DNA of 64,000 nucleotides from Massilia mucilaginosa. GTDB taxonomy: Bacteria; Pseudomonadota; Gammaproteobacteria; Burkholderiales; Burkholderiaceae_D. Below are positions 1 through 64,000 of this stretch, piece by piece. The position numbers were made by a program, and so were the translations under genes. Positions within the stretch are counted from its first letter, which is position 1. Each line of letters begins with the position of its first letter. The stretch lies in contig NZ_WHJH01000035.1 in the NCBI RefSeq assembly GCF_011682145.1, positions 1-64,000 of the forward strand, written 5' to 3'. The notes under the pieces were generated by a model. It was given only the letters and a program-made list of their open reading frames with translations. It had not been told where the DNA came from and did no database searches.

Positions 1-426
1 CATCTGGCCGCCACGCGCAATGTAGCCATGCCTGGAAAGCTGGCGGTTGACGGCGTCAAAGATACTCTCGCTGGCACCGGCCTTGAGCAGGCGCTCCTTG
101 AACGTCCGGATCGTTGTCCGGTCCGGTGTCTGACTACTGGAACGCAGTCCGACAAAGTGCTGGAAGCTCAGGCGGTCGAGCAACTGGAATTCCATTTGTT
201 CGTCGCTCAGGTTGAACAACTGCTGGATCAGCAGGACGCGAACCATGAGTTCGGTCGGGAACGGAGGATGCCCGCCGCGTTCGCGGCCGGGACGGGGAGC
301 GGCTTCATCAACCGCATCGGCAAGCGCGATGAAGTCGACATGCTGCTCCATCACCTTGAGCGCATCACCAAGCTTGTTCAGCTTGGCTTCGCGTTCCTGG
401 TCGACAAACAGACTCGTCTTGATCAT
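1..426 (-). CDS. IS5-superfamily transposase, N-terminal 142 codons (runs off left edge)
   Basis: The minus strand carries an open frame from ATG 426 to the window edge. It begins MIKTSLFVDQEREAKLNKLG and later contains EQMEFQLLDRLSFQHFVGL and PDRTTIRTF. These are the features of the N-terminal DUF772 region of IS5-superfamily DDE transposases, where the block recognises the element ends. The catalytic DDE residues would lie beyond the window, so activity cannot be judged. The family call comes from recognition of these motifs. The plus-strand frame over the same bases is an antisense shadow. Confidence 0.85.
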   Translation of the reverse strand, partial: MIKTSLFVDQEREAKLNKLGDALKVMEQHVDFIALADAVDEAAPRPGRERGGHPPFPTELMVRVLLIQQLFNLSDEQMEFQLLDRLSFQHFVGLRSSSQTPDRTTIRTFKERLLKAGASESIFDAVNRQLSRHGYIARGGQM

Positions 427-489
427 GAAATTAGGTCAGCAACAGGAGCCGCTATGATGCCACGGCTGGGTCGGTTTTTCGAGGTGCCC
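1..489 (-). mobile_element. IS5-type insertion sequence, one end visible
   Basis: The transposase start is followed outward by about 60 bases of non-coding sequence and then by the minus-strand segment GGGCACCTCGAAAAAC (about 474-489). This is a plausible outer terminal inverted repeat, because the next bases (CTATAGG) resemble a short AT-centred target. The other end and the target duplication lie outside the window, so the boundary is approximate. The element sits inside remains of another insertion next to a broken aminotransferase gene. Confidence 0.55.
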
Positions 490-500
490 TATAGGCAAAT

Positions 501-548
501 GTCCACACCGTACAAACTCAGAACTAGTGTGTCCATGCCTGAAACTCA
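501..548. repeat. Pair of imperfect direct repeats, likely terminal repeats of a second (IS21-like) element
   Basis: GTCCACACCGTACAAACTCA (501-520) recurs as GTCCATGCCTGAAACTCA (531-548). Paired copies of a roughly 20-bp motif starting near TGTCCA, at the very point where a gene is cut, are typical of IS21-family termini, which carry several internal terminal repeats. No transposase of that family remains here. The identity of the element is an inference; the repeat itself is seen. Confidence 0.45.
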
Positions 549-1327
549 CCCTTGACGTGGTAGGTCTTGCCGAAGCTCGACACCACGAAGCTGCGTTCGG
601 CCAGTTCAGGATAGCGGCTCACCGACTCGTGGCGCGCGCCGTCGTAGACCATGTGCTCGTACACCTCGTCCGACAGGATCACGATGTCGCTGCCGCGCAC
701 GATGTCGCCAAGGGCCCGCATGTCGGCCGCGCGCAGCACCGAGCCGGTGGGGTTGTGCGGGGTGTTGATGACGATCAGGCGCGCGCGCGGCGTGACAGCG
801 GCGGCCAGCCGGTCCCACGGCACGGTGTAGCCTTGCTCGCCGAGCTGCATCGACACCAGGACCGGCACGCCGCCGGCCAGGGTAATGGCCGGCAGATAGC
901 TGTCGTAGGCCGGTTCGATCACGATCACCTCGTCGCCCGGATGCACGCAGCACAGGATGGCGGTGGTCAGGGCCTGGGTGGCGCCGGCGGTGACGGTGAT
1001 CTCGCTGGCGGCGTCGTACTGCGCGCCGTACACGGCCGCGATCTTGGCCGCGATGGCGCCGCGCAGGGCGGGCACGCCGGTCATCATCGGATACTGGTTG
1101 TGGCCGGCGCGCATGGCGGCGTCGACATGGTCGAGCAGGGCCGGCTCGCAGGCAAAGTCGGGGAAGCCCTGGCCCAGGTTGACCGCCCCATGCTCGCTGG
1201 CCAGCGCCGACATCAGCGAAAAAATGGTGGTGCCGACGGCGGGCAGGCGGGTGTGCAGGACGGGAGTGGACGTGGGCGATCTGGAAGTTGTGCGGACAGC
1301 TATTCTAGCGCAGGCGCGCGTGGCCAT
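524..1327 (-). pseudogene. PLP-dependent aminotransferase (methionine aminotransferase-like), C-terminus lost to an insertion
   Basis: Fold-type I aminotransferase related to YbdL-like methionine/glutamine aminotransferases. Visible motifs are TTIFSLMSALASEHGAVNLG and NLGQGFPDF, then TVTAGATQAL, the N-H-N-P loop as INTPHNPTG, SDEVYEHMVYDG, and the PLP-lysine segment VSSFGKTYHV. Homology stops just after the PLP-lysine motif (about position 554). It is replaced by a short foreign tail ending QAWTH, so the roughly 110-120 residues of the C-terminal small domain are missing. The enzyme should be inactive. The tail reads straight into the insertion-sequence repeats at 501-548. The N-terminal 20 or so residues look unusual, so the true start is uncertain. 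Confidence 0.85.
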
Positions 1328-1431
1328 CCGCCGGCCGCATGGGAAACAGCAGGGACCGGCGTGCGGCAGTGGTATGGTTGTGTACAGGAAGGTTCATTCC
1401 TGTGGGTCGTAAGGCAAGAAGAGGAAAACGG

Positions 1432-2448
1432 ATGGCGAACGAATACGACGCAGCGCTGACCTTCATGGCGGGATGCGTGATCGAGAAGGACTGTATTTAT
1501 CTGTGCGCAGAGCTCGACGGTCTCGATCCTGAAGAGCGGTACTCCCGCGTCCTCATCTTCGACAATCAAAAAACGCAGAACCAATGGGTTCGCCACGATT
1601 TGCCCGATTGGAAAGGTGTTTCGGTTTGCGTTGCCAGGACCGGACCGCGGCGCATGGTCTGCACCCTGTCCAGCGAAGGGCAAGTCCGGCTCGAATACGT
1701 CGGCGGCGACATCATCGAGCAGATTGCCGACGCCGGCTTGAGCACCCCCGAGGCGGACAAGTACGGCTACGTGAGCGCCATTCGTGAAATCGGCAAGCGG
1801 CTGTACGTGTGCGGCGGCATGGGACAGGTTTATCGCCGGGAGAATGAGACGTGGGTGCATGCCGACCAGGGCTTGCTGAAGTCGACGAGCGACTTCGATG
1901 CCAACCTGGCCCGACTTGTCGCGGGCGATCTCAGCGACACCGACGACTTGTTTGCGGACATGCGGATGCTGAGCGATATCGGCGGCATGAATGAGACCGA
2001 TATCTATACGGTTGGCGATTCAGGCCGGATTTTTCACTATGACGGAATGGCCTGGAGTCCGGTTCAGTGCGATGCTGATGCCGCACTGCTCGCCATCTGC
2101 TGCGCCAGCTCGGACGAGGTGTGGGTGTGCGGCGTTAACGGAACCCTGCTTCGAGGGAATTGGAAAGACGGCTTCGCTGCGATGGGGGCTGCCGATGTCG
2201 ATGAGATATTTTCCAGCGTCGCGGTATTTGGCGATACTGTCTATCTCGCCTCCGAGAGCGGCCTGTTCACCTTCGACGGAGAACACATTGAGCGATTAAG
2301 CACCGGCCTGGTTCCGAAAATTGCCGATGCCAACGTGCTTGAGGTGCAAGATGGCGTGCTGTGGTCGTTCGGATTCAAGGACCTGGCGTGGTTCGATGGA
2401 GCGGCGTGGACGCGTGTCGCATTTCCGGATAATCCACCGGTCCGCTAA
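1432..2448 (+). CDS. Hypothetical beta-propeller-like protein
   Basis: Protein of 338 residues with no recognised enzymatic motif. It has no signal peptide or membrane segment, so it is probably cytoplasmic. Short repeats of the type xxxVYVCGGMGQVYR, DIYTVGDSGRIFHYDGMAWS, EVWVCGVNGTLLRGNWKD and VYLASESGLFTFDGEHI recur about every 45 residues, with an aromatic/Gly-rich strand-turn-strand pattern. This is what a WD40- or Kelch-like propeller looks like. ATG 1432 is chosen because GAGG lies 7 bases upstream; a longer frame from 1339 has no such site and would encode an Arg-rich leader. It stands alone beside insertion-sequence remains, and its function is unknown. Confidence 0.7.
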   Translation: MANEYDAALTFMAGCVIEKDCIYLCAELDGLDPEERYSRVLIFDNQKTQNQWVRHDLPDWKGVSVCVARTGPRRMVCTLSSEGQVRLEYVGGDIIEQIADAGLSTPEADKYGYVSAIREIGKRLYVCGGMGQVYRRENETWVHADQGLLKSTSDFDANLARLVAGDLSDTDDLFADMRMLSDIGGMNETDIYTVGDSGRIFHYDGMAWSPVQCDADAALLAICCASSDEVWVCGVNGTLLRGNWKDGFAAMGAADVDEIFSSVAVFGDTVYLASESGLFTFDGEHIERLSTGLVPKIADANVLEVQDGVLWSFGFKDLAWFDGAAWTRVAFPDNPPVR

Positions 2449-2476
2449 AACAGCCGTCGCCGTCGCCGCCGACGGC

Positions 2477-2593
2477 TCAGGCCGGCGCGATCTGGAACAG
2501 CAGGTCGTTAAGCCGCTCGATGTCGACCGGTTTGACGAAATACTGGTCGAAGCCGGATTCGATGGCCGTGTTGCGGTCTTCCACCGGTCGCAA
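2477..2593 (-). pseudogene. Relic of the C-terminal end of a response-regulator receiver domain
   Basis: Reading the minus strand backward from a TGA at 2477-2479 gives a C-terminus with DRNTAIESGFDQYFVKPVDI followed by ERLNDLLFQIAPA. This matches the last helix-strand-helix of receiver domains, including the conserved lysine in V-K-P-V. Upstream of about 2593 the frame turns into unrelated sequence, with no phosphoacceptor aspartate and no start. It is therefore a remnant, probably of a hybrid histidine kinase like the intact one at 15604-17799. The matching ending (FARHFTKPIRLEDLDLAL in the intact kinase) supports the class, not a direct origin. Confidence 0.7.
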
Positions 2594-2698
2594 GCAATGC
2601 GCAAGGCCCTGCGCCAACCCTATAATCGGCGGTGGCGTTGCCGCCGACACCGATAAGGGAAATGAATTGCAAGCTGATATTCAGGTCGAGGTCGTTGT

Positions 2699-3781
2699 AT
2701 GAATCATGAAGAACCCAAACGTATCATCATCATCGGGGCAGGCATCGTCGGGGCATCGCTGGCGTACCATCTGGCGCGTAAAGGCGCGCAGGTCACGGTC
2801 GTTGAGGCCGAAGGCATCGCCTCCGGCGTGACCGGGCGATCATTTGCATGGCTTAATACGTCCAGTATCGGTCCTGATCCTATTGCGCAATTACGTGGCG
2901 CCGCCATTAGTGAGTACCGTCGCCTGGAAACGCAACTGCCTGGACTGAAGATACAGTGGACGGGGGCCCTGTCGTATGGCCTGAACGCAGGCGAATCCAT
3001 GCACGCTGAAACCATGCGGCCCGGCACGGTGCTGGTGAGCCGGTCCCGCATAACCCAGCTGGAACCGAATCTCAGGAAGCCGCCCGTCCAAGCCGTCTAC
3101 GCGCCAGAGCAGGGCGCGCTCGACGCGGTCGCAGCGACGCATGCATTGATCGCAGGCGCCAGGGAGCATGGGGCGACGATCCTCACGCAGACGCCGGTTG
3201 TCGGCCTTGTAGTCGAGGGCGCGCGGGTGACGGGGATCGAGACGGGCAGCGGCAGGATCGAGGCCGGCACGGTCGTACTGGCAGCCGGCACCGGCATCGG
3301 AAGGCTGAGCGAAAAATTGCATGTATCGCTTCCAATTGCATCCTCCCCGGCGGTATTGATTCGCTACACATCCCGGCCCGGTCTTGTCCGTACCATTATC
3401 TCCAGCCCTGAAATGGAGGTGCGGCAAGGCGCGGATGGGACCTTGTTCGCGGCCGAGGATTTCCTCGATGACGCCTTCGAAAACCAGCCATTGGCCATGG
3501 CGCTCCGCACCGCTGGCGCAATCGGCAATGAACTCGACGGGGTTGGTGAGATCAAGCCGGAATGGGCCTGTGTCGGCCTGCGGCCGATTCCGGCCGATGG
3601 CATTCCCATCATTGGATATCTTCCCGCTGTCGCGGGCCTGTACGTTTGCGCGATGCATCCGGGAGTGACATTGGCGGCGATCGCTGGCCGCCTTGCCAGC
3701 GAGGAGATCATGGATGGCGCGCGATCGGCAGCCCTCGGCCCATGCGGCCCGGAACGTTTCATGAGTACGCCAGCGACCTGA
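2699..3781 (+). CDS. FAD-dependent oxidoreductase, D-amino-acid/glycine oxidase (DAO) family
   Basis: 360-residue flavoprotein. The N-terminus has the dinucleotide-binding fold IIIIGAGIVGASLAYHLARK followed by the acidic VVEAEG that binds the adenosine ribose. The segment GVTGRSFAWLN fits the flavin-facing loop of the DAO family, and the C-terminal GLRPIPADGIPIIGY with CAMHPGVTLA is the second FAD-binding block. Such enzymes oxidise the C-N bond of amino acids or related amines; the substrate here cannot be told. No thi genes are nearby, so ThiO is not indicated. ATG 2699 follows a purine-rich stretch, and a TATAAT hexamer at 2621-2626 could be its -10 box, although no good -35 is seen. Confidence 0.85.
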   Translation: MNHEEPKRIIIIGAGIVGASLAYHLARKGAQVTVVEAEGIASGVTGRSFAWLNTSSIGPDPIAQLRGAAISEYRRLETQLPGLKIQWTGALSYGLNAGESMHAETMRPGTVLVSRSRITQLEPNLRKPPVQAVYAPEQGALDAVAATHALIAGAREHGATILTQTPVVGLVVEGARVTGIETGSGRIEAGTVVLAAGTGIGRLSEKLHVSLPIASSPAVLIRYTSRPGLVRTIISSPEMEVRQGADGTLFAAEDFLDDAFENQPLAMALRTAGAIGNELDGVGEIKPEWACVGLRPIPADGIPIIGYLPAVAGLYVCAMHPGVTLAAIAGRLASEEIMDGARSAALGPCGPERFMSTPAT

Positions 3782-3825
3782 CATCGTCGCACACATCGGC
3801 GTTCACCCGCTCAAGGCGGCGCCGC

Positions 3826-4278
3826 TCAGGCCGGCGCGGCCGCCGTCAGCTTGACCCAGGCTTCCGGCAGCATGATGCGGAACATGCCGGCCTGGGCGGT
3901 CTTGCGCGCGAGCTTGAGCAGGGCCTTGTCTTTGGTGATGAGGATGTCGGCGCCGGCGTCGCGCGCCAGTTCGAGGAACTTCTGGTCGTCGCGGTCGGTG
4001 CAGACCGGCAGGCGCACCGGCTTGGCGTCGGGCGCGAGCACGGTGATGACGGCGTCGAAGCGCGCGGCCGCGAGCGGGCGGCTGGCCTCGTCGAGCGGCA
4101 GGTGCTTGTAGTGCAGCACCACCAGGTATTCCTCGCGACAATCCGCGCGCGTGACCGCCTCGACCGCGCCGCTGTCGATGGCGGCCAGCAGGCTGGCCCA
4201 GCGGGGATCGTGGAAGACGAACAGGTCGAGGCAGACATTGGTGTCGAGCACGATGCGTTTGGCTGGAGCGGGTATCAT
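3826..4278 (-). CDS. PIN-domain protein, putative toxin component (PIN_3/COG1569 type)
   Basis: 150 residues. The start ATG 4278 puts the PIN strand RIVLDTNVCLDLFVF near the N-terminus, with the first metal-binding Asp in L-D-T-N. A central TRADCREEYLVVL supplies the conserved Glu, and CTDRDDQKFLELA with GADILITKDKALL carries the C-terminal acidic residues of the nuclease site. This is the single-domain family annotated as the toxin of toxin-antitoxin pairs, acting as a Mg-dependent RNase. No small antitoxin gene sits beside it. The neighbour yaaA starts only 37 bases away on the other strand. It could be an orphan or a non-toxic PIN nuclease. Confidence 0.8.
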   Translation of the reverse strand: MIPAPAKRIVLDTNVCLDLFVFHDPRWASLLAAIDSGAVEAVTRADCREEYLVVLHYKHLPLDEASRPLAAARFDAVITVLAPDAKPVRLPVCTDRDDQKFLELARDAGADILITKDKALLKLARKTAQAGMFRIMLPEAWVKLTAAAPA

Positions 4279-4315
4279 ATTGGTCTGTTTATTCGTAGTA
4301 AGTTGATTGAATCTT

Positions 4316-5086
4316 ATGCTGATTGTTTTGTCGCCCGCCAAATCGCTGGACCTTGACACACCCCCGACCACCACACTCCACACCACGCCCGATTTTCTTG
4401 ACCGTTCCAGCGCGCTGATCGACGTGCTGCGCCACTATTCGCCGGCCGAGTTGGGCAGTCTGATGCACATTTCCGACGCGCTGGCCGTGCTCAACGTTGG
4501 CCGCTATGCGAGCTGGAGCGCCGACACCAGGGACGCGCGCCAGGCCATCATGGCCTTCAACGGTGACGTGTACGCCGGTTTCGACGCCCGCTCGCTCAAA
4601 CCGGGCCAGCTCGACCATGCGCAACGCGGCGTGCGTATTCTATCCGGCCTGTACGGCGTGCTGCGTCCGCTCGACCTGATCCACCCGCACCGGCTGGAGA
4701 TGGGCACCAAGCTGGCCACCGGGGCGGGCAAGGACCTGTACGCCTTCTGGGGCGAGACAGTGACCGGTGCGCTGAACGCGGCGATTGCCGAGAACGGCGC
4801 GAAGGCGCTGGTCAACCTGGCGTCGGAAGAGTACTTCAAATCGGTCAAGCCCAAGCTCTTGAGCGTGCCGGTGATCACGCCCGTGTTCGAGGACTGGAAG
4901 GGCGGCAAGTACAAGATCATTTCGTTCTACGCCAAGCGGGCGCGCGGGTTGATGGCGCGGTATGCGGCGGTCAAGGGCATCGTGGACGCCGAGAAGTTAA
5001 AGAGCTTCAAGGTGGACGGCTATGCCTTCGACAAGAAGGATTCGGACGAGCGCACCTGGATTTTCCGGCGCAAGGTCGAAGACTGA
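4316..5086 (+). CDS. yaaA: Peroxide stress protein YaaA (DUF328/UPF0246)
   Basis: 256 residues, the usual family length. Family hallmarks are the start [68 protein letters not shown] and the C-terminal FKVDGYAFD. In E. coli YaaA is induced by OxyR and lowers free intracellular iron during hydrogen peroxide stress; it also has a DNA-binding fold. ATG 4316 is preferred over the upstream in-frame TTG 4307 because the family begins at [10 protein letters not shown]. It is divergent from the PIN gene across a 37-base gap that must hold both promoters. Confidence 0.95.
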
Positions 5087-5113
5087 CAACCATCTCCGGC
5101 GGCACTTACCGGC

Positions 5114-5307
5114 GGTGTCAGGTCTGACATTCGGACACGAGCTGAGCCTTCAACCCTCGGTGTCCAACCCTCGGTGTCAGCCCTCGGTGTCGTCAACCCT
5201 CGGTGTCAGGTCTGACATTCAGACACGAGCTCGACAATAACCGCGTCTGCGGTGGGATGTAGGGCAAGCGAATGTTCAGTCTGTGTCCGAATGTCAGACC
5301 TGACACC
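5114..5307. repeat. Dispersed-repeat cluster: three copies of a 30-bp palindromic-type unit and four tandem 14-16-bp units
   Basis: GGTGTCAGGTCTGACATTCG..GACACGAGCT occurs at 5114-5143 and, with one change, at 5202-5231. The same unit is inverted at 5282-5307. Between the first two copies the phrase CAACCCTCGGTGTC is repeated four times with small changes (5151-5164, 5165-5178, 5179-5191, 5192-5207). The cluster fills the space between the converging ends of yaaA and bamD. Each unit contains the short palindrome GTCAGGTCTGAC, so paired copies can form hairpins in RNA. It resembles REP/BIME elements; the family name is not known to me. Confidence 0.8.
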
Positions 5308-5321
5308 GGCGGGTGGGGCAA

Positions 5322-5345
5322 CAAAAAACCGGGTTTCCCCGGTCT
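5322..5345 (-). terminator. Rho-independent terminator of bamD
   Basis: On the minus strand the stem ACCGGG-gaaa-CCCGGT (5328-5343) is followed by TTTTTTGT. It lies about 25 bases past the bamD stop codon. The opposite face lacks a comparable T run, so it serves bamD rather than yaaA. Confidence 0.75.
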
Positions 5346-5369
5346 TTGATGTGCTCGCCATGGCGCGAT

Positions 5370-6200
5370 TTACTTTGCCGGGCTCTTCGATCGTGCCCAG
5401 AACTTCCACCACGCTTTTTCACCCAAGTTCGGATCGAGATATTTGCTGCCCGGGTAGTTGCGCTCGAAAATGCGCTTGGTGTCGTCACGCAGCTGCGGCA
5501 TGCCGAGCTTGTCGTAGTTGCGCATCATCAGGAATAGCGCTTCTTCGCGCGCCGGCGCATCCTGGTAGTCCGCCACCGCCGCCATCGCACGGTTCAGCGA
5601 CGCCAGGTAGGCGCCACGGTCATGGTAGTAGTTGGCAACGTGCACTTCGTACTGCGCCATCGCGTTGATCAAATACTTCATGCGGGCGATCGAATCGGCT
5701 GCATAGATGCTGTCGGGGAACTTGTCGACCAGCGCCTTGAAGGCGGCGAACGCTTCGCGCGTCGCTTTCGGGTCGCGCTCGGTCGGGTCTTGCTCGTACA
5801 CGAAGCTGAGGAAGCCGATCTGGTCGTTGAAGTTGATCAGCCCGCGCAGGTAGTACATGTAGTCGACGTTGGGGTGGTTCGGGTGCAGCTTGATGAAGCG
5901 CTCCACCGCCGCCAGCGCCTGCGCCTGGTCCTGGCTCTTGTAGTGGGCGTACGCAATCTCCATCTGCGCCTGCGCTGCATAATTGCCGAACGGGTAGTTG
6001 GTTTCGAGGCGCTCGAACAGCTTGATTGCCGCCTCGTAGTGACCACCCGCCATTTCTTCGCGTGCCTCAGCGTATAATTTCGTCACCGGCCAGTTTTTGG
6101 TCTCGTCGGTTTTTTCCGGCAACAAGCTGCATGCGGACAAACCGAGCAGAAGAGTAGTAGCAACAGTATTGGCAACAACACGCGATAATTTTTTTTGCAT
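5370..6200 (-). CDS. bamD: Outer-membrane assembly lipoprotein BamD
   Basis: 276 residues. The signal peptide ends in a lipobox, LLLGLSAC, so the mature protein is lipidated at Cys and faces the periplasm. After SLLPEK come TPR repeats: LYAEAREEMAGGHYEAAIKL, FERLETNYPFGNYAAQAQME, then HYKSQDQAQALAAVERFIKL and FAAFKALVDKFPDSIYAADS. BamD is the essential lipoprotein partner of BamA in outer-membrane protein insertion. The start is taken at ATG 6200; an in-frame TTG at 6212 would add four residues before another methionine. It is divergent from rluD, as in many betaproteobacteria. Confidence 0.95.
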   Translation of the reverse strand: MQKKLSRVVANTVATTLLLGLSACSLLPEKTDETKNWPVTKLYAEAREEMAGGHYEAAIKLFERLETNYPFGNYAAQAQMEIAYAHYKSQDQAQALAAVERFIKLHPNHPNVDYMYYLRGLINFNDQIGFLSFVYEQDPTERDPKATREAFAAFKALVDKFPDSIYAADSIARMKYLINAMAQYEVHVANYYHDRGAYLASLNRAMAAVADYQDAPAREEALFLMMRNYDKLGMPQLRDDTKRIFERNYPGSKYLDPNLGEKAWWKFWARSKSPAK

Positions 6201-6265
6201 AACTTTTTGCAAGAGAGTATTAACTGAGATTCAACGAAAGGCTGATTATAGCCGATGGGACTGCT

Positions 6266-7315
6266 GTGATATTAACTCCAACGCCGAATTCGGCGGATTT
6301 GCCCTTAGACCCCGATCTGGAGATCGACCTCGACGACGAGGCGGGCGACGAACACGTCGCTGCCGCCCCCGGCATCGACCTCTCTCCGATCCACCTCGAA
6401 CTGACGCCGGACGCCTGCGGCCACCGTCTGGACAAGGTCATTGCCGGCCTGGTTCCGCAATTTTCGCGCAGCCGCCTGCAACTGTGGTTCGACGCCGGCC
6501 ACGTGCTGGTCGACGGCAAGCCCGCGCGCGGCAAAGATACCGCCTATGGCGACGAAGCGGTCGTCATCCTGCCACAAAGCGCGCCGGAAGACGAGGCCTA
6601 CACGCCGGAAGCGATGGAATTGAACATCGTTTTCGAGGACGAGCATATCATCGTCATCAATAAACCGGCCGGACTGGTCGTGCATCCGGGCGCCGGCAAC
6701 TGGGCCGGCACCTTGCTCAACGGCTTGCTGCACCATTGCCCGCAGCTGGCCGGCGTGCCGCGCGCGGGCATCGTGCACCGGCTCGACAAGGACACCAGCG
6801 GCCTGATGGTGATCGGCAAAACCCTGGCGGCGCAAACCGACCTGGTGCGCCAGTTGCAGGCACGCAGCGTCAAGCGCGAGTACTTTGCGCTGGTCTGGGG
6901 CACGCCGCAACTGAGCAGCACCATCGACGCGTCGATGGGCCGCCACCCGAAAGACCGGGTCAAGATGGCGGTGTCGACCAATTTTTCGGCCAAGCCGGCC
7001 ATTACGCACTATCAGCGCATCGCCACCGGTATGTTGGACCGTCGTCCCGTCAGTTTGGTTCAATGCCAGCTCGAGACCGGCCGCACCCACCAGATCCGCG
7101 TGCACATGCTGTCGATCGGCTTCGCGCTGGTGGGCGACGCCGTGTACGGCAAGCAGCATCTGACGCCGGTATTCCCGCGCCAGGCGCTGCAGGCGCGCCG
7201 CCTGGGGCTGGTGCATCCGGATAGCGGCGAGGATATGGAATGGATCGTCCCGCTGGCCGACGATTTTGCCGAGCTGATCGAGCGCGCCGGCATTCCCGAG
7301 CCCGAGCAGGTCTGA
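6266..7315 (+). CDS. rluD: 23S rRNA pseudouridine(1911/1915/1917) synthase RluD
   Basis: 349 residues. The N-terminal S4-like domain reads LTPDACGHRLDKVIAGLVPQ and SRSRLQLWFDAGHVLVDGK. The catalytic block AGIVHRLDKDTSGLMVIGKT holds the essential Asp of the H-R-L-D motif, and the C-terminal QCQLETGRTHQIRVHM is the RluA-family signature. The enzyme makes pseudouridines in helix 69 of 23S rRNA. An acidic N-terminal extension of about 45 residues precedes the S4 domain. The start is GTG 6266. Its stop codon overlaps the pgeF start (TGATG), so the two are translationally coupled. Confidence 0.95.
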   Translation: MILTPTPNSADLPLDPDLEIDLDDEAGDEHVAAAPGIDLSPIHLELTPDACGHRLDKVIAGLVPQFSRSRLQLWFDAGHVLVDGKPARGKDTAYGDEAVVILPQSAPEDEAYTPEAMELNIVFEDEHIIVINKPAGLVVHPGAGNWAGTLLNGLLHHCPQLAGVPRAGIVHRLDKDTSGLMVIGKTLAAQTDLVRQLQARSVKREYFALVWGTPQLSSTIDASMGRHPKDRVKMAVSTNFSAKPAITHYQRIATGMLDRRPVSLVQCQLETGRTHQIRVHMLSIGFALVGDAVYGKQHLTPVFPRQALQARRLGLVHPDSGEDMEWIVPLADDFAELIERAGIPEPEQV

Positions 7316-8103
7316 TGCACGGCGTGCATCTCATCGCACCCGACTGGCCGGACATGCCGGCCGGCGTGGGCGCCATCGCCACCACCCGCGTCGGCGGCGT
7401 CAGTCCGGCGCCGTATGACGATGGCGCCGGCGGCGGTGGGCTGAACCTGGGCAAGCATGTGGGCGACGATCCGGTGCTGGTCGGCCTGAACCGCGAGCGC
7501 CTGCGCCAGACGCTGCCGGGCGAGCCGGCCTGGATTTCGCAGGTGCATGGTATCGCCGTGGTCGATGCCGCCAGCGTGCAGCCGGGCCAGCCGGTGCGGG
7601 TGGGCGACGCCAGCGTCGCGCACGCGCCAGGCGTGGTGTGCGCGGTCATGACCGCCGATTGCCTGCCGGTGCTGTTCGCTTCACTGGACGGCAAGGTGGT
7701 GGGCGCGGCGCATGCCGGCTGGCGCGGGCTGGCGGCGGGCGTGCTGGGCGAGACGGTGGCGTCCATGCGCGCGGCTGGCGCCGGCCAGATCAGCGCCTGG
7801 CTGGGGCCGGCCATCGGGCCGAGCCAGTTCGAAGTCGGCAGCGACGTGGTCGACAGCTTCGCCGCCCAGGCGCGTGGAGAAGAAGAGGCGGCATCGATTG
7901 CGCAGGCCTTCGCCGCGTTTCCCGGGCGTCCGGGCAAGTTTTTGGCGGATATCTACATGCTGGCGCGCATCGTGCTGGCGCGCGATGGCGTACACCGTGT
8001 TTCCGGCGGGACCTATTGCACTGCAAGCGAGCGCGGCCGCTTCTATTCCTACCGCCGCGACCAGGTCACCGGCCGCCAGGCCAGCCTGATCTGGATCAAG
8101 TAG
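7315..8103 (+). CDS. pgeF: Peptidoglycan editing factor PgeF / YfiH-LACC1 family purine nucleoside phosphorylase
   Basis: 262 residues. Family marks are ATTRVGGVSPAPYD, LNLGKHVGDDP, WISQVHG with the metal-binding His, VMTADCLPVLFA with the catalytic Asp-Cys, AAHAGWRGLAAGVLGETV with the second metal His, and WLGPAIGPSQFEVG. YfiH/LACC1 enzymes act on adenosine and related nucleosides. In E. coli the protein removes mis-incorporated L-serine-containing precursors from peptidoglycan synthesis. ATG 7315 overlaps the rluD stop codon, the standard rluD-yfiH arrangement, so both genes share one transcript. Confidence 0.93.
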   Translation: MHGVHLIAPDWPDMPAGVGAIATTRVGGVSPAPYDDGAGGGGLNLGKHVGDDPVLVGLNRERLRQTLPGEPAWISQVHGIAVVDAASVQPGQPVRVGDASVAHAPGVVCAVMTADCLPVLFASLDGKVVGAAHAGWRGLAAGVLGETVASMRAAGAGQISAWLGPAIGPSQFEVGSDVVDSFAAQARGEEEAASIAQAFAAFPGRPGKFLADIYMLARIVLARDGVHRVSGGTYCTASERGRFYSYRRDQVTGRQASLIWIK

Positions 8104-8114
8104 GCCACGCGGCC

Positions 8115-8456
8115 TCAGTCGCCGCCGGAGCCGCCACCGTCTCCGCCGCCGCTGTCACCGCTGTCGCCGCCATCGTCATCGCTGCCGCCCCGGTCGCGTG
8201 ACGGGCGATGATGCTCGCGCTCGCCGGTGACGTCATGCTCTTGCTGGCGTCCCGCGCGTAGGCGGCGCGCCATTTCTTCTTTCTGTGCGATCTTCATGCG
8301 CCGCATCTTGGACCCGGCGATGTACCAGACTATTGACAAAGGGAACACACAATAGCCCAAAAAGGTCATAATGCCTGCGACAATACTGTGCTCGATTATC
8401 TCAGTAGCCGCCATCAGTCCGACCACATAGATCCATGCAATAGCGACAAGCCACAT
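8115..8456 (-). CDS. Small two-helix membrane protein with Gly/Asp/Ser-rich tail
   Basis: 113 residues, unrecognised. It starts MWLVAIAWIYVVGLMAATEI (first membrane helix), followed by a second helix around IVAGIMTFLGYCVFPLSIVW. A basic cytoplasmic stretch (KMRRMKIAQKEEMARRLRAG) comes next, and the tail is almost only Gly, Asp and Ser. ATG 8456 has AAGGAAAG at ideal spacing, which decides the start. It ends just past pgeF (convergent) and its 5' end faces the phaC start, so the 28-base gap must hold two translation starts. The low-complexity tail may be a coding accident of GC-rich DNA or a flexible linker. Confidence 0.7.
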   Translation of the reverse strand: MWLVAIAWIYVVGLMAATEIIEHSIVAGIMTFLGYCVFPLSIVWYIAGSKMRRMKIAQKEEMARRLRAGRQQEHDVTGEREHHRPSRDRGGSDDDGGDSGDSGGGDGGGSGGD

Positions 8457-8484
8457 ACAACTTTCCTTGGAAAAGATTGAAACA

Positions 8485-10290
8485 ATGAACGCAAACATGA
8501 ATATGCCCGACCCGCAAGCGATGGCCTCCGCATGGATGTCGCAAATGACCGATCCATCCGCCTGGCAGGCCCTGTTCCGCCCGGCACCGCTCGATACCAG
8601 CCCGGTCGCCAGCCTGCTCAAGGACGCCGGTGCCACCATTCCGCAGCAGGCGCTCGAAGCGCTGCGCAACGACTATCTGCAAAAAGCAGCGGGATTGTGG
8701 CAGGAATTTCTTTCCGGTAAAACCCCTGCGCTGGCCGACCGCCGCTTTGCCGCGCCGGAATGGCTGTCCAATCCGATGTCGGCCTTCAGTGCCGCATCAT
8801 ACCTGTTAAACGCCGAATTCCTGACCGCCATGGCCAATGCCGTCGAGGCGGGCCCGCGCGAACGCCAGAAAATCCGCTTCGCCGTGCAGCAGATGGTGGA
8901 CGCCATGTCGCCGGCCAATTTTTTGGCAACCAATCCGGAAGCGCAGCAAAAACTCATCGAAACCAAGGGCGAGAGCCTGACCCGCGGCTTGTCCAATATG
9001 CTGGGCGATATGCAGAAAGGGCGCATTTCGCTGTCGGACGAGTCGGCCTTTGAAGTCGGCCGCAACGTCGCCACCACGCCGGGCCAGGTGGTGTTCGAAA
9101 ACCATCTGTTCCAGCTGATCCAGTACAGCCCGGCCACGCCGACCGTGCACCAGGTGCCGCTGCTGATGATGCCGCCTTGCATCAACAAGTTCTACATCCT
9201 CGATTTGCAGCCGGAAAACTCGGTGGTGCGTTACTCGGTGGAGCAGGGAAACACCGTGTTCCTGGTGTCGTGGCGCAATCCGGACGCCTCGCTGGGCGGC
9301 ACCACCTGGGATGACTACGTCGAGACCGGTGCGATCAAGGCGATCGAGGTCACGCGCGCCATTTCCGGCAGCGACAAGGTCAACGCCTTCGGCTTTTGCG
9401 TCGGCGGCACCATCATGAGCACGGCGCTGGCGGTATTGGCGGCGCGCGGCGAGCAGCCGGCCGCCAGCCTGACCTTGCTCACCACCTTGCTCGACTTCGA
9501 CGACACCGGCGTGCTGGAAGTGTTCATCGACGAGACCCAGGTCGCGATGCGCGAAAAAGCCCTAGCCAAAGGCGGATTGATGCCGGGGCGCGACCTGGCG
9601 ACAACGTTTTCGTCCCTGCGCCCGAACGACCTGGTGTGGAACTATGTGCAGTCGAACTATCTGAAGGGCAAGGAACCGCCGCCGTTCGACTTGTTGTACT
9701 GGAACTCGGACAGCACCAACCTGCCAGGCCCGATGTTTTGCTGGTATCTGCGCAATACCTACCTGGAAAACAGCCTCAAGGAGCCGGGCAAGCTGACCGT
9801 GGCCGGCTCGCCGGTGAACCTGGGTGCGATCGATGCGCCGGTGTTCGTGTACGGCTCGCGCGAAGACCACATCGTGCCGTGGAAGGCCAGTTATGCGTCG
9901 ATGCATCTGCTCAATCCCGGCAAGGCAGGGGCCAACCGCTTCGTGCTGGGCGCGTCCGGGCACATTGCCGGGGTGATCAATCCGGCATCGAAGAACAAGC
10001 GCAGCTACTGGACCAACGATCCCGCGCCGGCTACCGCGCCGGCTGCCGCGGTCAAGGGCAAGGGCAAAGCCAAGGCCAGGGCCGAGGTGGAAGCCGGCGC
10101 CGCCGTCCCGCCAGCCGAGCAATGGTTCGGCGGTGCCACCGAGCACCTCGGCAGTTGGTGGCCGGAATGGGCGGCATTTCTGGCCGCTCACGGTGGTAAG
10201 AATGTCAGTGCCCCAAAGAAACATGGAAATGCCGACTTCCAGCCGATCGAGCCGGCGCCGGGGCGTTACGTGAAGGTTCGCGCGGACTGA
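8485..10290 (+). CDS. phaC: Class I poly(3-hydroxyalkanoate) synthase PhaC
   Basis: 601 residues, the class I size. The lipase-like box FGFCVGGTIMSTALA carries the nucleophilic Cys (about residue 310). The catalytic Asp lies in VYGSREDHIVPW and the His in GASGHIAGVINP, with FWNSDSTNLPGPM-type sequence (YWNSDSTNLPGPMFCWYLRN) between them. The enzyme polymerises hydroxyacyl-CoA into PHA granules. ATG 8485 is chosen over TTG 8467 because GGAAAAGA lies upstream and the family begins there. An odd point is the Lys/Ala-rich insert AVKGKGKAKARAEVEAGAA, placed between the His motif and the final EHLGSWWPEW block. phaR lies downstream; phaA/phaB are not in the window. Confidence 0.95.
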   Translation: MNANMNMPDPQAMASAWMSQMTDPSAWQALFRPAPLDTSPVASLLKDAGATIPQQALEALRNDYLQKAAGLWQEFLSGKTPALADRRFAAPEWLSNPMSAFSAASYLLNAEFLTAMANAVEAGPRERQKIRFAVQQMVDAMSPANFLATNPEAQQKLIETKGESLTRGLSNMLGDMQKGRISLSDESAFEVGRNVATTPGQVVFENHLFQLIQYSPATPTVHQVPLLMMPPCINKFYILDLQPENSVVRYSVEQGNTVFLVSWRNPDASLGGTTWDDYVETGAIKAIEVTRAISGSDKVNAFGFCVGGTIMSTALAVLAARGEQPAASLTLLTTLLDFDDTGVLEVFIDETQVAMREKALAKGGLMPGRDLATTFSSLRPNDLVWNYVQSNYLKGKEPPPFDLLYWNSDSTNLPGPMFCWYLRNTYLENSLKEPGKLTVAGSPVNLGAIDAPVFVYGSREDHIVPWKASYASMHLLNPGKAGANRFVLGASGHIAGVINPASKNKRSYWTNDPAPATAPAAAVKGKGKAKARAEVEAGAAVPPAEQWFGGATEHLGSWWPEWAAFLAAHGGKNVSAPKKHGNADFQPIEPAPGRYVKVRAD

Positions 10291-10300
10291 ACCGGACAGT

Positions 10301-10330
10301 AGTACCGGGCAACGGGCGTTGCCTGGTACT
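10301..10330 (+). terminator. Long hairpin after phaC
   Basis: A 13-base stem (AGTACCGGGCAAC, loop GGGC, GTTGCCTGGTACT) starts 10 bases past the phaC stop, with one G-T wobble pair. No T run follows, so it may stabilise the mRNA 3' end or act as a Rho-assisted stop rather than as a classical terminator. Confidence 0.6.
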
Positions 10331-10401
10331 TACAGTTTAGGTGCGGCGCACTATTTGCTGCACACGGCCGCGTAAAGTGGTATTTTTGCGAATATCCACT
10401 C

Positions 10402-10453
10402 TATAATGCAAAAAGTAGGCGTGTCAGGAGCGGACCTCAGTCCGCTTTTTTTT
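10402..10453 (+). promoter_or_regulatory. phaR leader: -10-like box followed at once by an intrinsic terminator
   Basis: A perfect TATAAT hexamer (10402-10407) is followed about 20 bases later by a 7-bp stem, AGCGGAC-ctca-GTCCGCT (10429-10446), and eight T residues. This is a textbook terminator lying 47 bases upstream of the phaR start. It may end phaC transcription, or, if the TATAAT is used, cut a short leader transcript before phaR. The -35 region is weak (no good TTGACA 16-18 bases upstream), so promoter use is unproven. Confidence 0.6.
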
Positions 10454-10499
10454 CGTGATCAGTCAACATGCGCTGCGGCGCAATAAGTGGAACCTTGAG

Positions 10500-11054
10500 A
10501 TGAGTAGTGCAAAAAAGAGTACGGAACGCCTGATCAAGAAGTACCCGAATCGTCGTCTGTACGATACCCAGACCAGTTCGTATATCACCCTGACCGACGT
10601 CAAGCAGCTGGTGCTCGACGCCGATGAGTTCACCGTCATCGACGCCAAGAGCAGCGAAGACCTGACCCGCAGCATTTTGCTGCAAATCATTCTGGAAGAA
10701 GAAGCGAACGGCGCGCCGATGTTTTCGAGCGGTGTGTTGTCGCAGATCATCCGCTATTACGGCCACGCCATGCAGGGGATGATGGGCTCCTACCTGGAGA
10801 AAAATGTCCAGGCGTTCACGGACATCCAGAACAAGTTCACCACCGGCCAGACCGGGGCGTTCGAAGGGAAGCCGTTCAGCCCCGAGATGTGGACCCAGTT
10901 CATGAATGTGCAGGGTCCGATGATGCAGGGGATGATGAACAACTACATCGACCAGAGCAAGAACCTGTTCGTGCAGATGCAGGAACAGATGCAGAACCAG
11001 AGCAAGAGCATTTTCGGGGCGGCGTTTCCGTTTCCGCCGGTGGAGAAGAAGTAA
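10500..11054 (+). CDS. phaR: Polyhydroxyalkanoate synthesis repressor PhaR
   Basis: 184 residues. The N-terminal DNA-binding PHB_acc_N domain reads RLIKKYPNRRLYDTQTSSYI followed by TLTDVKQLVLD. The PHB-accumulation domain follows with ARSSEDLTRSILLQII-type sequence (AKSSEDLTRSILLQIILEEE). The C-terminal half is Met/Gln-rich (MQGMMNNYIDQSKNLFVQMQ), as expected for the granule-binding part. PhaR binds PHA granules and represses phasin and its own gene when free. ATG 10500 is chosen by family start. The strong terminator just upstream separates it from phaC, so it probably has its own promoter. Confidence 0.95.
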   Translation: MSSAKKSTERLIKKYPNRRLYDTQTSSYITLTDVKQLVLDADEFTVIDAKSSEDLTRSILLQIILEEEANGAPMFSSGVLSQIIRYYGHAMQGMMGSYLEKNVQAFTDIQNKFTTGQTGAFEGKPFSPEMWTQFMNVQGPMMQGMMNNYIDQSKNLFVQMQEQMQNQSKSIFGAAFPFPPVEKK

Positions 11055-11090
11055 TTCTCTTTTCAGCGCGAAAGCTGGCGTAGCCCATTT

Positions 11091-11118
11091 CGTCGTCCCC
11101 GCCTTCGCGGGGACGACG
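11091..11118. repeat. REP-like perfect palindrome
   Basis: A perfect 12-base stem, CGTCGTCCCCGC, with loop CTTC and the complementary arm GCGGGGACGACG. It lies between phaR and rimO, 36 bases after the phaR stop. Palindromes of this type with a CCCCGC core are widely dispersed in proteobacterial intergenic DNA. It may also terminate or protect the phaR transcript. Confidence 0.7.
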
Positions 11119-11227
11119 GACTCAATAGTGGCGCGAGCACCAATGGCTGCCGGCAACACTCAAACCACCAACTCCCCCTCCCAAACAGGTATAATCGCAG
11201 ATTACCCTGCTTTATTGTGCCTCCAAC

Positions 11228-12607
11228 ATGTCCGAACTTCGTCGTATTCCCCTTCCTGGTGCCGCTCCTAAAGTCGGCTTTGTCTCGCTCGGCTGCCCCA
11301 AAGCGCTGGTCGACTCCGAACAGATCCTGACCCAGCTGCGCGCCGAAGGCTACGAGACCGCCAAGTCGTACGAAGGTGCGGATCTGGTCATCGTCAACAC
11401 CTGCGGCTTCATCGATGCCGCCGTGCAGGAATCGCTCGACGCCATCGGCGAAGCGCTGGCCGAAAACGGCCGCGTCATCGTCACCGGCTGCCTCGGCGCC
11501 AAAAAAGATGCTGCAGGCGACGACATCATCATGAAAGTGCACCCGAAAGTGCTGGCCGTGACCGGTCCGCACGCCCTCGGCGAAGTGATGGACTCGGTCC
11601 ACCTGCACCTGCCCAAGCCGCACGAGCCGTTTTTCGACCTGGTGCCGGCGCAAGGCATCAAGCTGACCCCGAAACATTACGCATACCTCAAGATTTCCGA
11701 AGGCTGCAACCACCGTTGCAGTTTCTGCATCATCCCGTCGATGCGCGGCGACCTCGTGTCGCGCCCGATCGCCGACCTGATGATGGAAGCCGAAAACCTG
11801 TTCAAGGCCGGCGTCAAGGAATTGCTGGTCATCTCGCAAGACACCAGCGCCTACGGCGTCGACGTCAAGTTCCGCTCCGGTTTCTGGAACGGCCGCCCGG
11901 TCAAGACCCACATGACGCAGCTGGTCGAAGCGCTCGGCCAGCTGGCCGCGCAGTTCGGCGCCTGGGTGCGCCTGCACTACGTGTATCCGTATCCGCACGT
12001 CGACCAGATCATCCCGATGATGAGCGGCGGCTCGGTCCTGCCTTACCTCGACATTCCGATGCAGCACGCCCATCCGGACGTGCTCAAGCGCATGAAGCGC
12101 CCGGCCAGCGGCGAGAAGAACCTCGACCGCATCCAGGCCTGGCGCGCCATGAATCCGGACCTGACGATCCGCTCGACCTTCATCGCCGGCTTCCCGGGCG
12201 AGACCGAAGCCGAATTCGAATACCTGCTGGACTTCCTCAAGGAAGCCCAGATCGACCGCCTCGGCTGCTTTGCGTATTCGCCGGTGGAAGGCGCGACCGC
12301 CAACCTGCTCGACAATCCGGTGCCGGACGAAGTGCGCGAAGAACGCCGCGGCCGCGTCATGCTTCTGCAAGAAGAAATCTCGGCCAAGCGCCTGCAGGCC
12401 AAGGTCGGCAAGACCATGCGCGTGCTGGTCGATGAAGTCGGCGCCAAAGAGGCCATCGGCCGCTCGTGGGCCGACGCCCCCGAAATCGACGGCGTGGTCC
12501 ACATCAAGCGTTCGCTGGTGCCGGGCAAGAAGCTCACCGTCGGCGAATTTGCCGAGGTCACCATCACCGCCGCCGACGCCCACGATCTCTGGGCTTCGGT
12601 CGTCTAG
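11228..12607 (+). CDS. rimO: Ribosomal protein S12 methylthiotransferase RimO
   Basis: 459 residues. The N-terminal UPF0004 domain has [17 protein letters not shown] and [10 protein letters not shown] with cluster-binding cysteines, and VTGCLGAKK supplies the third. The radical-SAM motif [17 protein letters not shown] (C-x3-C-x2-C) binds the second 4Fe-4S cluster. Later [19 protein letters not shown] and the C-terminal TRAM region ([20 protein letters not shown]) are family-typical. The enzyme adds a methylthio group to Asp88 of ribosomal protein S12. A TATAAT hexamer at 11190-11195 is a likely -10 box for this gene. Confidence 0.97.
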
Positions 12608-12667
12608 TCCACCACGGCTGGCGCGGCCGCTGTGGTGGCCGCGCCGCCACCGCACAGCCGCCAGCCG

Positions 12668-13828
12668 ATGACAACTTCCCCGCAGACCCGCCTCATTCAC
12701 GACGCCTACGAGCCGCCCGCCGGCTTCGCGGCGTTTCCCACCCCGATCCATCACGCCTCGACAGTCCTGTTCAAGGATGTCGCGGCGATGCGTTCGGGCG
12801 ACTGGAAAGACAAGAGCGCTTATACCTACGGCTTGCACGGCACGCCCACCACCTTCACGCTGGAAGCGCGCCTGGCCGCCATCGAAGACGGCAAGTTCTG
12901 CCTGCTGGCGCCGAGCGGGCTGGCGGCGATCGCCATGGTCGATTTTGCGCTGCTCAAGAGCGGCGACGACGTGCTCTTGCCCGACAATGTGTACAACCCG
13001 AACCGTGAATTGGGGCGCTGGCTGAGCGAGGACTTCGGCGTCACGGCGCGCTATTACGATCCGATGATCGGGGCCGGCATCGCCGCGCTGATGCAGCCCA
13101 ATACACGGCTGGTCTGGACCGAGGCGCCGGGTTCGGTGTCGATGGAAGTGCCGGACTTGCCAGGCATCTGCGCGGCGGCGCATGCCGCCGGCGCGCTGGT
13201 GGCGCTCGATAACACCTGGTCGGCCGGGCTGGCGCTGCGCGGCTTCGAGCTGGGCGTGGACATCATCATGCAGGCGCTGACCAAGTACCAGTCGGGCGGC
13301 TCGGATGTGCTGATGGGCGCCGTCATCACGCGCGAGCGCGCACTCAACGACCGGCTGGCCATGGCGCATATGCGCCTGGGACTGGGCGTGAGCGCGGACG
13401 ACGCCTATCTGGTGCTGCGCTCGTTGCCGACCATGCGGCTGCGCTTCGACGCGCACGACGCGGCGGCGCGCAAGGTGGCGGCGTGGCTCAAGACGCGCCC
13501 GGAAATTGCGCGGGTGCTGCATCCGGCGTTTGCCGATTGTCCGGGCCACGCGCACTGGAAGCGCGACTTTAGCGGCGCGGGCGGTTTGTTTTCGGTGGTG
13601 TTCGATGGGCGTTACAGCGAACAGCAGACCGACCGCTTTGTCGACAGCCTGGCCTTGTTCGGCATCGGCTACAGCTGGGGCGGGGCGAACAGCCTGGTCA
13701 TGCCGTACCGGATGCGGGCGATGCGCAAGGGGTGGACCGATGCGGGGGTGCTGGTGCGCTTCAATATCGGGCTGGAGGACGCCGATGATCTGATCGCGGA
13801 TCTGGAACAAGGACTGGCGCGGCTGTAG
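12668..13828 (+). CDS. metC: Cystathionine beta-lyase (PLP enzyme, Cys/Met metabolism family)
   Basis: 386 residues. TRLIHDAYEPPAGFAAFPTP and TYGLHGTPTTFTLEARLA are the substrate- and PLP-contacting N-terminal segments. LLAPSGLAAIAMVDFAL binds the cofactor phosphate. VALDNTWSAGLALRGFELG holds the PLP-ring Asp, and QALTKYQSGGSDVLMGAV holds the Schiff-base lysine. The C-terminal YSWGGANSLVMPY fits the beta-lyase rather than the gamma-lyase or synthase branch. It converts cystathionine to homocysteine, pyruvate and ammonia. ATG 12668 fits the family N-terminus; an in-frame GTG at 12632 would add a Pro-rich stretch. It follows rimO by 60 bases. Confidence 0.9.
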   Translation: MTTSPQTRLIHDAYEPPAGFAAFPTPIHHASTVLFKDVAAMRSGDWKDKSAYTYGLHGTPTTFTLEARLAAIEDGKFCLLAPSGLAAIAMVDFALLKSGDDVLLPDNVYNPNRELGRWLSEDFGVTARYYDPMIGAGIAALMQPNTRLVWTEAPGSVSMEVPDLPGICAAAHAAGALVALDNTWSAGLALRGFELGVDIIMQALTKYQSGGSDVLMGAVITRERALNDRLAMAHMRLGLGVSADDAYLVLRSLPTMRLRFDAHDAAARKVAAWLKTRPEIARVLHPAFADCPGHAHWKRDFSGAGGLFSVVFDGRYSEQQTDRFVDSLALFGIGYSWGGANSLVMPYRMRAMRKGWTDAGVLVRFNIGLEDADDLIADLEQGLARL

Positions 13829-13850
13829 CCTGCCAGTCCCTCTACATCGA

Positions 13851-14198
13851 TTACGCCGGCATCGCCTGGTTCTTCTCCAGGTCGAAGAACCCTTTCAGCA
13901 GGCGATACGCCTTCCAGATCCAGGCCAGTCCGCCGATGACCCACGCGAGGAACAGGCCGATACCGAACAGCCAGCCCAGCGCCACCGCGAAGAAAATGGC
14001 GACCACCATCCAGAACACGAACCACCAGAACGAGCGGATCATCCAGCTGTGATGGCTGTAGACAAACGTGCCTTGCGCGTCACCGCGTTTGATGTAGTTG
14101 ACGATCAGCGGGATGATCGACAGCATGCCCAGCGAAAAAACCAATGCCAGCGCGTGCACGATGTACAGAATCCGCGCCATGTTTTTTTGTTCTTCCAT
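13851..14198 (-). CDS. DUF4870-like membrane protein
   Basis: 115 residues with three predicted membrane helices: ILYIVHALALVFSLGMLSII, then FWWFVFWMVVAIFFAVALGW, and LFLAWVIGGLAWIWKAYRLL. The loop VNYIKRGDAQGTFVYSHHSW is a typical feature of the DUF4870 family, whose role is unknown. ATG 14198 is preceded by TTGGAG at good spacing and is preferred over ATG 14228. It is convergent with metC; a 29-base interrupted inverted repeat (GGACTGGC..GCCAGTCC, 13812-13840) at the junction lacks a T run. Confidence 0.75.
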   Translation of the reverse strand: MEEQKNMARILYIVHALALVFSLGMLSIIPLIVNYIKRGDAQGTFVYSHHSWMIRSFWWFVFWMVVAIFFAVALGWLFGIGLFLAWVIGGLAWIWKAYRLLKGFFDLEKNQAMPA

Positions 14199-14303
14199 AT
14201 TTCGCTCCAAGATAAGTTCTTGCGTCATGTTTCATGCTCCTTTAGCAATACGAGCCGATTGTAGCAGCCCCGCAGCGGCCTTTCCGCACATTTTGCATGC
14301 ATA

Positions 14304-14747
14304 TCATGCATGCCGCATCAGAGCGTCCACCCAGGAAACGATTCCGTTCACATCCATCGCACCCGGCTGGCGCGCCACTTCGCGGCCGTTGCGAAACAGC
14401 GCCAGGGTGGGAATGCTGCGGATGTTGTAGCGCGCCGCCAGGTCCTGCAGATGCTCGGTATCGACCTTGAGCAGGCGCACGCGCGGCTCGAGCCGCCTGG
14501 CCGCCTGCAGATAGGCCGGCGCCATCTGCTTGCACGGTCCGCACCACCCGGCCCAGAAATCGACCAGCACCGGAATATCGTTGCGCTCGATGTGCTTGTT
14601 GAAGCGCGCCGTGTTGACGTCGAGCGGCGTGGCAACGAACAGCTCCTTCGCGCATTTGCCGCACACCGGCGTGTCTTTCAGGCGCTCCTGGGCGAGCCGG
14701 TTGACCGCTTCGCAATGCGGGCAGACGATGTGGACGGGGTCGGTCAT
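14304..14747 (-). CDS. trxC: Thioredoxin TrxC (thioredoxin 2)
   Basis: 147 residues. The N-terminal zinc ribbon has two Cys pairs (HIVCPHCEAVNRL and PVCGKCAKELF), which set TrxC apart from TrxA. The thioredoxin fold follows with the redox motif DFWAGWCGPCKQMAP, cis-Pro in IRSIPTLALF, and GREVARQPGAM. It reduces cytoplasmic protein disulfides and is often OxyR-controlled under oxidative stress. The ATG at 14747 has a near-perfect AGGAGG site upstream, which suggests strong translation. Confidence 0.95.
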   Translation of the reverse strand: MTDPVHIVCPHCEAVNRLAQERLKDTPVCGKCAKELFVATPLDVNTARFNKHIERNDIPVLVDFWAGWCGPCKQMAPAYLQAARRLEPRVRLLKVDTEHLQDLAARYNIRSIPTLALFRNGREVARQPGAMDVNGIVSWVDALMRHA

Positions 14748-14846
14748 GAAATCCTCCTGCGTACGGATTGGTAAAACGCCATTGTAGACCGGGCGCCGTC
14801 CAAGCGTGTTCGGCCTGGCGCGCGAGGGCTGCTACACTTTCTCGCC

Positions 14847-15638
14847 ATGACATCTCAACGACTTCCATCTGGCGGCGTGCTGCGCATCGGCTGCGCCGGC
14901 TGGACCATTTCGCGCGAGGCGGCGCCGTCCTTCGATGCCGAAGGCAGCCACCTGGAGCGCTATGCCCGGGTGCTCGGCACGGTCGAAATCAACTCGTCCT
15001 TTTACCGGCCGCACCAGCCCAAGACCTACGCGCGCTGGGCCGCGAGCGTGCCGCCGGCGTTTCGTTTCGCGGTCAAGATGCCGCGCGCGATCACGCACGA
15101 TGCGGGCCTGGCCGGCATCGACGCGCCGCTGCGCCAGTTTGCCGGCGAGGTCGGGGCGCTGGGCGAAAAGCTCGGCTGCCTGCTGGTGCAGCTGCCGCCC
15201 AAGTTCGCGTTTGACGGCGCCGTGGCCGGCGATTTTTTCGCGCGCGTGAACGACACGTTCGGCTGCATGCTCGCCTGCGAAGCGCGCCATCCCAGCTGGT
15301 TCGGCGACGCTGCGAGCGCATTGCTCGAACGGGCGGGCGTCACGCGCGTGATCGCCGATCCGGCCAAGGGCCAGCATGGCCCGCACGTGCCGACCACGCA
15401 GGCGATCTACGTGCGCCTGCATGGCTCGCCGCGCATCTACTATTCCGCGTATTCGCCGGCCTACATTGCGCAGCTGGCGCGCGACATGGCGGTCCACGCG
15501 CAGCAGGGGCGCGATGTCTGGATCATCTTCGACAACACGGCGTCCGGCGCGGCGCTGCCCAATGCGCTGGCGCTGCGCACGGCGCTCGAACCTGGCCCGG
15601 GGCTCACGCCAGCGCCAGGTCCAGGTCTTCCAGCCTGA
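14847..15638 (+). CDS. DUF72 (YecE) family protein
   Basis: 263 residues. IGCAGWTISREAAPSF at the start, VEINSSFYRPHQPKTYARWA and FRFAVKMPRAITHD are typical of the TIM-barrel-like DUF72 family. ARHPSWFGD and YVRLHGSPRIYYSAYSP also fit. No biochemical role is established for the family. An odd point is the C-terminus (GPGLTPAPGPGLPA), which is Gly/Pro-rich and lies on the last codons of the opposite-strand histidine kinase, so the two coding regions overlap tail to tail by 35 bases. Confidence 0.88.
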   Translation: MTSQRLPSGGVLRIGCAGWTISREAAPSFDAEGSHLERYARVLGTVEINSSFYRPHQPKTYARWAASVPPAFRFAVKMPRAITHDAGLAGIDAPLRQFAGEVGALGEKLGCLLVQLPPKFAFDGAVAGDFFARVNDTFGCMLACEARHPSWFGDAASALLERAGVTRVIADPAKGQHGPHVPTTQAIYVRLHGSPRIYYSAYSPAYIAQLARDMAVHAQQGRDVWIIFDNTASGAALPNALALRTALEPGPGLTPAPGPGLPA

Positions 15639-17799
15639 TCGGCTTGGTGAAGTGGCGCGCGAAGCCGGCGTCGATGGCTTGCGTGCGGTCCTTTTCGCTG
15701 CCGTAGCCGGTCAGCGCAATGAGTTCGATGCCGGCCGTGCGCTCGTCGGCCTTGAGCGCGCGCGCCAGCGCATAGCCATCCATGCCGGGCAGGCCGATGT
15801 CGATGAACGCCAGTTCCGGCTGCGCGGCCAGCGCCGTGGCAATCGCTTCAAGCCCGCTGGCGGCGCTGACCACGTCGCAGGACCGCAGTTGCAGCAGCAT
15901 CGACATCATCTCGCGCGCATCGGCGTTGTCTTCCACCAGCATCACGCGGCGCAGGCGCTGCTCCGGCGCGCTCGTTGCACCCGGCAGCGCGGGCATGTGC
16001 CCGGCCAGGCGCGGCAGGGTGACGGTGGCGGTGCTGCCCTTGCCGCTGCCGTCGCTGTCGATGCGCACGAAGCCGCCGTGCAGGTCGACCAGCCGGCGCA
16101 CCAGCGACAGGCCGATTCCCAAGCCGCCATGGGCGCGTTGCAGGCTTTGCTTGCCCTGCACGAAAATATCGAACACGTGCGGCAGCAGCTCGGGCGGGAT
16201 GCCCAGGCCCGAATCGCGCACGGCCAGTTCGGCCGCGTCGCCCACCTGGCGCACGCTGATCGCGATCTCGCCGCCGCCCGGACTGTATTTGATGGCGTTG
16301 TCGAGCAGGTTGTCGATCACTTGCAGCAGGCGGGTAGGATCGGCGTTGACCGTGGCCGGCACGCTGTCGACGCGCACCGTGAAGGCGGCGGTGCGCCCGC
16401 TGGCCTTGAGCGTGTCGACGCAGCGCTGCACCACCTCGGCCAGGTCGACCGGTGCCTTTTGCAGTTCCAGCTTGCCCATCAGGGCGCGGTTCACTTCGAG
16501 CAGGTCGTCGACCAGTTTGCGCAGATGGTCGGTCTGGCGCCGCAGCACGTCGCGCGCGCGCTGGGCCATGGCGTCATCGACCTGGCGCGCGTTGTCGAGA
16601 ATCGAGACGGCGCTGGCCACGGCGCTGAGCGGGTTGCGCAGTTCGTGGCCGAGCATCGCCAGAAATTCGTCCTTGGCGGCGTTCTGTTCCTCGGCGCGGG
16701 CGCGCGCGGTTTTTTCGGAGACCAGCAGGGCATTGCGTTCGTTCTCGGCGTCGGTGCGCGAGCGCATTTCGGCCTGCAGGCGGTCGCTCGCTTCGCGGAT
16801 CGCTTCGTTCAGGCTTTCCAGTTCATGGATGCCGGAGCGCGCCAGCGCGCGCACTTCGCCGCCCTGGCCGAGCAGCGCGGCGGCCTGCGAGGCGCGCGCC
16901 ACGAAACGCACCAGGTGGCGTCCGGCCAGCATGGCCAGCGCCAGCGCCGCCACCAAGGCGATCACCAGACCGGCCGTCATCACCGGCACGCCGCGCCAGA
17001 CCGCCGCCTCGATCTCGTCGACCGGCGCGCCGATGATGATCGACCAGCCCGAGCGTTCGGAACGGGTGAAGGCGTCGACCACGCGCCGGTCGTCGCCAGA
17101 CAGATGGGTGAACACGCCGCTGCGCGCCTTGTTGATCACGGCCAGCGTGTCCGGACGCACCGTGAGGCCGACGAATTTGTCGGCGTTCTCGCTGCGCGCG
17201 ATGATGATGCCGGCGCGGTCGAGAAGCGCCACGCGCCAGCCCGGCGGCAGGGTGCGCCCGGTGAACGAGTGCGCGAAAAAGGCCGGCGAAAAGGCTTGTC
17301 CGATCACGTACCGCTTGCCGGACGGGGTGCGGATCGGCTCCTCGACCATGACGAAATGGTTCTTCAGCACCTCGCCCCATTTGATGCCGGTCACCTGGCC
17401 CTGGCTTGACGCCAGCATCGCCGTGACCTGTTCGGGATCGGGACGCCTGGGCAGCGCAATGCCGTACTGGCGGCGCGTGTTGAGCAGCTGCTGGCCGTGG
17501 GTGTCGTACAGGATGATCCAGCCGCCCGGCGCCGCGCTGGCCTGGCGCGCCTCGTCGTAGAAGCGCGCCAGGTCGCCCTGCGCCAGCGCCTGCGAGTGGC
17601 CGAGCACCTTGAGCACCGACTGGGCGCGGTAGATATCGGCATCGATGGCGCGCGCGGTCAGCGTGGCGCTTTGTTCGACGCGCCCGACGGCGGAACTGCG
17701 CTGGGTGTCCTGCAAGATGTGCAGCGCGATGCCGCCGAAGACGGCGACCGGAATGACAATCGAGAGGGCCAGGAAAATATAGTGGGAACGCAGGCGCAT
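15604..17799 (-). CDS. Hybrid sensor histidine kinase with C-terminal receiver domain
   Basis: 731 residues. Helix 1 (residues about 7-27, YIFLALSIVIPVAVFGGIAL) and helix 2 (about 271-292, MTAGLVIALVAALALAMLAG) flank a roughly 240-residue periplasmic sensor of the Cache type. The HisKA box FLAMLGHELRNPLSAV carries the phospho-His (about 385). HATPase boxes are DNLLDNAIKYSP, DSGLGIPPELLP and GGLGIGLSLVRRLVDLHGG. The receiver domain has the acidic pair VEDN, phosphoacceptor Asp in FIDIGLPGMDG (about 665) and Lys in FTKPIRLEDL. The start is ATG 17799. No cognate regulator gene is adjacent, so the output is not identified. Confidence 0.92.
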   Translation of the reverse strand: MRLRSHYIFLALSIVIPVAVFGGIALHILQDTQRSSAVGRVEQSATLTARAIDADIYRAQSVLKVLGHSQALAQGDLARFYDEARQASAAPGGWIILYDTHGQQLLNTRRQYGIALPRRPDPEQVTAMLASSQGQVTGIKWGEVLKNHFVMVEEPIRTPSGKRYVIGQAFSPAFFAHSFTGRTLPPGWRVALLDRAGIIIARSENADKFVGLTVRPDTLAVINKARSGVFTHLSGDDRRVVDAFTRSERSGWSIIIGAPVDEIEAAVWRGVPVMTAGLVIALVAALALAMLAGRHLVRFVARASQAAALLGQGGEVRALARSGIHELESLNEAIREASDRLQAEMRSRTDAENERNALLVSEKTARARAEEQNAAKDEFLAMLGHELRNPLSAVASAVSILDNARQVDDAMAQRARDVLRRQTDHLRKLVDDLLEVNRALMGKLELQKAPVDLAEVVQRCVDTLKASGRTAAFTVRVDSVPATVNADPTRLLQVIDNLLDNAIKYSPGGGEIAISVRQVGDAAELAVRDSGLGIPPELLPHVFDIFVQGKQSLQRAHGGLGIGLSLVRRLVDLHGGFVRIDSDGSGKGSTATVTLPRLAGHMPALPGATSAPEQRLRRVMLVEDNADAREMMSMLLQLRSCDVVSAASGLEAIATALAAQPELAFIDIGLPGMDGYALARALKADERTAGIELIALTGYGSEKDRTQAIDAGFARHFTKPIRLEDLDLALA

Positions 17800-17911
17800 C
17801 AGTGGGCGACGCCGCGGAAGTGGGGAAGGTGGGCTGGCATGGATCGACGGAGCTGGGTGACGGGAACGGTGCGCAATTTTACAGCAGGCCAGCGCTCTTG
17901 CGAAACTCGCT

Positions 17912-18181
17912 TCAGCGGCCGCCGCCGCGCCGCCTGCGCTGCTCGACTTCATGCACCGCCAGCGGCAAGGTCGCGCGCCACAGGGCCAGCCCGGCCATGC
18001 TGGCGCCGCCGCACAGCCAGCCGCGCATGTCGAAGCTCGGCTGCGAGAGGAACCACATCATCGCCACCATGCCGCCGAACATCAGCAGCATGCCCACCAG
18101 CGCCGCCCAGGCGCGCCAGTTGGCGGCGTGGGCTTGGGCGGCGGTGCTCAGGGTCAGGGCGATCTGTTGGGTGATGTTCAT
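17912..18181 (-). CDS. Small two-helix membrane protein, unknown
   Basis: 89 residues, unrecognised. It begins MNITQQIALTLSTAAQAHAA. Two hydrophobic segments follow (WAALVGMLLMFGGMVAMMWF and CGGASMAGLALWRATLPLAV), and it ends in a short Arg/Gly-rich tail. ATG 18181 is the first methionine in a plausible context; longer in-frame starts add Arg/Pro-rich sequence. It lies upstream of the histidine kinase on the same strand with a 112-base gap, so co-transcription is possible but not shown. Confidence 0.55.
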   Translation of the reverse strand: MNITQQIALTLSTAAQAHAANWRAWAALVGMLLMFGGMVAMMWFLSQPSFDMRGWLCGGASMAGLALWRATLPLAVHEVEQRRRRGGGR

Positions 18182-18337
18182 GCAGGCAAGCATACAAGCT
18201 GGGATAGGGATTGTCCATCGGCAAGTGCCTCGCGCAGGCGGGTGGCGCTGTTGCGTTCCTTGCTGGTACACTCGTCTTCAATGCTTAACTGAAACTTAAC
18301 GTCATCCAGAAAAACCCCGCAGGATTATGAACTGACG

Positions 18338-18736
18338 ATGAAAACGTATCTTGGAAGTTGCCATTGCGGCGCGGTGCGCTTCGAGGCCGATATTGACCTG
18401 AGCGTGACAACCTTGCGCTGTAATTGTTCCCTGTGCAGGAAGAACCGCTGGTGGGCGGCGATCGTGAAACCGGAATCGTTCCGCCTGCTGTGCGGGGCGT
18501 CCGAGCTGGGCGACTACCAGTTCCACCGGCGCGTCGAGCACCACCTGTTTTGCCGCCATTGCGGGGTGCGCCCGTTCAGCATCGGACAGTCGCCCCGGCT
18601 CGGCAAGTTTTACGGCGTGAATGTGACCTGCCTGGACGGCGTGTCGGATGAAGAGCTGTCGTGGGTGCCGATCCGCTACGTGGACGGGCGCAACGACGAG
18701 TGGGACAAGCCGCCCGCCGAGACGGGTTACTTGTAA
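18338..18736 (+). CDS. GFA/CENP-V-type zinc protein
   Basis: 132 residues. The zinc ligands appear in the order expected for the family: GSCHCGAVRFEADI, LRCNCSLCRKN and FCRHCGVRPF. The fold is the Mss4-like domain of glutathione-dependent formaldehyde-activating enzyme (Gfa) and CENP-V. Most bacterial members have no proven role; binding of a glutathione adduct is the usual suggestion. It stands alone, convergent with the lipoprotein gene whose stop is only 3 bases away. Confidence 0.88.
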   Translation: MKTYLGSCHCGAVRFEADIDLSVTTLRCNCSLCRKNRWWAAIVKPESFRLLCGASELGDYQFHRRVEHHLFCRHCGVRPFSIGQSPRLGKFYGVNVTCLDGVSDEELSWVPIRYVDGRNDEWDKPPAETGYL

Positions 18737-18739
18737 TCG

Positions 18740-19189
18740 TCAGCGGTGGCGCCAGCCGCGTCCATGGCCGCGTCCGTGGCCGCCAAGGCCCCAGCCGCGC
18801 CCGACATGGGCACGCCCGTAGCCGTGATGGCCCCACGAGCGGCCGAAGCCGAAGCCCAGGCTCAGCGAGATCGGCGGGTACCACAGCGGTTCCTCGACGT
18901 ACACCGGTGCCGGTACATACACCGGCTGCTGCACGTAGACTGGCGACTGCACCCAGACCGGCGGCGCCACAGTGACCGGACGGGACGAATATTCGACGCG
19001 CGAGCCGTTGGGCGAGGCCGCGGCCACCTTGTCGCCGGTGCCCGGCGCGACCGGGGTGACCGACACCACGCGCCACTGCGACGGATCGGACGGCTGAGCA
19101 TAGCCGCCGCTGGCATAGCCGGACGACGGCGGATAGGTGGCGCAACCGCCAAGCGCGACTAGCGTTCCGATAAGTAAGAGGTTTTTCAT
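18740..19189 (-). CDS. Small lipoprotein with Pro/Val/Tyr repeats and Gly/His/Arg-rich tail
   Basis: 149 residues. The signal peptide MKNLLLIGTLVALGGCATY has the lipobox L-G-G-C, so the mature protein is an outer- or inner-membrane lipoprotein. The middle has short repeats (VWVQSPVYVQQPVYVPAPVY), and the tail is rich in Gly, His and Arg (HGYGRAHVGRGWGLGGHGRG), which could bind metal or polyanions. It looks like the YXWGQX-type small outer-membrane lipoproteins common in betaproteobacteria, but the match is only in composition. Its promoter region is shared with the divergent kinase gene. Confidence 0.75.
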   Translation of the reverse strand: MKNLLLIGTLVALGGCATYPPSSGYASGGYAQPSDPSQWRVVSVTPVAPGTGDKVAAASPNGSRVEYSSRPVTVAPPVWVQSPVYVQQPVYVPAPVYVEEPLWYPPISLSLGFGFGRSWGHHGYGRAHVGRGWGLGGHGRGHGRGWRHR

Positions 19190-19251
19190 GGCAAGGAATT
19201 CCTTATTCTGTTCCGATCACTATAGGCAAATGGCATGCGCCGGCGCTGCTA

Positions 19252-19318
19252 CTTACACGTTGTTACATTCATGATAAGACATGAAACTTTTTTGTCATTG
19301 ACTCTGTCATACATGTAC
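19252..19318. promoter_or_regulatory. Candidate activator half-sites upstream of the kinase gene
   Basis: CTTACACGT (19252-19260) is identical to a 9-base arm found at 23778-23786 in front of the FHA activator gene, and ACATGTAC (19311-19318) matches the other arm type. They lie 5-70 bases upstream of a sigma-54-like promoter. Two matches are weak evidence alone, but the shared 9-mer links both regions. Confidence 0.4.
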
Positions 19319-19322
19319 ACTA

Positions 19323-19338
19323 CGGAAATGTTTTTGCA
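19323..19338 (+). promoter_or_regulatory. Sigma-54-like promoter of the kinase operon
   Basis: CGGAAA-N5-TTGCA has GG at -24 and GC at -12 with the exact 12-base GG-to-GC spacing of sigma-54 promoters. The -12 half is perfect, while the -24 half (CGGAAA against TGGCAC) is weak. Transcription would start near 19348-19350, leaving a very short leader that contains GGAG before TTG 19362. Confidence 0.45.
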
Positions 19339-19361
19339 ACTGACATAACGTGGAGCGCAAT

Positions 19362-21515
19362 TTGCAGGATGAAGAGCAGGGGACGGGCCATTATCAGGTG
19401 AAGCGACTGTTGGGCGAGGGCGGCTTCGGGCAAGTGTACGAAGCCTGGGACTCCAGGCTCCAGCGTATTATCGCCATCAAGCGGCTGAAACCGCAACTGC
19501 TTTCCTCGCGACCAGACAATCTGCTCGACGAGGCGCGTCTCGCCGCGTCCCTGCGCCATCCCGGCTTCGTGCGCATCTTCTCGATCGAGGGCGACGCCGC
19601 CCAGCAATCGATCATCATGGAATTCGTCGACGGCTGCACCTTGCGCGAAGCCGGCAAGCGCGGCCCCATGCCCGAAGCGCAGGTGCTCGACATCGTCGCG
19701 CAAGTGGCGGACGCCATGTGCGAAGCCCACGCCGCCAAACTGATCCACGGCGACATCAAGCCGGCCAACCTGATGCTCGAACCCGGCGGCCAGGTGCGCA
19801 TCATGGATTTCGGCCTGGCGCGCAAGATCGACCCGCAGGCCACCGAATCGGTGGTGTTCGACCAGACCGAAGGCACCATCGCCTACCTGGCGCCGGAACT
19901 GATGATGGGCTCGACCCTGAGCCCGCAGAGCGATGTGTACGCGCTCGGCGTGGTGATGTACGAACTGCTCAGCGGCACCCGCCCGTTTTCGCACCTGAGC
20001 GGGCTGGCGCTGGCGGCCGCGCATATCCAGTCGTCTTCGAACCTGTGGCCGTTCGCGCCCGACACCAGCCCGGGCGTGACCGCCCTGGTACGTGCCATGA
20101 CGGCGCGCCAGCCCGAGGACCGGCTCGCTTCGATGGAGGCGGTGCGCGAGGCGGTGCGCAGCCTGCGCGCCGGCACGGGCGCGCCGGCGCTGACGCCGGC
20201 CGCCGCCGCTAGCGAAAAAGGGCCGTCTGGCAAGAAGAAGGCGGCGCTCGCCATCGGCATCGGTACGCTGGTCGTGGCGCTCGGCGGTTTGCTTGCGAGC
20301 GGGCACCTGGGCCAATGGTACACGCATAACGATCCGTTCTTTTCCGAAGCCGCCGCGATGGAAAGCGGTTTGACGGCACTCAAGACCTTCGAGCGGCGCG
20401 AACGGCTGGATGTGGCGATCCGCACTTTCAGCCATATTCTCGAGCGTAATCCGAAACATGCCGCCGCTGCCGCGGGTTTGTCGTTCGCTTACTGCTTCAA
20501 GCAAACCAGCGAACGACGCGACGATACCTGGCTCAAGCGCGCAGACGCCAGTGCCCAACTTGCCATCAGTCTGAACGATCAGCTGGCGCTCGGCTACGCC
20601 GCTCAGTCGACGGTGCGGGCCAGCCAGCGGCGGGCGCCCGAAGCCCTGATGCTGGCCGATCAGGCGTTACGGCTCGACCCGCTCAACTGGTTTGGCCTGG
20701 TTGCCAAGACCAATGCGCTGACCCGCCTGCGCCGCTTTGCCGAAGCCGAGCAACTCTTGCTGCAGGCAATCAAGCGCTATTCTGGCGATCACGTTTTCTA
20801 CGATTTGCTCGGCACCCTGTATTTCGATCAGGGCCGACTCAAGCCAGCGGAGCAGGCGTTCCGGCACAGTATCAAACTCGAACCCGACAGTGTCAGTGCG
20901 TATTCCAACCTGAGCCTGGTCCTGCAGCGCCAGAATCGCCTGGATGAGAGTCTGCAAGTTTTGCAGCAAGGTTTGCAAGTGCGAGCGACGGGTCCGCTAT
21001 ATACCAATCTCGGCAACGCGCTGTTCACCCGCGGCGACTATGTCGGCGCGGCCGAGGCCTTCGAGCGCGCCGTTTCCCCGCCCTTCGGCAATAATTACGA
21101 TTACCTGCACTGGGCCAACCTGGGTGATACCTTGCGTTGGATTCCTGGCCGCGAGGACGATGCGCGCAAGGCGTACCAGCAAGCTCTGGGCATGCTCAAG
21201 CCGATCCTGGCCAGCGCGCCGGGCGAGCCCACCCTGCAGTCGCGCATGGGACTGTACAGGGCCCGCCTGGGTGAGCGCGCGGGCGCCATCGAGCATACCC
21301 GGCGTGCCATCGAGATATTGCCGGATGACCCGAACGTGCATTTTCGGGCAGCGATGGCCTACGAACTTCTGGGCGAACGTGACCTTGCGCTGAGCGAATT
21401 GACCCACGCGCGCGCAAAGGGATATCCCAACCACTTGATTAGCGCCGAACCCGACCTGATCGAGTTGCGGCGTGACCCGCGGTACTTTTACTCCACCACT
21501 GAAAGTGACAAATGA
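19362..21515 (+). CDS. Ser/Thr protein kinase with transmembrane helix and C-terminal TPR repeats
   Basis: 717 residues. Kinase domain: glycine loop VKRLLGEGGFGQVYEAWD, ATP lysine in IIAIKRLKPQ, catalytic loop LIHGDIKPANLML (H-G-D in place of H-R-D), metal motif MDFGLARKI, and LAPELMMG with the subdomain VIII Glu. A Lys-rich stop and a single membrane helix follow (KKKAALAIGIGTLVVALGGL, about residues 290-312). The rest is TPR-like helices (LGTLYFDQGRLKPAEQAFRH, YTNLGNALFTRGDYVGAAEA). TTG 19362 is chosen because GGAG lies 6 bases upstream; GTG 19350 is the alternative. The stop overlaps the next gene by 4 bases. It probably signals to the FHA activator nearby. Confidence 0.9.
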   Translation: MQDEEQGTGHYQVKRLLGEGGFGQVYEAWDSRLQRIIAIKRLKPQLLSSRPDNLLDEARLAASLRHPGFVRIFSIEGDAAQQSIIMEFVDGCTLREAGKRGPMPEAQVLDIVAQVADAMCEAHAAKLIHGDIKPANLMLEPGGQVRIMDFGLARKIDPQATESVVFDQTEGTIAYLAPELMMGSTLSPQSDVYALGVVMYELLSGTRPFSHLSGLALAAAHIQSSSNLWPFAPDTSPGVTALVRAMTARQPEDRLASMEAVREAVRSLRAGTGAPALTPAAAASEKGPSGKKKAALAIGIGTLVVALGGLLASGHLGQWYTHNDPFFSEAAAMESGLTALKTFERRERLDVAIRTFSHILERNPKHAAAAAGLSFAYCFKQTSERRDDTWLKRADASAQLAISLNDQLALGYAAQSTVRASQRRAPEALMLADQALRLDPLNWFGLVAKTNALTRLRRFAEAEQLLLQAIKRYSGDHVFYDLLGTLYFDQGRLKPAEQAFRHSIKLEPDSVSAYSNLSLVLQRQNRLDESLQVLQQGLQVRATGPLYTNLGNALFTRGDYVGAAEAFERAVSPPFGNNYDYLHWANLGDTLRWIPGREDDARKAYQQALGMLKPILASAPGEPTLQSRMGLYRARLGERAGAIEHTRRAIEILPDDPNVHFRAAMAYELLGERDLALSELTHARAKGYPNHLISAEPDLIELRRDPRYFYSTTESDK

Positions 21516-22141
21516 AAAAACCGACCTCGATGCTCCTGGAAGCAAATTTCGACATTAACCAGATCGGAGAAACGCTGGAATGGTCGTTCAGCCGCAAAGA
21601 TGGCGATGGCAATCCGGTCAAGGGGAGGTATGCGGGGGCGATCTACTTTACGGTCGGCGAGAAGATGAAGGTGCGGGTGCGGGCGGGCGGCTATGAAGCG
21701 TTCGAATCGTTCAAGGTCCTCGACTGCTGCCTGATCACCCGTCCCCAGATCATTGCCATCGCGCCGGGTGGGCTGGCAAGCTACGCGGTTCCCTCGCCAT
21801 TTGCCGGCGTTGTGGGCGCCTCTGCCGAGATTCCCGCGGACGAATTCGTGCCTGGCCGCAGCGCCGATACCGAGGAAGACGGTCGCAGGTACCACACCAA
21901 AGTGCAGAAATGGGAGAATTTCCTGACGGTGGCCGAAGCGACCGGTCGCTGGGAAATCTCGTTTGCCCTGACCGTGGAAATCACGCGCAGTTCGGGTAAC
22001 GTGGAGCGCCGCGTCTTCGTGTTCGATCCGGAAGGCCAGGTCGGCGCCGGCATCATTCCGCCGATGATGATGGATTCCGACGATAGCGTCGCCTGCCAGC
22101 TCGCGCCGGAAAGCGACATCGCCGGCCGCTTGCCGACCTGA
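21512..22141 (+). CDS. Hypothetical protein coupled to the TPR kinase
   Basis: 209 residues, unrecognised. It has no signal peptide or membrane helix, so it is predicted to be cytoplasmic. Predicted strand-rich stretches include FDINQIGETLEWSFSRKDGD, YAGAIYFTVGEKMKVRVRAG, FLTVAEATGRWEISFALTVE and RRVFVFDPEGQVGAGI. Its ATG overlaps the kinase stop (ATGA), so the two are translated together and the product is likely a kinase partner or substrate. It ends 5 bases from the stop of the convergent FHA activator gene, with no terminator seen between them. Confidence 0.75.
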   Translation: MKKPTSMLLEANFDINQIGETLEWSFSRKDGDGNPVKGRYAGAIYFTVGEKMKVRVRAGGYEAFESFKVLDCCLITRPQIIAIAPGGLASYAVPSPFAGVVGASAEIPADEFVPGRSADTEEDGRRYHTKVQKWENFLTVAEATGRWEISFALTVEITRSSGNVERRVFVFDPEGQVGAGIIPPMMMDSDDSVACQLAPESDIAGRLPT

Positions 22142-22146
22142 GTTTC

Positions 22147-23694
22147 CTAGGCGGCGTCCAGCCCCAGCACCCGCAAATGGCGGCGCAGCGCTTCGCTCGG
22201 CGTTTTCAGGCGCGAGGCGCAACGCGCCAGGTCGCCGCCGTGGGCACTCAGGGCCGCGTCGAGTTCCTCGCGCGGGATCAGCGCCGCCGGGCGGATCGCC
22301 GGATGCGCTTCGATCAGCTTGTACAGCGAGGGCCGTGACAAGCCCAGCTGCTGGGCCGCGCCGCTGATCTGCCAGCCATGTTCTTCCAGCGCGCCGAGCA
22401 GGTCGTCGTTGCTGACCTCGGCCAGCTTGCGGCGCGGCGCGCCCTCCATCGGCGCTTTCTGGCTGGCGCTGCGCGGCTGTTCAGCCGACATGGCGACCAT
22501 GGCGCTGACCGGGCGCGCCGTTGCCGGCGCATGCACGTACTGCGACAGCACCGGCCGCTCGCCCGCCTGCAAAGCCATCACCATCCTGCGCGCCACATTG
22601 GCCAGCTGGCGGATATTGCCCGGCCAGTCGTAATTGCACATCTCGGAGACCAGCGCCGGCGGAAACGCCGCCAGCTCGGCACTATTCAACGCGCAACCCT
22701 TGAGCATGTGCAGCAGCAGCACGCCGATATCCTCGCGCCGCTCGCGCAGGGTCGGCACCCGGATCACGAACGCCTCCATGCGGCGCAGCAAGGGCTGGTT
22801 GAAGCCGCGCGCATCCAGGTCCTGGTCGGTGGCGGCGATCAGGCGCGCCGTGGTGCGCGCATCGGCGCTGGCGCCGAGCGGGCGGTAGCAGCCCGTTTCC
22901 AGCACCCGCAGCAGCATCGGCTGCACCGAGGCCGGCGTGTCGCCCAATTCATCGAGAAACAAGGTGCCGCCATCGGCTTCGGCAAACAAGCCCTGGCGCG
23001 GCGCCTGCGCGCCCGTGTACGCGCCCTTGGCCGCGCCGAACAGGTCGGCCGCGGCCAGCGACTCGCTCAGGGTCGCCATGTTCACGGCCACCAGCGGATT
23101 GGCGCTGCGCTTGCTGGCCTGGTGGATGGCGCGCGCCGCCACATCCTTGCCGGTGCCGGTCTCTCCCAGCAGCAGCACGGCCAGGTCGGTGCCCGCCACC
23201 TGGCGGATCAGCTCGCGCGTGGCGATGGCGCCGCTGCTCACGCCCAGCAGGCTCGGGAACAGGTTGGGGCGCGGGAAACTCGTCATCCAGTGCAGGCACA
23301 GCAGCACATGGCCGCCCAGCCCCAGCACCACGCCGCCCTTGACTTCTTCGCGGGTAAAGCGGCGCGTGCCGCTCAGCACGGCGCCATTGACTTCGAGCGC
23401 CATGCGGCTGTCGGGTGCGGCCAGCTCCACGCTGTCATCGCCGAGCCTGCGCACCATCAGCGGCGCGCGCGCGATCGCCCGGTGGCCGAGCGCGATGCCG
23501 TCCTGGCCGGGGCGGAAGAACAGCGGCGTGTAACGGCACACCTCGATCGCGCCTTCCTCGGCCGGGCCGATGAACTGCTCGCCGATGCGCTCCGTTTCCG
23601 GATGCCACAGAATGGTCAGGCCCAGCAAGGCACTCGTGATGCCGTTCTTTTGCGAGAAAAGCTGGGTCGTCAGCGTGTTATCAACATCATTCAC
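22147..23694 (-). CDS. Sigma-54-dependent transcriptional activator with N-terminal FHA domain
   Basis: 515 residues. The N-terminal region (about 60-140) resembles an FHA phosphothreonine-binding domain rather than a receiver. The AAA+ domain has Walker A LLGETGTGKDVAARAIH, the sigma-54 contact loop GAYTGA (about 225; usual form GAFTGA), Walker B GGTLFLDELGD and sensor DWPGNIRQLANVARRM. The C-terminus has Fis-type helix-turn-helix sequence (WQISGAAQQLGLSRPSLYKL), then a second similar motif (DLARCASRLKTPSEALRRHL). An FHA-type activator beside a Ser/Thr kinase suggests control by Thr phosphorylation. The gene is divergent from a sigma-54 promoter and its palindromic sites overlap its own promoter, so autoregulation is likely. 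Confidence 0.92.
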   Translation of the reverse strand: MNDVDNTLTTQLFSQKNGITSALLGLTILWHPETERIGEQFIGPAEEGAIEVCRYTPLFFRPGQDGIALGHRAIARAPLMVRRLGDDSVELAAPDSRMALEVNGAVLSGTRRFTREEVKGGVVLGLGGHVLLCLHWMTSFPRPNLFPSLLGVSSGAIATRELIRQVAGTDLAVLLLGETGTGKDVAARAIHQASKRSANPLVAVNMATLSESLAAADLFGAAKGAYTGAQAPRQGLFAEADGGTLFLDELGDTPASVQPMLLRVLETGCYRPLGASADARTTARLIAATDQDLDARGFNQPLLRRMEAFVIRVPTLRERREDIGVLLLHMLKGCALNSAELAAFPPALVSEMCNYDWPGNIRQLANVARRMVMALQAGERPVLSQYVHAPATARPVSAMVAMSAEQPRSASQKAPMEGAPRRKLAEVSNDDLLGALEEHGWQISGAAQQLGLSRPSLYKLIEAHPAIRPAALIPREELDAALSAHGGDLARCASRLKTPSEALRRHLRVLGLDAA

Positions 23695-23731
23695 CGGGTA
23701 GGCTCCATGGCACGGCGTTTAGTAAATGCCA

Positions 23732-23759
23732 ATTATAGAGCAAGGGCGACAATTGTTGA
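23732..23759 (-). promoter_or_regulatory. Sigma-70-type promoter of the FHA activator gene
   Basis: On the minus strand TCAACA (plus 23754-23759) and a perfect TATAAT (plus 23732-23737) are separated by 16 bases, 38 bases before the start codon. The -35 box adjoins the first activator-like arm (ACATGTAAAG begins at 23759), so a bound activator could block or modulate its own gene. Confidence 0.55.
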
Positions 23760-23889
23760 CATGTAAAGAGCGGTCCGCTTACACGTGTTTTACACGTCGC
23801 CTGTCAATGCCGCGCCGGCCGCTGCGCGTCCGCGTTCCGTTCGACATGTAAATGGGCCCGCATTTACATGCTCATTTACATCATTTACC
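23759..23889. promoter_or_regulatory. Palindromic upstream activator sites between the FHA activator gene and its likely target
   Basis: Two inverted repeats share the same arm. ACATGTAAAG-N9-CTTACACGT spans 23759-23786, with an extra TTTACACGT at 23789-23797. ACATGTAAAT-N8-ATTTACATG spans 23844-23870, with further ATTTACA and ATTTACC arms up to 23889. The arms read ACRTGTAAR. They lie about 45-175 bases upstream of the -24 box at 23934, the usual place for sigma-54 enhancer sites. The binding protein is inferred to be the adjacent activator. Confidence 0.65.
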
Positions 23890-23933
23890 GGAAAACAAGC
23901 GCGGTTTGCTGTCTATTTCGGCACTTATCAGCA

Positions 23934-23949
23934 TGGCACGCTAGTTGCT
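23934..23949 (+). promoter_or_regulatory. Near-consensus sigma-54 promoter
   Basis: TGGCAC-gctag-TTGCT fits the -24/-12 consensus TGGCAC-N5-TTGC(A/T) at every defined base. Transcription would start near 23959-23961, giving a leader of about 50 bases before ATG 24012. This is the strongest promoter-type signal in the window. Confidence 0.85.
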
Positions 23950-24011
23950 AAGTATCTATCGCGGCCTTGTTGGGCAGCAAGTAGCTAATGCTTTTGAGAG
24001 AGTTGGGAACC

Positions 24012-24836
24012 ATGGGTATCGTGATCGAAAGTTATGCATTCGTTGGAGTGGCAACCCGGGCAACCGGGCCGACGGCACAGGTATGGCTGCCGCCCGGCTT
24101 CACGCTCACCGGCGGCGGCGCCTACGACATGGGCCGCGGCACCTCGAACACGCTGACCGCCTGCTACCCGACCCGCAACCAGTCCGGCGTCTACACCGGC
24201 TGGGCCGCGGCGGGACGCGACTTCGGCCTGGCCGACCCGGTGCCGCTGGCGGTGTACGCGGTCGGCATCCGCATCACCCGCGACGGCGAGCCGGTCCGGA
24301 TCGAACAGCAGGTGTTTTCGGCCACCAGCGCGCTGGTGTCGGACCCGGGCGTGAGCGTCAAGCTCGGCGCCGGCTGGATCGGCACCGGCGGCGGCGCCCA
24401 GGATAACTACGCCACCCCCGTCAACGGCAATATGCTCACCGCCAGCTACCCGCTGATCGGCGCCGATGGCAATATCTGCGGCTGGAGCGCTTCCGGGCGC
24501 GAGCACGACGCCGTCGACCAGGCCCGCGTGACCGCCTTCGTGATCGGCATCCGCACCGGGCCCGACGTGGCGCTCGAAGCGCGCATCGTCTCGAACACCA
24601 GCCTGCTGACCGGCTACCCGAGCGCGCTGGTGGCCGTCCCTCATGGCAACGCCGTGGTGGCCGGCGGCGGCGCCCTGGTCGGCGAGAGCGGGCGCGGCAC
24701 CATGCTCAGTGCCTCGTGCCCGATCATCAGCAGCCAGGACGGCCGCCTGACCGGCTGGTTCGCCGCCCGCAAGGTGCAAAAATCGGCCCCGCCGAGTGGC
24801 ATTACCGCGTATGGAGTCTTGCTTGAAGCTGCGTGA
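24012..24836 (+). CDS. Protein of three internal beta-type repeats, predicted sigma-54 target
   Basis: 274 residues made of three copies of a roughly 85-90-residue unit. The aligned cores are TLTGGGAYDM..LTACYP..YTGWAAAGRD..AVYAVGIRI, then WIGTGGGAQD..LTASYP..CGWSASGRE..TAFVIGIRT, and VVAGGGALVG..LSASCP..TGWFAARKV..TAYGVLLEA. Each unit is Gly-Gly-Gly-Ala, then a Ser/Cys-Tyr/Cys-Pro turn, a Gly-Trp, and a Tyr/Phe-containing strand. Similar GGG..SYP..GW..AY patterns occur in secreted proteins of other bacteria (from memory), but no signal peptide is seen here. ATG 24012 is preferred over ATG 23988 because GGGA lies 5-6 bases upstream. The function is unknown. Confidence 0.8.
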   Translation: MGIVIESYAFVGVATRATGPTAQVWLPPGFTLTGGGAYDMGRGTSNTLTACYPTRNQSGVYTGWAAAGRDFGLADPVPLAVYAVGIRITRDGEPVRIEQQVFSATSALVSDPGVSVKLGAGWIGTGGGAQDNYATPVNGNMLTASYPLIGADGNICGWSASGREHDAVDQARVTAFVIGIRTGPDVALEARIVSNTSLLTGYPSALVAVPHGNAVVAGGGALVGESGRGTMLSASCPIISSQDGRLTGWFAARKVQKSAPPSGITAYGVLLEAA

Positions 24837-25005
24837 CTGGATCCTGGTGCTGATGGCCGTGCTGGCGCTGGCGGCCGACCTGCCCGAGCGCGCACTCATG
24901 GCCAGCAAGCAGCCGTCGACCACCCTGACAACCGAGGCCGCGCCAGCGCAGCAGGCCCGGGCACCATATAACCTCGATCGAACGAGGGATACCGCCGGAC
25001 GATAG
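24823..25005 (+). CDS. Small secreted or anchored protein in the sigma-54 operon
   Basis: 60 residues from TTG 24823, preceded by GGAG at 6-base spacing. The frame overlaps the end of the triple-repeat gene by 14 bases. The product would start MKLRDWILVLMAVLALAADL, a basic residue pair followed by a hydrophobic core, as in a signal peptide or membrane anchor. A hydrophilic Thr/Ala/Gln-rich tail ends RTRDTAGR. An ATG at 24811 in the same frame lacks a ribosome site. It sits between the triple-repeat gene and a strong terminator, so it would be the last gene of that transcript. It is too short to be sure it is expressed. Confidence 0.5.
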   Translation: MKLRDWILVLMAVLALAADLPERALMASKQPSTTLTTEAAPAQQARAPYNLDRTRDTAGR

Positions 25006-25054
25006 GCGGATGGCGTTCCACCGCGCCCGCCGCCACCCATGTCGTCTTCTTTTA

Positions 25055-25080
25055 CGCGCACCGAGGTGCGCGTTTTTTTT
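25055..25080 (+). terminator. Rho-independent terminator closing the sigma-54 operon
   Basis: A perfect 7-base stem, CGCGCAC-cgag-GTGCGCG, is followed by eight T residues. It lies 50 bases after the small ORF stop and before the GNAT gene, so the sigma-54 transcript ends here. Confidence 0.9.
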
Positions 25081-25130
25081 CGCTGTGCCGGGTCGCCTAT
25101 AATCGGTTTTTCACCCCTACGGGAGCACCC

Positions 25131-25679
25131 ATGTTCACCATCCGCCTGGCACGCATGTCCGAAAAACCGCTGTTGGAAGCGTTGATTGCGCGCTCGGGGA
25201 CCGGGTTGGCCGCCGGTTTTTACACGCCGCAGGAAGCCGACGCCATCACGCGCGAAGTGTTCGGCGTCGACAGCGCACTGGTCGACGACGGCACCTACTT
25301 CGCCATCGAGGACGAGGGCAGGGTGGTCGCCTGCGGCGGCTGGAGCCGGCGCGCCACCGACTTTGGCGGCGACGGCGCCAAGCATGGCAACGACCGCCTG
25401 CTCGATCCGGCCAGCGAACCGGCGCGCATCCGCGCCTTTTTCGTCGATCCGTCAATGGCGCGGCGCGGGCTGGGCAGCATGCTGCTGCGGCACTGCATCG
25501 AGGCGGCCGCACAGGCCGGCTTTGGTTCGCTGGAACTGGTGTCGACCATGCCGGGCGAACCCTTGTACCTGGCGCACGGTTTCGTGGCGATCGAACCGAT
25601 CGCGCTGGCGCTGGCCGATGGCGTGGTGGTCAGGCTGACCCGCATGCGGCGCAGCCTGGCACTCCAGCCTGGCTGCTGA
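25131..25679 (+). CDS. GNAT-family N-acetyltransferase
   Basis: 182 residues. The acetyl-CoA-binding motif A is RAFFVDPSMARRGLGSMLLR, matching the R/Q-x-x-G-x-G/A pyrophosphate loop, and motif B follows in AGFGSLELVSTMPGEPLYLA. Strand beta4 is FAIEDEGRVVACGGWSRR. The acceptor is not predictable; such genes modify small molecules or protein N-termini. GGGAG precedes the ATG, and a TATAAT at 25098-25103 may be the -10 box. It is monocistronic between two terminator-type boundaries. Confidence 0.88.
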   Translation: MFTIRLARMSEKPLLEALIARSGTGLAAGFYTPQEADAITREVFGVDSALVDDGTYFAIEDEGRVVACGGWSRRATDFGGDGAKHGNDRLLDPASEPARIRAFFVDPSMARRGLGSMLLRHCIEAAAQAGFGSLELVSTMPGEPLYLAHGFVAIEPIALALADGVVVRLTRMRRSLALQPGC

Positions 25680-25811
25680 CACGCCCGAACGCCTTCGGAA
25701 ACCACTTATCAGCGTGAAATTTGTATAAATTGAACAACAAATCATCGCGCGTGCAGCGGGCGCTGCTATATTGTCATTCCCGATAATTTTGTTATTAAAT
25801 TAAGGCATTCC

Positions 25812-26681
25812 ATGAACAAATTCGCCGTAGGCGTGGTGATCGCGGCCACGCTGGCGTCACCGCTGCTGGCCCAGGCACAGGTGCGCGCTGACGCCAGTCT
25901 GAGCAATTTCTCGTACAGCCTGGTTGATTTGTTGCCCGACGATGGCATCGTGCCCTCGCTCACCATTGTCGTGCCCGCGGATTATGCCGGCGCCTCCCAG
26001 ATTTCCGCCTACCTCAGGCAGTATGGCGACACGGTCCCATCGCTGGACGACAAACGTACCCAATCTACCACCCGCTATAACCGCGACATCAATGCGCGTC
26101 TCGACACGGCTGCCGGCAAGTCAGGCGCCAGCGTGACCGGTACTGATTTCGCTTCACTGCAATTTCGCACCACGGTCTCGACCACCAGCTCCGTTGCCGG
26201 AACCCGGCAGACGTATGCGTCCGCCAGTGCCAACATTGTCGAGTTCGTGCTCTCGCCGGGCACCCAGGTCTCGTTCTTCGCCGACTTCAACGGCAGCGCG
26301 TCCGCGGCGAAGCCGGCAAGCAGTCTGTTTCGGGAAGATGCGCAAATCGATGGTTCTTTTTCTTTAGTCGGCTATGTGCAGGACCAGGTGATCGGCGGGG
26401 ACTCGAAAACGATCAGGGTGAGAGCGGCGAACGGTTATTACGACGCAAGTCCTCCTCCCATTGCGTCGAGCAGTGAGCGTTTTTCGCTGACGTTCGATAA
26501 CAACTCGGCGTTGTCATCGAATCTGAACTTGAAGTTCTCCTTGACCTCGTCCGCGGACAGTCAGTACTACAGCATGCTGCCACTGCCGGTACCCGAGCCG
26601 GCCACCACGGCCATGCTGCTTGCCGGACTGGGCCTGGTCGCGGGCGCAGCGCGCCGCCGCCGCAAGGTCCAGGGTAACTAA
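25812..26681 (+). CDS. PEP-CTERM secreted protein A
   Basis: 289 residues. The signal peptide MNKFAVGVVIAATLASPLLA is followed by a mature region without known enzymatic motifs. The protein ends with the PEP-CTERM tripartite signal: VPEPATTAMLLAGLGLVAGA, then the Arg cluster ARRRRK. In Gram-negative bacteria this tail is cut by an exosortase (XrtA/EpsH) and the protein is exported, often with exopolysaccharide. No exosortase gene is in the window. It is paralogous to the next gene; both share LTNFSYSLVDLLPxDGIxPSL-type sequence near the start. Confidence 0.9.
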   Translation: MNKFAVGVVIAATLASPLLAQAQVRADASLSNFSYSLVDLLPDDGIVPSLTIVVPADYAGASQISAYLRQYGDTVPSLDDKRTQSTTRYNRDINARLDTAAGKSGASVTGTDFASLQFRTTVSTTSSVAGTRQTYASASANIVEFVLSPGTQVSFFADFNGSASAAKPASSLFREDAQIDGSFSLVGYVQDQVIGGDSKTIRVRAANGYYDASPPPIASSSERFSLTFDNNSALSSNLNLKFSLTSSADSQYYSMLPLPVPEPATTAMLLAGLGLVAGAARRRRKVQGN

Positions 26682-26705
26682 CTCATTATTCAACTCAGGA
26701 TTTTT

Positions 26706-27563
26706 ATGAAGACAATCGTTACCACGCTGGTACTGGGCGCAACGCTCGCCGTGCCGCTGTCGGCCAGCGCGCAAGTGAGCGCGCAAGGCACCTTGACCAA
26801 TTTTTCTTACTCGCTGGTGGACTTGCTGCCGAACGACGGCATCGCGCCATCGCTGTCGATCGTCAAGCCGCTGAATCCCGCGCAGCTGGGCATCCGCGCC
26901 ATCGGGGATATCAGCGAAACCGGCTTGCGCCAGAACCGCGAGAGCAGCGAAGACAATTCGCACTTGCTGTACAGCCGCGATCTCGACGCAGGCATATCCC
27001 TCGCGCAGGGCACCGCGGTTTCGACCGTCAGCGGCACCAATTTCCAGACCCTGGCCTTGAGTACGGCCGCGTCGACCAAAAACGGCGCCGGCTACGAGCG
27101 CAGGGTGGTCGCGTCGAATTACGTGATGATCGAAGAATTCGTCCTTTCGCCAGGTACTGAGGTCAGGTTCTTTGCCGACGTGCGTGGCAGCGTGGCGAAA
27201 GCACTGCCAAGCACCAATACCCTGAAAGAGAGTTCGGAACTCTCGGCCTCGATGAGCTTCCCTGAATTCAGCGCCAACGGCTACCCGGATTTCGTTTCGG
27301 AGTTCAGCATGCGAGCGCCGTCCTGGAGCGCCGATCCGAACGCGCCGTACTCGGAGTCGGCCAGCGAGCGCTTGTCGATCATGTTCCAGAACACGGCGAA
27401 AACGTCGTGGAAGCTGAAGGTGGAGCTCACCTTGTGGTCGGAAGCGAACTCGCTCGATACCTCGCCGGTGGCCAGTCCGGTGCCGGAGCCGGCGACGTAC
27501 GGCATGCTCCTCGCCGGCCTGGCGCTGGTGGCGGGTGTCGCGCGCCGCAAGCGGCCTGCCTGA
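26706..27563 (+). CDS. PEP-CTERM secreted protein B (paralogue of A)
   Basis: 285 residues. The signal peptide MKTIVTTLVLGATLAVPLSA is followed by VSAQGTLTNFSYSLVDLLPN, close to the same region of protein A, then a shared EEFVLSPGTEVRFFADVRGS segment. The sorting tail is VPEPATYGMLLAGLALVAGV followed by ARRKRP. The 24-base gap to protein A and their similar length and layout show tandem duplication and probably one transcript. A terminator follows directly. Confidence 0.9.
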   Translation: MKTIVTTLVLGATLAVPLSASAQVSAQGTLTNFSYSLVDLLPNDGIAPSLSIVKPLNPAQLGIRAIGDISETGLRQNRESSEDNSHLLYSRDLDAGISLAQGTAVSTVSGTNFQTLALSTAASTKNGAGYERRVVASNYVMIEEFVLSPGTEVRFFADVRGSVAKALPSTNTLKESSELSASMSFPEFSANGYPDFVSEFSMRAPSWSADPNAPYSESASERLSIMFQNTAKTSWKLKVELTLWSEANSLDTSPVASPVPEPATYGMLLAGLALVAGVARRKRPA

Positions 27564-27574
27564 GTGGTGTTTGC

Positions 27575-27603
27575 ATGCGGGCGCGCGCCCGCATGGTTTT
27601 TCT
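27575..27603 (+). terminator. Terminator after the PEP-CTERM pair
   Basis: Stem ATGCGGGC-gcgc-GCCCGCAT (27575-27594), then a T run (27597-27601). It lies 12 bases past the stop of the second PEP-CTERM gene and before the convergent serB gene. Confidence 0.8.
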
Positions 27604-27617
27604 GAGCGCAGCAGCGC

Positions 27618-28469
27618 TTACGCGAGAATGTTGAGCAAGCCGTCCAGGCCGGTGTAAGTGAGCGCCACGTCGGCCTGGGCGCGCACCACCGGCTTGGCGC
27701 GGAACGCCACCGACAGGCCGGCGACGCTCATCATGGTCAGGTCGTTGGCGCCGTCGCCCATGACGATCGCTTGTGATGTATCAATGCCGATCTCACGGCA
27801 CACGCGTTCGACGGTACGCTTCTTTTCCTCGGCGTCGACAATCCCGCCCAGCACGCGGCCGGTCAGCTTGCCGTCCACGATCTCCAGCACGTTCGCATGG
27901 GTGTAGTCGAGTCCCAGGCGCGCCTTGAGGCGTTCGGTAAAGAAGGTGAACCCGCCCGACACCAGCAAGGTGCGCAGGCCGGCCGCGCGCACGGCCGCCA
28001 GCATCGCTTCGCCGCCCATCGAGATGGCCAGCCGCTCGTCGTACACGCGTTCAAGCGCCGCCGCGTCCAGCCCGGCCAGCAGCGCCACGCGCCGCGTCAG
28101 GCTTTCGGCAAACTCCAGTTCACCGCGCATGGCCGCTTCGGTAATCGCCGCCACCTGGGGCTTGAGGCCCTGCATGTCGGCGATTTCGTCGATGCACTCG
28201 ATGGTGATCAGGGTCGAATCCATGTCCATCGCCACCAGCTTGAAGTCGGCCAGCGTGCGGCCGGGCGCGATGAAGGTGGCGTCGATGCGCGCCGCGCCGG
28301 CGGCGGCCTCGATGGTCTGCTTGAGAACCTCGGAAAATTCGATGGCTTCGCAGCGGATCGCGCACTCGCCCAGCTCCGTCACCCGCGCCGGGTTGGCCAG
28401 CGCGGCGATGCGGCGCAAGGTCTCTAGGGTGGCATCAAGGCCTTGCAGCACCAGGTTCATGGTCGTCAT
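27618..28469 (-). CDS. serB: Phosphoserine phosphatase SerB
   Basis: 283 residues. The HAD motif I is VAMDMDSTLITIECIDEIAD, with the nucleophile Asp and the acid/base Asp. Motif II Ser/Thr lies in TLLVSGGFTFF, and motifs III/IV in EEKKRTVERV and VMGDGANDLTMM. An N-terminal domain of about 80 residues precedes the HAD part, as in E. coli SerB. The enzyme makes the last step of serine synthesis. It ends the mfd-serB unit: only 7 bases separate it from the mfd stop, so the two share a transcript in which serB is upstream. Confidence 0.96.
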   Translation of the reverse strand: MTTMNLVLQGLDATLETLRRIAALANPARVTELGECAIRCEAIEFSEVLKQTIEAAAGAARIDATFIAPGRTLADFKLVAMDMDSTLITIECIDEIADMQGLKPQVAAITEAAMRGELEFAESLTRRVALLAGLDAAALERVYDERLAISMGGEAMLAAVRAAGLRTLLVSGGFTFFTERLKARLGLDYTHANVLEIVDGKLTGRVLGGIVDAEEKKRTVERVCREIGIDTSQAIVMGDGANDLTMMSVAGLSVAFRAKPVVRAQADVALTYTGLDGLLNILA

Positions 28470-28476
28470 GTTCGTT

Positions 28477-31400
28477 TTACGCTAACAGTTGTTTAATCGT
28501 TTGCTTGACCTGCGTGACCCGCGCCGCCAGGTCTGGCATGCTGGCGGTGATCTTCAGCTTGTCCTGGCCGGCCAGCTTGATGTGGCGGTTTTTCTGGATC
28601 AGGGTGATGATGCGCATCGAGTCGATCGGCGGGTTGACCATGAACTGCAGGCTGGCCGCTTCGCCATGCGCGTCGATCTTGATGATGCCGACCGTCTTGG
28701 CGGCGATGCGCAGGCGGTGCGTTTCGATCAGCGCCTTGACCGGGTCGGGCAGCTTGCCGAAGCGGTCGATCAGCTCTTCCTGCATGTCGTCGATCTTCTC
28801 TTGCGCGCTGCAGTTGGCGAGGCGCTTGTAGATCGACAGGCGTTCGTGCACATCGCCGCAGAAGTCGGCCGGCAGCAGCGCCGGCACGTGCAGGTTGATT
28901 TCGGTGGTGGTGGCCAGCGGCGCGGCCAGGTCGGGTTCCTTGCCGGCCTTGAGCGAGCGTACCGCTTCGTTGAGCATGTCGGAATACAGCTGGAAGCCGA
29001 TCTCCAGCATCTCGCCCGACTGGTTCTCGCCCAGCACTTCGCCGGCGCCGCGAATTTCCAGGTCGTGCATCGCCAAAAAGAAGCCGCTGCCCAGTTCTTC
29101 CATCTGCTGGATCGCGTCCAGGCGGCGCTGCGCCTGCTTGGTCAGGCTGCTTACATCGGTGACCAGCAAATAGGCGTACGCCTGGTGGTGCGAACGGCCC
29201 ACGCGCCCGCGCAGCTGGTGCAGCTGCGCCAGGCCGAACTTGTCGGCGCGGTGCATGATGATGGTGTTCGCGGTCGGCACGTCGATGCCGGTTTCGATAA
29301 TCGTCGTGCACAGCAAAATGTTATAGCGCTGCGCCACGAAGTCGCGCATGACCTTTTCCAGGTCGCGCTCGTGCATCTGGCCGTGCGCCACGCCGATGCG
29401 CGCTTCCGGCAGCAGCTCGGCGAGCATGGCCGAGCGGTTCTGGATGGTCTCGACTTCGTTGTGCAAAAAGTAGATCTGGCCGCCGCGTTTGAGTTCGCGC
29501 AAACACGCTTCGCGGATGACCGAGCCGTCTTCGCTGCGCACGAACGTCTTGATCGCCAGCCGTTTTTGCGGGGCGGTGGCGATGATCGAAAAGTCGCGCA
29601 AGCCTTCCAGCGCCATGCCGAGCGTGCGCGGAATCGGGGTGGCGGTGAGGGTGAGCACGTCGACTTCGGCGCGCAGGGCTTTCAGCGCTTCTTTCTGGCG
29701 CACGCCGAAGCGGTGTTCTTCGTCGATGATGACCAGGCCCAGGCGGGTGAACTGCACGTCCGGCGAGAGCAGCTTGTGGGTGCCGATCACGATATCGAGC
29801 GTGCCGTCGGCCATGCCCTTGATGGCGTTGTTGATCTCCTTGCCGGTGCGAAAGCGCGACAGCTCGGCGATGCGCACCGGCCAGTCGGCGAAGCGGTCGG
29901 CGAAGGTCTGCGCGTGCTGCTCGGCCAGCAAGGTGGTCGGCGCCAGAATGGCAACCTGCTTGCCGCCCATGACGGCGATGAAGGCGGCGCGCAGCGCCAC
30001 TTCGGTCTTGCCGAAGCCGACGTCGCCGCACACCAGCCGGTCCATCGGTTTGCCGGCGGTCATGTCCTTGATGACGTTGTTGATCGCCTCGGCCTGGTCG
30101 GGCGTTTCTTCGAAGCCGAAGCTGTCGGCGAAGTTCTGGTAGTCGTGCGCCGAATATTCGAAGGAGTGGCCCTTGCGCAGCGCGCGCCGGGCGTACAGGT
30201 TAAGCAGTTCGGCGGCGGTGTCGCGCACCTGTTCGGCCGCCTTGCGCTTGGCTTTGTCCCAGGCGCCCGAGCCGAGCGCGTGCAGCGGCGCGTCTTCGGG
30301 CGAGGCGCCCGAGTAGCGCGAGATCACATGCAGCTGCGAGACCGGGACGTACAGCTTGGCGTCCTTGGCGTAGTCGAGATGCAGGAATTCGGTCTCGCCT
30401 TCGCCCAGGTCCATGCTGGTCAGGCCCATGTAGCGCCCGATGCCGTGGTTGATGTGGACCACCGGGTCGCCGATTTTCAGCTCCGACAGGTCGCGCACCA
30501 TCGACTCGACTTGCGTGACGCCTTCCTGCTTCTTTTTGCCGGCGCGCCGGCCCGAACCCGCATACAGCTCGGTCTCGGTGATGAAAACCAGGTTGCCGGC
30601 ACCCGCCTCGGACAATTCGAAGCCGGCCTGCAAGGGCGCCACGCCCAGCGCCAGCCTGGCGTCGGACTGCACGAAGCCGGCGAAGCCCTCGACCGGCACC
30701 AGCGCCAGGCTGTATTCGTTGAAGTACTGCTGCAGCGTTTCGCGCCGCCCGTTCGATTCGGCGCAGATCATCACGCGCGCATCTTGTTGCTGGTTCTGCA
30801 GCAGGTAGGCGCGCAGGTTGATCAGCGGGTCCTCGATGCGGCGGTTGACGGCAACGTTCGGAATCGGCGCCGACAGTTCGGACGGTTCCGGGTCGGCGTC
30901 TTTGGTGAGCACCCAGCGGCCGTACGCTTTGGCCAGCGTGAAAAAGTTCTCGTCGCTGAGGAACAGTTCATCGGGCGTGAGGATCGGGCGGTCGCGGTCG
31001 GCCTTGAGGAAGCGGTAGCGCGATTCGGTGTCGAGCCAGAAGCGCTTGATGGCGCCGTCGATGTCGCCTACCAAGGCCAGGCTGGCTTTTTCGGGCAGGT
31101 AGTCGAACAGGGTCGCGGTCTGCTCGAAGAACAGCGGCAGGTAGTATTCGATGCCGGCCGAGGCGATGCCGCTGCTGACATCCTTGTACACGACCGAGCG
31201 CGATGGATCGCCCTCGAAGCGTTCGCGCCAGCGGCTGCGGAAGGTGGTGCGGGCCGCGTCGTCCATCGGGAATTCGCGCCCCGGCAGCAGGCGTACTTCG
31301 CGCACCGGGTAGAGCGAGCGCTGGGTGTCGGCGTCGAAGGTGCGGATGGTTTCGATTTCGTCGCCGAACAGGTCGAGCCGGTAGGGCAGGGCGGAACCCA

Positions 31401-31932
31401 TCGGGAACAGGTCGATCAGGCCCCCGCGCACCGAGTATTCGCCGGGCGACATGACCTGCGAATTGTGGGTGTAGCCAGCCAGGGTCAGTTGTGCCTTGAG
31501 GCGCGTTTCGTCGAGCTTTTCGCCCTGCTTGAAGAAGAAGGTGTAGGCCGCCAAAAACGAGGGCGGCGCCAGACGCACCAGCGCCGTGGTGGCCGGCACG
31601 ATCAGCACATCGCACTGGCCGTTCTGGATTTCGTGCAGGGTGGCCAGGCGTTCGGAGACCAGGTCCTGGTGCGGCGAAAAGGCGTCGTAGGGCAGCGTTT
31701 CCCAGTCCGGCAGCAGGTGGCAGGCCAGCTGGCCGTCGGCGAACCAGGGGATTTCGTCGAGCAGGCGCTGGCCGTCGCTGGCGTTGGCCACGATCACGGT
31801 CAGCATCTGCTTTGCCGCCTTGAGTTCGAGCGCCGCCACCGCCAGCGCATACGCGTCCGAGGAGCCGTACAGGGTCGGGAGCGCGAAGCGGTTACCGGTT
31901 TTTGGGAGTGATTTCTTTAAATCGAAAGGCAT
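28477..31932 (-). CDS. mfd: Transcription-repair coupling factor Mfd
   Basis: 1151 residues, the family size. N-terminal UvrB-like region; the RNA polymerase interaction domain has LKIGDPVVHINHGIGRYMGL. The RecG-like motor has Walker A RLVCGDVGFGKTEVALRAAF, Walker B as LGLVIIDEEHRFGVRQKE, TLTATPIPRTLGMAL, QLHQLRGRVGRSHHQAYAYL and the C-terminal D7 region. Mfd removes stalled RNA polymerase and recruits UvrAB to the lesion. The start is ATG 31932 (MPFDLKKSLPK). It continues into serB after 7 bases. Confidence 0.97.
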   Translation of the reverse strand: MPFDLKKSLPKTGNRFALPTLYGSSDAYALAVAALELKAAKQMLTVIVANASDGQRLLDEIPWFADGQLACHLLPDWETLPYDAFSPHQDLVSERLATLHEIQNGQCDVLIVPATTALVRLAPPSFLAAYTFFFKQGEKLDETRLKAQLTLAGYTHNSQVMSPGEYSVRGGLIDLFPMGSALPYRLDLFGDEIETIRTFDADTQRSLYPVREVRLLPGREFPMDDAARTTFRSRWRERFEGDPSRSVVYKDVSSGIASAGIEYYLPLFFEQTATLFDYLPEKASLALVGDIDGAIKRFWLDTESRYRFLKADRDRPILTPDELFLSDENFFTLAKAYGRWVLTKDADPEPSELSAPIPNVAVNRRIEDPLINLRAYLLQNQQQDARVMICAESNGRRETLQQYFNEYSLALVPVEGFAGFVQSDARLALGVAPLQAGFELSEAGAGNLVFITETELYAGSGRRAGKKKQEGVTQVESMVRDLSELKIGDPVVHINHGIGRYMGLTSMDLGEGETEFLHLDYAKDAKLYVPVSQLHVISRYSGASPEDAPLHALGSGAWDKAKRKAAEQVRDTAAELLNLYARRALRKGHSFEYSAHDYQNFADSFGFEETPDQAEAINNVIKDMTAGKPMDRLVCGDVGFGKTEVALRAAFIAVMGGKQVAILAPTTLLAEQHAQTFADRFADWPVRIAELSRFRTGKEINNAIKGMADGTLDIVIGTHKLLSPDVQFTRLGLVIIDEEHRFGVRQKEALKALRAEVDVLTLTATPIPRTLGMALEGLRDFSIIATAPQKRLAIKTFVRSEDGSVIREACLRELKRGGQIYFLHNEVETIQNRSAMLAELLPEARIGVAHGQMHERDLEKVMRDFVAQRYNILLCTTIIETGIDVPTANTIIMHRADKFGLAQLHQLRGRVGRSHHQAYAYLLVTDVSSLTKQAQRRLDAIQQMEELGSGFFLAMHDLEIRGAGEVLGENQSGEMLEIGFQLYSDMLNEAVRSLKAGKEPDLAAPLATTTEINLHVPALLPADFCGDVHERLSIYKRLANCSAQEKIDDMQEELIDRFGKLPDPVKALIETHRLRIAAKTVGIIKIDAHGEAASLQFMVNPPIDSMRIITLIQKNRHIKLAGQDKLKITASMPDLAARVTQVKQTIKQLLA

Positions 31933-32017
31933 GCGCTGTGCTGGCTGGGTGCGGGACGGGTAATTATAGCCGGATCGGGGTGCGCCCGCCGATGCAAAAC
32001 CGGACAGGCGGCCACGT

Positions 32018-32959
32018 TCACCCCGCCGGCCGCCGGTTGGCAATCCCGAACGGCACATGCACCATCGGTATCGTTCCACCGGGCGAGGACGTCAAATGCG
32101 TCAGCTGGTCGTCGAAAAAGATGTGCGGCTTGAAGATCGACAGCACGCGCGTCTTGTTCATGCCGCCCAAGAAGAAGGTCTCGCTGGCCGACACGCCCCA
32201 GCTTTTGAGCGTGGTCACCACGCGCTCGTGCGATGGGGCGTTGCGCGCGGTGATAATCGCAATGCGCAGCACTTTCTTGTAGTCCGGGTCGCGCCGCTGC
32301 GCGCGTTCTTCCAGCTTCTGCATCAGCGACAGCTTGCGGAACATCTCGGCCAGGGGCCCGGGCTGGTGCGGCACCGCCATGTGCAAGGTCTCGTGGGCGT
32401 GGAATTCTTCAAGATTGTTATTGCGCTTGAAGATGGTCTCCGATTCGTCGTCGGCGATCACGCCGTCGAAGTCGAAGGCCACGCGCAGTTCGATATCGTC
32501 ATCGTCGTCGACGATTTTCGACGGCAGCACCAGCCCGGCCGGATAGTTGGCCGCAATGGCGCTCTTGACGTCTTCTTCGTTCGCGCTCAGGAACAGTGCC
32601 GCGTTAAACGCCGGCAGGTAGGTGTAAGGCGACTTGCCGGTGATGAAAGCGGCGCGCGAAATATCGAGCCCGTAATGGGCCATCGAGCGCATCACGCGCA
32701 GCCCGGTTTCGGGCGAGTTGCGCGACAGGAGCACCACTTCGACCGGATGATGGCGCGGGAATACCTTGTTGATGTTGAGGAAGCGCCGGATGAAGGGAAA
32801 CGCCACGCCCTTGCCCAGGATGACATCCAGATTGCGCTCCTGGTACCTGCGGTATTCATCCGGTCCGCTGTCCAGGTACACCTGGTGCGAGGCGGTCAGG
32901 TCGAACAGGGCGCTCGACGCCACGCCAATGACCAGCTTGCGCTCAATCTCGAAGGGCAT
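32018..32959 (-). CDS. 5'-nucleotidase (NT5C1-type, PF06189-like)
   Basis: 313 residues. The family start is IGVASSALFDLTASHQVYLD, followed by SRNSPETGLRVMRSMAHYGL and ISRAAFITGKSP. A HAD-type nucleophile is in LRVAFDFDGVIADDESETIF, with IAIITARNAPSHERVVTTLK for the Ser/Thr motif. The acidic metal motif is in HIFFDDQLTHLTS. Members dephosphorylate nucleoside monophosphates in the cytosol. It is 12 bases downstream of the HDOD gene on the same strand, so the two likely form one unit. Confidence 0.85.
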   Translation of the reverse strand: MPFEIERKLVIGVASSALFDLTASHQVYLDSGPDEYRRYQERNLDVILGKGVAFPFIRRFLNINKVFPRHHPVEVVLLSRNSPETGLRVMRSMAHYGLDISRAAFITGKSPYTYLPAFNAALFLSANEEDVKSAIAANYPAGLVLPSKIVDDDDDIELRVAFDFDGVIADDESETIFKRNNNLEEFHAHETLHMAVPHQPGPLAEMFRKLSLMQKLEERAQRRDPDYKKVLRIAIITARNAPSHERVVTTLKSWGVSASETFFLGGMNKTRVLSIFKPHIFFDDQLTHLTSSPGGTIPMVHVPFGIANRRPAG

Positions 32960-32971
32960 CGATGGTCCTCA

Positions 32972-33967
32972 TTATTCGTCCTCGTTGCGGAGTTCTTCGA
33001 AACAGGCCAGGCCGGCGGCGTCGAGCCCTTCGACAACGAACGGGTCATCCTCTTCGAAGTGGGCCGAGTCGACCAGCATGCGCAGGCGGCTGAGCATGTC
33101 GGCCAGCGCCACCACTTGCGACAACGGCGCGCCGTCAGGGTCGCCGGCCTCGCGGATGGCGTTCGTCACGGTCTCGGGAAAGCCCCACGCTTCGGCGATC
33201 CGCACCGACAGCACGCGCGCGTGCGCATGCAGCGCCGAGACGAATTCTTCGGACTGCGGCAGCGACGCTTCGGTATTGGCCTGGTCGAGCACGCGGAAGG
33301 CGACGATCAGGCCCATATTGTGCAGCAGCCCGGCGAAATAGGCTTCGACCGGATTGGCGCGCACCGAGGGCGCCAGCACGCTGGCGGCGAGCGCGCATTT
33401 TTCGCACTGGCGCCACAGCAGCGGCGTGGAAAGCTGCGAAAACGGCCCCGGATGCATGCTCATGATCACCGGCAGCAGCGAGGCGCGTCCAACCAGCATG
33501 CGCAGCCCGTTCACACCCAGCAGCATGGTGGCCCGTTCGACCGTGGTCACCGGGTCGTTGGCGTGATAGTGCGGGTGGTGGCAGGGGCGGTTCGCCTCGC
33601 GCAGCACTTCGGCGATCAGTTCCTTGTCTTGCGCGAGCTGGCGCGCCAGGTCGGCGCCGGAGACGCTGCTGTCGCGCATGGAGCGCAGCAAGGGCGTGAA
33701 CACGGCCGGCCGGCTGGGCGCGAGGGTGATCTCGTCGAGCGGCTGCTGGGTCATGTAGGCCAGGTCGACCACGAGGACTTTTTCGTCGCTCGACGGGCCG
33801 CTGTTGGGCGTGATGCCGGCCAGCCAGCGGTAGAACAGCACGTCGACCATGCCCGCGTGCGCAGGGTCGGGCGCCCGCGTCCTGGCGGGGGCGGGTGCTG
33901 CCACGGGGGCGGGCGCGGGAGCGCTCTCCTCGCTGTCGCCGCCCAACAAATTCTTCAGCCATTTCAT
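32972..33967 (-). CDS. HDOD-domain protein
   Basis: 331 residues. A Pro/Ala-rich linker (APAPAPVAAPAPARTRA) precedes the HDOD domain. Visible blocks include VERATMLLGVNGLRMLVGRA, LHNMGLIVAFRVLD with the Met-Gly loop of the domain, and RIAEAWGFPETVTNAIREA. HDOD is related to HD phosphohydrolases but lacks their catalytic His/Asp set; it acts in signalling, often with chemotaxis or c-di-GMP circuits. No output domain is attached. It precedes the 5'-nucleotidase gene by 12 bases. Confidence 0.85.
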   Translation of the reverse strand: MKWLKNLLGGDSEESAPAPAPVAAPAPARTRAPDPAHAGMVDVLFYRWLAGITPNSGPSSDEKVLVVDLAYMTQQPLDEITLAPSRPAVFTPLLRSMRDSSVSGADLARQLAQDKELIAEVLREANRPCHHPHYHANDPVTTVERATMLLGVNGLRMLVGRASLLPVIMSMHPGPFSQLSTPLLWRQCEKCALAASVLAPSVRANPVEAYFAGLLHNMGLIVAFRVLDQANTEASLPQSEEFVSALHAHARVLSVRIAEAWGFPETVTNAIREAGDPDGAPLSQVVALADMLSRLRMLVDSAHFEEDDPFVVEGLDAAGLACFEELRNEDE

Positions 33968-34107
33968 TGCTTGTTCTCTTTTACCTGCACAAAGGCTGTC
34001 ACCCCGATTTTACATGATTACTCAGTAGAAACTTAGGGTTGCGTTGCCCGGCGTCGTGTCTGGTGCACGAATGTTTGCTGAACGTGCATGTTGACTTTGT
34101 GTGAAGC

Positions 34108-34962
34108 TTAATCGCAATCAAACAGGACGACGGTGACGTTATCGCGGCTACCGTCGCGCAAGGCGGTGGCGATCAGTTCCTTGCAGCAATCGCCGAGTTG
34201 GTCCGGGCGGGCGTCGGCCAGCAGGGCGGCGATGCGTTCGTCGGGCGTGGACCCGTACATGCCGTCGCTGCACAGCAGGTACAGGTCGCCGGGCTGGACG
34301 GCCTGGATGTGCAGTTCCGGGCGCACGTCGCCCGAGGGGCCGATCGCTTGCAGCAGCAGGTTGCGCGGCGGCAGGTTTTCGGTGGCGCCGGCGTCGACGG
34401 CGTCCTGGTACATGGTCTGGTCGCGCGTGAGCTGGGTCAGCTGGCCGGCGCGGTAGCAGTACAGGCGGCTGTCGCCGACGTGGAAGGCCAGCAGCGGGGC
34501 GCCCGGTGCCGGTTGCCAGACGCCGGTGAGGGTGGTGCCCATGCCGCCGCCGTCGCCGCGCCGGTTGGCCAGATTGGTCTGGTACATGCGCTGGTTGACG
34601 AATTCGACCGCGTCGTGCAGCGTGACCATGCCCGACAGGATGTCCTCGCTCCAGATGGCGTCCGGATCGGTCGATTCGGGGTCGAACGGGCTGGCGCGGA
34701 AATTCGGCGCCGCCATGCCGCTGTCCGGATCGGTGCTGGCGCGCAGGAACTGGGCCAGCGAGCTCAATGCTTCGGCGCTGGCGATCTCGCCCGATTCGTG
34801 GCCGCCCATGCCGTCGGCCACGGCCACCAGGCCCAGGCTGGCGTCGATCAGGAAGTTATCTTCGTTCGAGGGGCGTACGGTGCCGGTGTCGGTCATGCCG
34901 AAAGCCGTACCGGCGGCGAGGCGGTGCGGTGTGGACGGTGAAAGTTGCTTCCAAAAATACAA
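34108..34962 (-). CDS. PP2C-type Ser/Thr protein phosphatase
   Basis: 284 residues. Metal-binding motifs are in order: TGTVRPSNEDNFLID, VAVADGMGGHESGEIAS, GGMGTTLTGVW, AFHVGDSRLYCYRAGQL, LLCSDGMYGSTPDERI and GSRDNVTVVLF. Such phosphatases remove phosphates from Ser/Thr of proteins and are the usual opponents of bacterial eukaryote-like kinases. The closest kinase in this window is the TPR kinase at 19.4 kb, 13 kb away, so a pairing is only a guess. The gene is upstream of the HDOD unit with a 140-base gap. Confidence 0.92.
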   Translation of the reverse strand: MYFWKQLSPSTPHRLAAGTAFGMTDTGTVRPSNEDNFLIDASLGLVAVADGMGGHESGEIASAEALSSLAQFLRASTDPDSGMAAPNFRASPFDPESTDPDAIWSEDILSGMVTLHDAVEFVNQRMYQTNLANRRGDGGGMGTTLTGVWQPAPGAPLLAFHVGDSRLYCYRAGQLTQLTRDQTMYQDAVDAGATENLPPRNLLLQAIGPSGDVRPELHIQAVQPGDLYLLCSDGMYGSTPDERIAALLADARPDQLGDCCKELIATALRDGSRDNVTVVLFDCD

Positions 34963-35213
34963 GGCGTCTCCTGAGGGTGGACTGACGTGAGTCAGTCGCG
35001 CATGATTGCCATGCTAGCACGCAGGGTGCGCTTTGTCCGGGTCAATACCGTAAAAACCGGTTCAGGGTGCGTGCCGGGACGGGCCGGCGCGCCGCCGCGC
35101 TGCGCCAGGCGTGCGCGCGCCCGGTCGAGCTGGGCGGCGGCGTGTTTCCGTCACCTGGCGAGGACGTTGACGATCCAGCCGGCGCTCCCCTCTGCCGGGC
35201 GACCACGAAAAAA
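34963..35213. other. Non-coding stretch with no clear gene
   Basis: No open frame with a ribosome site, repeat or RNA structure is seen here. It contains an ACTGACGTGAGTCAGT inverted repeat just upstream of the phosphatase gene (34981-34996), which could be an operator. The rest is G+C-rich and ends at the terminator of the next gene. Confidence 0.5.
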
Positions 35214-35240
35214 GCGCCTTGTCAACGTTCAACAAGGCGC
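35208..35240 (-). terminator. Terminator after the AT-rich hypothetical gene
   Basis: On the minus strand a 9-base stem GCGCCTTGT with loop TGAACGTTG and ACAAGGCGC runs into TTTTTTCG. It lies 45 bases past the stop of the 35285-35803 gene. Confidence 0.85.
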
Positions 35241-35284
35241 TTGCCAGAAGTTCCCACCGAAGCGACTCGCACATCATCGCGCCT

Positions 35285-35803
35285 TTATGGCGGCGGGGCG
35301 GATGAAAAATTCTCACACCTCATCCCATCCGTAGAAGTTTTCTTGAATAATTTTTTCTTTTCATCAACAATCCAAGCGGAGTTTGCTGATAGAGACGCAA
35401 CACCATCTTCTTTATTCAAAAGAGCAAAAATCAATTCTGATTTTTCTTTATTGTGTATCGTGCATTTTCCAGTAAATTCTACCAAGTTTTTTGAATCGTC
35501 TGGAACTTGTAAAACATCGTGGATCAGAAACTTCTTATCCTCAAGCAGGATAAATTTATTCCCACAAATCATCCAGTATCCTGCGAGCAATCCTTCAGAA
35601 ATGTCATCCATTCCCAAATTTTTGAGGCCTAAGCTTTTATGCCTGGCCTCAATAGCCACCACTTTTTCATTCTTTACGTGCCTGCCGATAAGTTTCTTGG
35701 AAATTTCTGATCCACATTGAATGGTGCTGAACGTATCGCTTGCAAAAGAAAATTTGCCGCAAAAAAACGAAAGTATCAGGAGAGAATAAGTTCCAGGTTT
35801 CAT
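35285..35803 (-). CDS. AT-rich hypothetical secreted protein, foreign-looking
   Basis: 172 residues, unrecognised. It starts MKPGTYSLLILSFFCGKFSF with a signal peptide ending near FASD, so it is exported. The mature part has a few Cys (TIQCGSEISK, MICGNKF, GKCTIHN, MRCENF), which could form two disulfides in the periplasm. Its codons are AT-rich (many AAA, ATT, TTT) and contrast sharply with every neighbour, which points to recent transfer. It has its own strong terminator. No mobility gene is attached, and the flanking OPT and PP2C genes are normal in composition. Confidence 0.8.
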   Translation of the reverse strand: MKPGTYSLLILSFFCGKFSFASDTFSTIQCGSEISKKLIGRHVKNEKVVAIEARHKSLGLKNLGMDDISEGLLAGYWMICGNKFILLEDKKFLIHDVLQVPDDSKNLVEFTGKCTIHNKEKSELIFALLNKEDGVASLSANSAWIVDEKKKLFKKTSTDGMRCENFSSAPPP

Positions 35804-35895
35804 TTGCGGTATTTGCGTTTTTGCAGCATCTCATTGACTGGTCCACGGATCGCCAGGACGCCGGCCGGCGCCCTGGCAGGGCAATTGCGCCGGGG

Positions 35896-37878
35896 TCAGG
35901 CGGCGACTTTTTGGGCGCTGCGTGCGGCCCAGCGATACAGGCCGCTGACGATGGCCGCGCCCAGCACCAGCGCGATCAGCATGTGCGTGGTTTCGCCCAT
36001 GGCGTTGGGAATGGCCAGCGGTTCGGCGACATTGGTGGCCACGATCAGGCCGGCCAGGCCGACGTTGAACAGGCTCTCGCCGACGATAAAGCCCGACATG
36101 ACCAGCACGCCGATGCGCTTGGCCGCGTCGCCCCAGGTGGCGCTGCTGACGGCCCGTTCGAACATCCAGCCGGCCAGCGCGCCGACGATCACCGGCGCCG
36201 TCACCGCGGCCGGCAGGTAGATCGCCAGGCCCACGCCCAGCGGCGGCAGGCTGTAACGCTCGCGGCTAGCCTTGCGGATGACGAAGTCGGCGACCACCAG
36301 GATCAGGCCGAGCAGGACGCCGTAGCCGATCAGTCCCCAGTCCAGGTTATTGCCGATGACGCCCTTGGCCAGGGTCGAAATCAGGGCCGCCTGCGGGGCT
36401 GCCAGCGGATCGTCGCCGACCACGCCCACGTTCGGGGCGCCGGCAAAGCCCTTGGCTTTGTTGAGCAGGTCCAGCACCAGCGGGACCACGGTGGAACCGG
36501 CGGCCACGCCGATCAACAGGCCAACCTGCTGCTTCCACGGGGTGGCGCCTACCAGCTGGCCGGTTTTCAGGTCTTGCAGGTTGTCGTTGCCGATCACGGC
36601 GACGGCCAGCACCACGGTGGTGACGAACAGCGCGTAGGCCACCAGCGCATGCGCCACTTCCGGACCCATGACGTGCTTGCCGACGAAGCCGACGCTGAGC
36701 GAGGCGCCCAGGATGGTCAGGATGGCGATGCCGGACACCGGCGAATTGGACGAGCCGATCAAACCGGCCATGTAGCCGCAGACGGCGGCGGCGAACACGC
36801 CGGCGATCAGGATGTAGCCGACACCGACGGCCACCAGCGGCAGCGAGAGGCTGGCCAGCACGCCACCTTGCAGGAAGCTGGCCAGCAGCCAGCCGGCCGG
36901 CACCATGGCCAGCAGGGTCACCAGGCCGACGATGAAGATCGGCAGATCCTGCTCGGCGCGGTCGATGGATGCGCCTTCGGCCTTGGCCTTGCGGGCCGCT
37001 TCCAGGGCCGACTTCAGGCCGCCCATCACCGGTTTGCCGAGCGTGGCGAGGGTCACGATGGCGGCCGCGCCGATGGCGCCGGCGCCGATCATGCGCACTT
37101 TGGAACTCCACATGCCGAGCGCCTGGTCGGCGGCCGACAGGGCCGGCTGCGGGTCCATCGAGGTCAGTACCGGCACCAGGATGGCCCAGGCGATGACCAG
37201 GCCGGCCAGCATGGCCATGCCGACGGTGATGCCCATCAGGTGGCCGGCGCCCAGCAGGGCCAGCGAACTGGCCGCGCCGATGCCGGTGGCGCCGCTGCCG
37301 GCCTTGAAGTAGATGGCCACTTCGGCGGCCATCAGCTTGGCGCCGGCGGCGGCCGCGAACAGGGCGGAGGCCACGCTGCCCCAGATCACCGCCATCAGAC
37401 CGAGCTTGCCCTCGGCCGCGCCGCTGCGCGAGGAGGTGCCGACCTTGAGCACTTCGGCCGCGGCCACGCCTTCCGGGTAGGGCAGGTCGGACTGCGACAC
37501 CAGCGCGCGCCGCAGCGGCACGGTGTACATCACGCCCAGCACGCCGCCGATGGCGCAGGCGCCGAAGACGGGCCAGAACGGCACCTTGGCCCACCAGCCG
37601 ATCATGATCAGCCCTGGCAGCACGAAGATCACCGACGCCAGCGTGCCCGCCGCCGAGGCGATGGTCTGGACGATGTTGTTTTCCTGGATGGTGGCGTCCT
37701 TGAAGGCGCTCAGCAGCGCCATCGAGATGACGGCGGCCGGGATCGAGGTCGCGAAAGTGAGTCCGACTTTCAGGCCCAGGTAGACCTGGGCGGCTGTAAA
37801 GATCAGGGTGATGACGATGCCGAGGAGGACTCCTCGGATCGTGATTTCTTTTGGTCCGGCCAGTGCGACAATCGCCAT
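35896..37878 (-). CDS. OPT-family oligopeptide transporter
   Basis: 660 residues with about 14-16 hydrophobic segments. The family start is KEITIRGVLLGIVITLIFTA, then AAQVYLGLKVGLTFATSIPA and the conserved QENNIVQTIASAAGTLASVI. SDLPYPEGVAAAEVLKVG and LIGSSNSPVSGIAILTILGA follow, all typical of OPT proteins. They import oligopeptides or metal chelates by proton symport. ATG 37878 has TGGAG 7 bases upstream and is preferred over ATG 37932. It lies downstream of the PBP1A gene with a 90-base gap and looks monocistronic. Confidence 0.92.
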   Translation of the reverse strand: MAIVALAGPKEITIRGVLLGIVITLIFTAAQVYLGLKVGLTFATSIPAAVISMALLSAFKDATIQENNIVQTIASAAGTLASVIFVLPGLIMIGWWAKVPFWPVFGACAIGGVLGVMYTVPLRRALVSQSDLPYPEGVAAAEVLKVGTSSRSGAAEGKLGLMAVIWGSVASALFAAAAGAKLMAAEVAIYFKAGSGATGIGAASSLALLGAGHLMGITVGMAMLAGLVIAWAILVPVLTSMDPQPALSAADQALGMWSSKVRMIGAGAIGAAAIVTLATLGKPVMGGLKSALEAARKAKAEGASIDRAEQDLPIFIVGLVTLLAMVPAGWLLASFLQGGVLASLSLPLVAVGVGYILIAGVFAAAVCGYMAGLIGSSNSPVSGIAILTILGASLSVGFVGKHVMGPEVAHALVAYALFVTTVVLAVAVIGNDNLQDLKTGQLVGATPWKQQVGLLIGVAAGSTVVPLVLDLLNKAKGFAGAPNVGVVGDDPLAAPQAALISTLAKGVIGNNLDWGLIGYGVLLGLILVVADFVIRKASRERYSLPPLGVGLAIYLPAAVTAPVIVGALAGWMFERAVSSATWGDAAKRIGVLVMSGFIVGESLFNVGLAGLIVATNVAEPLAIPNAMGETTHMLIALVLGAAIVSGLYRWAARSAQKVAA

Positions 37879-37967
37879 CCAGTGCTCCAGTATGTATGAG
37901 GGTGCAAAAAAGCGTCCCATCATAGCTGGCAAAGGGCGAACGCGGAAGCGAAATGCGAAGCGGGCGC

Positions 37968-40397
37968 TTAACCCCCCGCCTGCGATTCGGCGCCGTGGTT
38001 GAACTGCGGCTGCGGCGCGGCCGGCGTGCCTGGCGCCGGCGCCTGGCCCGGCTCACCCGGCTCCCCAGGTTCGCCCGGCTCCGCGCCATCGTCCGGCAGC
38101 GCCGGCAGCTCGTTCATGTCGATCGTCTTGAACTCGCTGCTGCCCGCGTATTCGGCATAGATCCAGTCGTCGTCCTCGCGCAGCACGCCTTCCGGCGCCG
38201 GGCGTTCCTTGGCCGGGCGCTTGTCGAGCGCCGCGCGCATGTAGTCGACCCAGATCGGCATGGCCAGGGTGGCGCCGAACTCGCGCCCGCCGAGCGAACG
38301 CGGATCGTCGTAGCCCATCCAGGCCACGCCCACCACATTGCCGGCGTAGCCCGCGAACCAGCCGTCGAAGGCGTCGCTGGTGGTGCCGGTCTTGCCGGCC
38401 AGGTCGTTGCGGCCCAGCGCCCGGGTGGCGCCGGCAGCGGTGCCGAAGCGGGTCACGTCGCGCAGCATGCTGTCGACCATGAAGGCGTTGCGCTGGTCGA
38501 TCACGCGCAGCGTTTCGTCGGCGACGGCGGGCGCCGGCGTTTCAAGCAGGATGGTGCCGTTGCCGTCGGTGATCCTGGCGATCAGGTAGGGCTTGACCGA
38601 AAAGCCGCCGTTGGCGAACACCGCGTACGCGCCCGCCAGTTGCAGCGGCGTGACGGCGCCGGTGCCGAGCGACATGGTCAGGTTCTTCGGGTGGCGCGCC
38701 AGGTCGAAGCCGAACTTGCCGAGGTATTCATGGCCGTAGCCGACCTCGATGGCGCGCAGCAGGCGCACGGTCGGCACGTTCTTGGAATGCACCAGGGCGC
38801 GCCGCATGCTCACTTCGCCATCGAATTTGCCGTCGTCGTTTTGCGGGCTCCAGGTGGCGCCGTTGGCGCCGCTCGGCATCGACAGCGCTTCGTCGAGAAT
38901 GCGGGTGCCCGGCGAAAAGCCTTTTTCCAGCGCCGCCGAATACACGAACGGCTTGATCGCCGAACCTGGCTGGCGCCAGGCCTGGGTCACGTGGTTGTAC
39001 TTGTTCAGGCCATAATCGAAGCCGCCGACCAGCGCGTGGTAGGCGCCGGTGGCCGAGTCGATAGCGACGAAACCGGCCTGCACCTGCGGCAACTGGACGA
39101 TCGACCAGGTTTTGCTGTCCTTGTCTTTATCCTTGACCCGGTCCTGGGCGATGCGCACCACCGCGCCCGGACGCAGCTTGATGGCCGCCTTGGCGGCAGG
39201 CGCCAGCGCCGGCGCCACGAAGCGCAGGCCGGCGCCGGAAATCTCGATGCGCTCGCCGTCCATGGTTTCGACCGCGACCAGCTTGCCCGATACTTCGGTC
39301 ACCACGGTGGCCGCCAGGCCGTCGCTGACCGGGCGCTTGCGCAGTTCTTCGCGAATCTCGTCGGCGCGTTCCTGGGCGTCCGAGGGCAGGTCGATGAAGG
39401 ACTCCGGGCCGCGGTAGCCGTGCCGCTGGTCGTACGCCAGCACGTTGCGGCGCAGCGAGTCGTAGGCGGCGTCCTGTTCGGCCTTGAGGATGGTGGTGTA
39501 GACGCTGATGCCGCGCGTGTAGGCCTCGTCCCTGTATTGTTCGAACACCGCCTGGCGCGCCAGTTCGGCCACATATTCGGCGTGAATGTCGAATTCCTGG
39601 CGCTTGGCGGCGATGCGCATCGGTTCTTCCTTGGCGGCGGCGTACTGGGTGTCGTCGAGGTAGCCCAGTTCGCGCATGCGCCTGAGAACAATCATCTGGC
39701 GCTTCTTGGCGTTGCGCGGATTGACCGCCGGGTTGTTGCCGACCGGGTCGCGCGGCACGCCGGCCAGCATGGCCATTTCGGCGATCGAGAGCTGGTCGAG
39801 GCGCTTGCCGAAGTAGGCCTGGGCGGCGCTGGAAAAGCCGTACGAGCGCCGTCCCAGGAAAATCTGGTTCATGTACAGTTCGAGGATCTTGTCTTTCTTG
39901 AGCGCGGCCTCGATCTTGAAGGCGAGGGCGATTTCGTCGGCCTTGCGCCCCAGTTTCTTGTCGCGCGTGAGGAAGAAGTTACGCGCCACCTGCATGGTGA
40001 TGGTCGAGGCGCCTTCGCGAAAGCCGCCGCGCAGGTTGGCGCGCGCGGCGCCGGCCGCGCGAATCCAGTCCACCCCGCCGTGCGAGTAGAAGCGCGTGTC
40101 TTCGATGGCCAGCACGGCGTTTTTCATCATGGCGGGCACCTTCTCGATCGCCAGGAAATCGCGGTGTTCTTCGCCGAATTCGCCGATCAGCACATTGTCG
40201 GCCGTGTAGATGCGCAGCGGGATCTTGGGCCGGTAGTCGACCACGGCGTCGATGGCCGGCACGCGCGGTACGATCACGCCGTAGAAGTAGCCGAGCAGGC
40301 CAAGCACCGCCAGCAGGCCGGCGGCGATTGACAGGAGCACAGCGCGAATGATGAATGTGCGCGTCAACCAGCGCTTGGGTAAGGAGTCTGTAGTCAA
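37968..40397 (-). CDS. mrcA: Penicillin-binding protein 1A (bifunctional)
   Basis: 809 residues. One N-terminal helix (about 16-38) precedes the glycosyltransferase domain: AVLAIEDTRFYSHGGVDWIR, GASTITMQVARNFFL, KILELYMNQIFLGRRSYGF. An OB-like insert is followed by the transpeptidase with S-x-x-K in WRQPGSAIKPFVYSAAL, S-x-N in VHSKNVPTVR and K-T-G in DLAGKTGTTSDAFDGWFAGY. The tail is Pro/Gly-rich with EPGEPGEPGEPG repeats. It polymerises and cross-links peptidoglycan at the inner membrane. The start is TTG 40397. The pil genes usually divergent to it in relatives are absent here. Confidence 0.94.
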   Translation of the reverse strand: MTTDSLPKRWLTRTFIIRAVLLSIAAGLLAVLGLLGYFYGVIVPRVPAIDAVVDYRPKIPLRIYTADNVLIGEFGEEHRDFLAIEKVPAMMKNAVLAIEDTRFYSHGGVDWIRAAGAARANLRGGFREGASTITMQVARNFFLTRDKKLGRKADEIALAFKIEAALKKDKILELYMNQIFLGRRSYGFSSAAQAYFGKRLDQLSIAEMAMLAGVPRDPVGNNPAVNPRNAKKRQMIVLRRMRELGYLDDTQYAAAKEEPMRIAAKRQEFDIHAEYVAELARQAVFEQYRDEAYTRGISVYTTILKAEQDAAYDSLRRNVLAYDQRHGYRGPESFIDLPSDAQERADEIREELRKRPVSDGLAATVVTEVSGKLVAVETMDGERIEISGAGLRFVAPALAPAAKAAIKLRPGAVVRIAQDRVKDKDKDSKTWSIVQLPQVQAGFVAIDSATGAYHALVGGFDYGLNKYNHVTQAWRQPGSAIKPFVYSAALEKGFSPGTRILDEALSMPSGANGATWSPQNDDGKFDGEVSMRRALVHSKNVPTVRLLRAIEVGYGHEYLGKFGFDLARHPKNLTMSLGTGAVTPLQLAGAYAVFANGGFSVKPYLIARITDGNGTILLETPAPAVADETLRVIDQRNAFMVDSMLRDVTRFGTAAGATRALGRNDLAGKTGTTSDAFDGWFAGYAGNVVGVAWMGYDDPRSLGGREFGATLAMPIWVDYMRAALDKRPAKERPAPEGVLREDDDWIYAEYAGSSEFKTIDMNELPALPDDGAEPGEPGEPGEPGQAPAPGTPAAPQPQFNHGAESQAGG

Positions 40398-40481
40398 AAC
40401 AATGTCCGCCAGTGCGGGCCGTGCCAGGAGTGACGGCCCAGTCCCGGCGAATTATAGTCGATCGCTTTTATGGCCCCGTTT

Positions 40482-40829
40482 TCATGGGAGCCACATCAAC
40501 CCGGCCAGCGCGGCCGGCACCAGCAGCAGCGCCGACCACGCCGTGGCGCGCGGCGCGTACGGCAGCAGGAACACCAGCGGCAGCGCCCCGGCCGACAGGA
40601 AGCCGAGCCACAGCACGATGCCCACGGTCGCGCTCCACGCCGCCACGCAGGGCGGCAGCGCCAGCGCCAGCAGGAGCGCGCCGCCGCCCCGCAGCCCGAC
40701 GCGCTGCCGGCGCGACGGTTCGCGCCCCCATGCCTGTTGATGATGGCGGTCCATCGCCAGGCACAGGAGCGTCATGCCGCCGTACGCCAGGCCCAGCGCC
40801 GCAGCGCCGGCGATGAGGGTATTGCTCAT
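40482..40829 (-). CDS. DUF3325 small membrane protein of the iron operon
   Basis: 115 residues with four hydrophobic segments. It starts MSNTLIAGAAALGLAYGGMT and contains LLCLAMDRHHQQAWG, the signature loop of DUF3325 proteins found next to PepSY-TM ferric reductase-like genes. No reaction is known. Its ATG overlaps the PepSY-TM stop (ATGA), the last of a chain of such overlaps, so it is the final gene of the operon. Confidence 0.82.
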   Translation of the reverse strand: MSNTLIAGAAALGLAYGGMTLLCLAMDRHHQQAWGREPSRRQRVGLRGGGALLLALALPPCVAAWSATVGIVLWLGFLSAGALPLVFLLPYAPRATAWSALLLVPAALAGLMWLP

Positions 40830-42421
40830 GTCGTGCTCCCGCGGTGTTTCAGCGCGGCCCATGCCGCCAGCGCGCCGGCCACCAGCGCCGCCAGTTCGAC
40901 GCCGGCGCTTTCCCAGTCGGCGCGGCCGCCGATTTGCGCGACCAGATGGTCGCCGGTGGTGATCCAGTTCAGCGGCGGCAGTAGCGCGCACAAACAGGCC
41001 AGTGCCCACAGCTGTTCGCGCCAGGCGCGTGCCGGCGCGCGCAGCAAACCGTGCGCCAGCGCCGCCAGCCAGGCGCCGAAGAAGACCCGCAGCTCCCAGC
41101 CGGCGCGCTGGTCCAGATCCGGCGGCAGCAGGCGGTTGGCCCACAGATAGGCGGCGCAGGCGATGGCCAGGCCGGCAATCGCGGCCACGTTCACCCCTTC
41201 CACCAGGCGGTACACGCGGGCCGTGGCGGTGCCGAATTCGGCGCCATGCTTGTTGCGGCGCTTGACCATGAACAGGATCGCGCCGGTGGCCATCATGGCG
41301 GTGCCGGCCAGGCCGCATACAAAATACAGCCAGCGGATCGCCAGCCCGCCGAAGCTGGCCATGTGCAGGCTGCCCATCGCCAGCCGGGTCAGCGAGGCGG
41401 CGCCGCCGTCGACCTGGCCGCCCTGGCGCACCGCCAGCACCGCGCCGCTGGCGGCGGAAAAGGAGACCATGCCGGTGGTGTTGGCGATGCGGGTCATGGC
41501 CTCGGCTTGGTTGTCCCAGCCGTAGACGCCGATGCGCATGGAACTGTCGCCGGGGTTGTCGATGACGATGCAGCGCACCGGTTGCTTGATCAGCGCTTCG
41601 GCGCGCGCGGCGTAGCTTTCGAGGTCGGGCACGGCCAGCGCTTTGCCGCTGCGCGCCAGCCTGGCCGGGCCGCCCAGGTCGGCGAGGAACTGTTTCATGT
41701 TGTCGGCGCCGGGGCCGTAGCGGGCCAGCAGCGGGGCCGGCATCAGGGTGACGCTGGAAATGGTCAGGCCGGTGTAGGCGATCATGAACAGGAAGGGCAG
41801 GGTCAGCACCGCCACCGCGTTGTGCGCGTCGAGCCAGCTGCGCTGGCCCTTGTTGGGGCGGAAGGTGAAAAAGTCCTTGAAGATGCGCTTGTGCGTGACG
41901 ATGCCCGACACCAGCGCCACCAGCATCGCCATGGCCGCGATGGCGGTGATCCACAGGCCGGCCCGGCCGGCGTGCAGTTCGTAGTGGAAGTCGACGAAGT
42001 GGTGCCCGCCCAGGGTCGGCCGCACCGGCTTGCCGGCGGCGCCCGGGGCGATGGGCACGCCGCTGGCCGGGTCGAGCCGGGCCTCGGCATAGCCGCCTTG
42101 CTGGTTGAACCAGTAGGCGCTCAGCGCGTTGTCGTCGTTGCGGTTGATGGGCCAGATTTCCCACATGTCGGCGCGCGGATGGGCTTTTGCCATGAAGGCC
42201 GCGCCGAGCGCCAGGCGTGGGGCGCGCTCGGAGGCCGCCACCGGCGCCGGCGGCGCGGCGGCGTGCTCCGCGAGCGCGTGCTCGGGCGACATCCAGTGGG
42301 TGATCGCCTCGTCGAACACGGCCAGGGTGCCGGTCAGGAAAATCGCATACAGCAGCCATGAAAACCACAGCCCGCACCAGGTGTGCAGCCAGGCCATGGA
42401 CTGGCGCCAGCCGGCCTTCAT
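40826..42421 (-). CDS. PepSY-associated transmembrane protein (iron uptake-linked reductase type)
   Basis: 531 residues. The start KAGWRQSMAWLHTWCGLWFS followed by WLLYAIFLTGTLAVFDEAIT is the first PepSY-TM helix, with the conserved H-T-W. GGHHFVDFHYELHAGRAGLW, SLHMASFGGLAIRWLYFVCG and the His pairs are consistent with haem-binding helices. Members reduce siderophore-bound iron at the inner membrane, by inference from related FoxB/FsrB-like proteins. It overlaps DUF3649 and DUF3325 genes by 4 bases on each side, so all three are translationally coupled. Confidence 0.88.
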   Translation of the reverse strand: MKAGWRQSMAWLHTWCGLWFSWLLYAIFLTGTLAVFDEAITHWMSPEHALAEHAAAPPAPVAASERAPRLALGAAFMAKAHPRADMWEIWPINRNDDNALSAYWFNQQGGYAEARLDPASGVPIAPGAAGKPVRPTLGGHHFVDFHYELHAGRAGLWITAIAAMAMLVALVSGIVTHKRIFKDFFTFRPNKGQRSWLDAHNAVAVLTLPFLFMIAYTGLTISSVTLMPAPLLARYGPGADNMKQFLADLGGPARLARSGKALAVPDLESYAARAEALIKQPVRCIVIDNPGDSSMRIGVYGWDNQAEAMTRIANTTGMVSFSAASGAVLAVRQGGQVDGGAASLTRLAMGSLHMASFGGLAIRWLYFVCGLAGTAMMATGAILFMVKRRNKHGAEFGTATARVYRLVEGVNVAAIAGLAIACAAYLWANRLLPPDLDQRAGWELRVFFGAWLAALAHGLLRAPARAWREQLWALACLCALLPPLNWITTGDHLVAQIGGRADWESAGVELAALVAGALAAWAALKHRGSTT

Positions 42422-42705
42422 GCGCCGCTCCCGCCGCGTGCCAGCAGCATGCCGGCGCCGCCGAGCACGGCGCTTGCGCCCGCCAGGGTCAGCCAGACGC
42501 GCGCCAGCGGCTGCGGCGAGAAGGCCCAGACAATGGCCGCCGTGTACGCCGCGAAACTGGCGTAGGTGCCCATCAGGACCGCTTCGGCGCGCGCCATCGG
42601 CAACAGCGCCCCAAGGAACACCGCCAGCGCGGCGGCGACGGCATAGCCGCCGAGCACGGCCGCGAGCAGGCGCGAGCAGATTTGCAGGTTGGGACTGAGC
42701 GTCAT
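42418..42705 (-). CDS. DUF3649 small membrane protein of the iron operon
   Basis: 95 residues with three membrane segments (LLAAVLGGYAVAAALAVFLG, ASFAAYTAAIVWAFSPQPLA and LTLAGASAVLGGAGMLLARG). The pattern YAVAAALAVFLGALLPM.RAEAVL is that of DUF3649, which pairs with PepSY-TM proteins in iron operons. It begins 3 bases after the TonB-receptor stop and overlaps the PepSY gene by 4 bases. The function is unknown. Confidence 0.82.
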   Translation of the reverse strand: MTLSPNLQICSRLLAAVLGGYAVAAALAVFLGALLPMARAEAVLMGTYASFAAYTAAIVWAFSPQPLARVWLTLAGASAVLGGAGMLLARGGSGA

Positions 42706-42708
42706 GGC

Positions 42709-45162
42709 TTACAGCGCGGGCGTGTATTTGACGCTGAACATGACGCTGCGCGGCGTGCCGTAGTCATTGTTGCCGTCGGTCTGGTTGAAGGCCGGGATGT
42801 AGTAGCGCTTGTCGAACAGATTGTTGACGTTGAGCGCCAGCGTCACCTCCGGCTTGAGCTGCCAGGCCAGGCGCGCGCTCCAGACACTGAATCCCGGCAC
42901 CTTGAAGGTCCGTTCGTAGCCGATGGTATGGCTTTGCGTGCTGAATCCCGCGCCCACGCTGAGCTTGTTCCAATCGCCCGGCAACTGGTAGCGGCTCCAT
43001 ACGCGCAGCATGTGTTTCGGGGTCCACTGGCTGAAGGTCTTGCCCTGGTTGTCGGCGTCCCGCAGGAACTTGGTGGTGTTCCAGGTGTAGCCGGCCGACA
43101 GTTCCAGGCCCGGCAGTACTGCGCCGCTGGCCTCGGCTTCCACGCCCTGGCTGCGCACCTTGCCGCTGGTTTTGTCGCAATACCAGCCATCGCAGGCGTA
43201 ACCGGCGGCGTAATCGGCCACCGAGCGGTTCTTGTGGTCGTAGCGGAACATGGCCAGCGAGGTATTGACCTTGCCGTCCATCAGCTCGCCCTTGAGGCCG
43301 GCTTCCATATTGCTGCCGATGACAGGGTCGAGCGCCTGGCCGGCGACCGTGCGTCCGGACTGCGTTTCGAACACACTGGTATAGCTGCCGTAGGCCGACC
43401 ATTGCGGGTTCAGCGCATACACCAGGCCGGCGTACGGCGTCACCTTGCCCGAGGCCGTGACCGTGCTCTGCTGGTTGACGCGCGGCTGGCGGTAGAGCTC
43501 GTCGTACCAGCTCACGCGCGCGCCGGCAATCGCGGTCAGCGACTCGCTCACCCTGGCGCGCCAGCTGCCGTAGATGCCCTTTTGACGGACATCGTAGTTG
43601 GCGTAGGTGGCGCGGCCGCCGCGCGCGACGATGGTGTCGAAATCCATCCACGGGCGCGCGTGGTCGATGTTGAAAATGTTGCCGCCAGGGGTGAAGGTGC
43701 GCGCGAAGCGGTCGTCCGAGGTGTATTTCGAATAATTGGCGCCGAGCATGACGTCATGGCGCAGTCCGAGGGCGTCGAAGCGGCCGTTCAGGTACAGATC
43801 GGCGCCCAGCTTGGTCGAATTGAAATCGGTGGACCAGTCGGCGAAGTCCAGTCCGCTGCCGTCAAGGGCCACTTTGCCGTGCATGCGCTGGTGCACCGAG
43901 GAATTGTTTTCATCCATGTGGACGGCGGCCGCCTTGAGGGTCCAGTTGGCGTTGAAGCGATGGCTGAGGTCGGCAAAGACGGTGGTCTGTTCGATTTCGG
44001 CGCGGTTCCAGCGGGCGCCGACCCAGGTCGAACGCGGCAGGCCAATGTCGCCGCCGTCCGGATAGCGCGGCAGGCCGCGCACCATCGGGCGCGTGCGGTT
44101 GTCGGTGTTGCTCACGGCCAGGCCGAGGCTGGTGTCGGGGCTGATGTCGACGTCCAGCGCGGCGTACAGCGCGCGGTTCTTTTCCCACACCTGGTCGATG
44201 AAGGAATGGCTGTTGTCGACATCGGCCACCACGCGCGCGCGCAGGGTGCCGGCGGCGTTGAGCGCTCTGCCGGCGTCGAGCTGGACGCCGGCGTGGTCCC
44301 AGGAACCGGCGCGGGCGGTGAGCGCCACGCTGCGTTCGGCCAGGCCGCGCTTGCGCACCAGGTTGACCGCGCCGCCGGGGCTGCCGGTGCCTTGCAGCAA
44401 GCCGGCGGCGCCGCGCAGCACTTCCACGCGGTCGAAATAGACCAGGCCTTCGGTGCCCCAGTTGCCCAGCGCATAAGTGTTGCGCGGAATCGGCACGCCA
44501 TCGTATTGCCAGGAATCGATCTGGAAGCCGCGCGAATTGATCACCATGCCCTGGCCCACGCCCTTGGCGCCGACCACGCCGGTGATGCTGTTGGCGGCGT
44601 CCATCAGGTCGACCAGGCCCTGGTCGTCCATCTGCTCGCGCGTGAGCACGCTGATCGATTGCGGAATGTCCTTGCGCGCCAGCTCGCCTTTGCCGAGGGT
44701 GACCGTGTTGCTGGCGTAGGAGGTGCTGCCTTCGGTGGTGGCGCTGCGCGCGGCCTGGGCGCTGACCTTGATTTCACTCATGGCTTGGGCTGGGGCAGTG
44801 GCCGGGGCGGCAGGAACGGCGGCCGCAGCCGGAACCAGGATGTAGCCGGCGCCCGACTTGCCCAGTGCGAAGCCGGTGCCGCGCAAAAGGACCGCGAAGC
44901 CCTGTTCGACGCCGTAGCTGCCCGTCAAGCCTTCGCTGCGCACGCCGTGCACCTTGGCGGCATCGATTGCGATGGCGACCCCGGTCAGCTGGGCGTAGCG
45001 GTTCAGTGCATCGGCCAGCGGGCCGGCCGCGATGCTGTATTGGCGTTGCTGGGTCTGGGCCTGGGCGTGCAGGGCCGGTCCGGCACTGAGCAAGGCGCCG
45101 CACAGGAGTTCGATGGCGATGACGGAGGCGCGCAGGCGGCGCGAGCGGGAGGTTGTAAACAT
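42709..45162 (-). CDS. TonB-dependent siderophore receptor with N-terminal STN domain
   Basis: 817 residues. The signal peptide ends near LHAQAQ. The STN signalling domain follows (YSIAAGPLADALNRYAQLTG, SEGLTGSYGVEQGFAVLLRG). The plug has IPQSISVLTREQMDDQGLVD and GVVGAKGVGQGMVINSRGFQ, and the barrel ends in the usual aromatic-rich strand. The receptor binds a ferric siderophore outside, imports it with TonB energy, and signals through the STN domain to FecR. The start is ATG 45162 with AAGGACG upstream. The 77-base gap behind FecR would hold the sigma-factor-controlled promoter. Confidence 0.95.
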   Translation of the reverse strand: MFTTSRSRRLRASVIAIELLCGALLSAGPALHAQAQTQQRQYSIAAGPLADALNRYAQLTGVAIAIDAAKVHGVRSEGLTGSYGVEQGFAVLLRGTGFALGKSGAGYILVPAAAAVPAAPATAPAQAMSEIKVSAQAARSATTEGSTSYASNTVTLGKGELARKDIPQSISVLTREQMDDQGLVDLMDAANSITGVVGAKGVGQGMVINSRGFQIDSWQYDGVPIPRNTYALGNWGTEGLVYFDRVEVLRGAAGLLQGTGSPGGAVNLVRKRGLAERSVALTARAGSWDHAGVQLDAGRALNAAGTLRARVVADVDNSHSFIDQVWEKNRALYAALDVDISPDTSLGLAVSNTDNRTRPMVRGLPRYPDGGDIGLPRSTWVGARWNRAEIEQTTVFADLSHRFNANWTLKAAAVHMDENNSSVHQRMHGKVALDGSGLDFADWSTDFNSTKLGADLYLNGRFDALGLRHDVMLGANYSKYTSDDRFARTFTPGGNIFNIDHARPWMDFDTIVARGGRATYANYDVRQKGIYGSWRARVSESLTAIAGARVSWYDELYRQPRVNQQSTVTASGKVTPYAGLVYALNPQWSAYGSYTSVFETQSGRTVAGQALDPVIGSNMEAGLKGELMDGKVNTSLAMFRYDHKNRSVADYAAGYACDGWYCDKTSGKVRSQGVEAEASGAVLPGLELSAGYTWNTTKFLRDADNQGKTFSQWTPKHMLRVWSRYQLPGDWNKLSVGAGFSTQSHTIGYERTFKVPGFSVWSARLAWQLKPEVTLALNVNNLFDKRYYIPAFNQTDGNNDYGTPRSVMFSVKYTPAL

Positions 45163-45239
45163 GTCGATGCGTCCTTGTGGATTGGTTTCATTGACATGAC
45201 GAAGCAAAAAACGAAACCGGAACCGCTGTTCGGAAAAAA

Positions 45240-46229
45240 TCACTCTTTTTTCGTATCGACCAGTACCAGCCATGGCGTCACGCTGCGCATGCGCAGTTGC
45301 GGAAAGCTCTCCTGGAGCAGGCGCAGCGCGCGGTCGGTGTCGTCCAGCGGCAGCACGGCGGAGACGCGAATGCCGGCCAGCTGCGCCGGGTCGTACGCGA
45401 TGCGCCCGCCGCGGTGCCGGTTCAGTTGCGCCAGCACCTCGGCCAGCGGACGGTCGGACACCACCAGCTGGTGCAGGCGCCAGGCGTCGTCGATGCTGGC
45501 CGGGTCGATCGGCGCCGGCGCGCCGACGCCGGCGGCGTCGATGCGCACGCGCTGGCCGGCGCCGACGATGGTCTCGCGGCCGGCGGCGCGCACCGCCACG
45601 CGCGATTCGAGCATGCTCAGGACCGTGGCCTGGCCCTGGCGCGCCACCGCGAAGCGGGTGCCGAGCGCGCGGATGCTGCCTTGCGGCGTCTCGACCACAA
45701 AGGGGCGCGCGCCATCCTTGGCGACATCGACCAGGATCTCGCCCTGCACCAGTTCGAGCGTGCGGGCGCGCGCGTCGAAGCGCAGGTTGACGGCGGTCGC
45801 GCCGTTCAGGGTGATGCGGCTGCCGTCGTCCAGGGTGCGGGTGTGCCACTGGCCGGCGCCGGCGCGCAGGTCGGCCAGCAGCCAGGCGGGTTGATAGGTG
45901 TTTGCGGTGAGCCAGGCCGGTCCCGCCAGCAGCGCCAGCGCGACCCCGAGTGCGGCGGCGGCGCGGCGCGCGCGTTTGGCCGCTGGCTTCTGGGGCGGCA
46001 CGGCGCCCAGCGCGGCGCGGGCCGGCCTGGCGCTGCCGCCGGCCTGCGCGCGCACCTCGCCCAGTTGGCCGAGCAAGCCTTCCATGCTGGCGGCGGCCGC
46101 GGCATGGCGCGGGTCGGCCAGCTTCCAGGCGCTGAAACCGGCGTGGGCGCGGGCGCGCTCGGCATGGTCGTCATCGGTGAGGCGCACGATCCAGGCGGCC
46201 GCCTGGGCGGCGATCGGATCGCGCCTCAT
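45240..46229 (-). CDS. FecR-family anti-sigma/sensor protein
   Basis: 329 residues. The N-terminal DUF4880-like region (AAQAAAWIVRLTDDDHAERA) binds the sigma factor. One membrane helix (ALGVALALLAGPAWLTANTY) follows, then the periplasmic FecR domain (GAGQWHTRTLDDGSRITLNG, VNLRFDARARTLELVQGEIL, FVVETPQGSIRALGTRF) and a C-terminal STN-like part that receives the receptor signal. Its ATG overlaps the sigma stop (ATGA), so sigma factor and FecR are made in step. Confidence 0.93.
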   Translation of the reverse strand: MRRDPIAAQAAAWIVRLTDDDHAERARAHAGFSAWKLADPRHAAAAASMEGLLGQLGEVRAQAGGSARPARAALGAVPPQKPAAKRARRAAAALGVALALLAGPAWLTANTYQPAWLLADLRAGAGQWHTRTLDDGSRITLNGATAVNLRFDARARTLELVQGEILVDVAKDGARPFVVETPQGSIRALGTRFAVARQGQATVLSMLESRVAVRAAGRETIVGAGQRVRIDAAGVGAPAPIDPASIDDAWRLHQLVVSDRPLAEVLAQLNRHRGGRIAYDPAQLAGIRVSAVLPLDDTDRALRLLQESFPQLRMRSVTPWLVLVDTKKE

Positions 46230-46762
46230 TGCGCCAGCGCCGCGCACTGGCTGCGGCATTCCAGCAGGGCTTGCACCAGGTATTTCTGCACCATGCGGGT
46301 CGACACCCCGAGCTGGGCGGCGATGGCGGCGTGGGTTTGCTGGTCCAGGTAATGCAGCAAGAAGGCCTCGCGCGCCCTGGCGGAAATGGCTTGCAGGGCG
46401 GCGCCGATCTGGTCCAGCGCCTCCAGGGCCATCAGGGTCTCGTCGGGCGCTGGATGGCAGGGCAGGCTGTCGGCCAGCAGGGCCATCTCGGCCAGGTAGG
46501 CCTGTTCCAGCGCCTGGCGGCGCGCGCGGTCGATGATCAGGCGTTTGGCGGTGGTGGCCAGCCAGGCGCGCGGCTGGTCGACCCCGAGCAGGGCGTCGCG
46601 CGAGGCGATGATGCGCATGAAAGTGTCTTGCGCGACGTCGGCCGCGTTGTGCGCGCAGCCCAGTCTTTTGCGCAGCCAGCCGGACAGCCAGCCGTGATGG
46701 TCGCTATACAGTATGTGTACTGCATGAGCGTGCTGCTGCGGAATGGACTCGGCCGCCGACAT
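46226..46762 (-). CDS. FecI-like ECF sigma factor
   Basis: 178 residues. Region 2 includes WLRKRLGCAHNAADVAQDTF and MRIIASRDALLGVDQPRAWL; region 4 includes ALQAISARAREAFLLHYLDQ and HAAIAAQLGVSTRMVQKYLV. This is the iron-starvation ECF group that acts with FecR and an STN-type receptor. ATG 46762 is chosen because AGGTGA lies 5 bases upstream; two overlapping upstream starts are in the same frame. A Fur-box-like sequence and a TATAAT lie directly before it. Confidence 0.93.
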   Translation of the reverse strand: MSAAESIPQQHAHAVHILYSDHHGWLSGWLRKRLGCAHNAADVAQDTFMRIIASRDALLGVDQPRAWLATTAKRLIIDRARRQALEQAYLAEMALLADSLPCHPAPDETLMALEALDQIGAALQAISARAREAFLLHYLDQQTHAAIAAQLGVSTRMVQKYLVQALLECRSQCAALAQ

Positions 46763-46777
46763 GACCATCACCTAAAA

Positions 46778-46802
46778 GAGAATAAGAATTATTCGCATTA
46801 TA
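46778..46802 (-). promoter_or_regulatory. Putative Fur-controlled promoter of the iron operon
   Basis: On the minus strand a perfect TATAAT (plus 46797-46802) lies about 35 bases before the sigma start. Just downstream of it the plus strand reads GAGAATAAGAATTATTCGC (46778-46796), which matches the 19-base Fur consensus at 13 positions by hand count. A Fur-iron repressor bound there would block the whole operon when iron is plentiful. Confidence 0.6.
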
Positions 46803-46844
46803 GGCGGAGGCGCTGCCGGTTGGCAACTACCGGGCCGCCGCCGC

Positions 46845-47774
46845 TCACACGAAGGCCAGGTCGTGCTGCAGGATCAGGTGGTCGAGCCAGTCGTCGCTGT
46901 GGCCGAAGCGATAGCCCAGCTGCGCGGCGCGCGCGGTGTTCATCATGTACTGGGCCGGATAGTCGAAGGGGCTCAGTTCGCCGGCCGCGACATTGTGCTT
47001 GGCCGGCAGCGCGCGCACCGGTACTTCGAGCAGCATGCCGATGCGCTGGACCAGGTCGAACGCCGACAGGCCGCCGTCGCAGGCCGCGTTGACCGGGCCG
47101 ACAAACTCCTGGGCGCCGGCCCACAGCAGGAAGTTGCTGGTGCCCTGGGCGCTCATGAAGGAACTTGCGGCGGCCGCATTCGCGTAGCGCAGCGGCGCGT
47201 GCTGGCGCACCAGGTCGACGTAATGGGCCAGGCGCCCGGTAAAGTCTTCGGCGCCGGCCAGCACATGGCCGATGCGCACGGTCACCAGCGGCAGCGAGCC
47301 GTCGCGGTACAGATAGGCTTCGGCCTGCACCTTGCCGGCCACGTAGCTCTCGGTGGCCAGGCGCGTGTCGTGCCACGGATAGCGGGTGTCGATCGGCTGC
47401 GCCAGCATGTTGATGTCGGTCTCGGCGAACGGCGCATCCTGCTGCCCGAGCAGCTCGCGGTAGACGTCGATGGTGGAGGCGACGATGTAGCGTTTGACCT
47501 TGCCGGCGAAGACCTTGACGGCAATCGCCGCGTCCAGCGGGCTGTAGCACATCTGGTCGTAGGCGATGTCGTAGCCGGCCGTGCCGGCGAAGGCGGCGCG
47601 CATGGCGTGCTTGCTGCGGCGGTCGACCTTGATGCGGGTGATGCGCGCGCCGAACGGGTCCGGTGTATGGCCGCGTGTGGCGATTGTTACCTGGTGACCC
47701 GCGTTGAGCAGACGCTGCACCAGCAGCTTGCCGAAGTAGCGGGTACCGCCTATCACCAATATATTCTTGCGCAT
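46845..47774 (-). CDS. NAD-dependent epimerase/dehydratase family protein
   Basis: 309 residues. The Rossmann start is ILVIGGTRYFGKLLVQRLLN with TIATRGHTPDP for the cofactor ribose. The region VKRYIVASTIDVYRELLGQQ takes the place of the Ser-Tyr-Lys active site, but a clear Y-x-x-x-K is not obvious. The C-terminal half (YANAAAASSFMSAQGTSNFL) is less typical, so a reductase or regulatory role is possible. It is divergent from a LysR-type regulator 104 bases away, which probably controls it. Confidence 0.82.
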   Translation of the reverse strand: MRKNILVIGGTRYFGKLLVQRLLNAGHQVTIATRGHTPDPFGARITRIKVDRRSKHAMRAAFAGTAGYDIAYDQMCYSPLDAAIAVKVFAGKVKRYIVASTIDVYRELLGQQDAPFAETDINMLAQPIDTRYPWHDTRLATESYVAGKVQAEAYLYRDGSLPLVTVRIGHVLAGAEDFTGRLAHYVDLVRQHAPLRYANAAAASSFMSAQGTSNFLLWAGAQEFVGPVNAACDGGLSAFDLVQRIGMLLEVPVRALPAKHNVAAGELSPFDYPAQYMMNTARAAQLGYRFGHSDDWLDHLILQHDLAFV

Positions 47775-47878
47775 TGCATTCCCTTGTTGATCTCAGTATA
47801 TTTTCTGCTTAGTATGGCGAATCAACAACCGAGAAAAATTGAACCGATGAGCAAGAAAATCTTAGTCATGGCGTATGC

Positions 47879-48781
47879 ATGAAGCCCCTGCGAACGCTCT
47901 CCGGCCTGGTCGACTTCGACTGCGCGGCGCGCTGGGGCAGTTTCAAGCTGGCGGCGCAGGAGCTGCACAAGACCCCGGCGGCGATCAGCCAGCAGGTCAA
48001 GCAGCTCGAAGAAAACCTGGGCTTCGCCCTGTTCATCCGCCATGCGCGCCATGTGACCCTGACCGCCAAGGGCCAGGAACTGGCGGTGGTGGTGGCGCGC
48101 ATGCTGGCCGAACTGCGCGCCAAGGTGGGCGCGCTGCAAGGCGGCGACGAGGAGTCGGTGCTGCGCATCTCGACCACCCATTCGTTTGCCATCAAGTGGC
48201 TGGTGCCGCGCATGCACAGGTTCACCAAGCTGTATCCGGAACTCGATATCCGGCTCGATTCCAACGATGCGCCGGTCGACCTGGAGGACGACAGCAGCGA
48301 CGTGGCGGTGCGCTACGGACCGGTGAGCGATGGCGATCCGGCGCTGCTGTTCCGCGAACGCCTGATCGCGGTGTACAGTCCGGACCTGCTCTCGCCCGGC
48401 CAGGCCGAACTGACCCTGGCCGACTTGCCCAATTTTCCGCTGCTGTACGAGAATTCGACCGAGTCGTGGCTGCAGCTGCTCAACGAGAACAAGGCCTTGA
48501 AGGGTAAATACGATTTCTCGCGCGGCTACAGCCACTGGGGCGTGCTGGCCCAGGCGGCGGTGGCGGGGCAGGGGATTGCGCTGGTGGCGTACGGGATCGC
48601 CTTCCAGGATATCCTGAAAGGCTCGCTGCGGCAGATCAGCTGCCGCAGCGCGCCGTTCGGCAGCGGCTACCGCTTCATGGTCAACCGCAGCAAGGAGAGC
48701 ATGCCCAAGGTGCAGCGCTTTCGCGCCTGGCTGGTGGCCGAGATGAACGAGATGCAGCGCGCGCTCGATCAAAGCGCGTAG
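47879..48781 (+). CDS. LysR-type transcriptional regulator (GcvA-like)
   Basis: 300 residues. The N-terminal winged helix reads LVDFDCAARWGSFKLAAQEL, HKTPAAISQQVKQLEENLGF and LFIRHARHVTLTAKGQEL. The effector domain is of the periplasmic-binding type, with STTHSFAIKWLVPRMHRF and DVAVRYGPVSDGDPAL, close to the GcvA subgroup. It is placed head to head with the epimerase gene, the standard layout for a LysR regulator and its target. The shared 104-base region is expected to hold a T-N11-A operator, which I could not pick out with confidence. Confidence 0.92.
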   Translation: MKPLRTLSGLVDFDCAARWGSFKLAAQELHKTPAAISQQVKQLEENLGFALFIRHARHVTLTAKGQELAVVVARMLAELRAKVGALQGGDEESVLRISTTHSFAIKWLVPRMHRFTKLYPELDIRLDSNDAPVDLEDDSSDVAVRYGPVSDGDPALLFRERLIAVYSPDLLSPGQAELTLADLPNFPLLYENSTESWLQLLNENKALKGKYDFSRGYSHWGVLAQAAVAGQGIALVAYGIAFQDILKGSLRQISCRSAPFGSGYRFMVNRSKESMPKVQRFRAWLVAEMNEMQRALDQSA

Positions 48782-48800
48782 GAAGGCGCACGTAAACGAC

Positions 48801-48824
48801 AACGGCGGCCCGCGGGCCGCCGTT
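48801..48824. terminator. Bidirectional palindrome between LysR and POT genes
   Basis: AACGGCGGCC-cgcg-GGCCGCCGTT is a perfect 10-base stem lying between converging stops (48781 and 48844). A GTT tail follows on both sides rather than a long T run, so termination in either direction is plausible. Confidence 0.7.
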
Positions 48825-48843
48825 GTTCATGGTGCTACTGCGC

Positions 48844-50376
48844 TTACTTCACGCCGTGCATCAGCTTCTGGATCAATGGTGCGAGCAGGAACAGCAGCAC
48901 GCCGCCGATCATCAGCCACATGAAGCCCTGGGTGTAGCCCGACAGTGCCGACGCGATCGACATGCCCGACTCGCCGCTGACGTGGCTGGCGAAAATGCCC
49001 GACAGGTTGTTGCCGATACCGGTCGAGAGGAACCAGCCGCCCATGCCCAGGCCGACCAGGCGCACTGGCGCGAGCTTGGTGACCATCGACAGGCCGATCG
49101 GGGACAGGCACAGCTCACCGATGGACTGGACCCAGTAGACCGCGAACAGGGTCCAGAACGGGATCTTGCCGTAGGTCGGATCGACCAGGTAGGTCAGCGC
49201 GTACATCAGCAGGCCGAAGGCGAGGCCGTTGAAGATGATGCCCAGGCCGAATTTACGCGGAATCGATGGATTGGCTTTGCCCATGGCGACCCAGACCCAC
49301 GCGATCAGCGGAGCGCAGGCGATGATGGCCACCGAGTTCACGCTCTGGAACCACGCGGTCGGGAATTCGCTCATGCCGAATGGGGCGGTGATGAAGGACA
49401 GCGCGTCCTTGCGGTCGACGATGCTCTCGGCCAGGAAGGTGAACGAGCTGCCTGCCTGTTCGAAGAACATCCAGAACAGGATGTTGAAGGCGAAGATGAT
49501 CATCATCGCAAAGGTCTTGTCGCGCGCGACCTTGCCGTCGCGGATGCCTTCGGCGATCAGCATGCCGGCCAGGATCAGGAACAGGATGGTCAGCACGATC
49601 TGCAGATTGCCGGCACCGGCCTTGAGCAGGAAGAACATGACCGGGATGACCAGCAAGGCGCCGGCGACCACCATGATCATGCGTTTCGGGCTGTTGTCTT
49701 CCGCCGGTGGCGCGCCGATGCCCTTGAGGGTGGCGCGGCCGAAGAAGAACCATACCAGGCTGATGATCATGCCGATACCGGAAGCGAAGAACACGACCTT
49801 GTAGGCCGGGATGTCGCCGGTGTTGAACACTTTCTGGGCCAGGACCTGGGTAAAGATCGGCGCCAGGAAGGCGCCGGCGTTGATGCCCATGTAGAAAATG
49901 GTGAAGCCGGAATCGCGGCGCGTGTCATTGAGCGTATAGAGCTTGCCGACCATGGTCGAGATGTTCGGTTTGAACAGGCCGTTACCGACGATGATGGTGG
50001 CCAGACCGAGCTTGAACACATCTTCGTTCGGGATCGTGATGGCGAACAGGCCGGCGGCCATGAAGGCGGCGCCGATCAGGATCGAGCGCTGGTAGCCGAT
50101 GATCTTATCGGCTACATAACCGCCGAAGACGGCGCCGGCGTACACCAGCGCGAGGTAGGAACCATAGGTCAGGTTGGCGGCCTGCTGGCCGCTGGCGTCG
50201 CCGCCGTAGAACTGCGTGACTATATATAGCACGAGTGCCCAGCGAATGCCGTAGAACGCAAAACGTTCCCAAAATTCGGTCATGAACAACATCCAGAGCG
50301 GACTTGGATGACCCAAGATCTGCTTGAATTCCGGGATAGCGACTTCCTGGTGGGGTGTGTTAGCGGCACCGCTCAT
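48844..50376 (-). CDS. POT/PTR-family proton-dependent oligopeptide transporter
   Basis: 510 residues with about 12-14 membrane helices. The POT signatures are TEFWERFAFYGIRWALVLYI (E-x-x-E-R-F-x-x-Y-G type) and FTIFYMGINAGAFLAPIFTQ (the F-Y-x-x-I-N-x-G motif), with GELCLSPIGLSMVTKLAPVR later. It imports di- and tripeptides with protons. ATG 50376 is chosen because AGGAGA lies upstream; the longer frame to 50415 lacks a site. It is separated from ppnN by a 253-base region that must hold both promoters. Confidence 0.93.
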   Translation of the reverse strand: MSGAANTPHQEVAIPEFKQILGHPSPLWMLFMTEFWERFAFYGIRWALVLYIVTQFYGGDASGQQAANLTYGSYLALVYAGAVFGGYVADKIIGYQRSILIGAAFMAAGLFAITIPNEDVFKLGLATIIVGNGLFKPNISTMVGKLYTLNDTRRDSGFTIFYMGINAGAFLAPIFTQVLAQKVFNTGDIPAYKVVFFASGIGMIISLVWFFFGRATLKGIGAPPAEDNSPKRMIMVVAGALLVIPVMFFLLKAGAGNLQIVLTILFLILAGMLIAEGIRDGKVARDKTFAMMIIFAFNILFWMFFEQAGSSFTFLAESIVDRKDALSFITAPFGMSEFPTAWFQSVNSVAIIACAPLIAWVWVAMGKANPSIPRKFGLGIIFNGLAFGLLMYALTYLVDPTYGKIPFWTLFAVYWVQSIGELCLSPIGLSMVTKLAPVRLVGLGMGGWFLSTGIGNNLSGIFASHVSGESGMSIASALSGYTQGFMWLMIGGVLLFLLAPLIQKLMHGVK

Positions 50377-50629
50377 GCGGTTTCTCCTGAATATGGTTAT
50401 GGTTGGATAAATCATATGGACAGCCGCGGCTCGTGACCCCGGTTTTCCAATAGGGTCGCATTTTAATGTAAATCTTCTATGCTCAGCGAATTTTTGCCAG
50501 ATGTGCTAATTACGACATCAAACGAGGCTGCGCAAGCACAGCGGCAGTTGTGTCCCCCAAGAGCGGCGAGTTGTCGTATATTGGCATTGCAGGCTTGTTT
50601 GTTACACCGATTCGAAAAGGATTTGTACT

Positions 50630-52000
50630 ATGGAACATGACGTTGTCGATACCCTGATTTCGCCGGAAGGCCAGCTCGAAGTGCTGTCGAAAGCCGAAGT
50701 CTTCAAACTGCTCGACACCAGCCAGGGTGGCCTGTATCAAATCTTCCGCAACTGCGCGCTCGCAGTCCTGAACTGCGGCAGCACCATCGACGATGGAAAA
50801 GAACTACTGGAACGCTATAAATCTTTTGAAATCAGCATCGTACAGCGCGAACGCGGCATCAAGCTGGAGATCAAGGGCGCCCCGGCGATCGCTTTCGTCG
50901 ACGGCAAGATGATCAAGGGGATTCACGAACACCTGTTCGCGGTGCTGCGCGATATCGTTTTCATCAGCAGTGAAGTGACCGATAATCCCAAGTTCGACAT
51001 GTCGCGCACGGAAGGCATCACCGATTCGGTGTTCCATATCCTGCGCAACGCCGATGTGCTGCAGCCGCAGCGCAATCCGAACCTGGTGGTGTGCTGGGGC
51101 GGACACTCGATCAACCGGATCGAATACAACTACTCGAAGGAAGTCGGCTACCAGATGGGATTGCGCGACCTCGACATCTGCACCGGCTGCGGTCCGGGCG
51201 CGATGAAAGGGCCGATGAAGGGCGCCACCATCGGGCACGCCAAGCAGCGCCTGGCGGGCGGGCGCTACCTGGGCATTTCGGAGCCGGGCATTATCGCGGC
51301 CGAGTCGCCCAACCCGATCGTCAATGACCTGGTGATCATGCCGGACATCGAGAAGCGCCTCGAAGCGTTTGTCCGCACCGGGCACGGAATCATTGTATTC
51401 CCGGGCGGCGCCGGCACCGCCGAAGAGATCCTGTACATCCTCGGCATCCTGCTCCACCCGGATAACGCCGACATGCCGTATCCGCTCATTTTCACGGGGC
51501 CCGAAACGGCGCGCGACTACTTCATCCAGATTAACCAGTTCATCGCCGATACCCTGGGCGAGGAAGCGCAGAAGCGCTACAAGATCATCATCGACGATCC
51601 GGAAATGGTGGCCAGGGAGATGCAGCTGGGGATCCGCCAGGTGCGCGAATTCCGCAAATCGCGCAGCGATGCCTATTATTTCAACTGGCTGCTCAAGATC
51701 GACGAGGAGTTCCAGCGACCGTTCCGGCCGACGCACGAGAACATGCGCAACCTCTCCCTGCACAAGAACCAGGAAAAGCACCTGCTGGCGGCCAACCTGC
51801 GGCGCGCGTTTTCGGGTGTGGTGGCGGGCAACGTCAAGGATGAAGGCATTCGCGCCATCGAAAAATTCGGTCACTTCGAAATTCACGGTGACGCCGCCAT
51901 CATGGGGCCGATGGACGCGCTGCTGTCGTCGTTCGTCGCGCAAAGCCGGATGAAATTGCCGGGCAAGGCCTACACGCCGTGCTATCGGGTGATTACCTAA
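50630..52000 (+). CDS. ppnN: Nucleotide 5'-monophosphate nucleosidase PpnN (LOG family)
   Basis: 456 residues. The Rossmann-like LOG core has VVCWGGHSINRIEYNYSKEV, CTGCGPGAMKGPMKGATIGH and IIVFPGGAGTAEEILYILGI (the P-G-G-x-G-T-x-x-E motif with the catalytic Arg/Glu region). The extra N- and C-terminal regions are those of PpnN/YgdH rather than the short LOG enzymes. PpnN cuts purine and pyrimidine monophosphates to the base and ribose 5-phosphate and is controlled by (p)ppGpp in E. coli. The ATG is preceded by AAAAGGAT. Confidence 0.95.
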   Translation: MEHDVVDTLISPEGQLEVLSKAEVFKLLDTSQGGLYQIFRNCALAVLNCGSTIDDGKELLERYKSFEISIVQRERGIKLEIKGAPAIAFVDGKMIKGIHEHLFAVLRDIVFISSEVTDNPKFDMSRTEGITDSVFHILRNADVLQPQRNPNLVVCWGGHSINRIEYNYSKEVGYQMGLRDLDICTGCGPGAMKGPMKGATIGHAKQRLAGGRYLGISEPGIIAAESPNPIVNDLVIMPDIEKRLEAFVRTGHGIIVFPGGAGTAEEILYILGILLHPDNADMPYPLIFTGPETARDYFIQINQFIADTLGEEAQKRYKIIIDDPEMVAREMQLGIRQVREFRKSRSDAYYFNWLLKIDEEFQRPFRPTHENMRNLSLHKNQEKHLLAANLRRAFSGVVAGNVKDEGIRAIEKFGHFEIHGDAAIMGPMDALLSSFVAQSRMKLPGKAYTPCYRVIT

Positions 52001-52057
52001 GTACCTAAGCCGCATGGTGCGCGCCGCCCGGCGCGCACCGACCTGCAGGCAGCGGCC

Positions 52058-54142
52058 TTACTCGAGCTTTTTGACGAAGCCGACGTACATGCGGCGCGCG
52101 ACGAAATGATCGAATCCCGCCTGGCGGAAGGTGCTCGCGTCGGTGCGGTAGCTGCGCTTGCTGCCATCGAAGATATCGCTGGCGTTGACGGTGAAGGTGA
52201 GCGTCTTGCTCAACTGGCGCTTCCAGCTCAGGTTCACATTGCTGGTCGATCCATGCCGCCCGAGCGGTGTGATGGCAGCCGACTGGATGTGCGCGTCGAG
52301 CGACAGATTGTCCGGACCGGCGCTGTAGCTCGCCCGCAGATTCATGTAGCCCGCCATGTCGGCCTGGCGCACCTGGCCGTACAGATCGGGGGTCGAGAGC
52401 GCCACGCGGTACATGCCGCCGTCCACGCCGAAGCGCAGCGCCGCATCCGGCATCCAGTCGAGCGAGCCGGTCAGACCGGCCGAGCGGGCCTGTCCGCCAT
52501 TCTGTTTGGATGTCACCAGCACCTTGTCGGCGAAACTGCGCGCATCGGCCACGGTGTCGCCGCTGGTGCGGTAAAAGGCGGCCGCGCTGGCGCTTACTTG
52601 CGCAAGCTCGGTGTCGGCGCCGATTTCCCATGAATTGAGGCGCTGCGGTTTGAGGCCGGGATTGCCGCGGCTGAGGTTTTGCGCATCGACGTAGGTGGTG
52701 AAGGGATTCAGATCGCGCGGATCGGGCCTTTGCAGGCTGCGCCGATAGGTGAACGTCAGGTCGGTTTTGTCGCTGGCGGCGTATTTGAGGTGCAGGCTGG
52801 GATTGAATGCCTGCCAGTGCGCGCTTTGCATGGCGCCTTGCGCCGGACGCACCCGCAGCGCCATGCGCTCGATCCGCCCACCAAGCAGCGCTTCCCATTG
52901 CCCATGCTTGATCTGGTCGGTGAGATAGATTGCGCTCAGCGTCGTCGCCACCTTGTAGCCGTTGGTGGTGGCGGGATCGGGCGTCTCGGCGCCGCTCAGG
53001 CGGTCGACGGACGCCTGATAATTGTCCAGGTCATTGACCTCGTCCTGGATATCGAGGCCCATGCCCCACTGGCCGTGAGCGCAGGCCCGGCTCCAGTCGA
53101 CGGTGGCCTGGTTGAGGTGGCGCGCCGACCTGGTCGCGCCGCGGCTGTAGGTGGTGGCGCGCAGCGGTTCGACGGAGACGTCGCCGTACGACTTGTCGAT
53201 CAGTCCCGTCGTATTGCTGCGCTGGACCATCGCCTTGAGCGCGTTGCCGCTGTCCTGATGGCTGTAACTGAGGCTGGCGCTGTTGTCGGACTGCTCGTTG
53301 GGACCTTCGGAGATGCGGTGAAAGATGGATTGGCCGGCGCCCTCCCGCATCACATTGAGCGTGTCGAGCAGGGGGCGCGAGCGGCGGCCGTTGTAGCGCG
53401 TCGACAGGCTGAGGCTATCGGTGTCGCCCAAGGCGTAGTCGACGCCGAATGCCGCGCTTTCCACCTTGCGGCGCACGAAGATGTCAGACGTCTGCAGCGT
53501 GCTTCCGGCCTGGCCGCCGAACGGATTATGCCATTCGACCTCAGAGCGCCGGAATTTCCGGGTGCCGTCACGGCGGTAGGCCAGGCTGCCATGCACGCTG
53601 AACTCCTTGTGCGTGATGTCGCCGGATGTGCCGACGTTCCACAGGCCGTGATCGGCGGCGCTGGCCTGCATCTGCGCGCGCGCGCCCGGTTTGCGCTTGC
53701 GCTTGAGGACGATGTTGACGATCGCCCCGCCGTTGGCATTGTAGGCGGCCGACGGATTGGTGATTACTTCGATGCCGGCAATGTCGGTGCCGCTCATGGT
53801 TTGCAGCGCCACCGCCCGTTCATCGCCGGCCATCATCGCCGCCGGTTTGCCGTCGACCAGGACCGTGACCTGGGTATTCCCCTTGACCGCAATCTGGCCG
53901 TCGGCCGTGACCGCGATCTCGGGTGTTGACTGCAATACATCCTGTGCGGTGCCGTTGGCGGCCCGCGCCATGTTCGACACGTCGTATACCGTCTTGTCGA
54001 GCTTTTTCAGGACCGGTGCCTTTTTGCCGGTCACCGTCACGACAGCCGGGTCTTGCGCGCGCGCAGCCATCGGCGGCGCCAGGCTCCCAAGCAGGATGAT
54101 GGAGAGCGTGGCACGGGCATGGCGGCGTTGATTGAAATGCAT
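52058..54142 (-). CDS. TonB-dependent outer-membrane receptor (OMP_b-brl_3 type)
   Basis: 694 residues. The signal peptide ends at MAARAQ. The plug has VYDVSNMARAANGTAQDVLQ, then VAVKGNTQVTVLVDGKPAAM-type sequence and IEVITNPSAAYNANGGAIVN, followed by the barrel (RSLQRPDPRDLNPFTTYVDA; YRTDASTFRQAGFDH) ending VGFVKKLE. It belongs to the barrel family 3 receptors, whose substrates are mostly unknown. No STN domain and no sigma/anti-sigma pair is attached. It is convergent with ppnN; a 57-base gap lies between them. Confidence 0.93.
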   Translation of the reverse strand: MHFNQRRHARATLSIILLGSLAPPMAARAQDPAVVTVTGKKAPVLKKLDKTVYDVSNMARAANGTAQDVLQSTPEIAVTADGQIAVKGNTQVTVLVDGKPAAMMAGDERAVALQTMSGTDIAGIEVITNPSAAYNANGGAIVNIVLKRKRKPGARAQMQASAADHGLWNVGTSGDITHKEFSVHGSLAYRRDGTRKFRRSEVEWHNPFGGQAGSTLQTSDIFVRRKVESAAFGVDYALGDTDSLSLSTRYNGRRSRPLLDTLNVMREGAGQSIFHRISEGPNEQSDNSASLSYSHQDSGNALKAMVQRSNTTGLIDKSYGDVSVEPLRATTYSRGATRSARHLNQATVDWSRACAHGQWGMGLDIQDEVNDLDNYQASVDRLSGAETPDPATTNGYKVATTLSAIYLTDQIKHGQWEALLGGRIERMALRVRPAQGAMQSAHWQAFNPSLHLKYAASDKTDLTFTYRRSLQRPDPRDLNPFTTYVDAQNLSRGNPGLKPQRLNSWEIGADTELAQVSASAAAFYRTSGDTVADARSFADKVLVTSKQNGGQARSAGLTGSLDWMPDAALRFGVDGGMYRVALSTPDLYGQVRQADMAGYMNLRASYSAGPDNLSLDAHIQSAAITPLGRHGSTSNVNLSWKRQLSKTLTFTVNASDIFDGSKRSYRTDASTFRQAGFDHFVARRMYVGFVKKLE

Positions 54143-54195
54143 GACTGCATTTTAACGTTTCTGTGGCGGCAACGGGCGCGTTTTGTACGGAATGC

Positions 54196-54486
54196 TCAGA
54201 GCGCTCTGGCGTAGCGGCCCGCCGGAGGCTCCCGCAGGCACGCGGCAATCGCGTCCCAGCCACCGGAGGCGGTCAGCGTGTCGATGTGGGCCTTGTGCGC
54301 CTGTTCGCTGTCCCATTGCTCGACCAGCGTAAACACGGCCGGATCGTCGCTGGCGCGAAAGATGCTCACGCCGCGACAGCCGGCGACGGCGGGCAGGTCG
54401 TGCTTGACGCGGCCCAGCATCGCCCGAAAGTCGGATGCCGCTTCGGGGCGGGTGGCGAAGGTGATGATGAAGGTGGTGCCTGGCAT
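54196..54486 (-). CDS. ABM-domain protein (antibiotic biosynthesis monooxygenase fold)
   Basis: 96 residues from ATG 54486. FIITFATRPEAASDFRAMLG and LVEQWDSEQAHKAHIDT are the features of the dimeric alpha-beta barrel ABM family. Members include quinol monooxygenases and haem-degrading enzymes, and also proteins of unknown role. It lies downstream of the ECF41/AraC pair on the same strand, and with the AhpD-like gene this gives an oxidation-linked neighbourhood. A longer frame from 54540 has no good start site. Confidence 0.8.
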   Translation of the reverse strand: MPGTTFIITFATRPEAASDFRAMLGRVKHDLPAVAGCRGVSIFRASDDPAVFTLVEQWDSEQAHKAHIDTLTASGGWDAIAACLREPPAGRYARAL

Positions 54487-54582
54487 GGATATGTCGCTTC
54501 GCTTTTGATGAATGCGGCCGCGAATCGGCCGTACGCACACGATAGGCGAGCTTGCGCGGCGCCGCCAGCCCCCCGGCTGCGC

Positions 54583-55500
54583 TTATGTTGACTGCGGCTG
54601 CGAACTTGCGAGCTGGCTGGCGTATTGCGCCGGCGGCGCGCCGTAGCGGCGCTTGAATTCGCGGGTAAAGTGCGCCGCGCTGTCGAAACCGGTCAGCGCC
54701 GCCACCTCGCCGGGCCGCCTGCCGCCGGCCAGCAGCAGCACCCGGGCCGCGTCGAGGCGGGTATTGCGCAGGAAGTGCATCGGCGCCAGCCCCGCCACTT
54801 CACGGAAGGTGTGGGCGAAGTGCGAGGGGCTCATCGCCACGGCGCTGGCCAGTTCGGCGATGGCCAGCGGGCGCCGGAAGTGCTCCTGTATCAGCTGCAT
54901 CGCCTGGTGGATGCGGGCGGCGGAGCGCTTGATCGCCGCCGCATCGCGGATGGCGCTTGCCGCTTCGGAGCGCAGCAGGCGCACGATGATCTCTTCGACG
55001 ACCAGCGGTGCGATGGTGGCGCGGTCGATGGCGTGGTCAAGTGCCGGCAGCAGCCGCGTGAAGGCGTCCAGCACGCGCGCATCGACCGGGGCGACGTAGT
55101 TCGGCGCCGCCTGCGCGGTTGACGGGGGCGCGGCGTCGGCCAGGGTGATCAAGGTCTTTACCAGCAGGTCGGGCGGCAGGTCCATGTGGATCGCAAGATA
55201 GGGCTGGTCCGGCGTGGCCTCGACCACGGTGCCGTCGCAGCGCGTTTCGGCGCTCAGCACGAGGCAGCTCATGTCGTCGTAGACCAGGGTGCTGGTGCCG
55301 AGGCGGGCGTGCTTGCGGCCCTGGAGCACGACCACGATGCCGGGCGCCAGTGTCTGGGTTTTGTCGTAGCGCACCGGGCTTGAGAAGCGGTAGTAGCGCA
55401 GGCCCGGCCAGGCCGAGTCGGTGCGGCCGTCGATCTGTGCGCGCGCGGCGACCATGTCGCGCAGGCGTGCCAGGGGAGTCGCAGCGGCGCCGGCGCTCAC
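54583..55500 (-). CDS. AraC-family transcriptional regulator (AraC_N type)
   Basis: 305 residues from GTG 55500. The N-terminal cupin-like region (APGIVVVLQGRKHARLGTST and LVYDDMSCLVLSAETRCDGT) is the AraC_N type. Two C-terminal helix-turn-helix units follow (IAELASAVAMSPSHFAHTFR and GEVAALTGFDSAAHFTREFK). The GTG overlaps the ECF41 sigma stop (GTGA), so the pair is translationally coupled; a coupled sigma and AraC regulator is uncommon. The extension of the frame toward 56121 is only the antisense of the sigma gene. Confidence 0.9.
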   Translation of the reverse strand: MSAGAAATPLARLRDMVAARAQIDGRTDSAWPGLRYYRFSSPVRYDKTQTLAPGIVVVLQGRKHARLGTSTLVYDDMSCLVLSAETRCDGTVVEATPDQPYLAIHMDLPPDLLVKTLITLADAAPPSTAQAAPNYVAPVDARVLDAFTRLLPALDHAIDRATIAPLVVEEIIVRLLRSEAASAIRDAAAIKRSAARIHQAMQLIQEHFRRPLAIAELASAVAMSPSHFAHTFREVAGLAPMHFLRNTRLDAARVLLLAGGRRPGEVAALTGFDSAAHFTREFKRRYGAPPAQYASQLASSQPQST

Positions 55501-56366
55501 GATGCGCGCAGCAGTTTGTCGGGATTGCGCACCACGTAGATCGCGCCGATCCTGCCATTGTCGATATCGAATGACATGGTCGAATCGAGCCTGCCGTCGA
55601 CAAGGCGCAGCAGGCCCGCTTCGCCATTGATGAACGCGTGTTCGAAGGTGGTGGCGGCGCCGTATTTGCGCGCCATGCTTTCGTAGAAGCGGGCGATCTT
55701 GTCGGCACCGCGCACCACGTTGATGGTGGCCGAGACCTTGCCGCCGCCGTCGGCGCGGAAGGTGGCGTCCGGTGCGAACAACTGCGCCAGCTGCGCGCGC
55801 TCGCCGCTTTGCGCGGCCGTCACGAAGCGTCGCAATAGCTCCATGTGCGTTGCGTCGCTGACCGCAAAGCGCGGCTTGTCGGCGCGCACCCGTTCGCGCG
55901 CGCGGTGCAGCAGCTGGCGGCAGGCCGCTTCGGTCTTGCCGACGGCGGCGGCGATATCGGCGTAGTCGCAGTCGAATACCTCGTGCAGCAGGAAGACCGC
56001 ACGTTCCTCGGGCCCGAGGCGTTCGAGCATCAGCATGAAGGCCATCGAGATGTCGCCGGCCAGTTCCAGGCGCGACTCGGGCAGGTCGGCCGCGCGCGTG
56101 ACGATCGGTTCGGCCAGCCACGGGCCGGTGTAGGCTTCGCGCTCAAGCAGCGCGCCGCGCAAACGGTCGATGCACAGGCGCGTGACGACCGTGACCAGCC
56201 AGGCGTCGCTACTTGCCAGCGTATCGCGCGTGTCGCTCGCGTTCCAGCGCAGCCAGGCGTCCTGCACGGCGTCGTCGGCGTCGGCGCGCGAGCCGAGCAT
56301 GCGGTAGGCGATGCCGAACAGGCGTGGCCGGACCTGGTGAAACTGGGTGGTGAAGGTGTCGTTCAT
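55497..56366 (-). CDS. ECF41-family sigma factor (SigJ-like) with C-terminal SnoaL-like domain
   Basis: 289 residues. Region 2 includes FGIAYRMLGSRADADDAVQD and AWLRWNASDTRDTLASSDAW; region 4 includes LHEVFDCDYADIAAAVGKTE and AACRQLLHRARERVRADKP. The C-terminal SnoaL-like extension carries DGGGK and ends with NPDKL, both recognised ECF41 marks and known to regulate the sigma factor without a separate anti-sigma protein. It is divergent from an AhpD-like gene, the usual ECF41 partner and target. Confidence 0.93.
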   Translation of the reverse strand: MNDTFTTQFHQVRPRLFGIAYRMLGSRADADDAVQDAWLRWNASDTRDTLASSDAWLVTVVTRLCIDRLRGALLEREAYTGPWLAEPIVTRAADLPESRLELAGDISMAFMLMLERLGPEERAVFLLHEVFDCDYADIAAAVGKTEAACRQLLHRARERVRADKPRFAVSDATHMELLRRFVTAAQSGERAQLAQLFAPDATFRADGGGKVSATINVVRGADKIARFYESMARKYGAATTFEHAFINGEAGLLRLVDGRLDSTMSFDIDNGRIGAIYVVRNPDKLLRAS

Positions 56367-56383
56367 TCTTTTTTCGGGAAAGC

Positions 56384-56410
56384 TGTCACAAACGTTGCGG
56401 CAGGCTCGTC
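56384..56410 (+). promoter_or_regulatory. ECF41 target promoter in front of the AhpD-like gene
   Basis: TGTCACA (56384-56390) and CGTC (56407-56410) are separated by 16 bases and lie 49 bases before ATG 56460. These are the -35 and -10 motifs reported for ECF41 sigma factors, found exactly between the sigma gene and its expected target. Confidence 0.8.
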
Positions 56411-56459
56411 TAATGATTGTAAGGCCAAGCAATCAACTTCAACAATCAAGGAATCAAAC

Positions 56460-56894
56460 ATGGAACGCATCAATTTTATGACCGCCTCGCCGAAAGCCCT
56501 TAAAGCCTGGACGGCGCTGGAGCAGTATATCGCCACGGCGAGCATCGACAAGCCGCTGGCCGAACTGGTGCGCCTGCGCAGTTCGCAAATCAACGGCTGC
56601 GCGTTTTGCGTGGACATGCACGCGACCGATGCCGCCAATGGCGGCGAGACCGCACGGCGCCTGCACGCGCTGTCGGTGTGGCGCGAGACGCCGTTCTTCA
56701 CGCCTCGCGAACGGGCCGCGCTGGCGTGGACCGAAACCATGACGCGCCTGGCGCAGCAGCCGGAGACAGACGAGAGCTACGCGGCGCTGGCGCAGCAGTT
56801 CAGCGCCGAGGAGATGGTCGACCTGACCTTGCTGATTTCGACCATCAACGGGTGGAACCGGCTGGCGGTAGGATTCGGCAAGATGCCGGAATAG
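56460..56894 (+). CDS. Carboxymuconolactone decarboxylase/AhpD-like protein
   Basis: 144 residues. ASIDKPLAELVRLRSSQING precedes the redox motif CAFCVDMH (C-x-x-C-x-x-x-H), the AhpD-type active site of the family. The rest (FTPRERAALAWTETMTRLAQ, AEEMVDLTLLISTINGWNRL) matches the alkylhydroperoxidase-like fold. It is the predicted sole target of the adjacent ECF41 sigma factor. A degraded copy of its last 30 codons is found at 58773-58864. Confidence 0.92.
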   Translation: MERINFMTASPKALKAWTALEQYIATASIDKPLAELVRLRSSQINGCAFCVDMHATDAANGGETARRLHALSVWRETPFFTPRERAALAWTETMTRLAQQPETDESYAALAQQFSAEEMVDLTLLISTINGWNRLAVGFGKMPE

Positions 56895-56918
56895 GGCGCT
56901 TGCGCCCCGGTGTTACCT

Positions 56919-58394
56919 TTACTGGGCAGGCGGCAGCATCACCTTGATCACGCCGTCGCTAACGGTTACATACAGCACGCCGTTGGCGTCGAATGCGATG
57001 CCGCCGATCCCTGACAGGCTGCCGGGCAGGTCGCCAAGCACGATGTCATTCTTGCCCGGGGTGCCAGCCACGGTAGTGACCACGCCGGAAGGCGTGATTC
57101 TGCGAATCGTGGTATTGCTGTTGTCGATCACGAACAGATTGCCTGCCTTGTCGAAGACCATGCGGCCGGGCGAGGAGAAGCGCGCGTTCTCCTTGCCGTC
57201 GCTTGTGCCGGACTGGTGCGACTTGCCAGCGTGGACGTACATGCCCTTGGCGCTCAGCTTCCAGATAACTTGAGCACTGGTATCCGAGATGTAGACGGCG
57301 CCCGTGCTGTCGACGACCATGGCGTTCATCTGGAGCGCGGCCAGGTTAATGCCGGCCATGGGGCCGGAAGACAGGTCCGCCAGGGTGGTGGCCGTACCGT
57401 CCGGCGCGATGCGGCGCACGGCGTGACGTGTCAGGGAGTCGCAATTCGATTCGCAGCCGATTTGCTTATAGTAGACCCATGCAGCGATGTAGACATTCCC
57501 GGCCGCATCCACGGCCATGGTCAGGTTAGTGGAGTCGACGGCCGTACCGGCGGGCGACACATTGAGCGGGTCTCTCGGTATCTTCAAGGTTTGGACCTCC
57601 CCTGCCGGGCTGACCTTGCGCACCAGACTGGCGTATTGCCCCGCTGCTTCAGTGCGCTGATCGAACACGTACAGCGTGCCCTTGGCGTCCATGCCGAGGT
57701 AGGTTGGCACGTGGAAGCCGGCCTTCGCCCCGTCGGCGTCGAAGTGGCCCGGCATGACCGGATTGCCGGCCAGAGTGCTGACGACGCCGTCCGGTGTGAT
57801 CTTGCGGATGATATGGTTGGACGAGTCGGCGACGAACACATTGCCGGCCGCATCGACGACGACCCCTTTTGGATTGTAAAAGCGGGCGTCCCGGGCCGGA
57901 CCATCGATCAAGCCGGCCGACAGCGGCCGCGCGGGGATGCGCGTCAAGCCAGTGTCGTCCTTTTGCCGCATTGCGCCGGCAAACGACACCAGGCCCGTGC
58001 CAATGACGGTCAAGCTTGCTTTGGTACTCTCGACATTGCCACCGGCATTACGCACGTTGACGCTGAAGATGGCGGCATTGTCGCCCAGCTGGACAGCGCC
58101 GACGGTGTAGCCAGCGCCGGTCGCGCCTGGGATCGCCACGCCGTTGCGGTTCCACTGGTAGCTGAATGGCCCGGCGCCGCCGGCCGCGATGGTGAAGGTG
58201 GCCGGCTGGCCGTTCTGCACGGACTGGCTCAGCGGCTGAGCGGTAATCGCCGGCGCCGGCACGAACGGCGCCGTCTCCGCCGGGCTGGAATCGCCCTTGC
58301 CACCACCGCCACAGGCGCCCAGGCTGGCCACGCACAGCGCCGATACCAGCGCGACCGGAAGGCGCCATCCTTGTTTCTTAGTACTCATCAACAT
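56919..58394 (-). CDS. NHL-repeat lipoprotein with an N-terminal Ig-like domain
   Basis: 491 residues. The signal peptide ends with the lipobox ASLGAC, so it is a lipoprotein. An Ig-like domain follows (QPLSQSVQNGQPATFTIAAG, FSYQWNRNGVAIPGATGAGY). The rest is an NHL beta-propeller with repeats such as FYNPKGVVVDAAGNVFVADS, IRKITPDGVVSTLAG, LTMAVDAAGNVYIAAW, RMVFDKAGNLFVIDNSNTTI and IAFDANGVLYVTVSDGVI. Such proteins are surface or periplasmic binders with unknown ligands. ATG 58394 has AAGG 8 bases upstream; the long in-frame extension to 58670 covers pseudogene DNA. Confidence 0.88.
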   Translation of the reverse strand: MLMSTKKQGWRLPVALVSALCVASLGACGGGGKGDSSPAETAPFVPAPAITAQPLSQSVQNGQPATFTIAAGGAGPFSYQWNRNGVAIPGATGAGYTVGAVQLGDNAAIFSVNVRNAGGNVESTKASLTVIGTGLVSFAGAMRQKDDTGLTRIPARPLSAGLIDGPARDARFYNPKGVVVDAAGNVFVADSSNHIIRKITPDGVVSTLAGNPVMPGHFDADGAKAGFHVPTYLGMDAKGTLYVFDQRTEAAGQYASLVRKVSPAGEVQTLKIPRDPLNVSPAGTAVDSTNLTMAVDAAGNVYIAAWVYYKQIGCESNCDSLTRHAVRRIAPDGTATTLADLSSGPMAGINLAALQMNAMVVDSTGAVYISDTSAQVIWKLSAKGMYVHAGKSHQSGTSDGKENARFSSPGRMVFDKAGNLFVIDNSNTTIRRITPSGVVTTVAGTPGKNDIVLGDLPGSLSGIGGIAFDANGVLYVTVSDGVIKVMLPPAQ

Positions 58395-58529
58395 ACATCT
58401 GACCTTAACAACGTGAAAAAACCATAATTTCCTATTGTAAATATTATAGTTGACAGGCAAAAGAGTTGACAATGAATTAATTAGAAGGGCGGTGCAAATT
58501 TGGAAAGATGCCTGATCGGACAGCTTGGC

Positions 58530-58764
58530 CGCGCCGCCACGGTGTCCCGCATGCGGCCTCAATCGCCACCGGCAGGGAAGTGCCGATGCCGCCCTGGATG
58601 CCGTGGATGCGCTGGCGCACCGGGCGTACCTTGCCGTCGTCTTCCAGCGGGGCGGCGCGCCACGGCGCACCGAAGGTGGTGCCGCGGTGGATGGTGCGGT
58701 GGATGTTCACGTCGGTCGGCACGGCCGGCTTGCTGGCGCGCGGGTGCATGCGGCGCATATGGCA
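58530..58764 (-). pseudogene. Relic of a DyP-type peroxidase (C-terminal part)
   Basis: On the minus strand the frame reads HMRRMHPRASKPAVPTDVNI, followed by HRTIHRGTTFGAPW, then LEDDGKVRPVRQRIHGIQ. This resembles the segment of DyP-type peroxidases that holds H-x-R-x-x-N-P-R, then R-R-G and (D)DG-V-E-R-G. No start, haem-distal motif (GxxDG) or normal end is present, so it is a fragment. The family match is from memory and is moderate. Confidence 0.5.
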
Positions 58765-58772
58765 GCCGTGCG

Positions 58773-58864
58773 GCGCGGAGGAGATGGTCGACCCGACCCG
58801 GTTGATCTCGGCCATCAACGGGTGGAACCGGCTGGCGGCGGGATTTGGCAAATTGGCGGCGTAG
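58773..58864 (+). pseudogene. Relic of a second AhpD-like gene (3' end)
   Basis: The plus strand ends AEEMVDPTRLISAINGWNRL followed by AAGFGKLAA. This aligns codon for codon with the end of the intact gene at 56803-56894 (AEEMVDLTLLISTINGWNRL and AVGFGKMPE), with most differences silent or conservative. The upstream part is lost and abuts the DyP-like fragment on the opposite strand. Confidence 0.8.
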
Positions 58865-58933
58865 GACGGGGTGGCCGGGAACGGCCGGCATGGTCCGCAG
58901 CCGCTTGCGCGGGTGCCGGTGCTTGCGCCCCGA

Positions 58934-59179
58934 TTACCACTCGGGCGGGCGATCCCGGCGCCTGCGCGCGCGGCTGACCAGCATGTAAATGACGTAGCCG
59001 CTCAAGGCCAGCAGCAGCAACATGCTGATGATGATGAGCGGCGCCGGCAGCTTGTCGGCGCCGGCATTGTCTCGCAGCGGCACGATAATCCCGAAGTAAA
59101 TACCGCTGAACAAACCTCCCAAGCCAAAGATGCTGCCGAGAATGATCCCCAGCAGGCTGGCGCGCGATTTGGACGACAT
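58934..59179 (-). CDS. Small two-helix membrane protein, last gene of the ABC operon
   Basis: 81 residues. Two membrane helices (LLGIILGSIFGLGGLFSGIY and APLIIISMLLLLALSGYVIY) flank a short loop, and the tail is Arg-rich (SRARRRRDRPPEW). ATG 59179 has a strong AAGGAG site. It lies 11 bases after the second permease stop on the same strand, so it belongs to that operon and may assist the transporter. It is unrecognised otherwise. Confidence 0.8.
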   Translation of the reverse strand: MSSKSRASLLGIILGSIFGLGGLFSGIYFGIIVPLRDNAGADKLPAPLIIISMLLLLALSGYVIYMLVSRARRRRDRPPEW

Positions 59180-59190
59180 GGCGATTCTCC

Positions 59191-60360
59191 TTAACGTTGG
59201 CGATCCTGGAACGCACGCTGCGCCGGCAACCACGCGAAGGTGCAGGCGCCGACGGCGGCGCCCATGACCAGGGTCAGCACCACGCCCGAGGGCGACGCGG
59301 GCAAACCGATGCTGATCGCGCCGGAAGGCAGCAGGCTTTGCAGCTGCAGATTGTGACAAAACAAGGCGTACAGCAGCACCGCCAGCCCGGCCGCGACAAT
59401 GCCGATCGCACATCCTTCGGCGATTTCTCCGAGGCGCACCGCGAGCGGCAGGAAGCCAAGCTGCAGCACGATCTGGCGCACCCTGTCGCGCTCGATCTCC
59501 AAGGCAAGTGCGATCGTATGGATGCCGAAGCCGGTGCATGTCACCGTCAACACCAGAAAGGCAATCCAGAATGTGTTCAACTGCGACTGAAGGTGGGCCA
59601 CGAAGCGGCCGCCATAGTCGTTCAGTTGCAGCAGTTCGAAGCGGCTTCCTTGGACTTGCTCGCTCAGGCGGCGCACCTCGGCCAGTTGAACGGGATCGAG
59701 CGTCATGCTCACGGAGCTGACCATATCGCTGACCTCGAAGTGCTGCTCCAAGGCCGGCAGCGTACTGTACATCTCCACCTCCCGGCTCACGCCCGCACGC
59801 TGCGCCACCCCGACGACGCGCCACTCGACGTGCCCCAGTTTCAGCACGGGGCCCGCCTTGCGCTCTGCAACCCATGCGTTCAGCGCCGGGCTCAGCAGCA
59901 ACTCGCGCCGGCCCGGCAAGGGCAGCCGTCCTTCAATCAAGGTCAGCCCGGCCAGGCCGCCGTTGTCATCGGCTGGCAGACCCCGCATCAGGGCCGGCAC
60001 CCGATCCTCATCTAGCTCGCCGAGCACGATGTCGGCAGGCAGGACCAGCGCCGCGTGCAGCGGTTCGCTGCGCAATGCCGGCGAGGCCGAAAAGCCGGTG
60101 CGCAGCTGTTCGTAGGCGGACAGCGGAATGAAGCTGCGCATTTCCGTGCCCGCGCCCGCCGCCAGCATCAGGTAGGCGTCCGCGGCCGCCGCCGGCTTGG
60201 CGCGGTCGAGCGCTTCGGACAGATTCATGCCGGTGACAAACGTCAGGGCGCTGGCGCAGATGCTGATCATGACCAGGACCAGGCGCAGCGGGCTGCGGCG
60301 GTAGCTGCGCAGCCACAGCAGGAACATCATGGGAGTCTGGCGCAGGGAGGAGGTGTGCAT
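59191..60360 (-). CDS. FtsX/MacB-type ABC transporter permease 2
   Basis: 389 residues. The first helix (LRLVLVMISICASALTFVTG) is followed by a large periplasmic domain (MacB_PCD-like, with LLSPALNAWVAERKAGPVLK). Three C-terminal helices follow: FWIAFLVLTVTCTGFGIHTI, EIAEGCAIGIVAAGLAVLLY and VVLTLVMGAAVGACTFAWLP. It is the second of two permeases of unlike sequence; the first is 25 bases upstream. Such permeases move or release a substrate at the periplasmic face by mechanotransmission. Confidence 0.88.
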   Translation of the reverse strand: MHTSSLRQTPMMFLLWLRSYRRSPLRLVLVMISICASALTFVTGMNLSEALDRAKPAAAADAYLMLAAGAGTEMRSFIPLSAYEQLRTGFSASPALRSEPLHAALVLPADIVLGELDEDRVPALMRGLPADDNGGLAGLTLIEGRLPLPGRRELLLSPALNAWVAERKAGPVLKLGHVEWRVVGVAQRAGVSREVEMYSTLPALEQHFEVSDMVSSVSMTLDPVQLAEVRRLSEQVQGSRFELLQLNDYGGRFVAHLQSQLNTFWIAFLVLTVTCTGFGIHTIALALEIERDRVRQIVLQLGFLPLAVRLGEIAEGCAIGIVAAGLAVLLYALFCHNLQLQSLLPSGAISIGLPASPSGVVLTLVMGAAVGACTFAWLPAQRAFQDRQR

Positions 60361-60385
60361 GGCGGGTCCGGAATGGCTGTCGCAC

Positions 60386-61513
60386 TCAATCGATGGTGTC
60401 GCTGAACAAGTCATTGACGTCAAGGCGGGCGATCACGGATGTCACCGCGGTCCAGGCCGACAGCGCGACCAGGATGCCGGCCGCCGCCGCCGCTTGCAGC
60501 GCCGCCGCCGGCACCTCGATGCGCAGCCAGAGCAGGTTGTCGAACAGGTAGCTGCCCGCCGCAAAGGCAAGCACGAAGCCGCCCGCGCCGATCAGCAGGC
60601 CGCCAGCGAGCGCGAGGCGCATTCCGTGGAAGAGCAGGGGAAGCTTGCGCTGTCCGACCACCAGCAACAGCGCCAGGCTGGCCCGGTAATGCAGGGCCAG
60701 CAGGTTGCCGCACAGTGCCGGCAGCAACAGCGCCGCTGCCAGGGTCATGCAAAAGGCGATATACACCAGCTGGCGCAGATCGATCAAGTCGTTCATGAAA
60801 CCGGATGCGGCCGGCAGGAAATCGGTGCTGCGGGTAGCCGGGGTTTCATGGGCAAACAGGGCGTCGAGTGCGCGCCGCGCTTGCGCCTTGTCCACGTGCT
60901 CGCGCAGGCGCACGTGAAAACTCGCCACCACTGCGCGATAGGTGGGCAAGGCGAGGTCGGCGAAATCACGTCCGAGCATGACGCAGGTCGTGCATTTCAA
61001 TTCGTTGTCGGCGCCGAAGGTGCCGGCGATATAGAACTCCTGATTGCTTTCGGCGTCGCCCGAAAACAGGCGCGCGGCGACCATCTTCCCGACCGCGAGC
61101 TGTTGTTTTTCCAGCAGGGCGGCGCTGACCAGCACGGCGTCGCGCCGTTGCTGCCAGCGCGCCAGGGCGGCGATGTCGGGCCCGAGGCGTGGGAATGTGG
61201 CGGCAACCTGGTCCTTGTCGACGATCACCCCGGTAAACACGTGCCGCTCATTGGCCAGGAACAGGGCCACCGAACTGTACTCGGTCACGCTGGCGACCAG
61301 CGGCGACGCCTGGATGCGCGCGATATACGTGCGCGGCAGCAGGTTGGACGGGGAGAGGGCATTGCTGACCGTGATCATGCGGTCGTCCGCTTTGGCAAAG
61401 CGCGGATGCCAGTAGGAATTTCCGGCGAGCAAAGCGGTACACGTGGCCAACAGCACGGCCAGGGTTGCCAGGCTGGCGCCAAGGGCGCGGTGGCGAAGGA
61501 GCAGGCCGATCAT
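60386..61513 (-). CDS. FtsX/MacB-type ABC transporter permease 1
   Basis: 375 residues. The N-terminal helix is ALGASLATLAVLLATCTALL. The periplasmic domain of about 200 residues carries an odd C-x-x-C pair (ELKCTTCVMLG). Three C-terminal helices follow (VYIAFCMTLAAALLLPALCG, ALAGGLLIGAGGFVLAFAAG and AAALQAAAAAGILVALSAWT). Its ATG overlaps the ATPase stop by 4 bases. The C-x-x-C is unusual for the family and may respond to redox or bind a metal; this is inference. Confidence 0.88.
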   Translation of the reverse strand: MIGLLLRHRALGASLATLAVLLATCTALLAGNSYWHPRFAKADDRMITVSNALSPSNLLPRTYIARIQASPLVASVTEYSSVALFLANERHVFTGVIVDKDQVAATFPRLGPDIAALARWQQRRDAVLVSAALLEKQQLAVGKMVAARLFSGDAESNQEFYIAGTFGADNELKCTTCVMLGRDFADLALPTYRAVVASFHVRLREHVDKAQARRALDALFAHETPATRSTDFLPAASGFMNDLIDLRQLVYIAFCMTLAAALLLPALCGNLLALHYRASLALLLVVGQRKLPLLFHGMRLALAGGLLIGAGGFVLAFAAGSYLFDNLLWLRIEVPAAALQAAAAAGILVALSAWTAVTSVIARLDVNDLFSDTID

Positions 61514-62235
61514 GGCGCATGCCCCTGGAGCGCGCCGTTATGCAGATACAGGCGCCGCGTGGCCTGGCGCGCGAGCGACTCGTTGTGCGTGACCAGCACC
61601 ACCGCGCGCCGGTGCGCGTGGGCGAAGGTGTGGAGCAGTTCGAATATCTGCTGTCCGGCCTGTTCTCCCAGGCTGCCGGTGGGTTCGTCGCACAGCAGAA
61701 GCGAGGGCGCCCCGACGATGGCGCGCGCAATGGCCACCCGTTGCTGCTCGCCGCCGGACAGGGTGGCGGGCATGGCCGCGCGCTTCGACTCCAGGCCCAT
61801 CAGCGCCAGCGCCGCCTGCGCCTGGCACCGCCTTTGCTGGCGCGGCATGCGCCGCAGCTTGAGGGGCAGTTCGACATTTTCCTGGGCATCGAGGAAGGGC
61901 ACCAGGTTGAAGCGTTGAAAGACGAAGCCGATGCTGCGCGCGCGCAGTTGCGCCAGCTGGCGCCGATTGCGAAAGTCGACTATTTCGCCGCCGCAGCGCA
62001 GGGTGCCGGCGTCCGGTGTTTCCAGCGTGCCGAGGATCTTGAGCAGCGTGCTCTTGCCGGCGCCCGAGGGGGCCGTAATGGCCAGCACTTCGCCCAGGCC
62101 GACGCTGACCTGCACGGCGCCCAGGACGGTCTCCCTGCCGGCGGCGGACTGGAACGACTTGCAGATGCCGTGCGCCTGCATGAACGGCTGGGCGGCCTGC
62201 GCGTCTTGGGAAGTGTCGATGGTGGAGTCGCTCAT
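61510..62235 (-). CDS. ABC transporter ATP-binding protein (MacB/LolD type)
   Basis: 241 residues from ATG 62235. Walker A ITAPSGAGKSTLLKILGTLE, Q-loop FVFQRFNLVPFLD, signature LSGGEQQRVAIARAI and Walker B LLLCDEPTGSL with the His switch VLVTHNES. This belongs to the MacB/LolD/FtsE branch, which does not import but extrudes or extracts. Both ends overlap neighbours by 4 bases (ATGA). Confidence 0.93.
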   Translation of the reverse strand: MSDSTIDTSQDAQAAQPFMQAHGICKSFQSAAGRETVLGAVQVSVGLGEVLAITAPSGAGKSTLLKILGTLETPDAGTLRCGGEIVDFRNRRQLAQLRARSIGFVFQRFNLVPFLDAQENVELPLKLRRMPRQQRRCQAQAALALMGLESKRAAMPATLSGGEQQRVAIARAIVGAPSLLLCDEPTGSLGEQAGQQIFELLHTFAHAHRRAVVLVTHNESLARQATRRLYLHNGALQGHAP

Positions 62236-63314
62236 GGGTTCTCGCGGGTGCGGCGTGGGGGCGCCGCGCAACGCTTGTCGCCGGGGCGCACGAACTGCAC
62301 GTCGACGCTGGTTTCAAGGATGGGCAACACGCGGATCGGTTGCAGCGGGACCAGGATGGCGTTGACAGCACCGCGCTGGCGATCGGCGGTGCTGCTGATG
62401 CGGTCGAGCCGGAACGGGAGCGCGTGAATCTGTTCCGGTTGCGCCACCGACGAGACCAGCGCGCAAGCGGCGCGCTGCAATTGCGGAAGCAAGCGCTCCT
62501 GTACCGATACGTGCACTTCCAGGGTGGCTGGATTGAGCAGCGACAGCAAGCCGCTGCGGATATAGCTGCCGCCGTTGGTGGGCGAGACGACTTCGCCGAC
62601 GCGCGCGTTCTGCGCCACCACCACCCCGGAAAACGGGGCGCGGATGGCGTATTCGCGCTGGGTTTCGCGAAAACCGTCGAGGTTGGCGAGGGCGTCGCCG
62701 ATCTTGCTGTGCGATCGGGTCAGTTCGAGGACGGCCTGCTCGTGCCGCAGGTCGGCTTCGGCCATGGCCTTGCGGGTGCCGAAGCCGCGCGCCATCAGGC
62801 TGGCCTGGCGCTGCTGTTCGTCGCGCGCCTGGCGCACGTCGAGCGCCGCCTTTTGCGATGCGAGCCGCTCGGCGGCGAGCCGCTGCTGTGCCGAGCGTAC
62901 ATCGCTGTCGCCCCGCATATTGCTCAGTTCCACCAGGAGCTCCCCCTTCTTGACGGTGCTGCCTTCGCTGACCCGTATGGTCTTTACCCGCGCCAGCACC
63001 GTGGCGGAAATCTGCACCATCTCGTGGGCCGAGAAAAAGCCGGACATCGTCAATCCGGCGGCGCCGGGATCGCTCGCGGCGGGCGGCGCGGGGCGGGGGG
63101 GCGCGGGGACGGCCGGCGCGGCGGGCGCCGGGGCGCGCTGCCAGTATGCCGCGGCGGCGATGAGGGCGAGCGCCAGTGCCGCCGCCCATGCGAACGCGCG
63201 CCTCGGCCGATGGCCGGCCGGGGCGTCACGCGCGCTGTGCTGCACCAGGCTGTGCAAGGCTTGCTGCTGGTCCGATCGGGCCTGGTCGCCATGGCGAGGT
63301 GATGTGGTTTGCAT
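62232..63314 (-). CDS. HlyD/RND-type membrane-fusion (periplasmic adaptor) protein
   Basis: 360 residues. A cytoplasmic tail of about 40 residues precedes one helix (AFAWAAALALALIAAAAYWQ) and a Pro/Ala linker. The barrel-lipoyl halves are VKTIRVSEGSTVKKGELLVE and YAIRAPFSGVVVAQNARVGE, joined by a coiled coil (RSAQQRLAAERLASQKAALD, RQARDEQQRQASLMARGFG). The C-terminus is unusually basic. It would link the ABC transporter to an outer-membrane channel, which is not coded here. The stop overlaps the ATPase start. Confidence 0.9.
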   Translation of the reverse strand: MQTTSPRHGDQARSDQQQALHSLVQHSARDAPAGHRPRRAFAWAAALALALIAAAAYWQRAPAPAAPAVPAPPRPAPPAASDPGAAGLTMSGFFSAHEMVQISATVLARVKTIRVSEGSTVKKGELLVELSNMRGDSDVRSAQQRLAAERLASQKAALDVRQARDEQQRQASLMARGFGTRKAMAEADLRHEQAVLELTRSHSKIGDALANLDGFRETQREYAIRAPFSGVVVAQNARVGEVVSPTNGGSYIRSGLLSLLNPATLEVHVSVQERLLPQLQRAACALVSSVAQPEQIHALPFRLDRISSTADRQRGAVNAILVPLQPIRVLPILETSVDVQFVRPGDKRCAAPPRRTRENP

Positions 63315-63323
63315 GAGTGGCCT

Positions 63324-63956
63324 TTACACGATACCGGGGCGGGAGTGCAGGAGAAGCTTGGCCGCCATCAGCAGCACGACCCCGGCGTAGACGAGTGACA
63401 CGGCGGCGTACAAGGCCGCTGGCCAACGCCAGCCGCACAGCAGGCGAAACTGGCGGATACCCTGTTCCATGTCGGCGCGCGTCAGCATGCAGCAGTTCGG
63501 CAATCCAATCAGCAGGCTGACCACGAACAGTCCCTGGAGCGTGGCTGCCGGCGCGGGCGGCGCCAGGGATGCCGCGATGGCCAGGCACAGCGAACAGAGC
63601 ATGTCCAGCAGCGGACCGGCGCTGTGGATCAGGAAGCGCGTATCGCTGCGTTCGAGCGACGCCTGGGCCGGGGCGTGAAATGCCGGAAGCAAGCTTGACC
63701 ACCGAATCCGGCCGTCGCGCACGCCGCACCAGTGGGCGGCCCCGGCGTGCGCCAGTTCGTGCACGGCGATCCATGCCAGCAAGCCGCCAAGCGCCACGAC
63801 CGGCAGCGCGCTGCGCGCCAGTGCGCCAAGGGCGATGCGGGGCAAGCCGGCCAGAGGCAGTTGCAGGAAAAACGCCAGCGACAGCGTGATTTGCCAGGCG
63901 CATAGCAAGGCCAGGACCAGCCATGCGGCGTGGAGACGCAGGCGCATGGCAGTCAT
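63324..63956 (-). CDS. M50-family (site-2 protease-like) membrane metalloprotease
   Basis: 210 residues with about five to six membrane segments. The zinc motif is AVHELAHAGAAHW (H-E-x-x-H), on a helix near residue 65, and IHSAGPLLDMLCSLCLAIAA provides the second motif (A-G-P-L-x-x). No PDZ or CBS domain is seen, so it is a minimal M50 enzyme. Its position upstream of an export operon suggests it processes a small leader or anti-factor. The ATG overlaps the stop of an upstream gene (ATGA) and it ends 9 bases before the adaptor start. Confidence 0.85.
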   Translation of the reverse strand: MTAMRLRLHAAWLVLALLCAWQITLSLAFFLQLPLAGLPRIALGALARSALPVVALGGLLAWIAVHELAHAGAAHWCGVRDGRIRWSSLLPAFHAPAQASLERSDTRFLIHSAGPLLDMLCSLCLAIAASLAPPAPAATLQGLFVVSLLIGLPNCCMLTRADMEQGIRQFRLLCGWRWPAALYAAVSLVYAGVVLLMAAKLLLHSRPGIV

Positions 63957-64000
63957 GGCGTGCTCTCCCGGGCGTTGCCGAACGTGAACGCGAACAGATT
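63953..64000 (-). CDS. 3' end of an upstream gene in the same operon (cut by window edge)
   Basis: The minus strand reads NLFAFTFGNARESTP then TGA at 63953-63955, in a frame that overlaps the M50 start by 4 bases (ATGA). Only 15 residues are inside the window, so no product can be named. It shows that the operon starts outside the window. Confidence 0.6.
   Translation of the reverse strand, partial: NLFAFTFGNARESTP

Follow-up and report, generated by a model that had tools for sequence, protein, structure and literature searches.

The window analysed here, i.e. the whole stretch of 64,000 nucleotides from Massilia mucilaginosa, carries a Hanks-type Ser/Thr kinase gene (19350..21515, forward strand) followed by hyp (21512..22141, forward), whose start codon overlaps the kinase stop and which encodes a small partner protein with FDPExxVG close to its end and with its own family alignment. 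Convergent to this pair lies the gene of an FHA-type sigma-54 activator, or enhancer-binding protein (EBP; 22147..23694, reverse strand), and divergent from the latter is an output operon made of rep (24012..24836, forward), a 64-aa open reading frame with a hydrophobic N-terminus (24811..25005, forward) and a terminator stem with a T run, located by terminator scan (25054..25073, forward). Sequence analysis found the anatomy drawn in the first-pass annotation, with kinase, hyp, activator, arm sites, sigma-54 promoter and terminated output operon, to be real. The kinase combines a Pkinase domain (Pfam, E 1.2e-50) and TPR repeats with the catalytic motifs HGDIKPAN and DFG of Hanks-type kinases, and its hydropathy profile displayed a single hydrophobic, transmembrane-like segment (aa 298-316) ahead of the TPR repeats. 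Its translation may start at the TTG at 19362 instead of the GTG at 19350, as suggested by the upstream alignment, where two genomes (G094 and G151) have lost the GTG start and kept both the GGAG and the TTG.

Pfam searches on the activator returned Sigma54_activat (E 9.6e-49), a lid domain and a Fis-type HTH_8 (E 2.1e-9). The protein carries the GAYTGA loop, GETGTGKD and LFLDE motifs of bacterial EBPs, its HTH_8 is accompanied by a -24/-12 promoter preceded by conserved sites, and rpoN is present in the genome (one Sigma54_AID match, E 2.3e-16). The FHA-like reading of its N-terminal domain (aa 22-138; 23281..23631, reverse strand) could not be confirmed by Pfam, since PF00498 (FHA) was unmatched in 12 members of the activator family even at E<=10. 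The clearest support for this assignment is the fold prediction, in which AlphaFold (pLDDT 86.7, pTM 0.80), Foldseek and VIA-align predicted an FHA fold in agreement with the initial reading. The model matched the FHA domain of ArnA (Z 13.3, 2.4 Å over 106 residues) and 3gqs (Z 13.2, 1.8 Å over 97 residues), the latter also being retrieved by a profile search against the PDB (E 0.0013); the match to the five FHA domains of its own genome was weak (hhalign, probability 12.8%, E 0.0022). The canonical phospho-Thr residues of FHA domains are the Arg of GR, the Ser and His of SxxH and the Asn of NG(T). The activator's pocket, whose residues were assigned by eye from the family alignment and 3gqs, lacks this canonical set, with Met98 at the expected Asn position, no SxxH His, and a Ser to Ala change at position 75 in the focal clade; Arg54 and Arg76 were invariant in 33 activators. 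Ahead of the domain, residues 1-19 (pLDDT <50) form a predicted disordered tail that bears an invariant Thr7 and a conserved Thr9 (codon 23668..23670, reverse strand), an arrangement typical of tail-FHA switches. Position 9 is Thr in 37/37 kinase-linked activators and Ala in 7/7 Kdp-linked paralogues, a comparison that omits from both groups the locus L059 (Ser9, kinase ~8.4 kb away). The Kdp-linked paralogues look like a single clade, so that the loss of Thr9 would count as one event or few. This conservation pattern makes Thr9 a candidate phospho-acceptor and phospho-switch; the control of the activator by the kinase through Thr phosphorylation, as proposed at the outset, is plausible, and the sequence favours Thr9 of the tail as its site.

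The region separating the activator from rep is rich in putative binding sites. The ACRTGTAAR arms reported by the first-pass annotation amount to five matches in the window against 0.37 expected, a count reached by 0/100 shuffles. A search of the whole 7.7-Mb genome with TTKACATGTMAA retrieved one site, the operator TTGACATGTAAA (23756..23767) at the rep promoter, which is accompanied by tandem TTACACGT half-sites (23778..23797; alignment and motif count) and by the dyad ACATGTAAA-N10-TTTACA (23844..23868). Genome-wide pattern searches with ACATGTAAA-N8-14-TTTACA gave one match in the own genome and 11 in 8/17 genomes of the genus, every one at the rep promoter, and no other exact operator or dyad indicative of a wider regulon was found genome-wide, although weaker sites may exist. 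The near-perfect sigma-54 promoter TGGCACGCTAGTTGCT (23934..23949, forward strand) was present as announced and is conserved in 10/10 genomes, TGGCA and GTTGC being invariant; its other match in the window, at 61823, falls within an opposite-strand gene (0.11 expected). A sigma-70-like promoter of the activator gene (23732..23759, reverse strand; promoter scan and alignment) overlaps the operator at its -35, and the activator therefore probably limits its own synthesis.

An absence of conserved arms had been named as grounds for rejecting the circuit; operator, dyad and half-sites all recur in relatives, an outcome that favours it. Among 32 upstream segments, which are mutually related and not independent (four Kdp-linked loci were left out and checked apart), the operator was recognised with at most one mismatch in 22 (shuffles: mean 0.05, maximum 1) and a sigma-54 site of at least 7/8 in 17 (shuffles: mean 0.09, maximum 2). 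Neither was found at the eight loci whose GAFTGA loop is broken (L093, L109, L118, L119 and the four Kdp-linked ones), four of these broken loops possibly representing, here too, one event or few. Intact-loop loci carry the operator in 22/30 cases and a sigma-54 site of at least 7/8 in 17/30; among the non-focal ones, the operator was found at 16/23, accompanied by a good sigma-54 promoter at 12/23, facing other outputs. An FHA-type activator that has its own conserved operator, a sigma-54 promoter directed at the divergent output operon and, often, the kinase as its partner is supported by the comparisons.

The kinase had also been given a sigma-54-like promoter through which the activator would drive the kinase operon, and neither proposal was borne out. 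The weak site CGGAAATGTTTTTGC is kept in 3/9 aligned genomes; a sigma-70-like TTGTCA-18-TACACT (19292..19321, forward strand; promoter scan) lies within the conserved block, and the kinase promoter looks to be of the sigma-70 type, its TTGTCA part being missing in G094 and G151. Across 25 of the 30 kinase loci (L086, L090, L098, L110 and L113, with cut or fragmentary kinases, were left out), a sigma-54 site of at least 7/8 was found upstream of the kinase in none, and one of 5-6/8 in two. The 9-mer said to be common to the kinase and output regions holds in part: CTTACACGT does occur twice, at 19252 and 23778, a count matched by 1/100 shuffles, but its exact kinase copy is present in 3/9 genomes. 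Unlike this exact 9-mer, the TTACA-N5-TTACA half-site pair (19253..19267), lying between the kinase and up150, is kept in 9/9 aligned genomes. This pair, together with operators upstream of the kinase at L089 and L111, would fit an activator that also regulates the kinase/up150 region, e.g. as a repressor, closing the loop without any sigma-54 promoter. Such an extension, compatible with the mechanism favoured below, is nonetheless somewhat unlikely, these two loci being the only ones with an operator among the 25 kinase upstream regions and the focal clade displaying the TTACA pair only, not a full operator.

In the output operon, the terminator and rep both stood, whereas the second open reading frame proved to be a shortened remnant of a 412-416-aa CxxCH protein, full-length in G145, G148, G153 and G111 and reduced to a remnant in the focal genome, G146 and G138. 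The rep protein consists of three ~92-aa repeats (z 13.7, 8.3 and 9.7 over shuffles) and matched no Pfam family above cut-off. Its AlphaFold model (9 rows) reached a pLDDT of 38.2, too poor for a structure search. Among 145 genomes of the family, rep was found in four, all inside the genus, and a partial match was located on a Streptomyces plasmid (29% identity over 54%).

A lack of co-occurrence in related genomes would have counted against the circuit, but here too the outcome favours it: kinase, activator and rep are inherited together in 10/17 Massilia genomes, and the searches detected none of the three in the remaining seven; in G151, kinase and EBP remain as frameshifted pieces. At a broader scale, kinase-activator modules recur in six genera, and the activator family reaches at least 6/399 genomes of an order-wide sample and at least 1/398 of a phylum-wide sample (the own genome), with up to 10 candidates scored per genome, so that misses are possible. 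The kinase had 34 PADLOC defence matches and the EBP four; the best 25 of the former and the four of the latter mapped either to the kinase portion or to the AAA+/HTH portion. Neither hyp nor rep had a PADLOC or phage-family match, and a defence role was not retained on the basis of the PADLOC results.

The joint inheritance of kinase, hyp, activator, private operator and output operon indicates that the kinase probably switches on that operon. With moderate confidence, we propose a self-contained cassette in which the kinase and hyp act on the FHA-type activator, which in turn switches on one output operon. The kinase would be anchored by its one membrane segment, its TPR repeats probably exposed outside the cytoplasm as a sensor of the putative signal, and would act, with the co-encoded hyp, on the convergently transcribed activator. 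The most likely target of phosphorylation would be Thr9 in the disordered tail, which would then dock on the FHA domain of the same activator or of an adjacent one through Arg54 and Arg76, letting the AAA+ ring assemble. Positioned at its private operator (TTKACATGTMAA and the nearby half-sites), the activator would open the sigma-54 promoter at 23934 and switch on the single output operon, i.e. rep plus, in some relatives, the CxxCH protein. Points against this cassette are the non-canonical FHA pocket, the genus g6, where 7/7 sampled genomes hold kinase and hyp and no activator of the family was found (the kinase thus having other business there), two loci (L088 and L091) that keep activator and operator with no kinase within 10 kb, and the intact-loop loci without a recognisable operator (8/30) or a 7/8 sigma-54 site (13/30).

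The same pocket and the kinase-hyp coupling in g6 would suit another route, in which the kinase works through hyp, the latter, phosphorylated or released, binding the FHA domain as a ligand and gating the activator. A long hyp occurs at 14/36 EBP loci (the hyp of L090, with a stop codon, was left out of the family alignment), and a short open reading frame ending in DPExxVG was found at 12 of the 18 kinase-EBP loci without long hyp, which also speaks for this route. We nevertheless regard it as improbable, as it has no need of the Thr9 kept in 37/37 kinase-linked EBPs and as neither kind of hyp was recognised at the remaining 6/18 loci. Neither the long nor the short hyp matched a Pfam family above cut-off, and hyp had no PDB match; a PixA/AidA-type likeness of these proteins found no support in these searches. 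That the activator is an ordinary orphan and the kinase a mere neighbour signalling elsewhere would accommodate L088, L091 and g6, but is highly improbable given that a kinase lies within 10 kb at 30/36 EBP loci of genome_contigs and that two further families of the order also hold the pair (L120-L122), with different outputs.

Returning to the cassette, its parts recall several known systems. Like NtrC/NorR-type activators, the EBP has AAA+ and HTH_8 domains, enhancer-like sites and a -24/-12 promoter, but family models matched no receiver or GAF domain, an FHA fold being predicted instead. Jelsbak, Givskov and Kaiser are said to have described, in 2005, FHA-domain enhancer-binding proteins of Myxococcus xanthus, known here by title; these would likewise be sigma-54 activators with an FHA domain, whereas the present activator adjoins one dedicated kinase and partner gene, has one private operator and bears an FHA domain divergent enough to escape Pfam. 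According to PMC6733907, DgcB of Bdellovibrio, OdhI and GarA have a tail with a conserved Thr ahead of the FHA domain, and two arginines of DgcB hold the phosphate; the two invariant arginines of the activator occupy what look like matching places, and this precedent supports the cassette. Their output in that account is a GGDEF enzyme or the control of other proteins, not transcription, and the present pocket differs by its missing Asn and, in the focal clade, its missing Ser. The type VI secretion systems PpkA-PppA-Fha and VtsR, as outlined in PMC10482370 and PMC9993120, similarly pair a Ser/Thr kinase with an FHA protein or have a kinase phosphorylate a regulator, but no secretion genes were seen among the neighbours here, and activator and FHA are one protein. 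Among the titles and abstract openings listed by searches of an open-access library, none named the module.

Bacterial Ser/Thr kinases are often difficult to link to their transcriptional targets. In the present case, the sequence allows a kinase, an activator, a DNA site and a target promoter to be named, and naturally occurring variants (loci whose GAFTGA loop is broken, paralogues with Ala in place of Thr9) provide built-in controls that make the path from Ser/Thr kinase to promoter directly testable. One-to-one phospho-Thr signalling of a cassette type is conceivable, although we would not yet call it probable: kinase, hyp and FHA-tail-switched activator would travel as a unit with one private operator, the output operon being exchanged between lineages. 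If true, this would be a Ser/Thr counterpart of two-component systems, in which a tail-Thr/FHA switch sets the AAA+ activator in motion. Sequence comparisons suggest that relatives reuse the kinase-activator module to control different genes, and the module points to where these changing outputs lie. Several of them had no match among known families. The outputs that would be exchanged among lineages include the repeat protein, an ATPase-like protein, haem-oxygenase-like and radical-SAM proteins, and others.

Within the ~19.2-25.1 kb region of the 7.7 Mb genome's window, a Ser/Thr kinase (19350-21515, forward strand) with TPR repeats and a single hydrophobic segment (aa 298-316) is followed by a small 209-aa partner protein, hyp (21512-22141, forward), with an ATG start codon that overlaps the stop codon of the kinase gene. 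A sigma-54 activator, EBP (22147-23694, reverse), runs convergently towards both, and divergent from EBP is a 274-aa three-repeat output protein, rep (24012-24836, forward), in which no signal peptide was seen by eye and whose structure model was too poor for use. A 64-aa ORF (24811-25005) and then a terminator lie 3' of rep in this output operon. The ORF is the remnant of a second output gene, as in G146 and G138; full-length products of 412-416 aa, each carrying a CISCH motif and a hydrophobic stretch at the N-terminus, are encoded in G148 and G111 (loci L083 and L084; comparison with L083:7646-8884), and 414-aa ORFs with the same start in G145 and G153. Of seven close genomes, three retain only 64 codons of this gene, both of its ends among them, and it was not seen in G152 and G094 (G151 being excluded from this comparison). 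Because this second gene is full-length, remnant or not seen, rep is the output component that does not vary. Further downstream, a tandem ORF pair (25812-26681 and 26706-27563) carries a PEP-CTERM sorting signal in its first member (Pfam), which the end of the second resembles.

Two elements described in the first-pass annotation, the sigma-54 promoter (23934-23949) and the palindromic arm sites, were confirmed, above chance. When the EBP-rep gap was aligned across 10 genomes, TGGCA and GTTGC proved invariant, with arms kept in 7/10, one pair in G094 and G151, and part in G152. The pattern ACATGTAAA-N8-14-TTTACA gave 11 matches in 8 of the 17 genus genomes, every one at the rep promoter, and its backward-read control gave one. 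The candidate EBP operator, TTKACATGTMAA, has a single copy in the entire genome, at 23756-23767. There it shares bases with the -35 element of the sigma-70-like promoter directed into EBP (TCAACA-16-TATAAT), suggesting candidate autoregulation. The proposal that EBP also drives the kinase operon through sigma-54 was not supported, the exact shared 9-mer and the sigma-54-like CGGAAATGTTTTTGC each being present upstream of the kinase in 3/9 genomes; TTACA-N5-TTACA occurs there in 9/9. A second sigma-54-like match (61823-61838), inside and opposite to a gene resembling an ABC-transporter ATPase, is probably due to chance.

The expected co-occurrence was borne out in the genus, kinase, EBP and rep being found together in 10/17 genomes, although as broken pieces for the kinase and cassette EBP of G151. 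Rep was detected in 10 genomes (E<=0.001), EBP in the same 10 (E<=1e-100; in G151 the cassette EBP is frameshifted and a paralogue accounts for the match) and the kinase in nine (E<=1e-120; in pieces in G151), and none of the three gave a match at these thresholds in the remaining seven. The order kinase-hyp-EBP-rep was shared by the nine fetched relatives; the L053 kinase, represented by its C-terminal part alone in tblastn, was whole in a later search. In the wider family sample, hyp occurred in 14/145 genomes (3 genera) and rep in 4/145 (one genus). Scanning genome contigs with the EBP N-terminal domain recovered 36 loci from Massilia, Duganella, Undibacterium, Telluria, Rugamonas, Janthinobacterium and MAGs, with a kinase of similar type within 10 kb in 30 and a long hyp in 14. 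Long hyp is missing from 18 kinase-EBP loci, 16 drawn from those 30 together with L118 and L119; of these 18, 12 harboured a 123-172-aa ORF with a hyp-like PDPExxVG ending, and no such ORF was recognised in six. The kinase-hyp-EBP set also occurs in three genomes from two other families of the order (L120-L122).

These loci share a DNA code. In the 350 bases upstream of EBP at 32 loci (the 36 less four Kdp-linked, i.e. with EBP paralogues adjoining kdp-like genes), the operator (<=1 mismatch) was present in 22 (shuffles: mean 0.05, maximum 1) and absent from 10, half-sites totalled 100 (shuffles: 9.7, maximum 18), and a sigma-54 site of 7-8 of 8 faced the output in 17 (shuffles: 0.09, maximum 2; opposite direction: 1) and was missing in 15. 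Among 23 non-focal loci with an intact GAFTGA-type loop, 16 had the operator and 12 both elements, counts that are not independent trials since the loci are related and 10 of the 12 form one group with like outputs. Loci with a broken loop (GAYPGA in L093 and L118, GALPGV in L119, a deletion in L109) provided natural controls: neither the operator (<=1 mismatch) nor a 7/8 sigma-54 site was found upstream of eight loop-broken loci (these four and the Kdp-linked L095, L099, L104 and L115, in which the loop is lacking), which represent fewer than eight events through shared ancestry, against 22/30 and 17/30 in loop-intact loci; L093 and L118 have 5/8 sites. Loop and promoter seem to be lost together, supporting sigma-54 activation as the module's job.

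The gene facing EBP differs between loci, as judged from our uncurated calls based on frame and GC3, and the genes it controls are inferred from position. Operator and good sigma-54 site accompany rep in the focal clade, an ATPase-like protein in ten Massilia/Telluria loci (in L107, AAA_16 falls just below its cut-off), an unnamed 208-aa protein in L106, and a small protein with haem-oxygenase-like and radical-SAM proteins in Rugamonas L113. A DUF1842 protein faces EBP in Undibacterium L088 (operator, no good sigma-54 site), and an FAD enzyme in L098 (sigma-54 site alone, farther out). The output operons at L113:7589-9930, which includes the haem-oxygenase-like protein, and L059:5708-7985 each combine a radical-SAM protein with a small protein of ~120 aa, and could be a peptide-modifying pathway. 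Small proteins alike by eye face EBP at L120:9097-9432, L121:7105-7590 and L122:6987-7475; the two scanned had no Pfam family above its cut-off, and they likely represent a further output type.

Pfam detected no FHA domain in the EBP N-terminal domain. Its predicted fold (AlphaFold, 33 rows; pLDDT 86.7, pTM 0.80) had FHA domains as best Foldseek matches (1uht, 5.5e-5; 3gqs, 1.4e-4) and aligned in VIA-align to ArnA (Z 13.3; 2.4 A, 106 residues), 3gqs (13.2; 1.8 A, 97), DgcB (13.2; 2.0 A, 101), GarA (12.3) and OdhI (12.2). Arg54 and Arg76 are invariant, position 75 is Ala in the focal clade and Ser in many others, and an invariant Met98 takes the place of the Asn found in FHA domains, the positions having been matched by eye. 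A T-x-T lies within residues 1-19, which are taken as disordered because of their low model confidence. Thr9 is present in 37/37 EBPs whose fetched locus includes a kinase and in L088 and L091, devoid of kinase within 10 kb, is Ser in L059 (kinase 8.4 kb away) and Ala in 7/7 Kdp-linked paralogues; residue +3 is usually Leu. In DgcB (PMC6733907), the tail Thr that docks on the FHA domain is followed by Ser at +1 and by a hydrophobic residue at +3, and its phosphate lies close to R61 and R76. By analogy, Thr9 would act as a phospho-switch.

Confidence decreases along this chain. The anatomy together with a dedicated sigma-54 output is very probable, and control of the activator by the kinase through some route is likely; that it proceeds through Thr phosphorylation of EBP itself is only slightly favoured, and Thr9 as candidate site is tentative. 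The main counter-evidence is the non-canonical FHA pocket and seven genomes of one genus, g6, in which kinase and hyp are present and no EBP-type activator was found (e.g. L066-L070), so that kinase and hyp must act on something else in that genus. FHA-type sigma-54 activators were reportedly described in Myxococcus by Jelsbak in 2005. Kinase-FHA pairs are known from type VI secretion (PMC10482370, PMC9993120); no published description of the kinase-hyp-EBP module was found in searches of open-access papers.

Finally, the Kdp-linked paralogues (G000:C66:97855-99264, i.e. L056, and L058, L060, L062-L065) lie directly 3' of genes resembling kdpABCDE, an assignment made by eye in L056. They have lost the sigma-54 loop, carry Lys instead of the Walker B Glu and Ala instead of Thr9, and are perhaps former activators that have taken on a new role linked to potassium transport.
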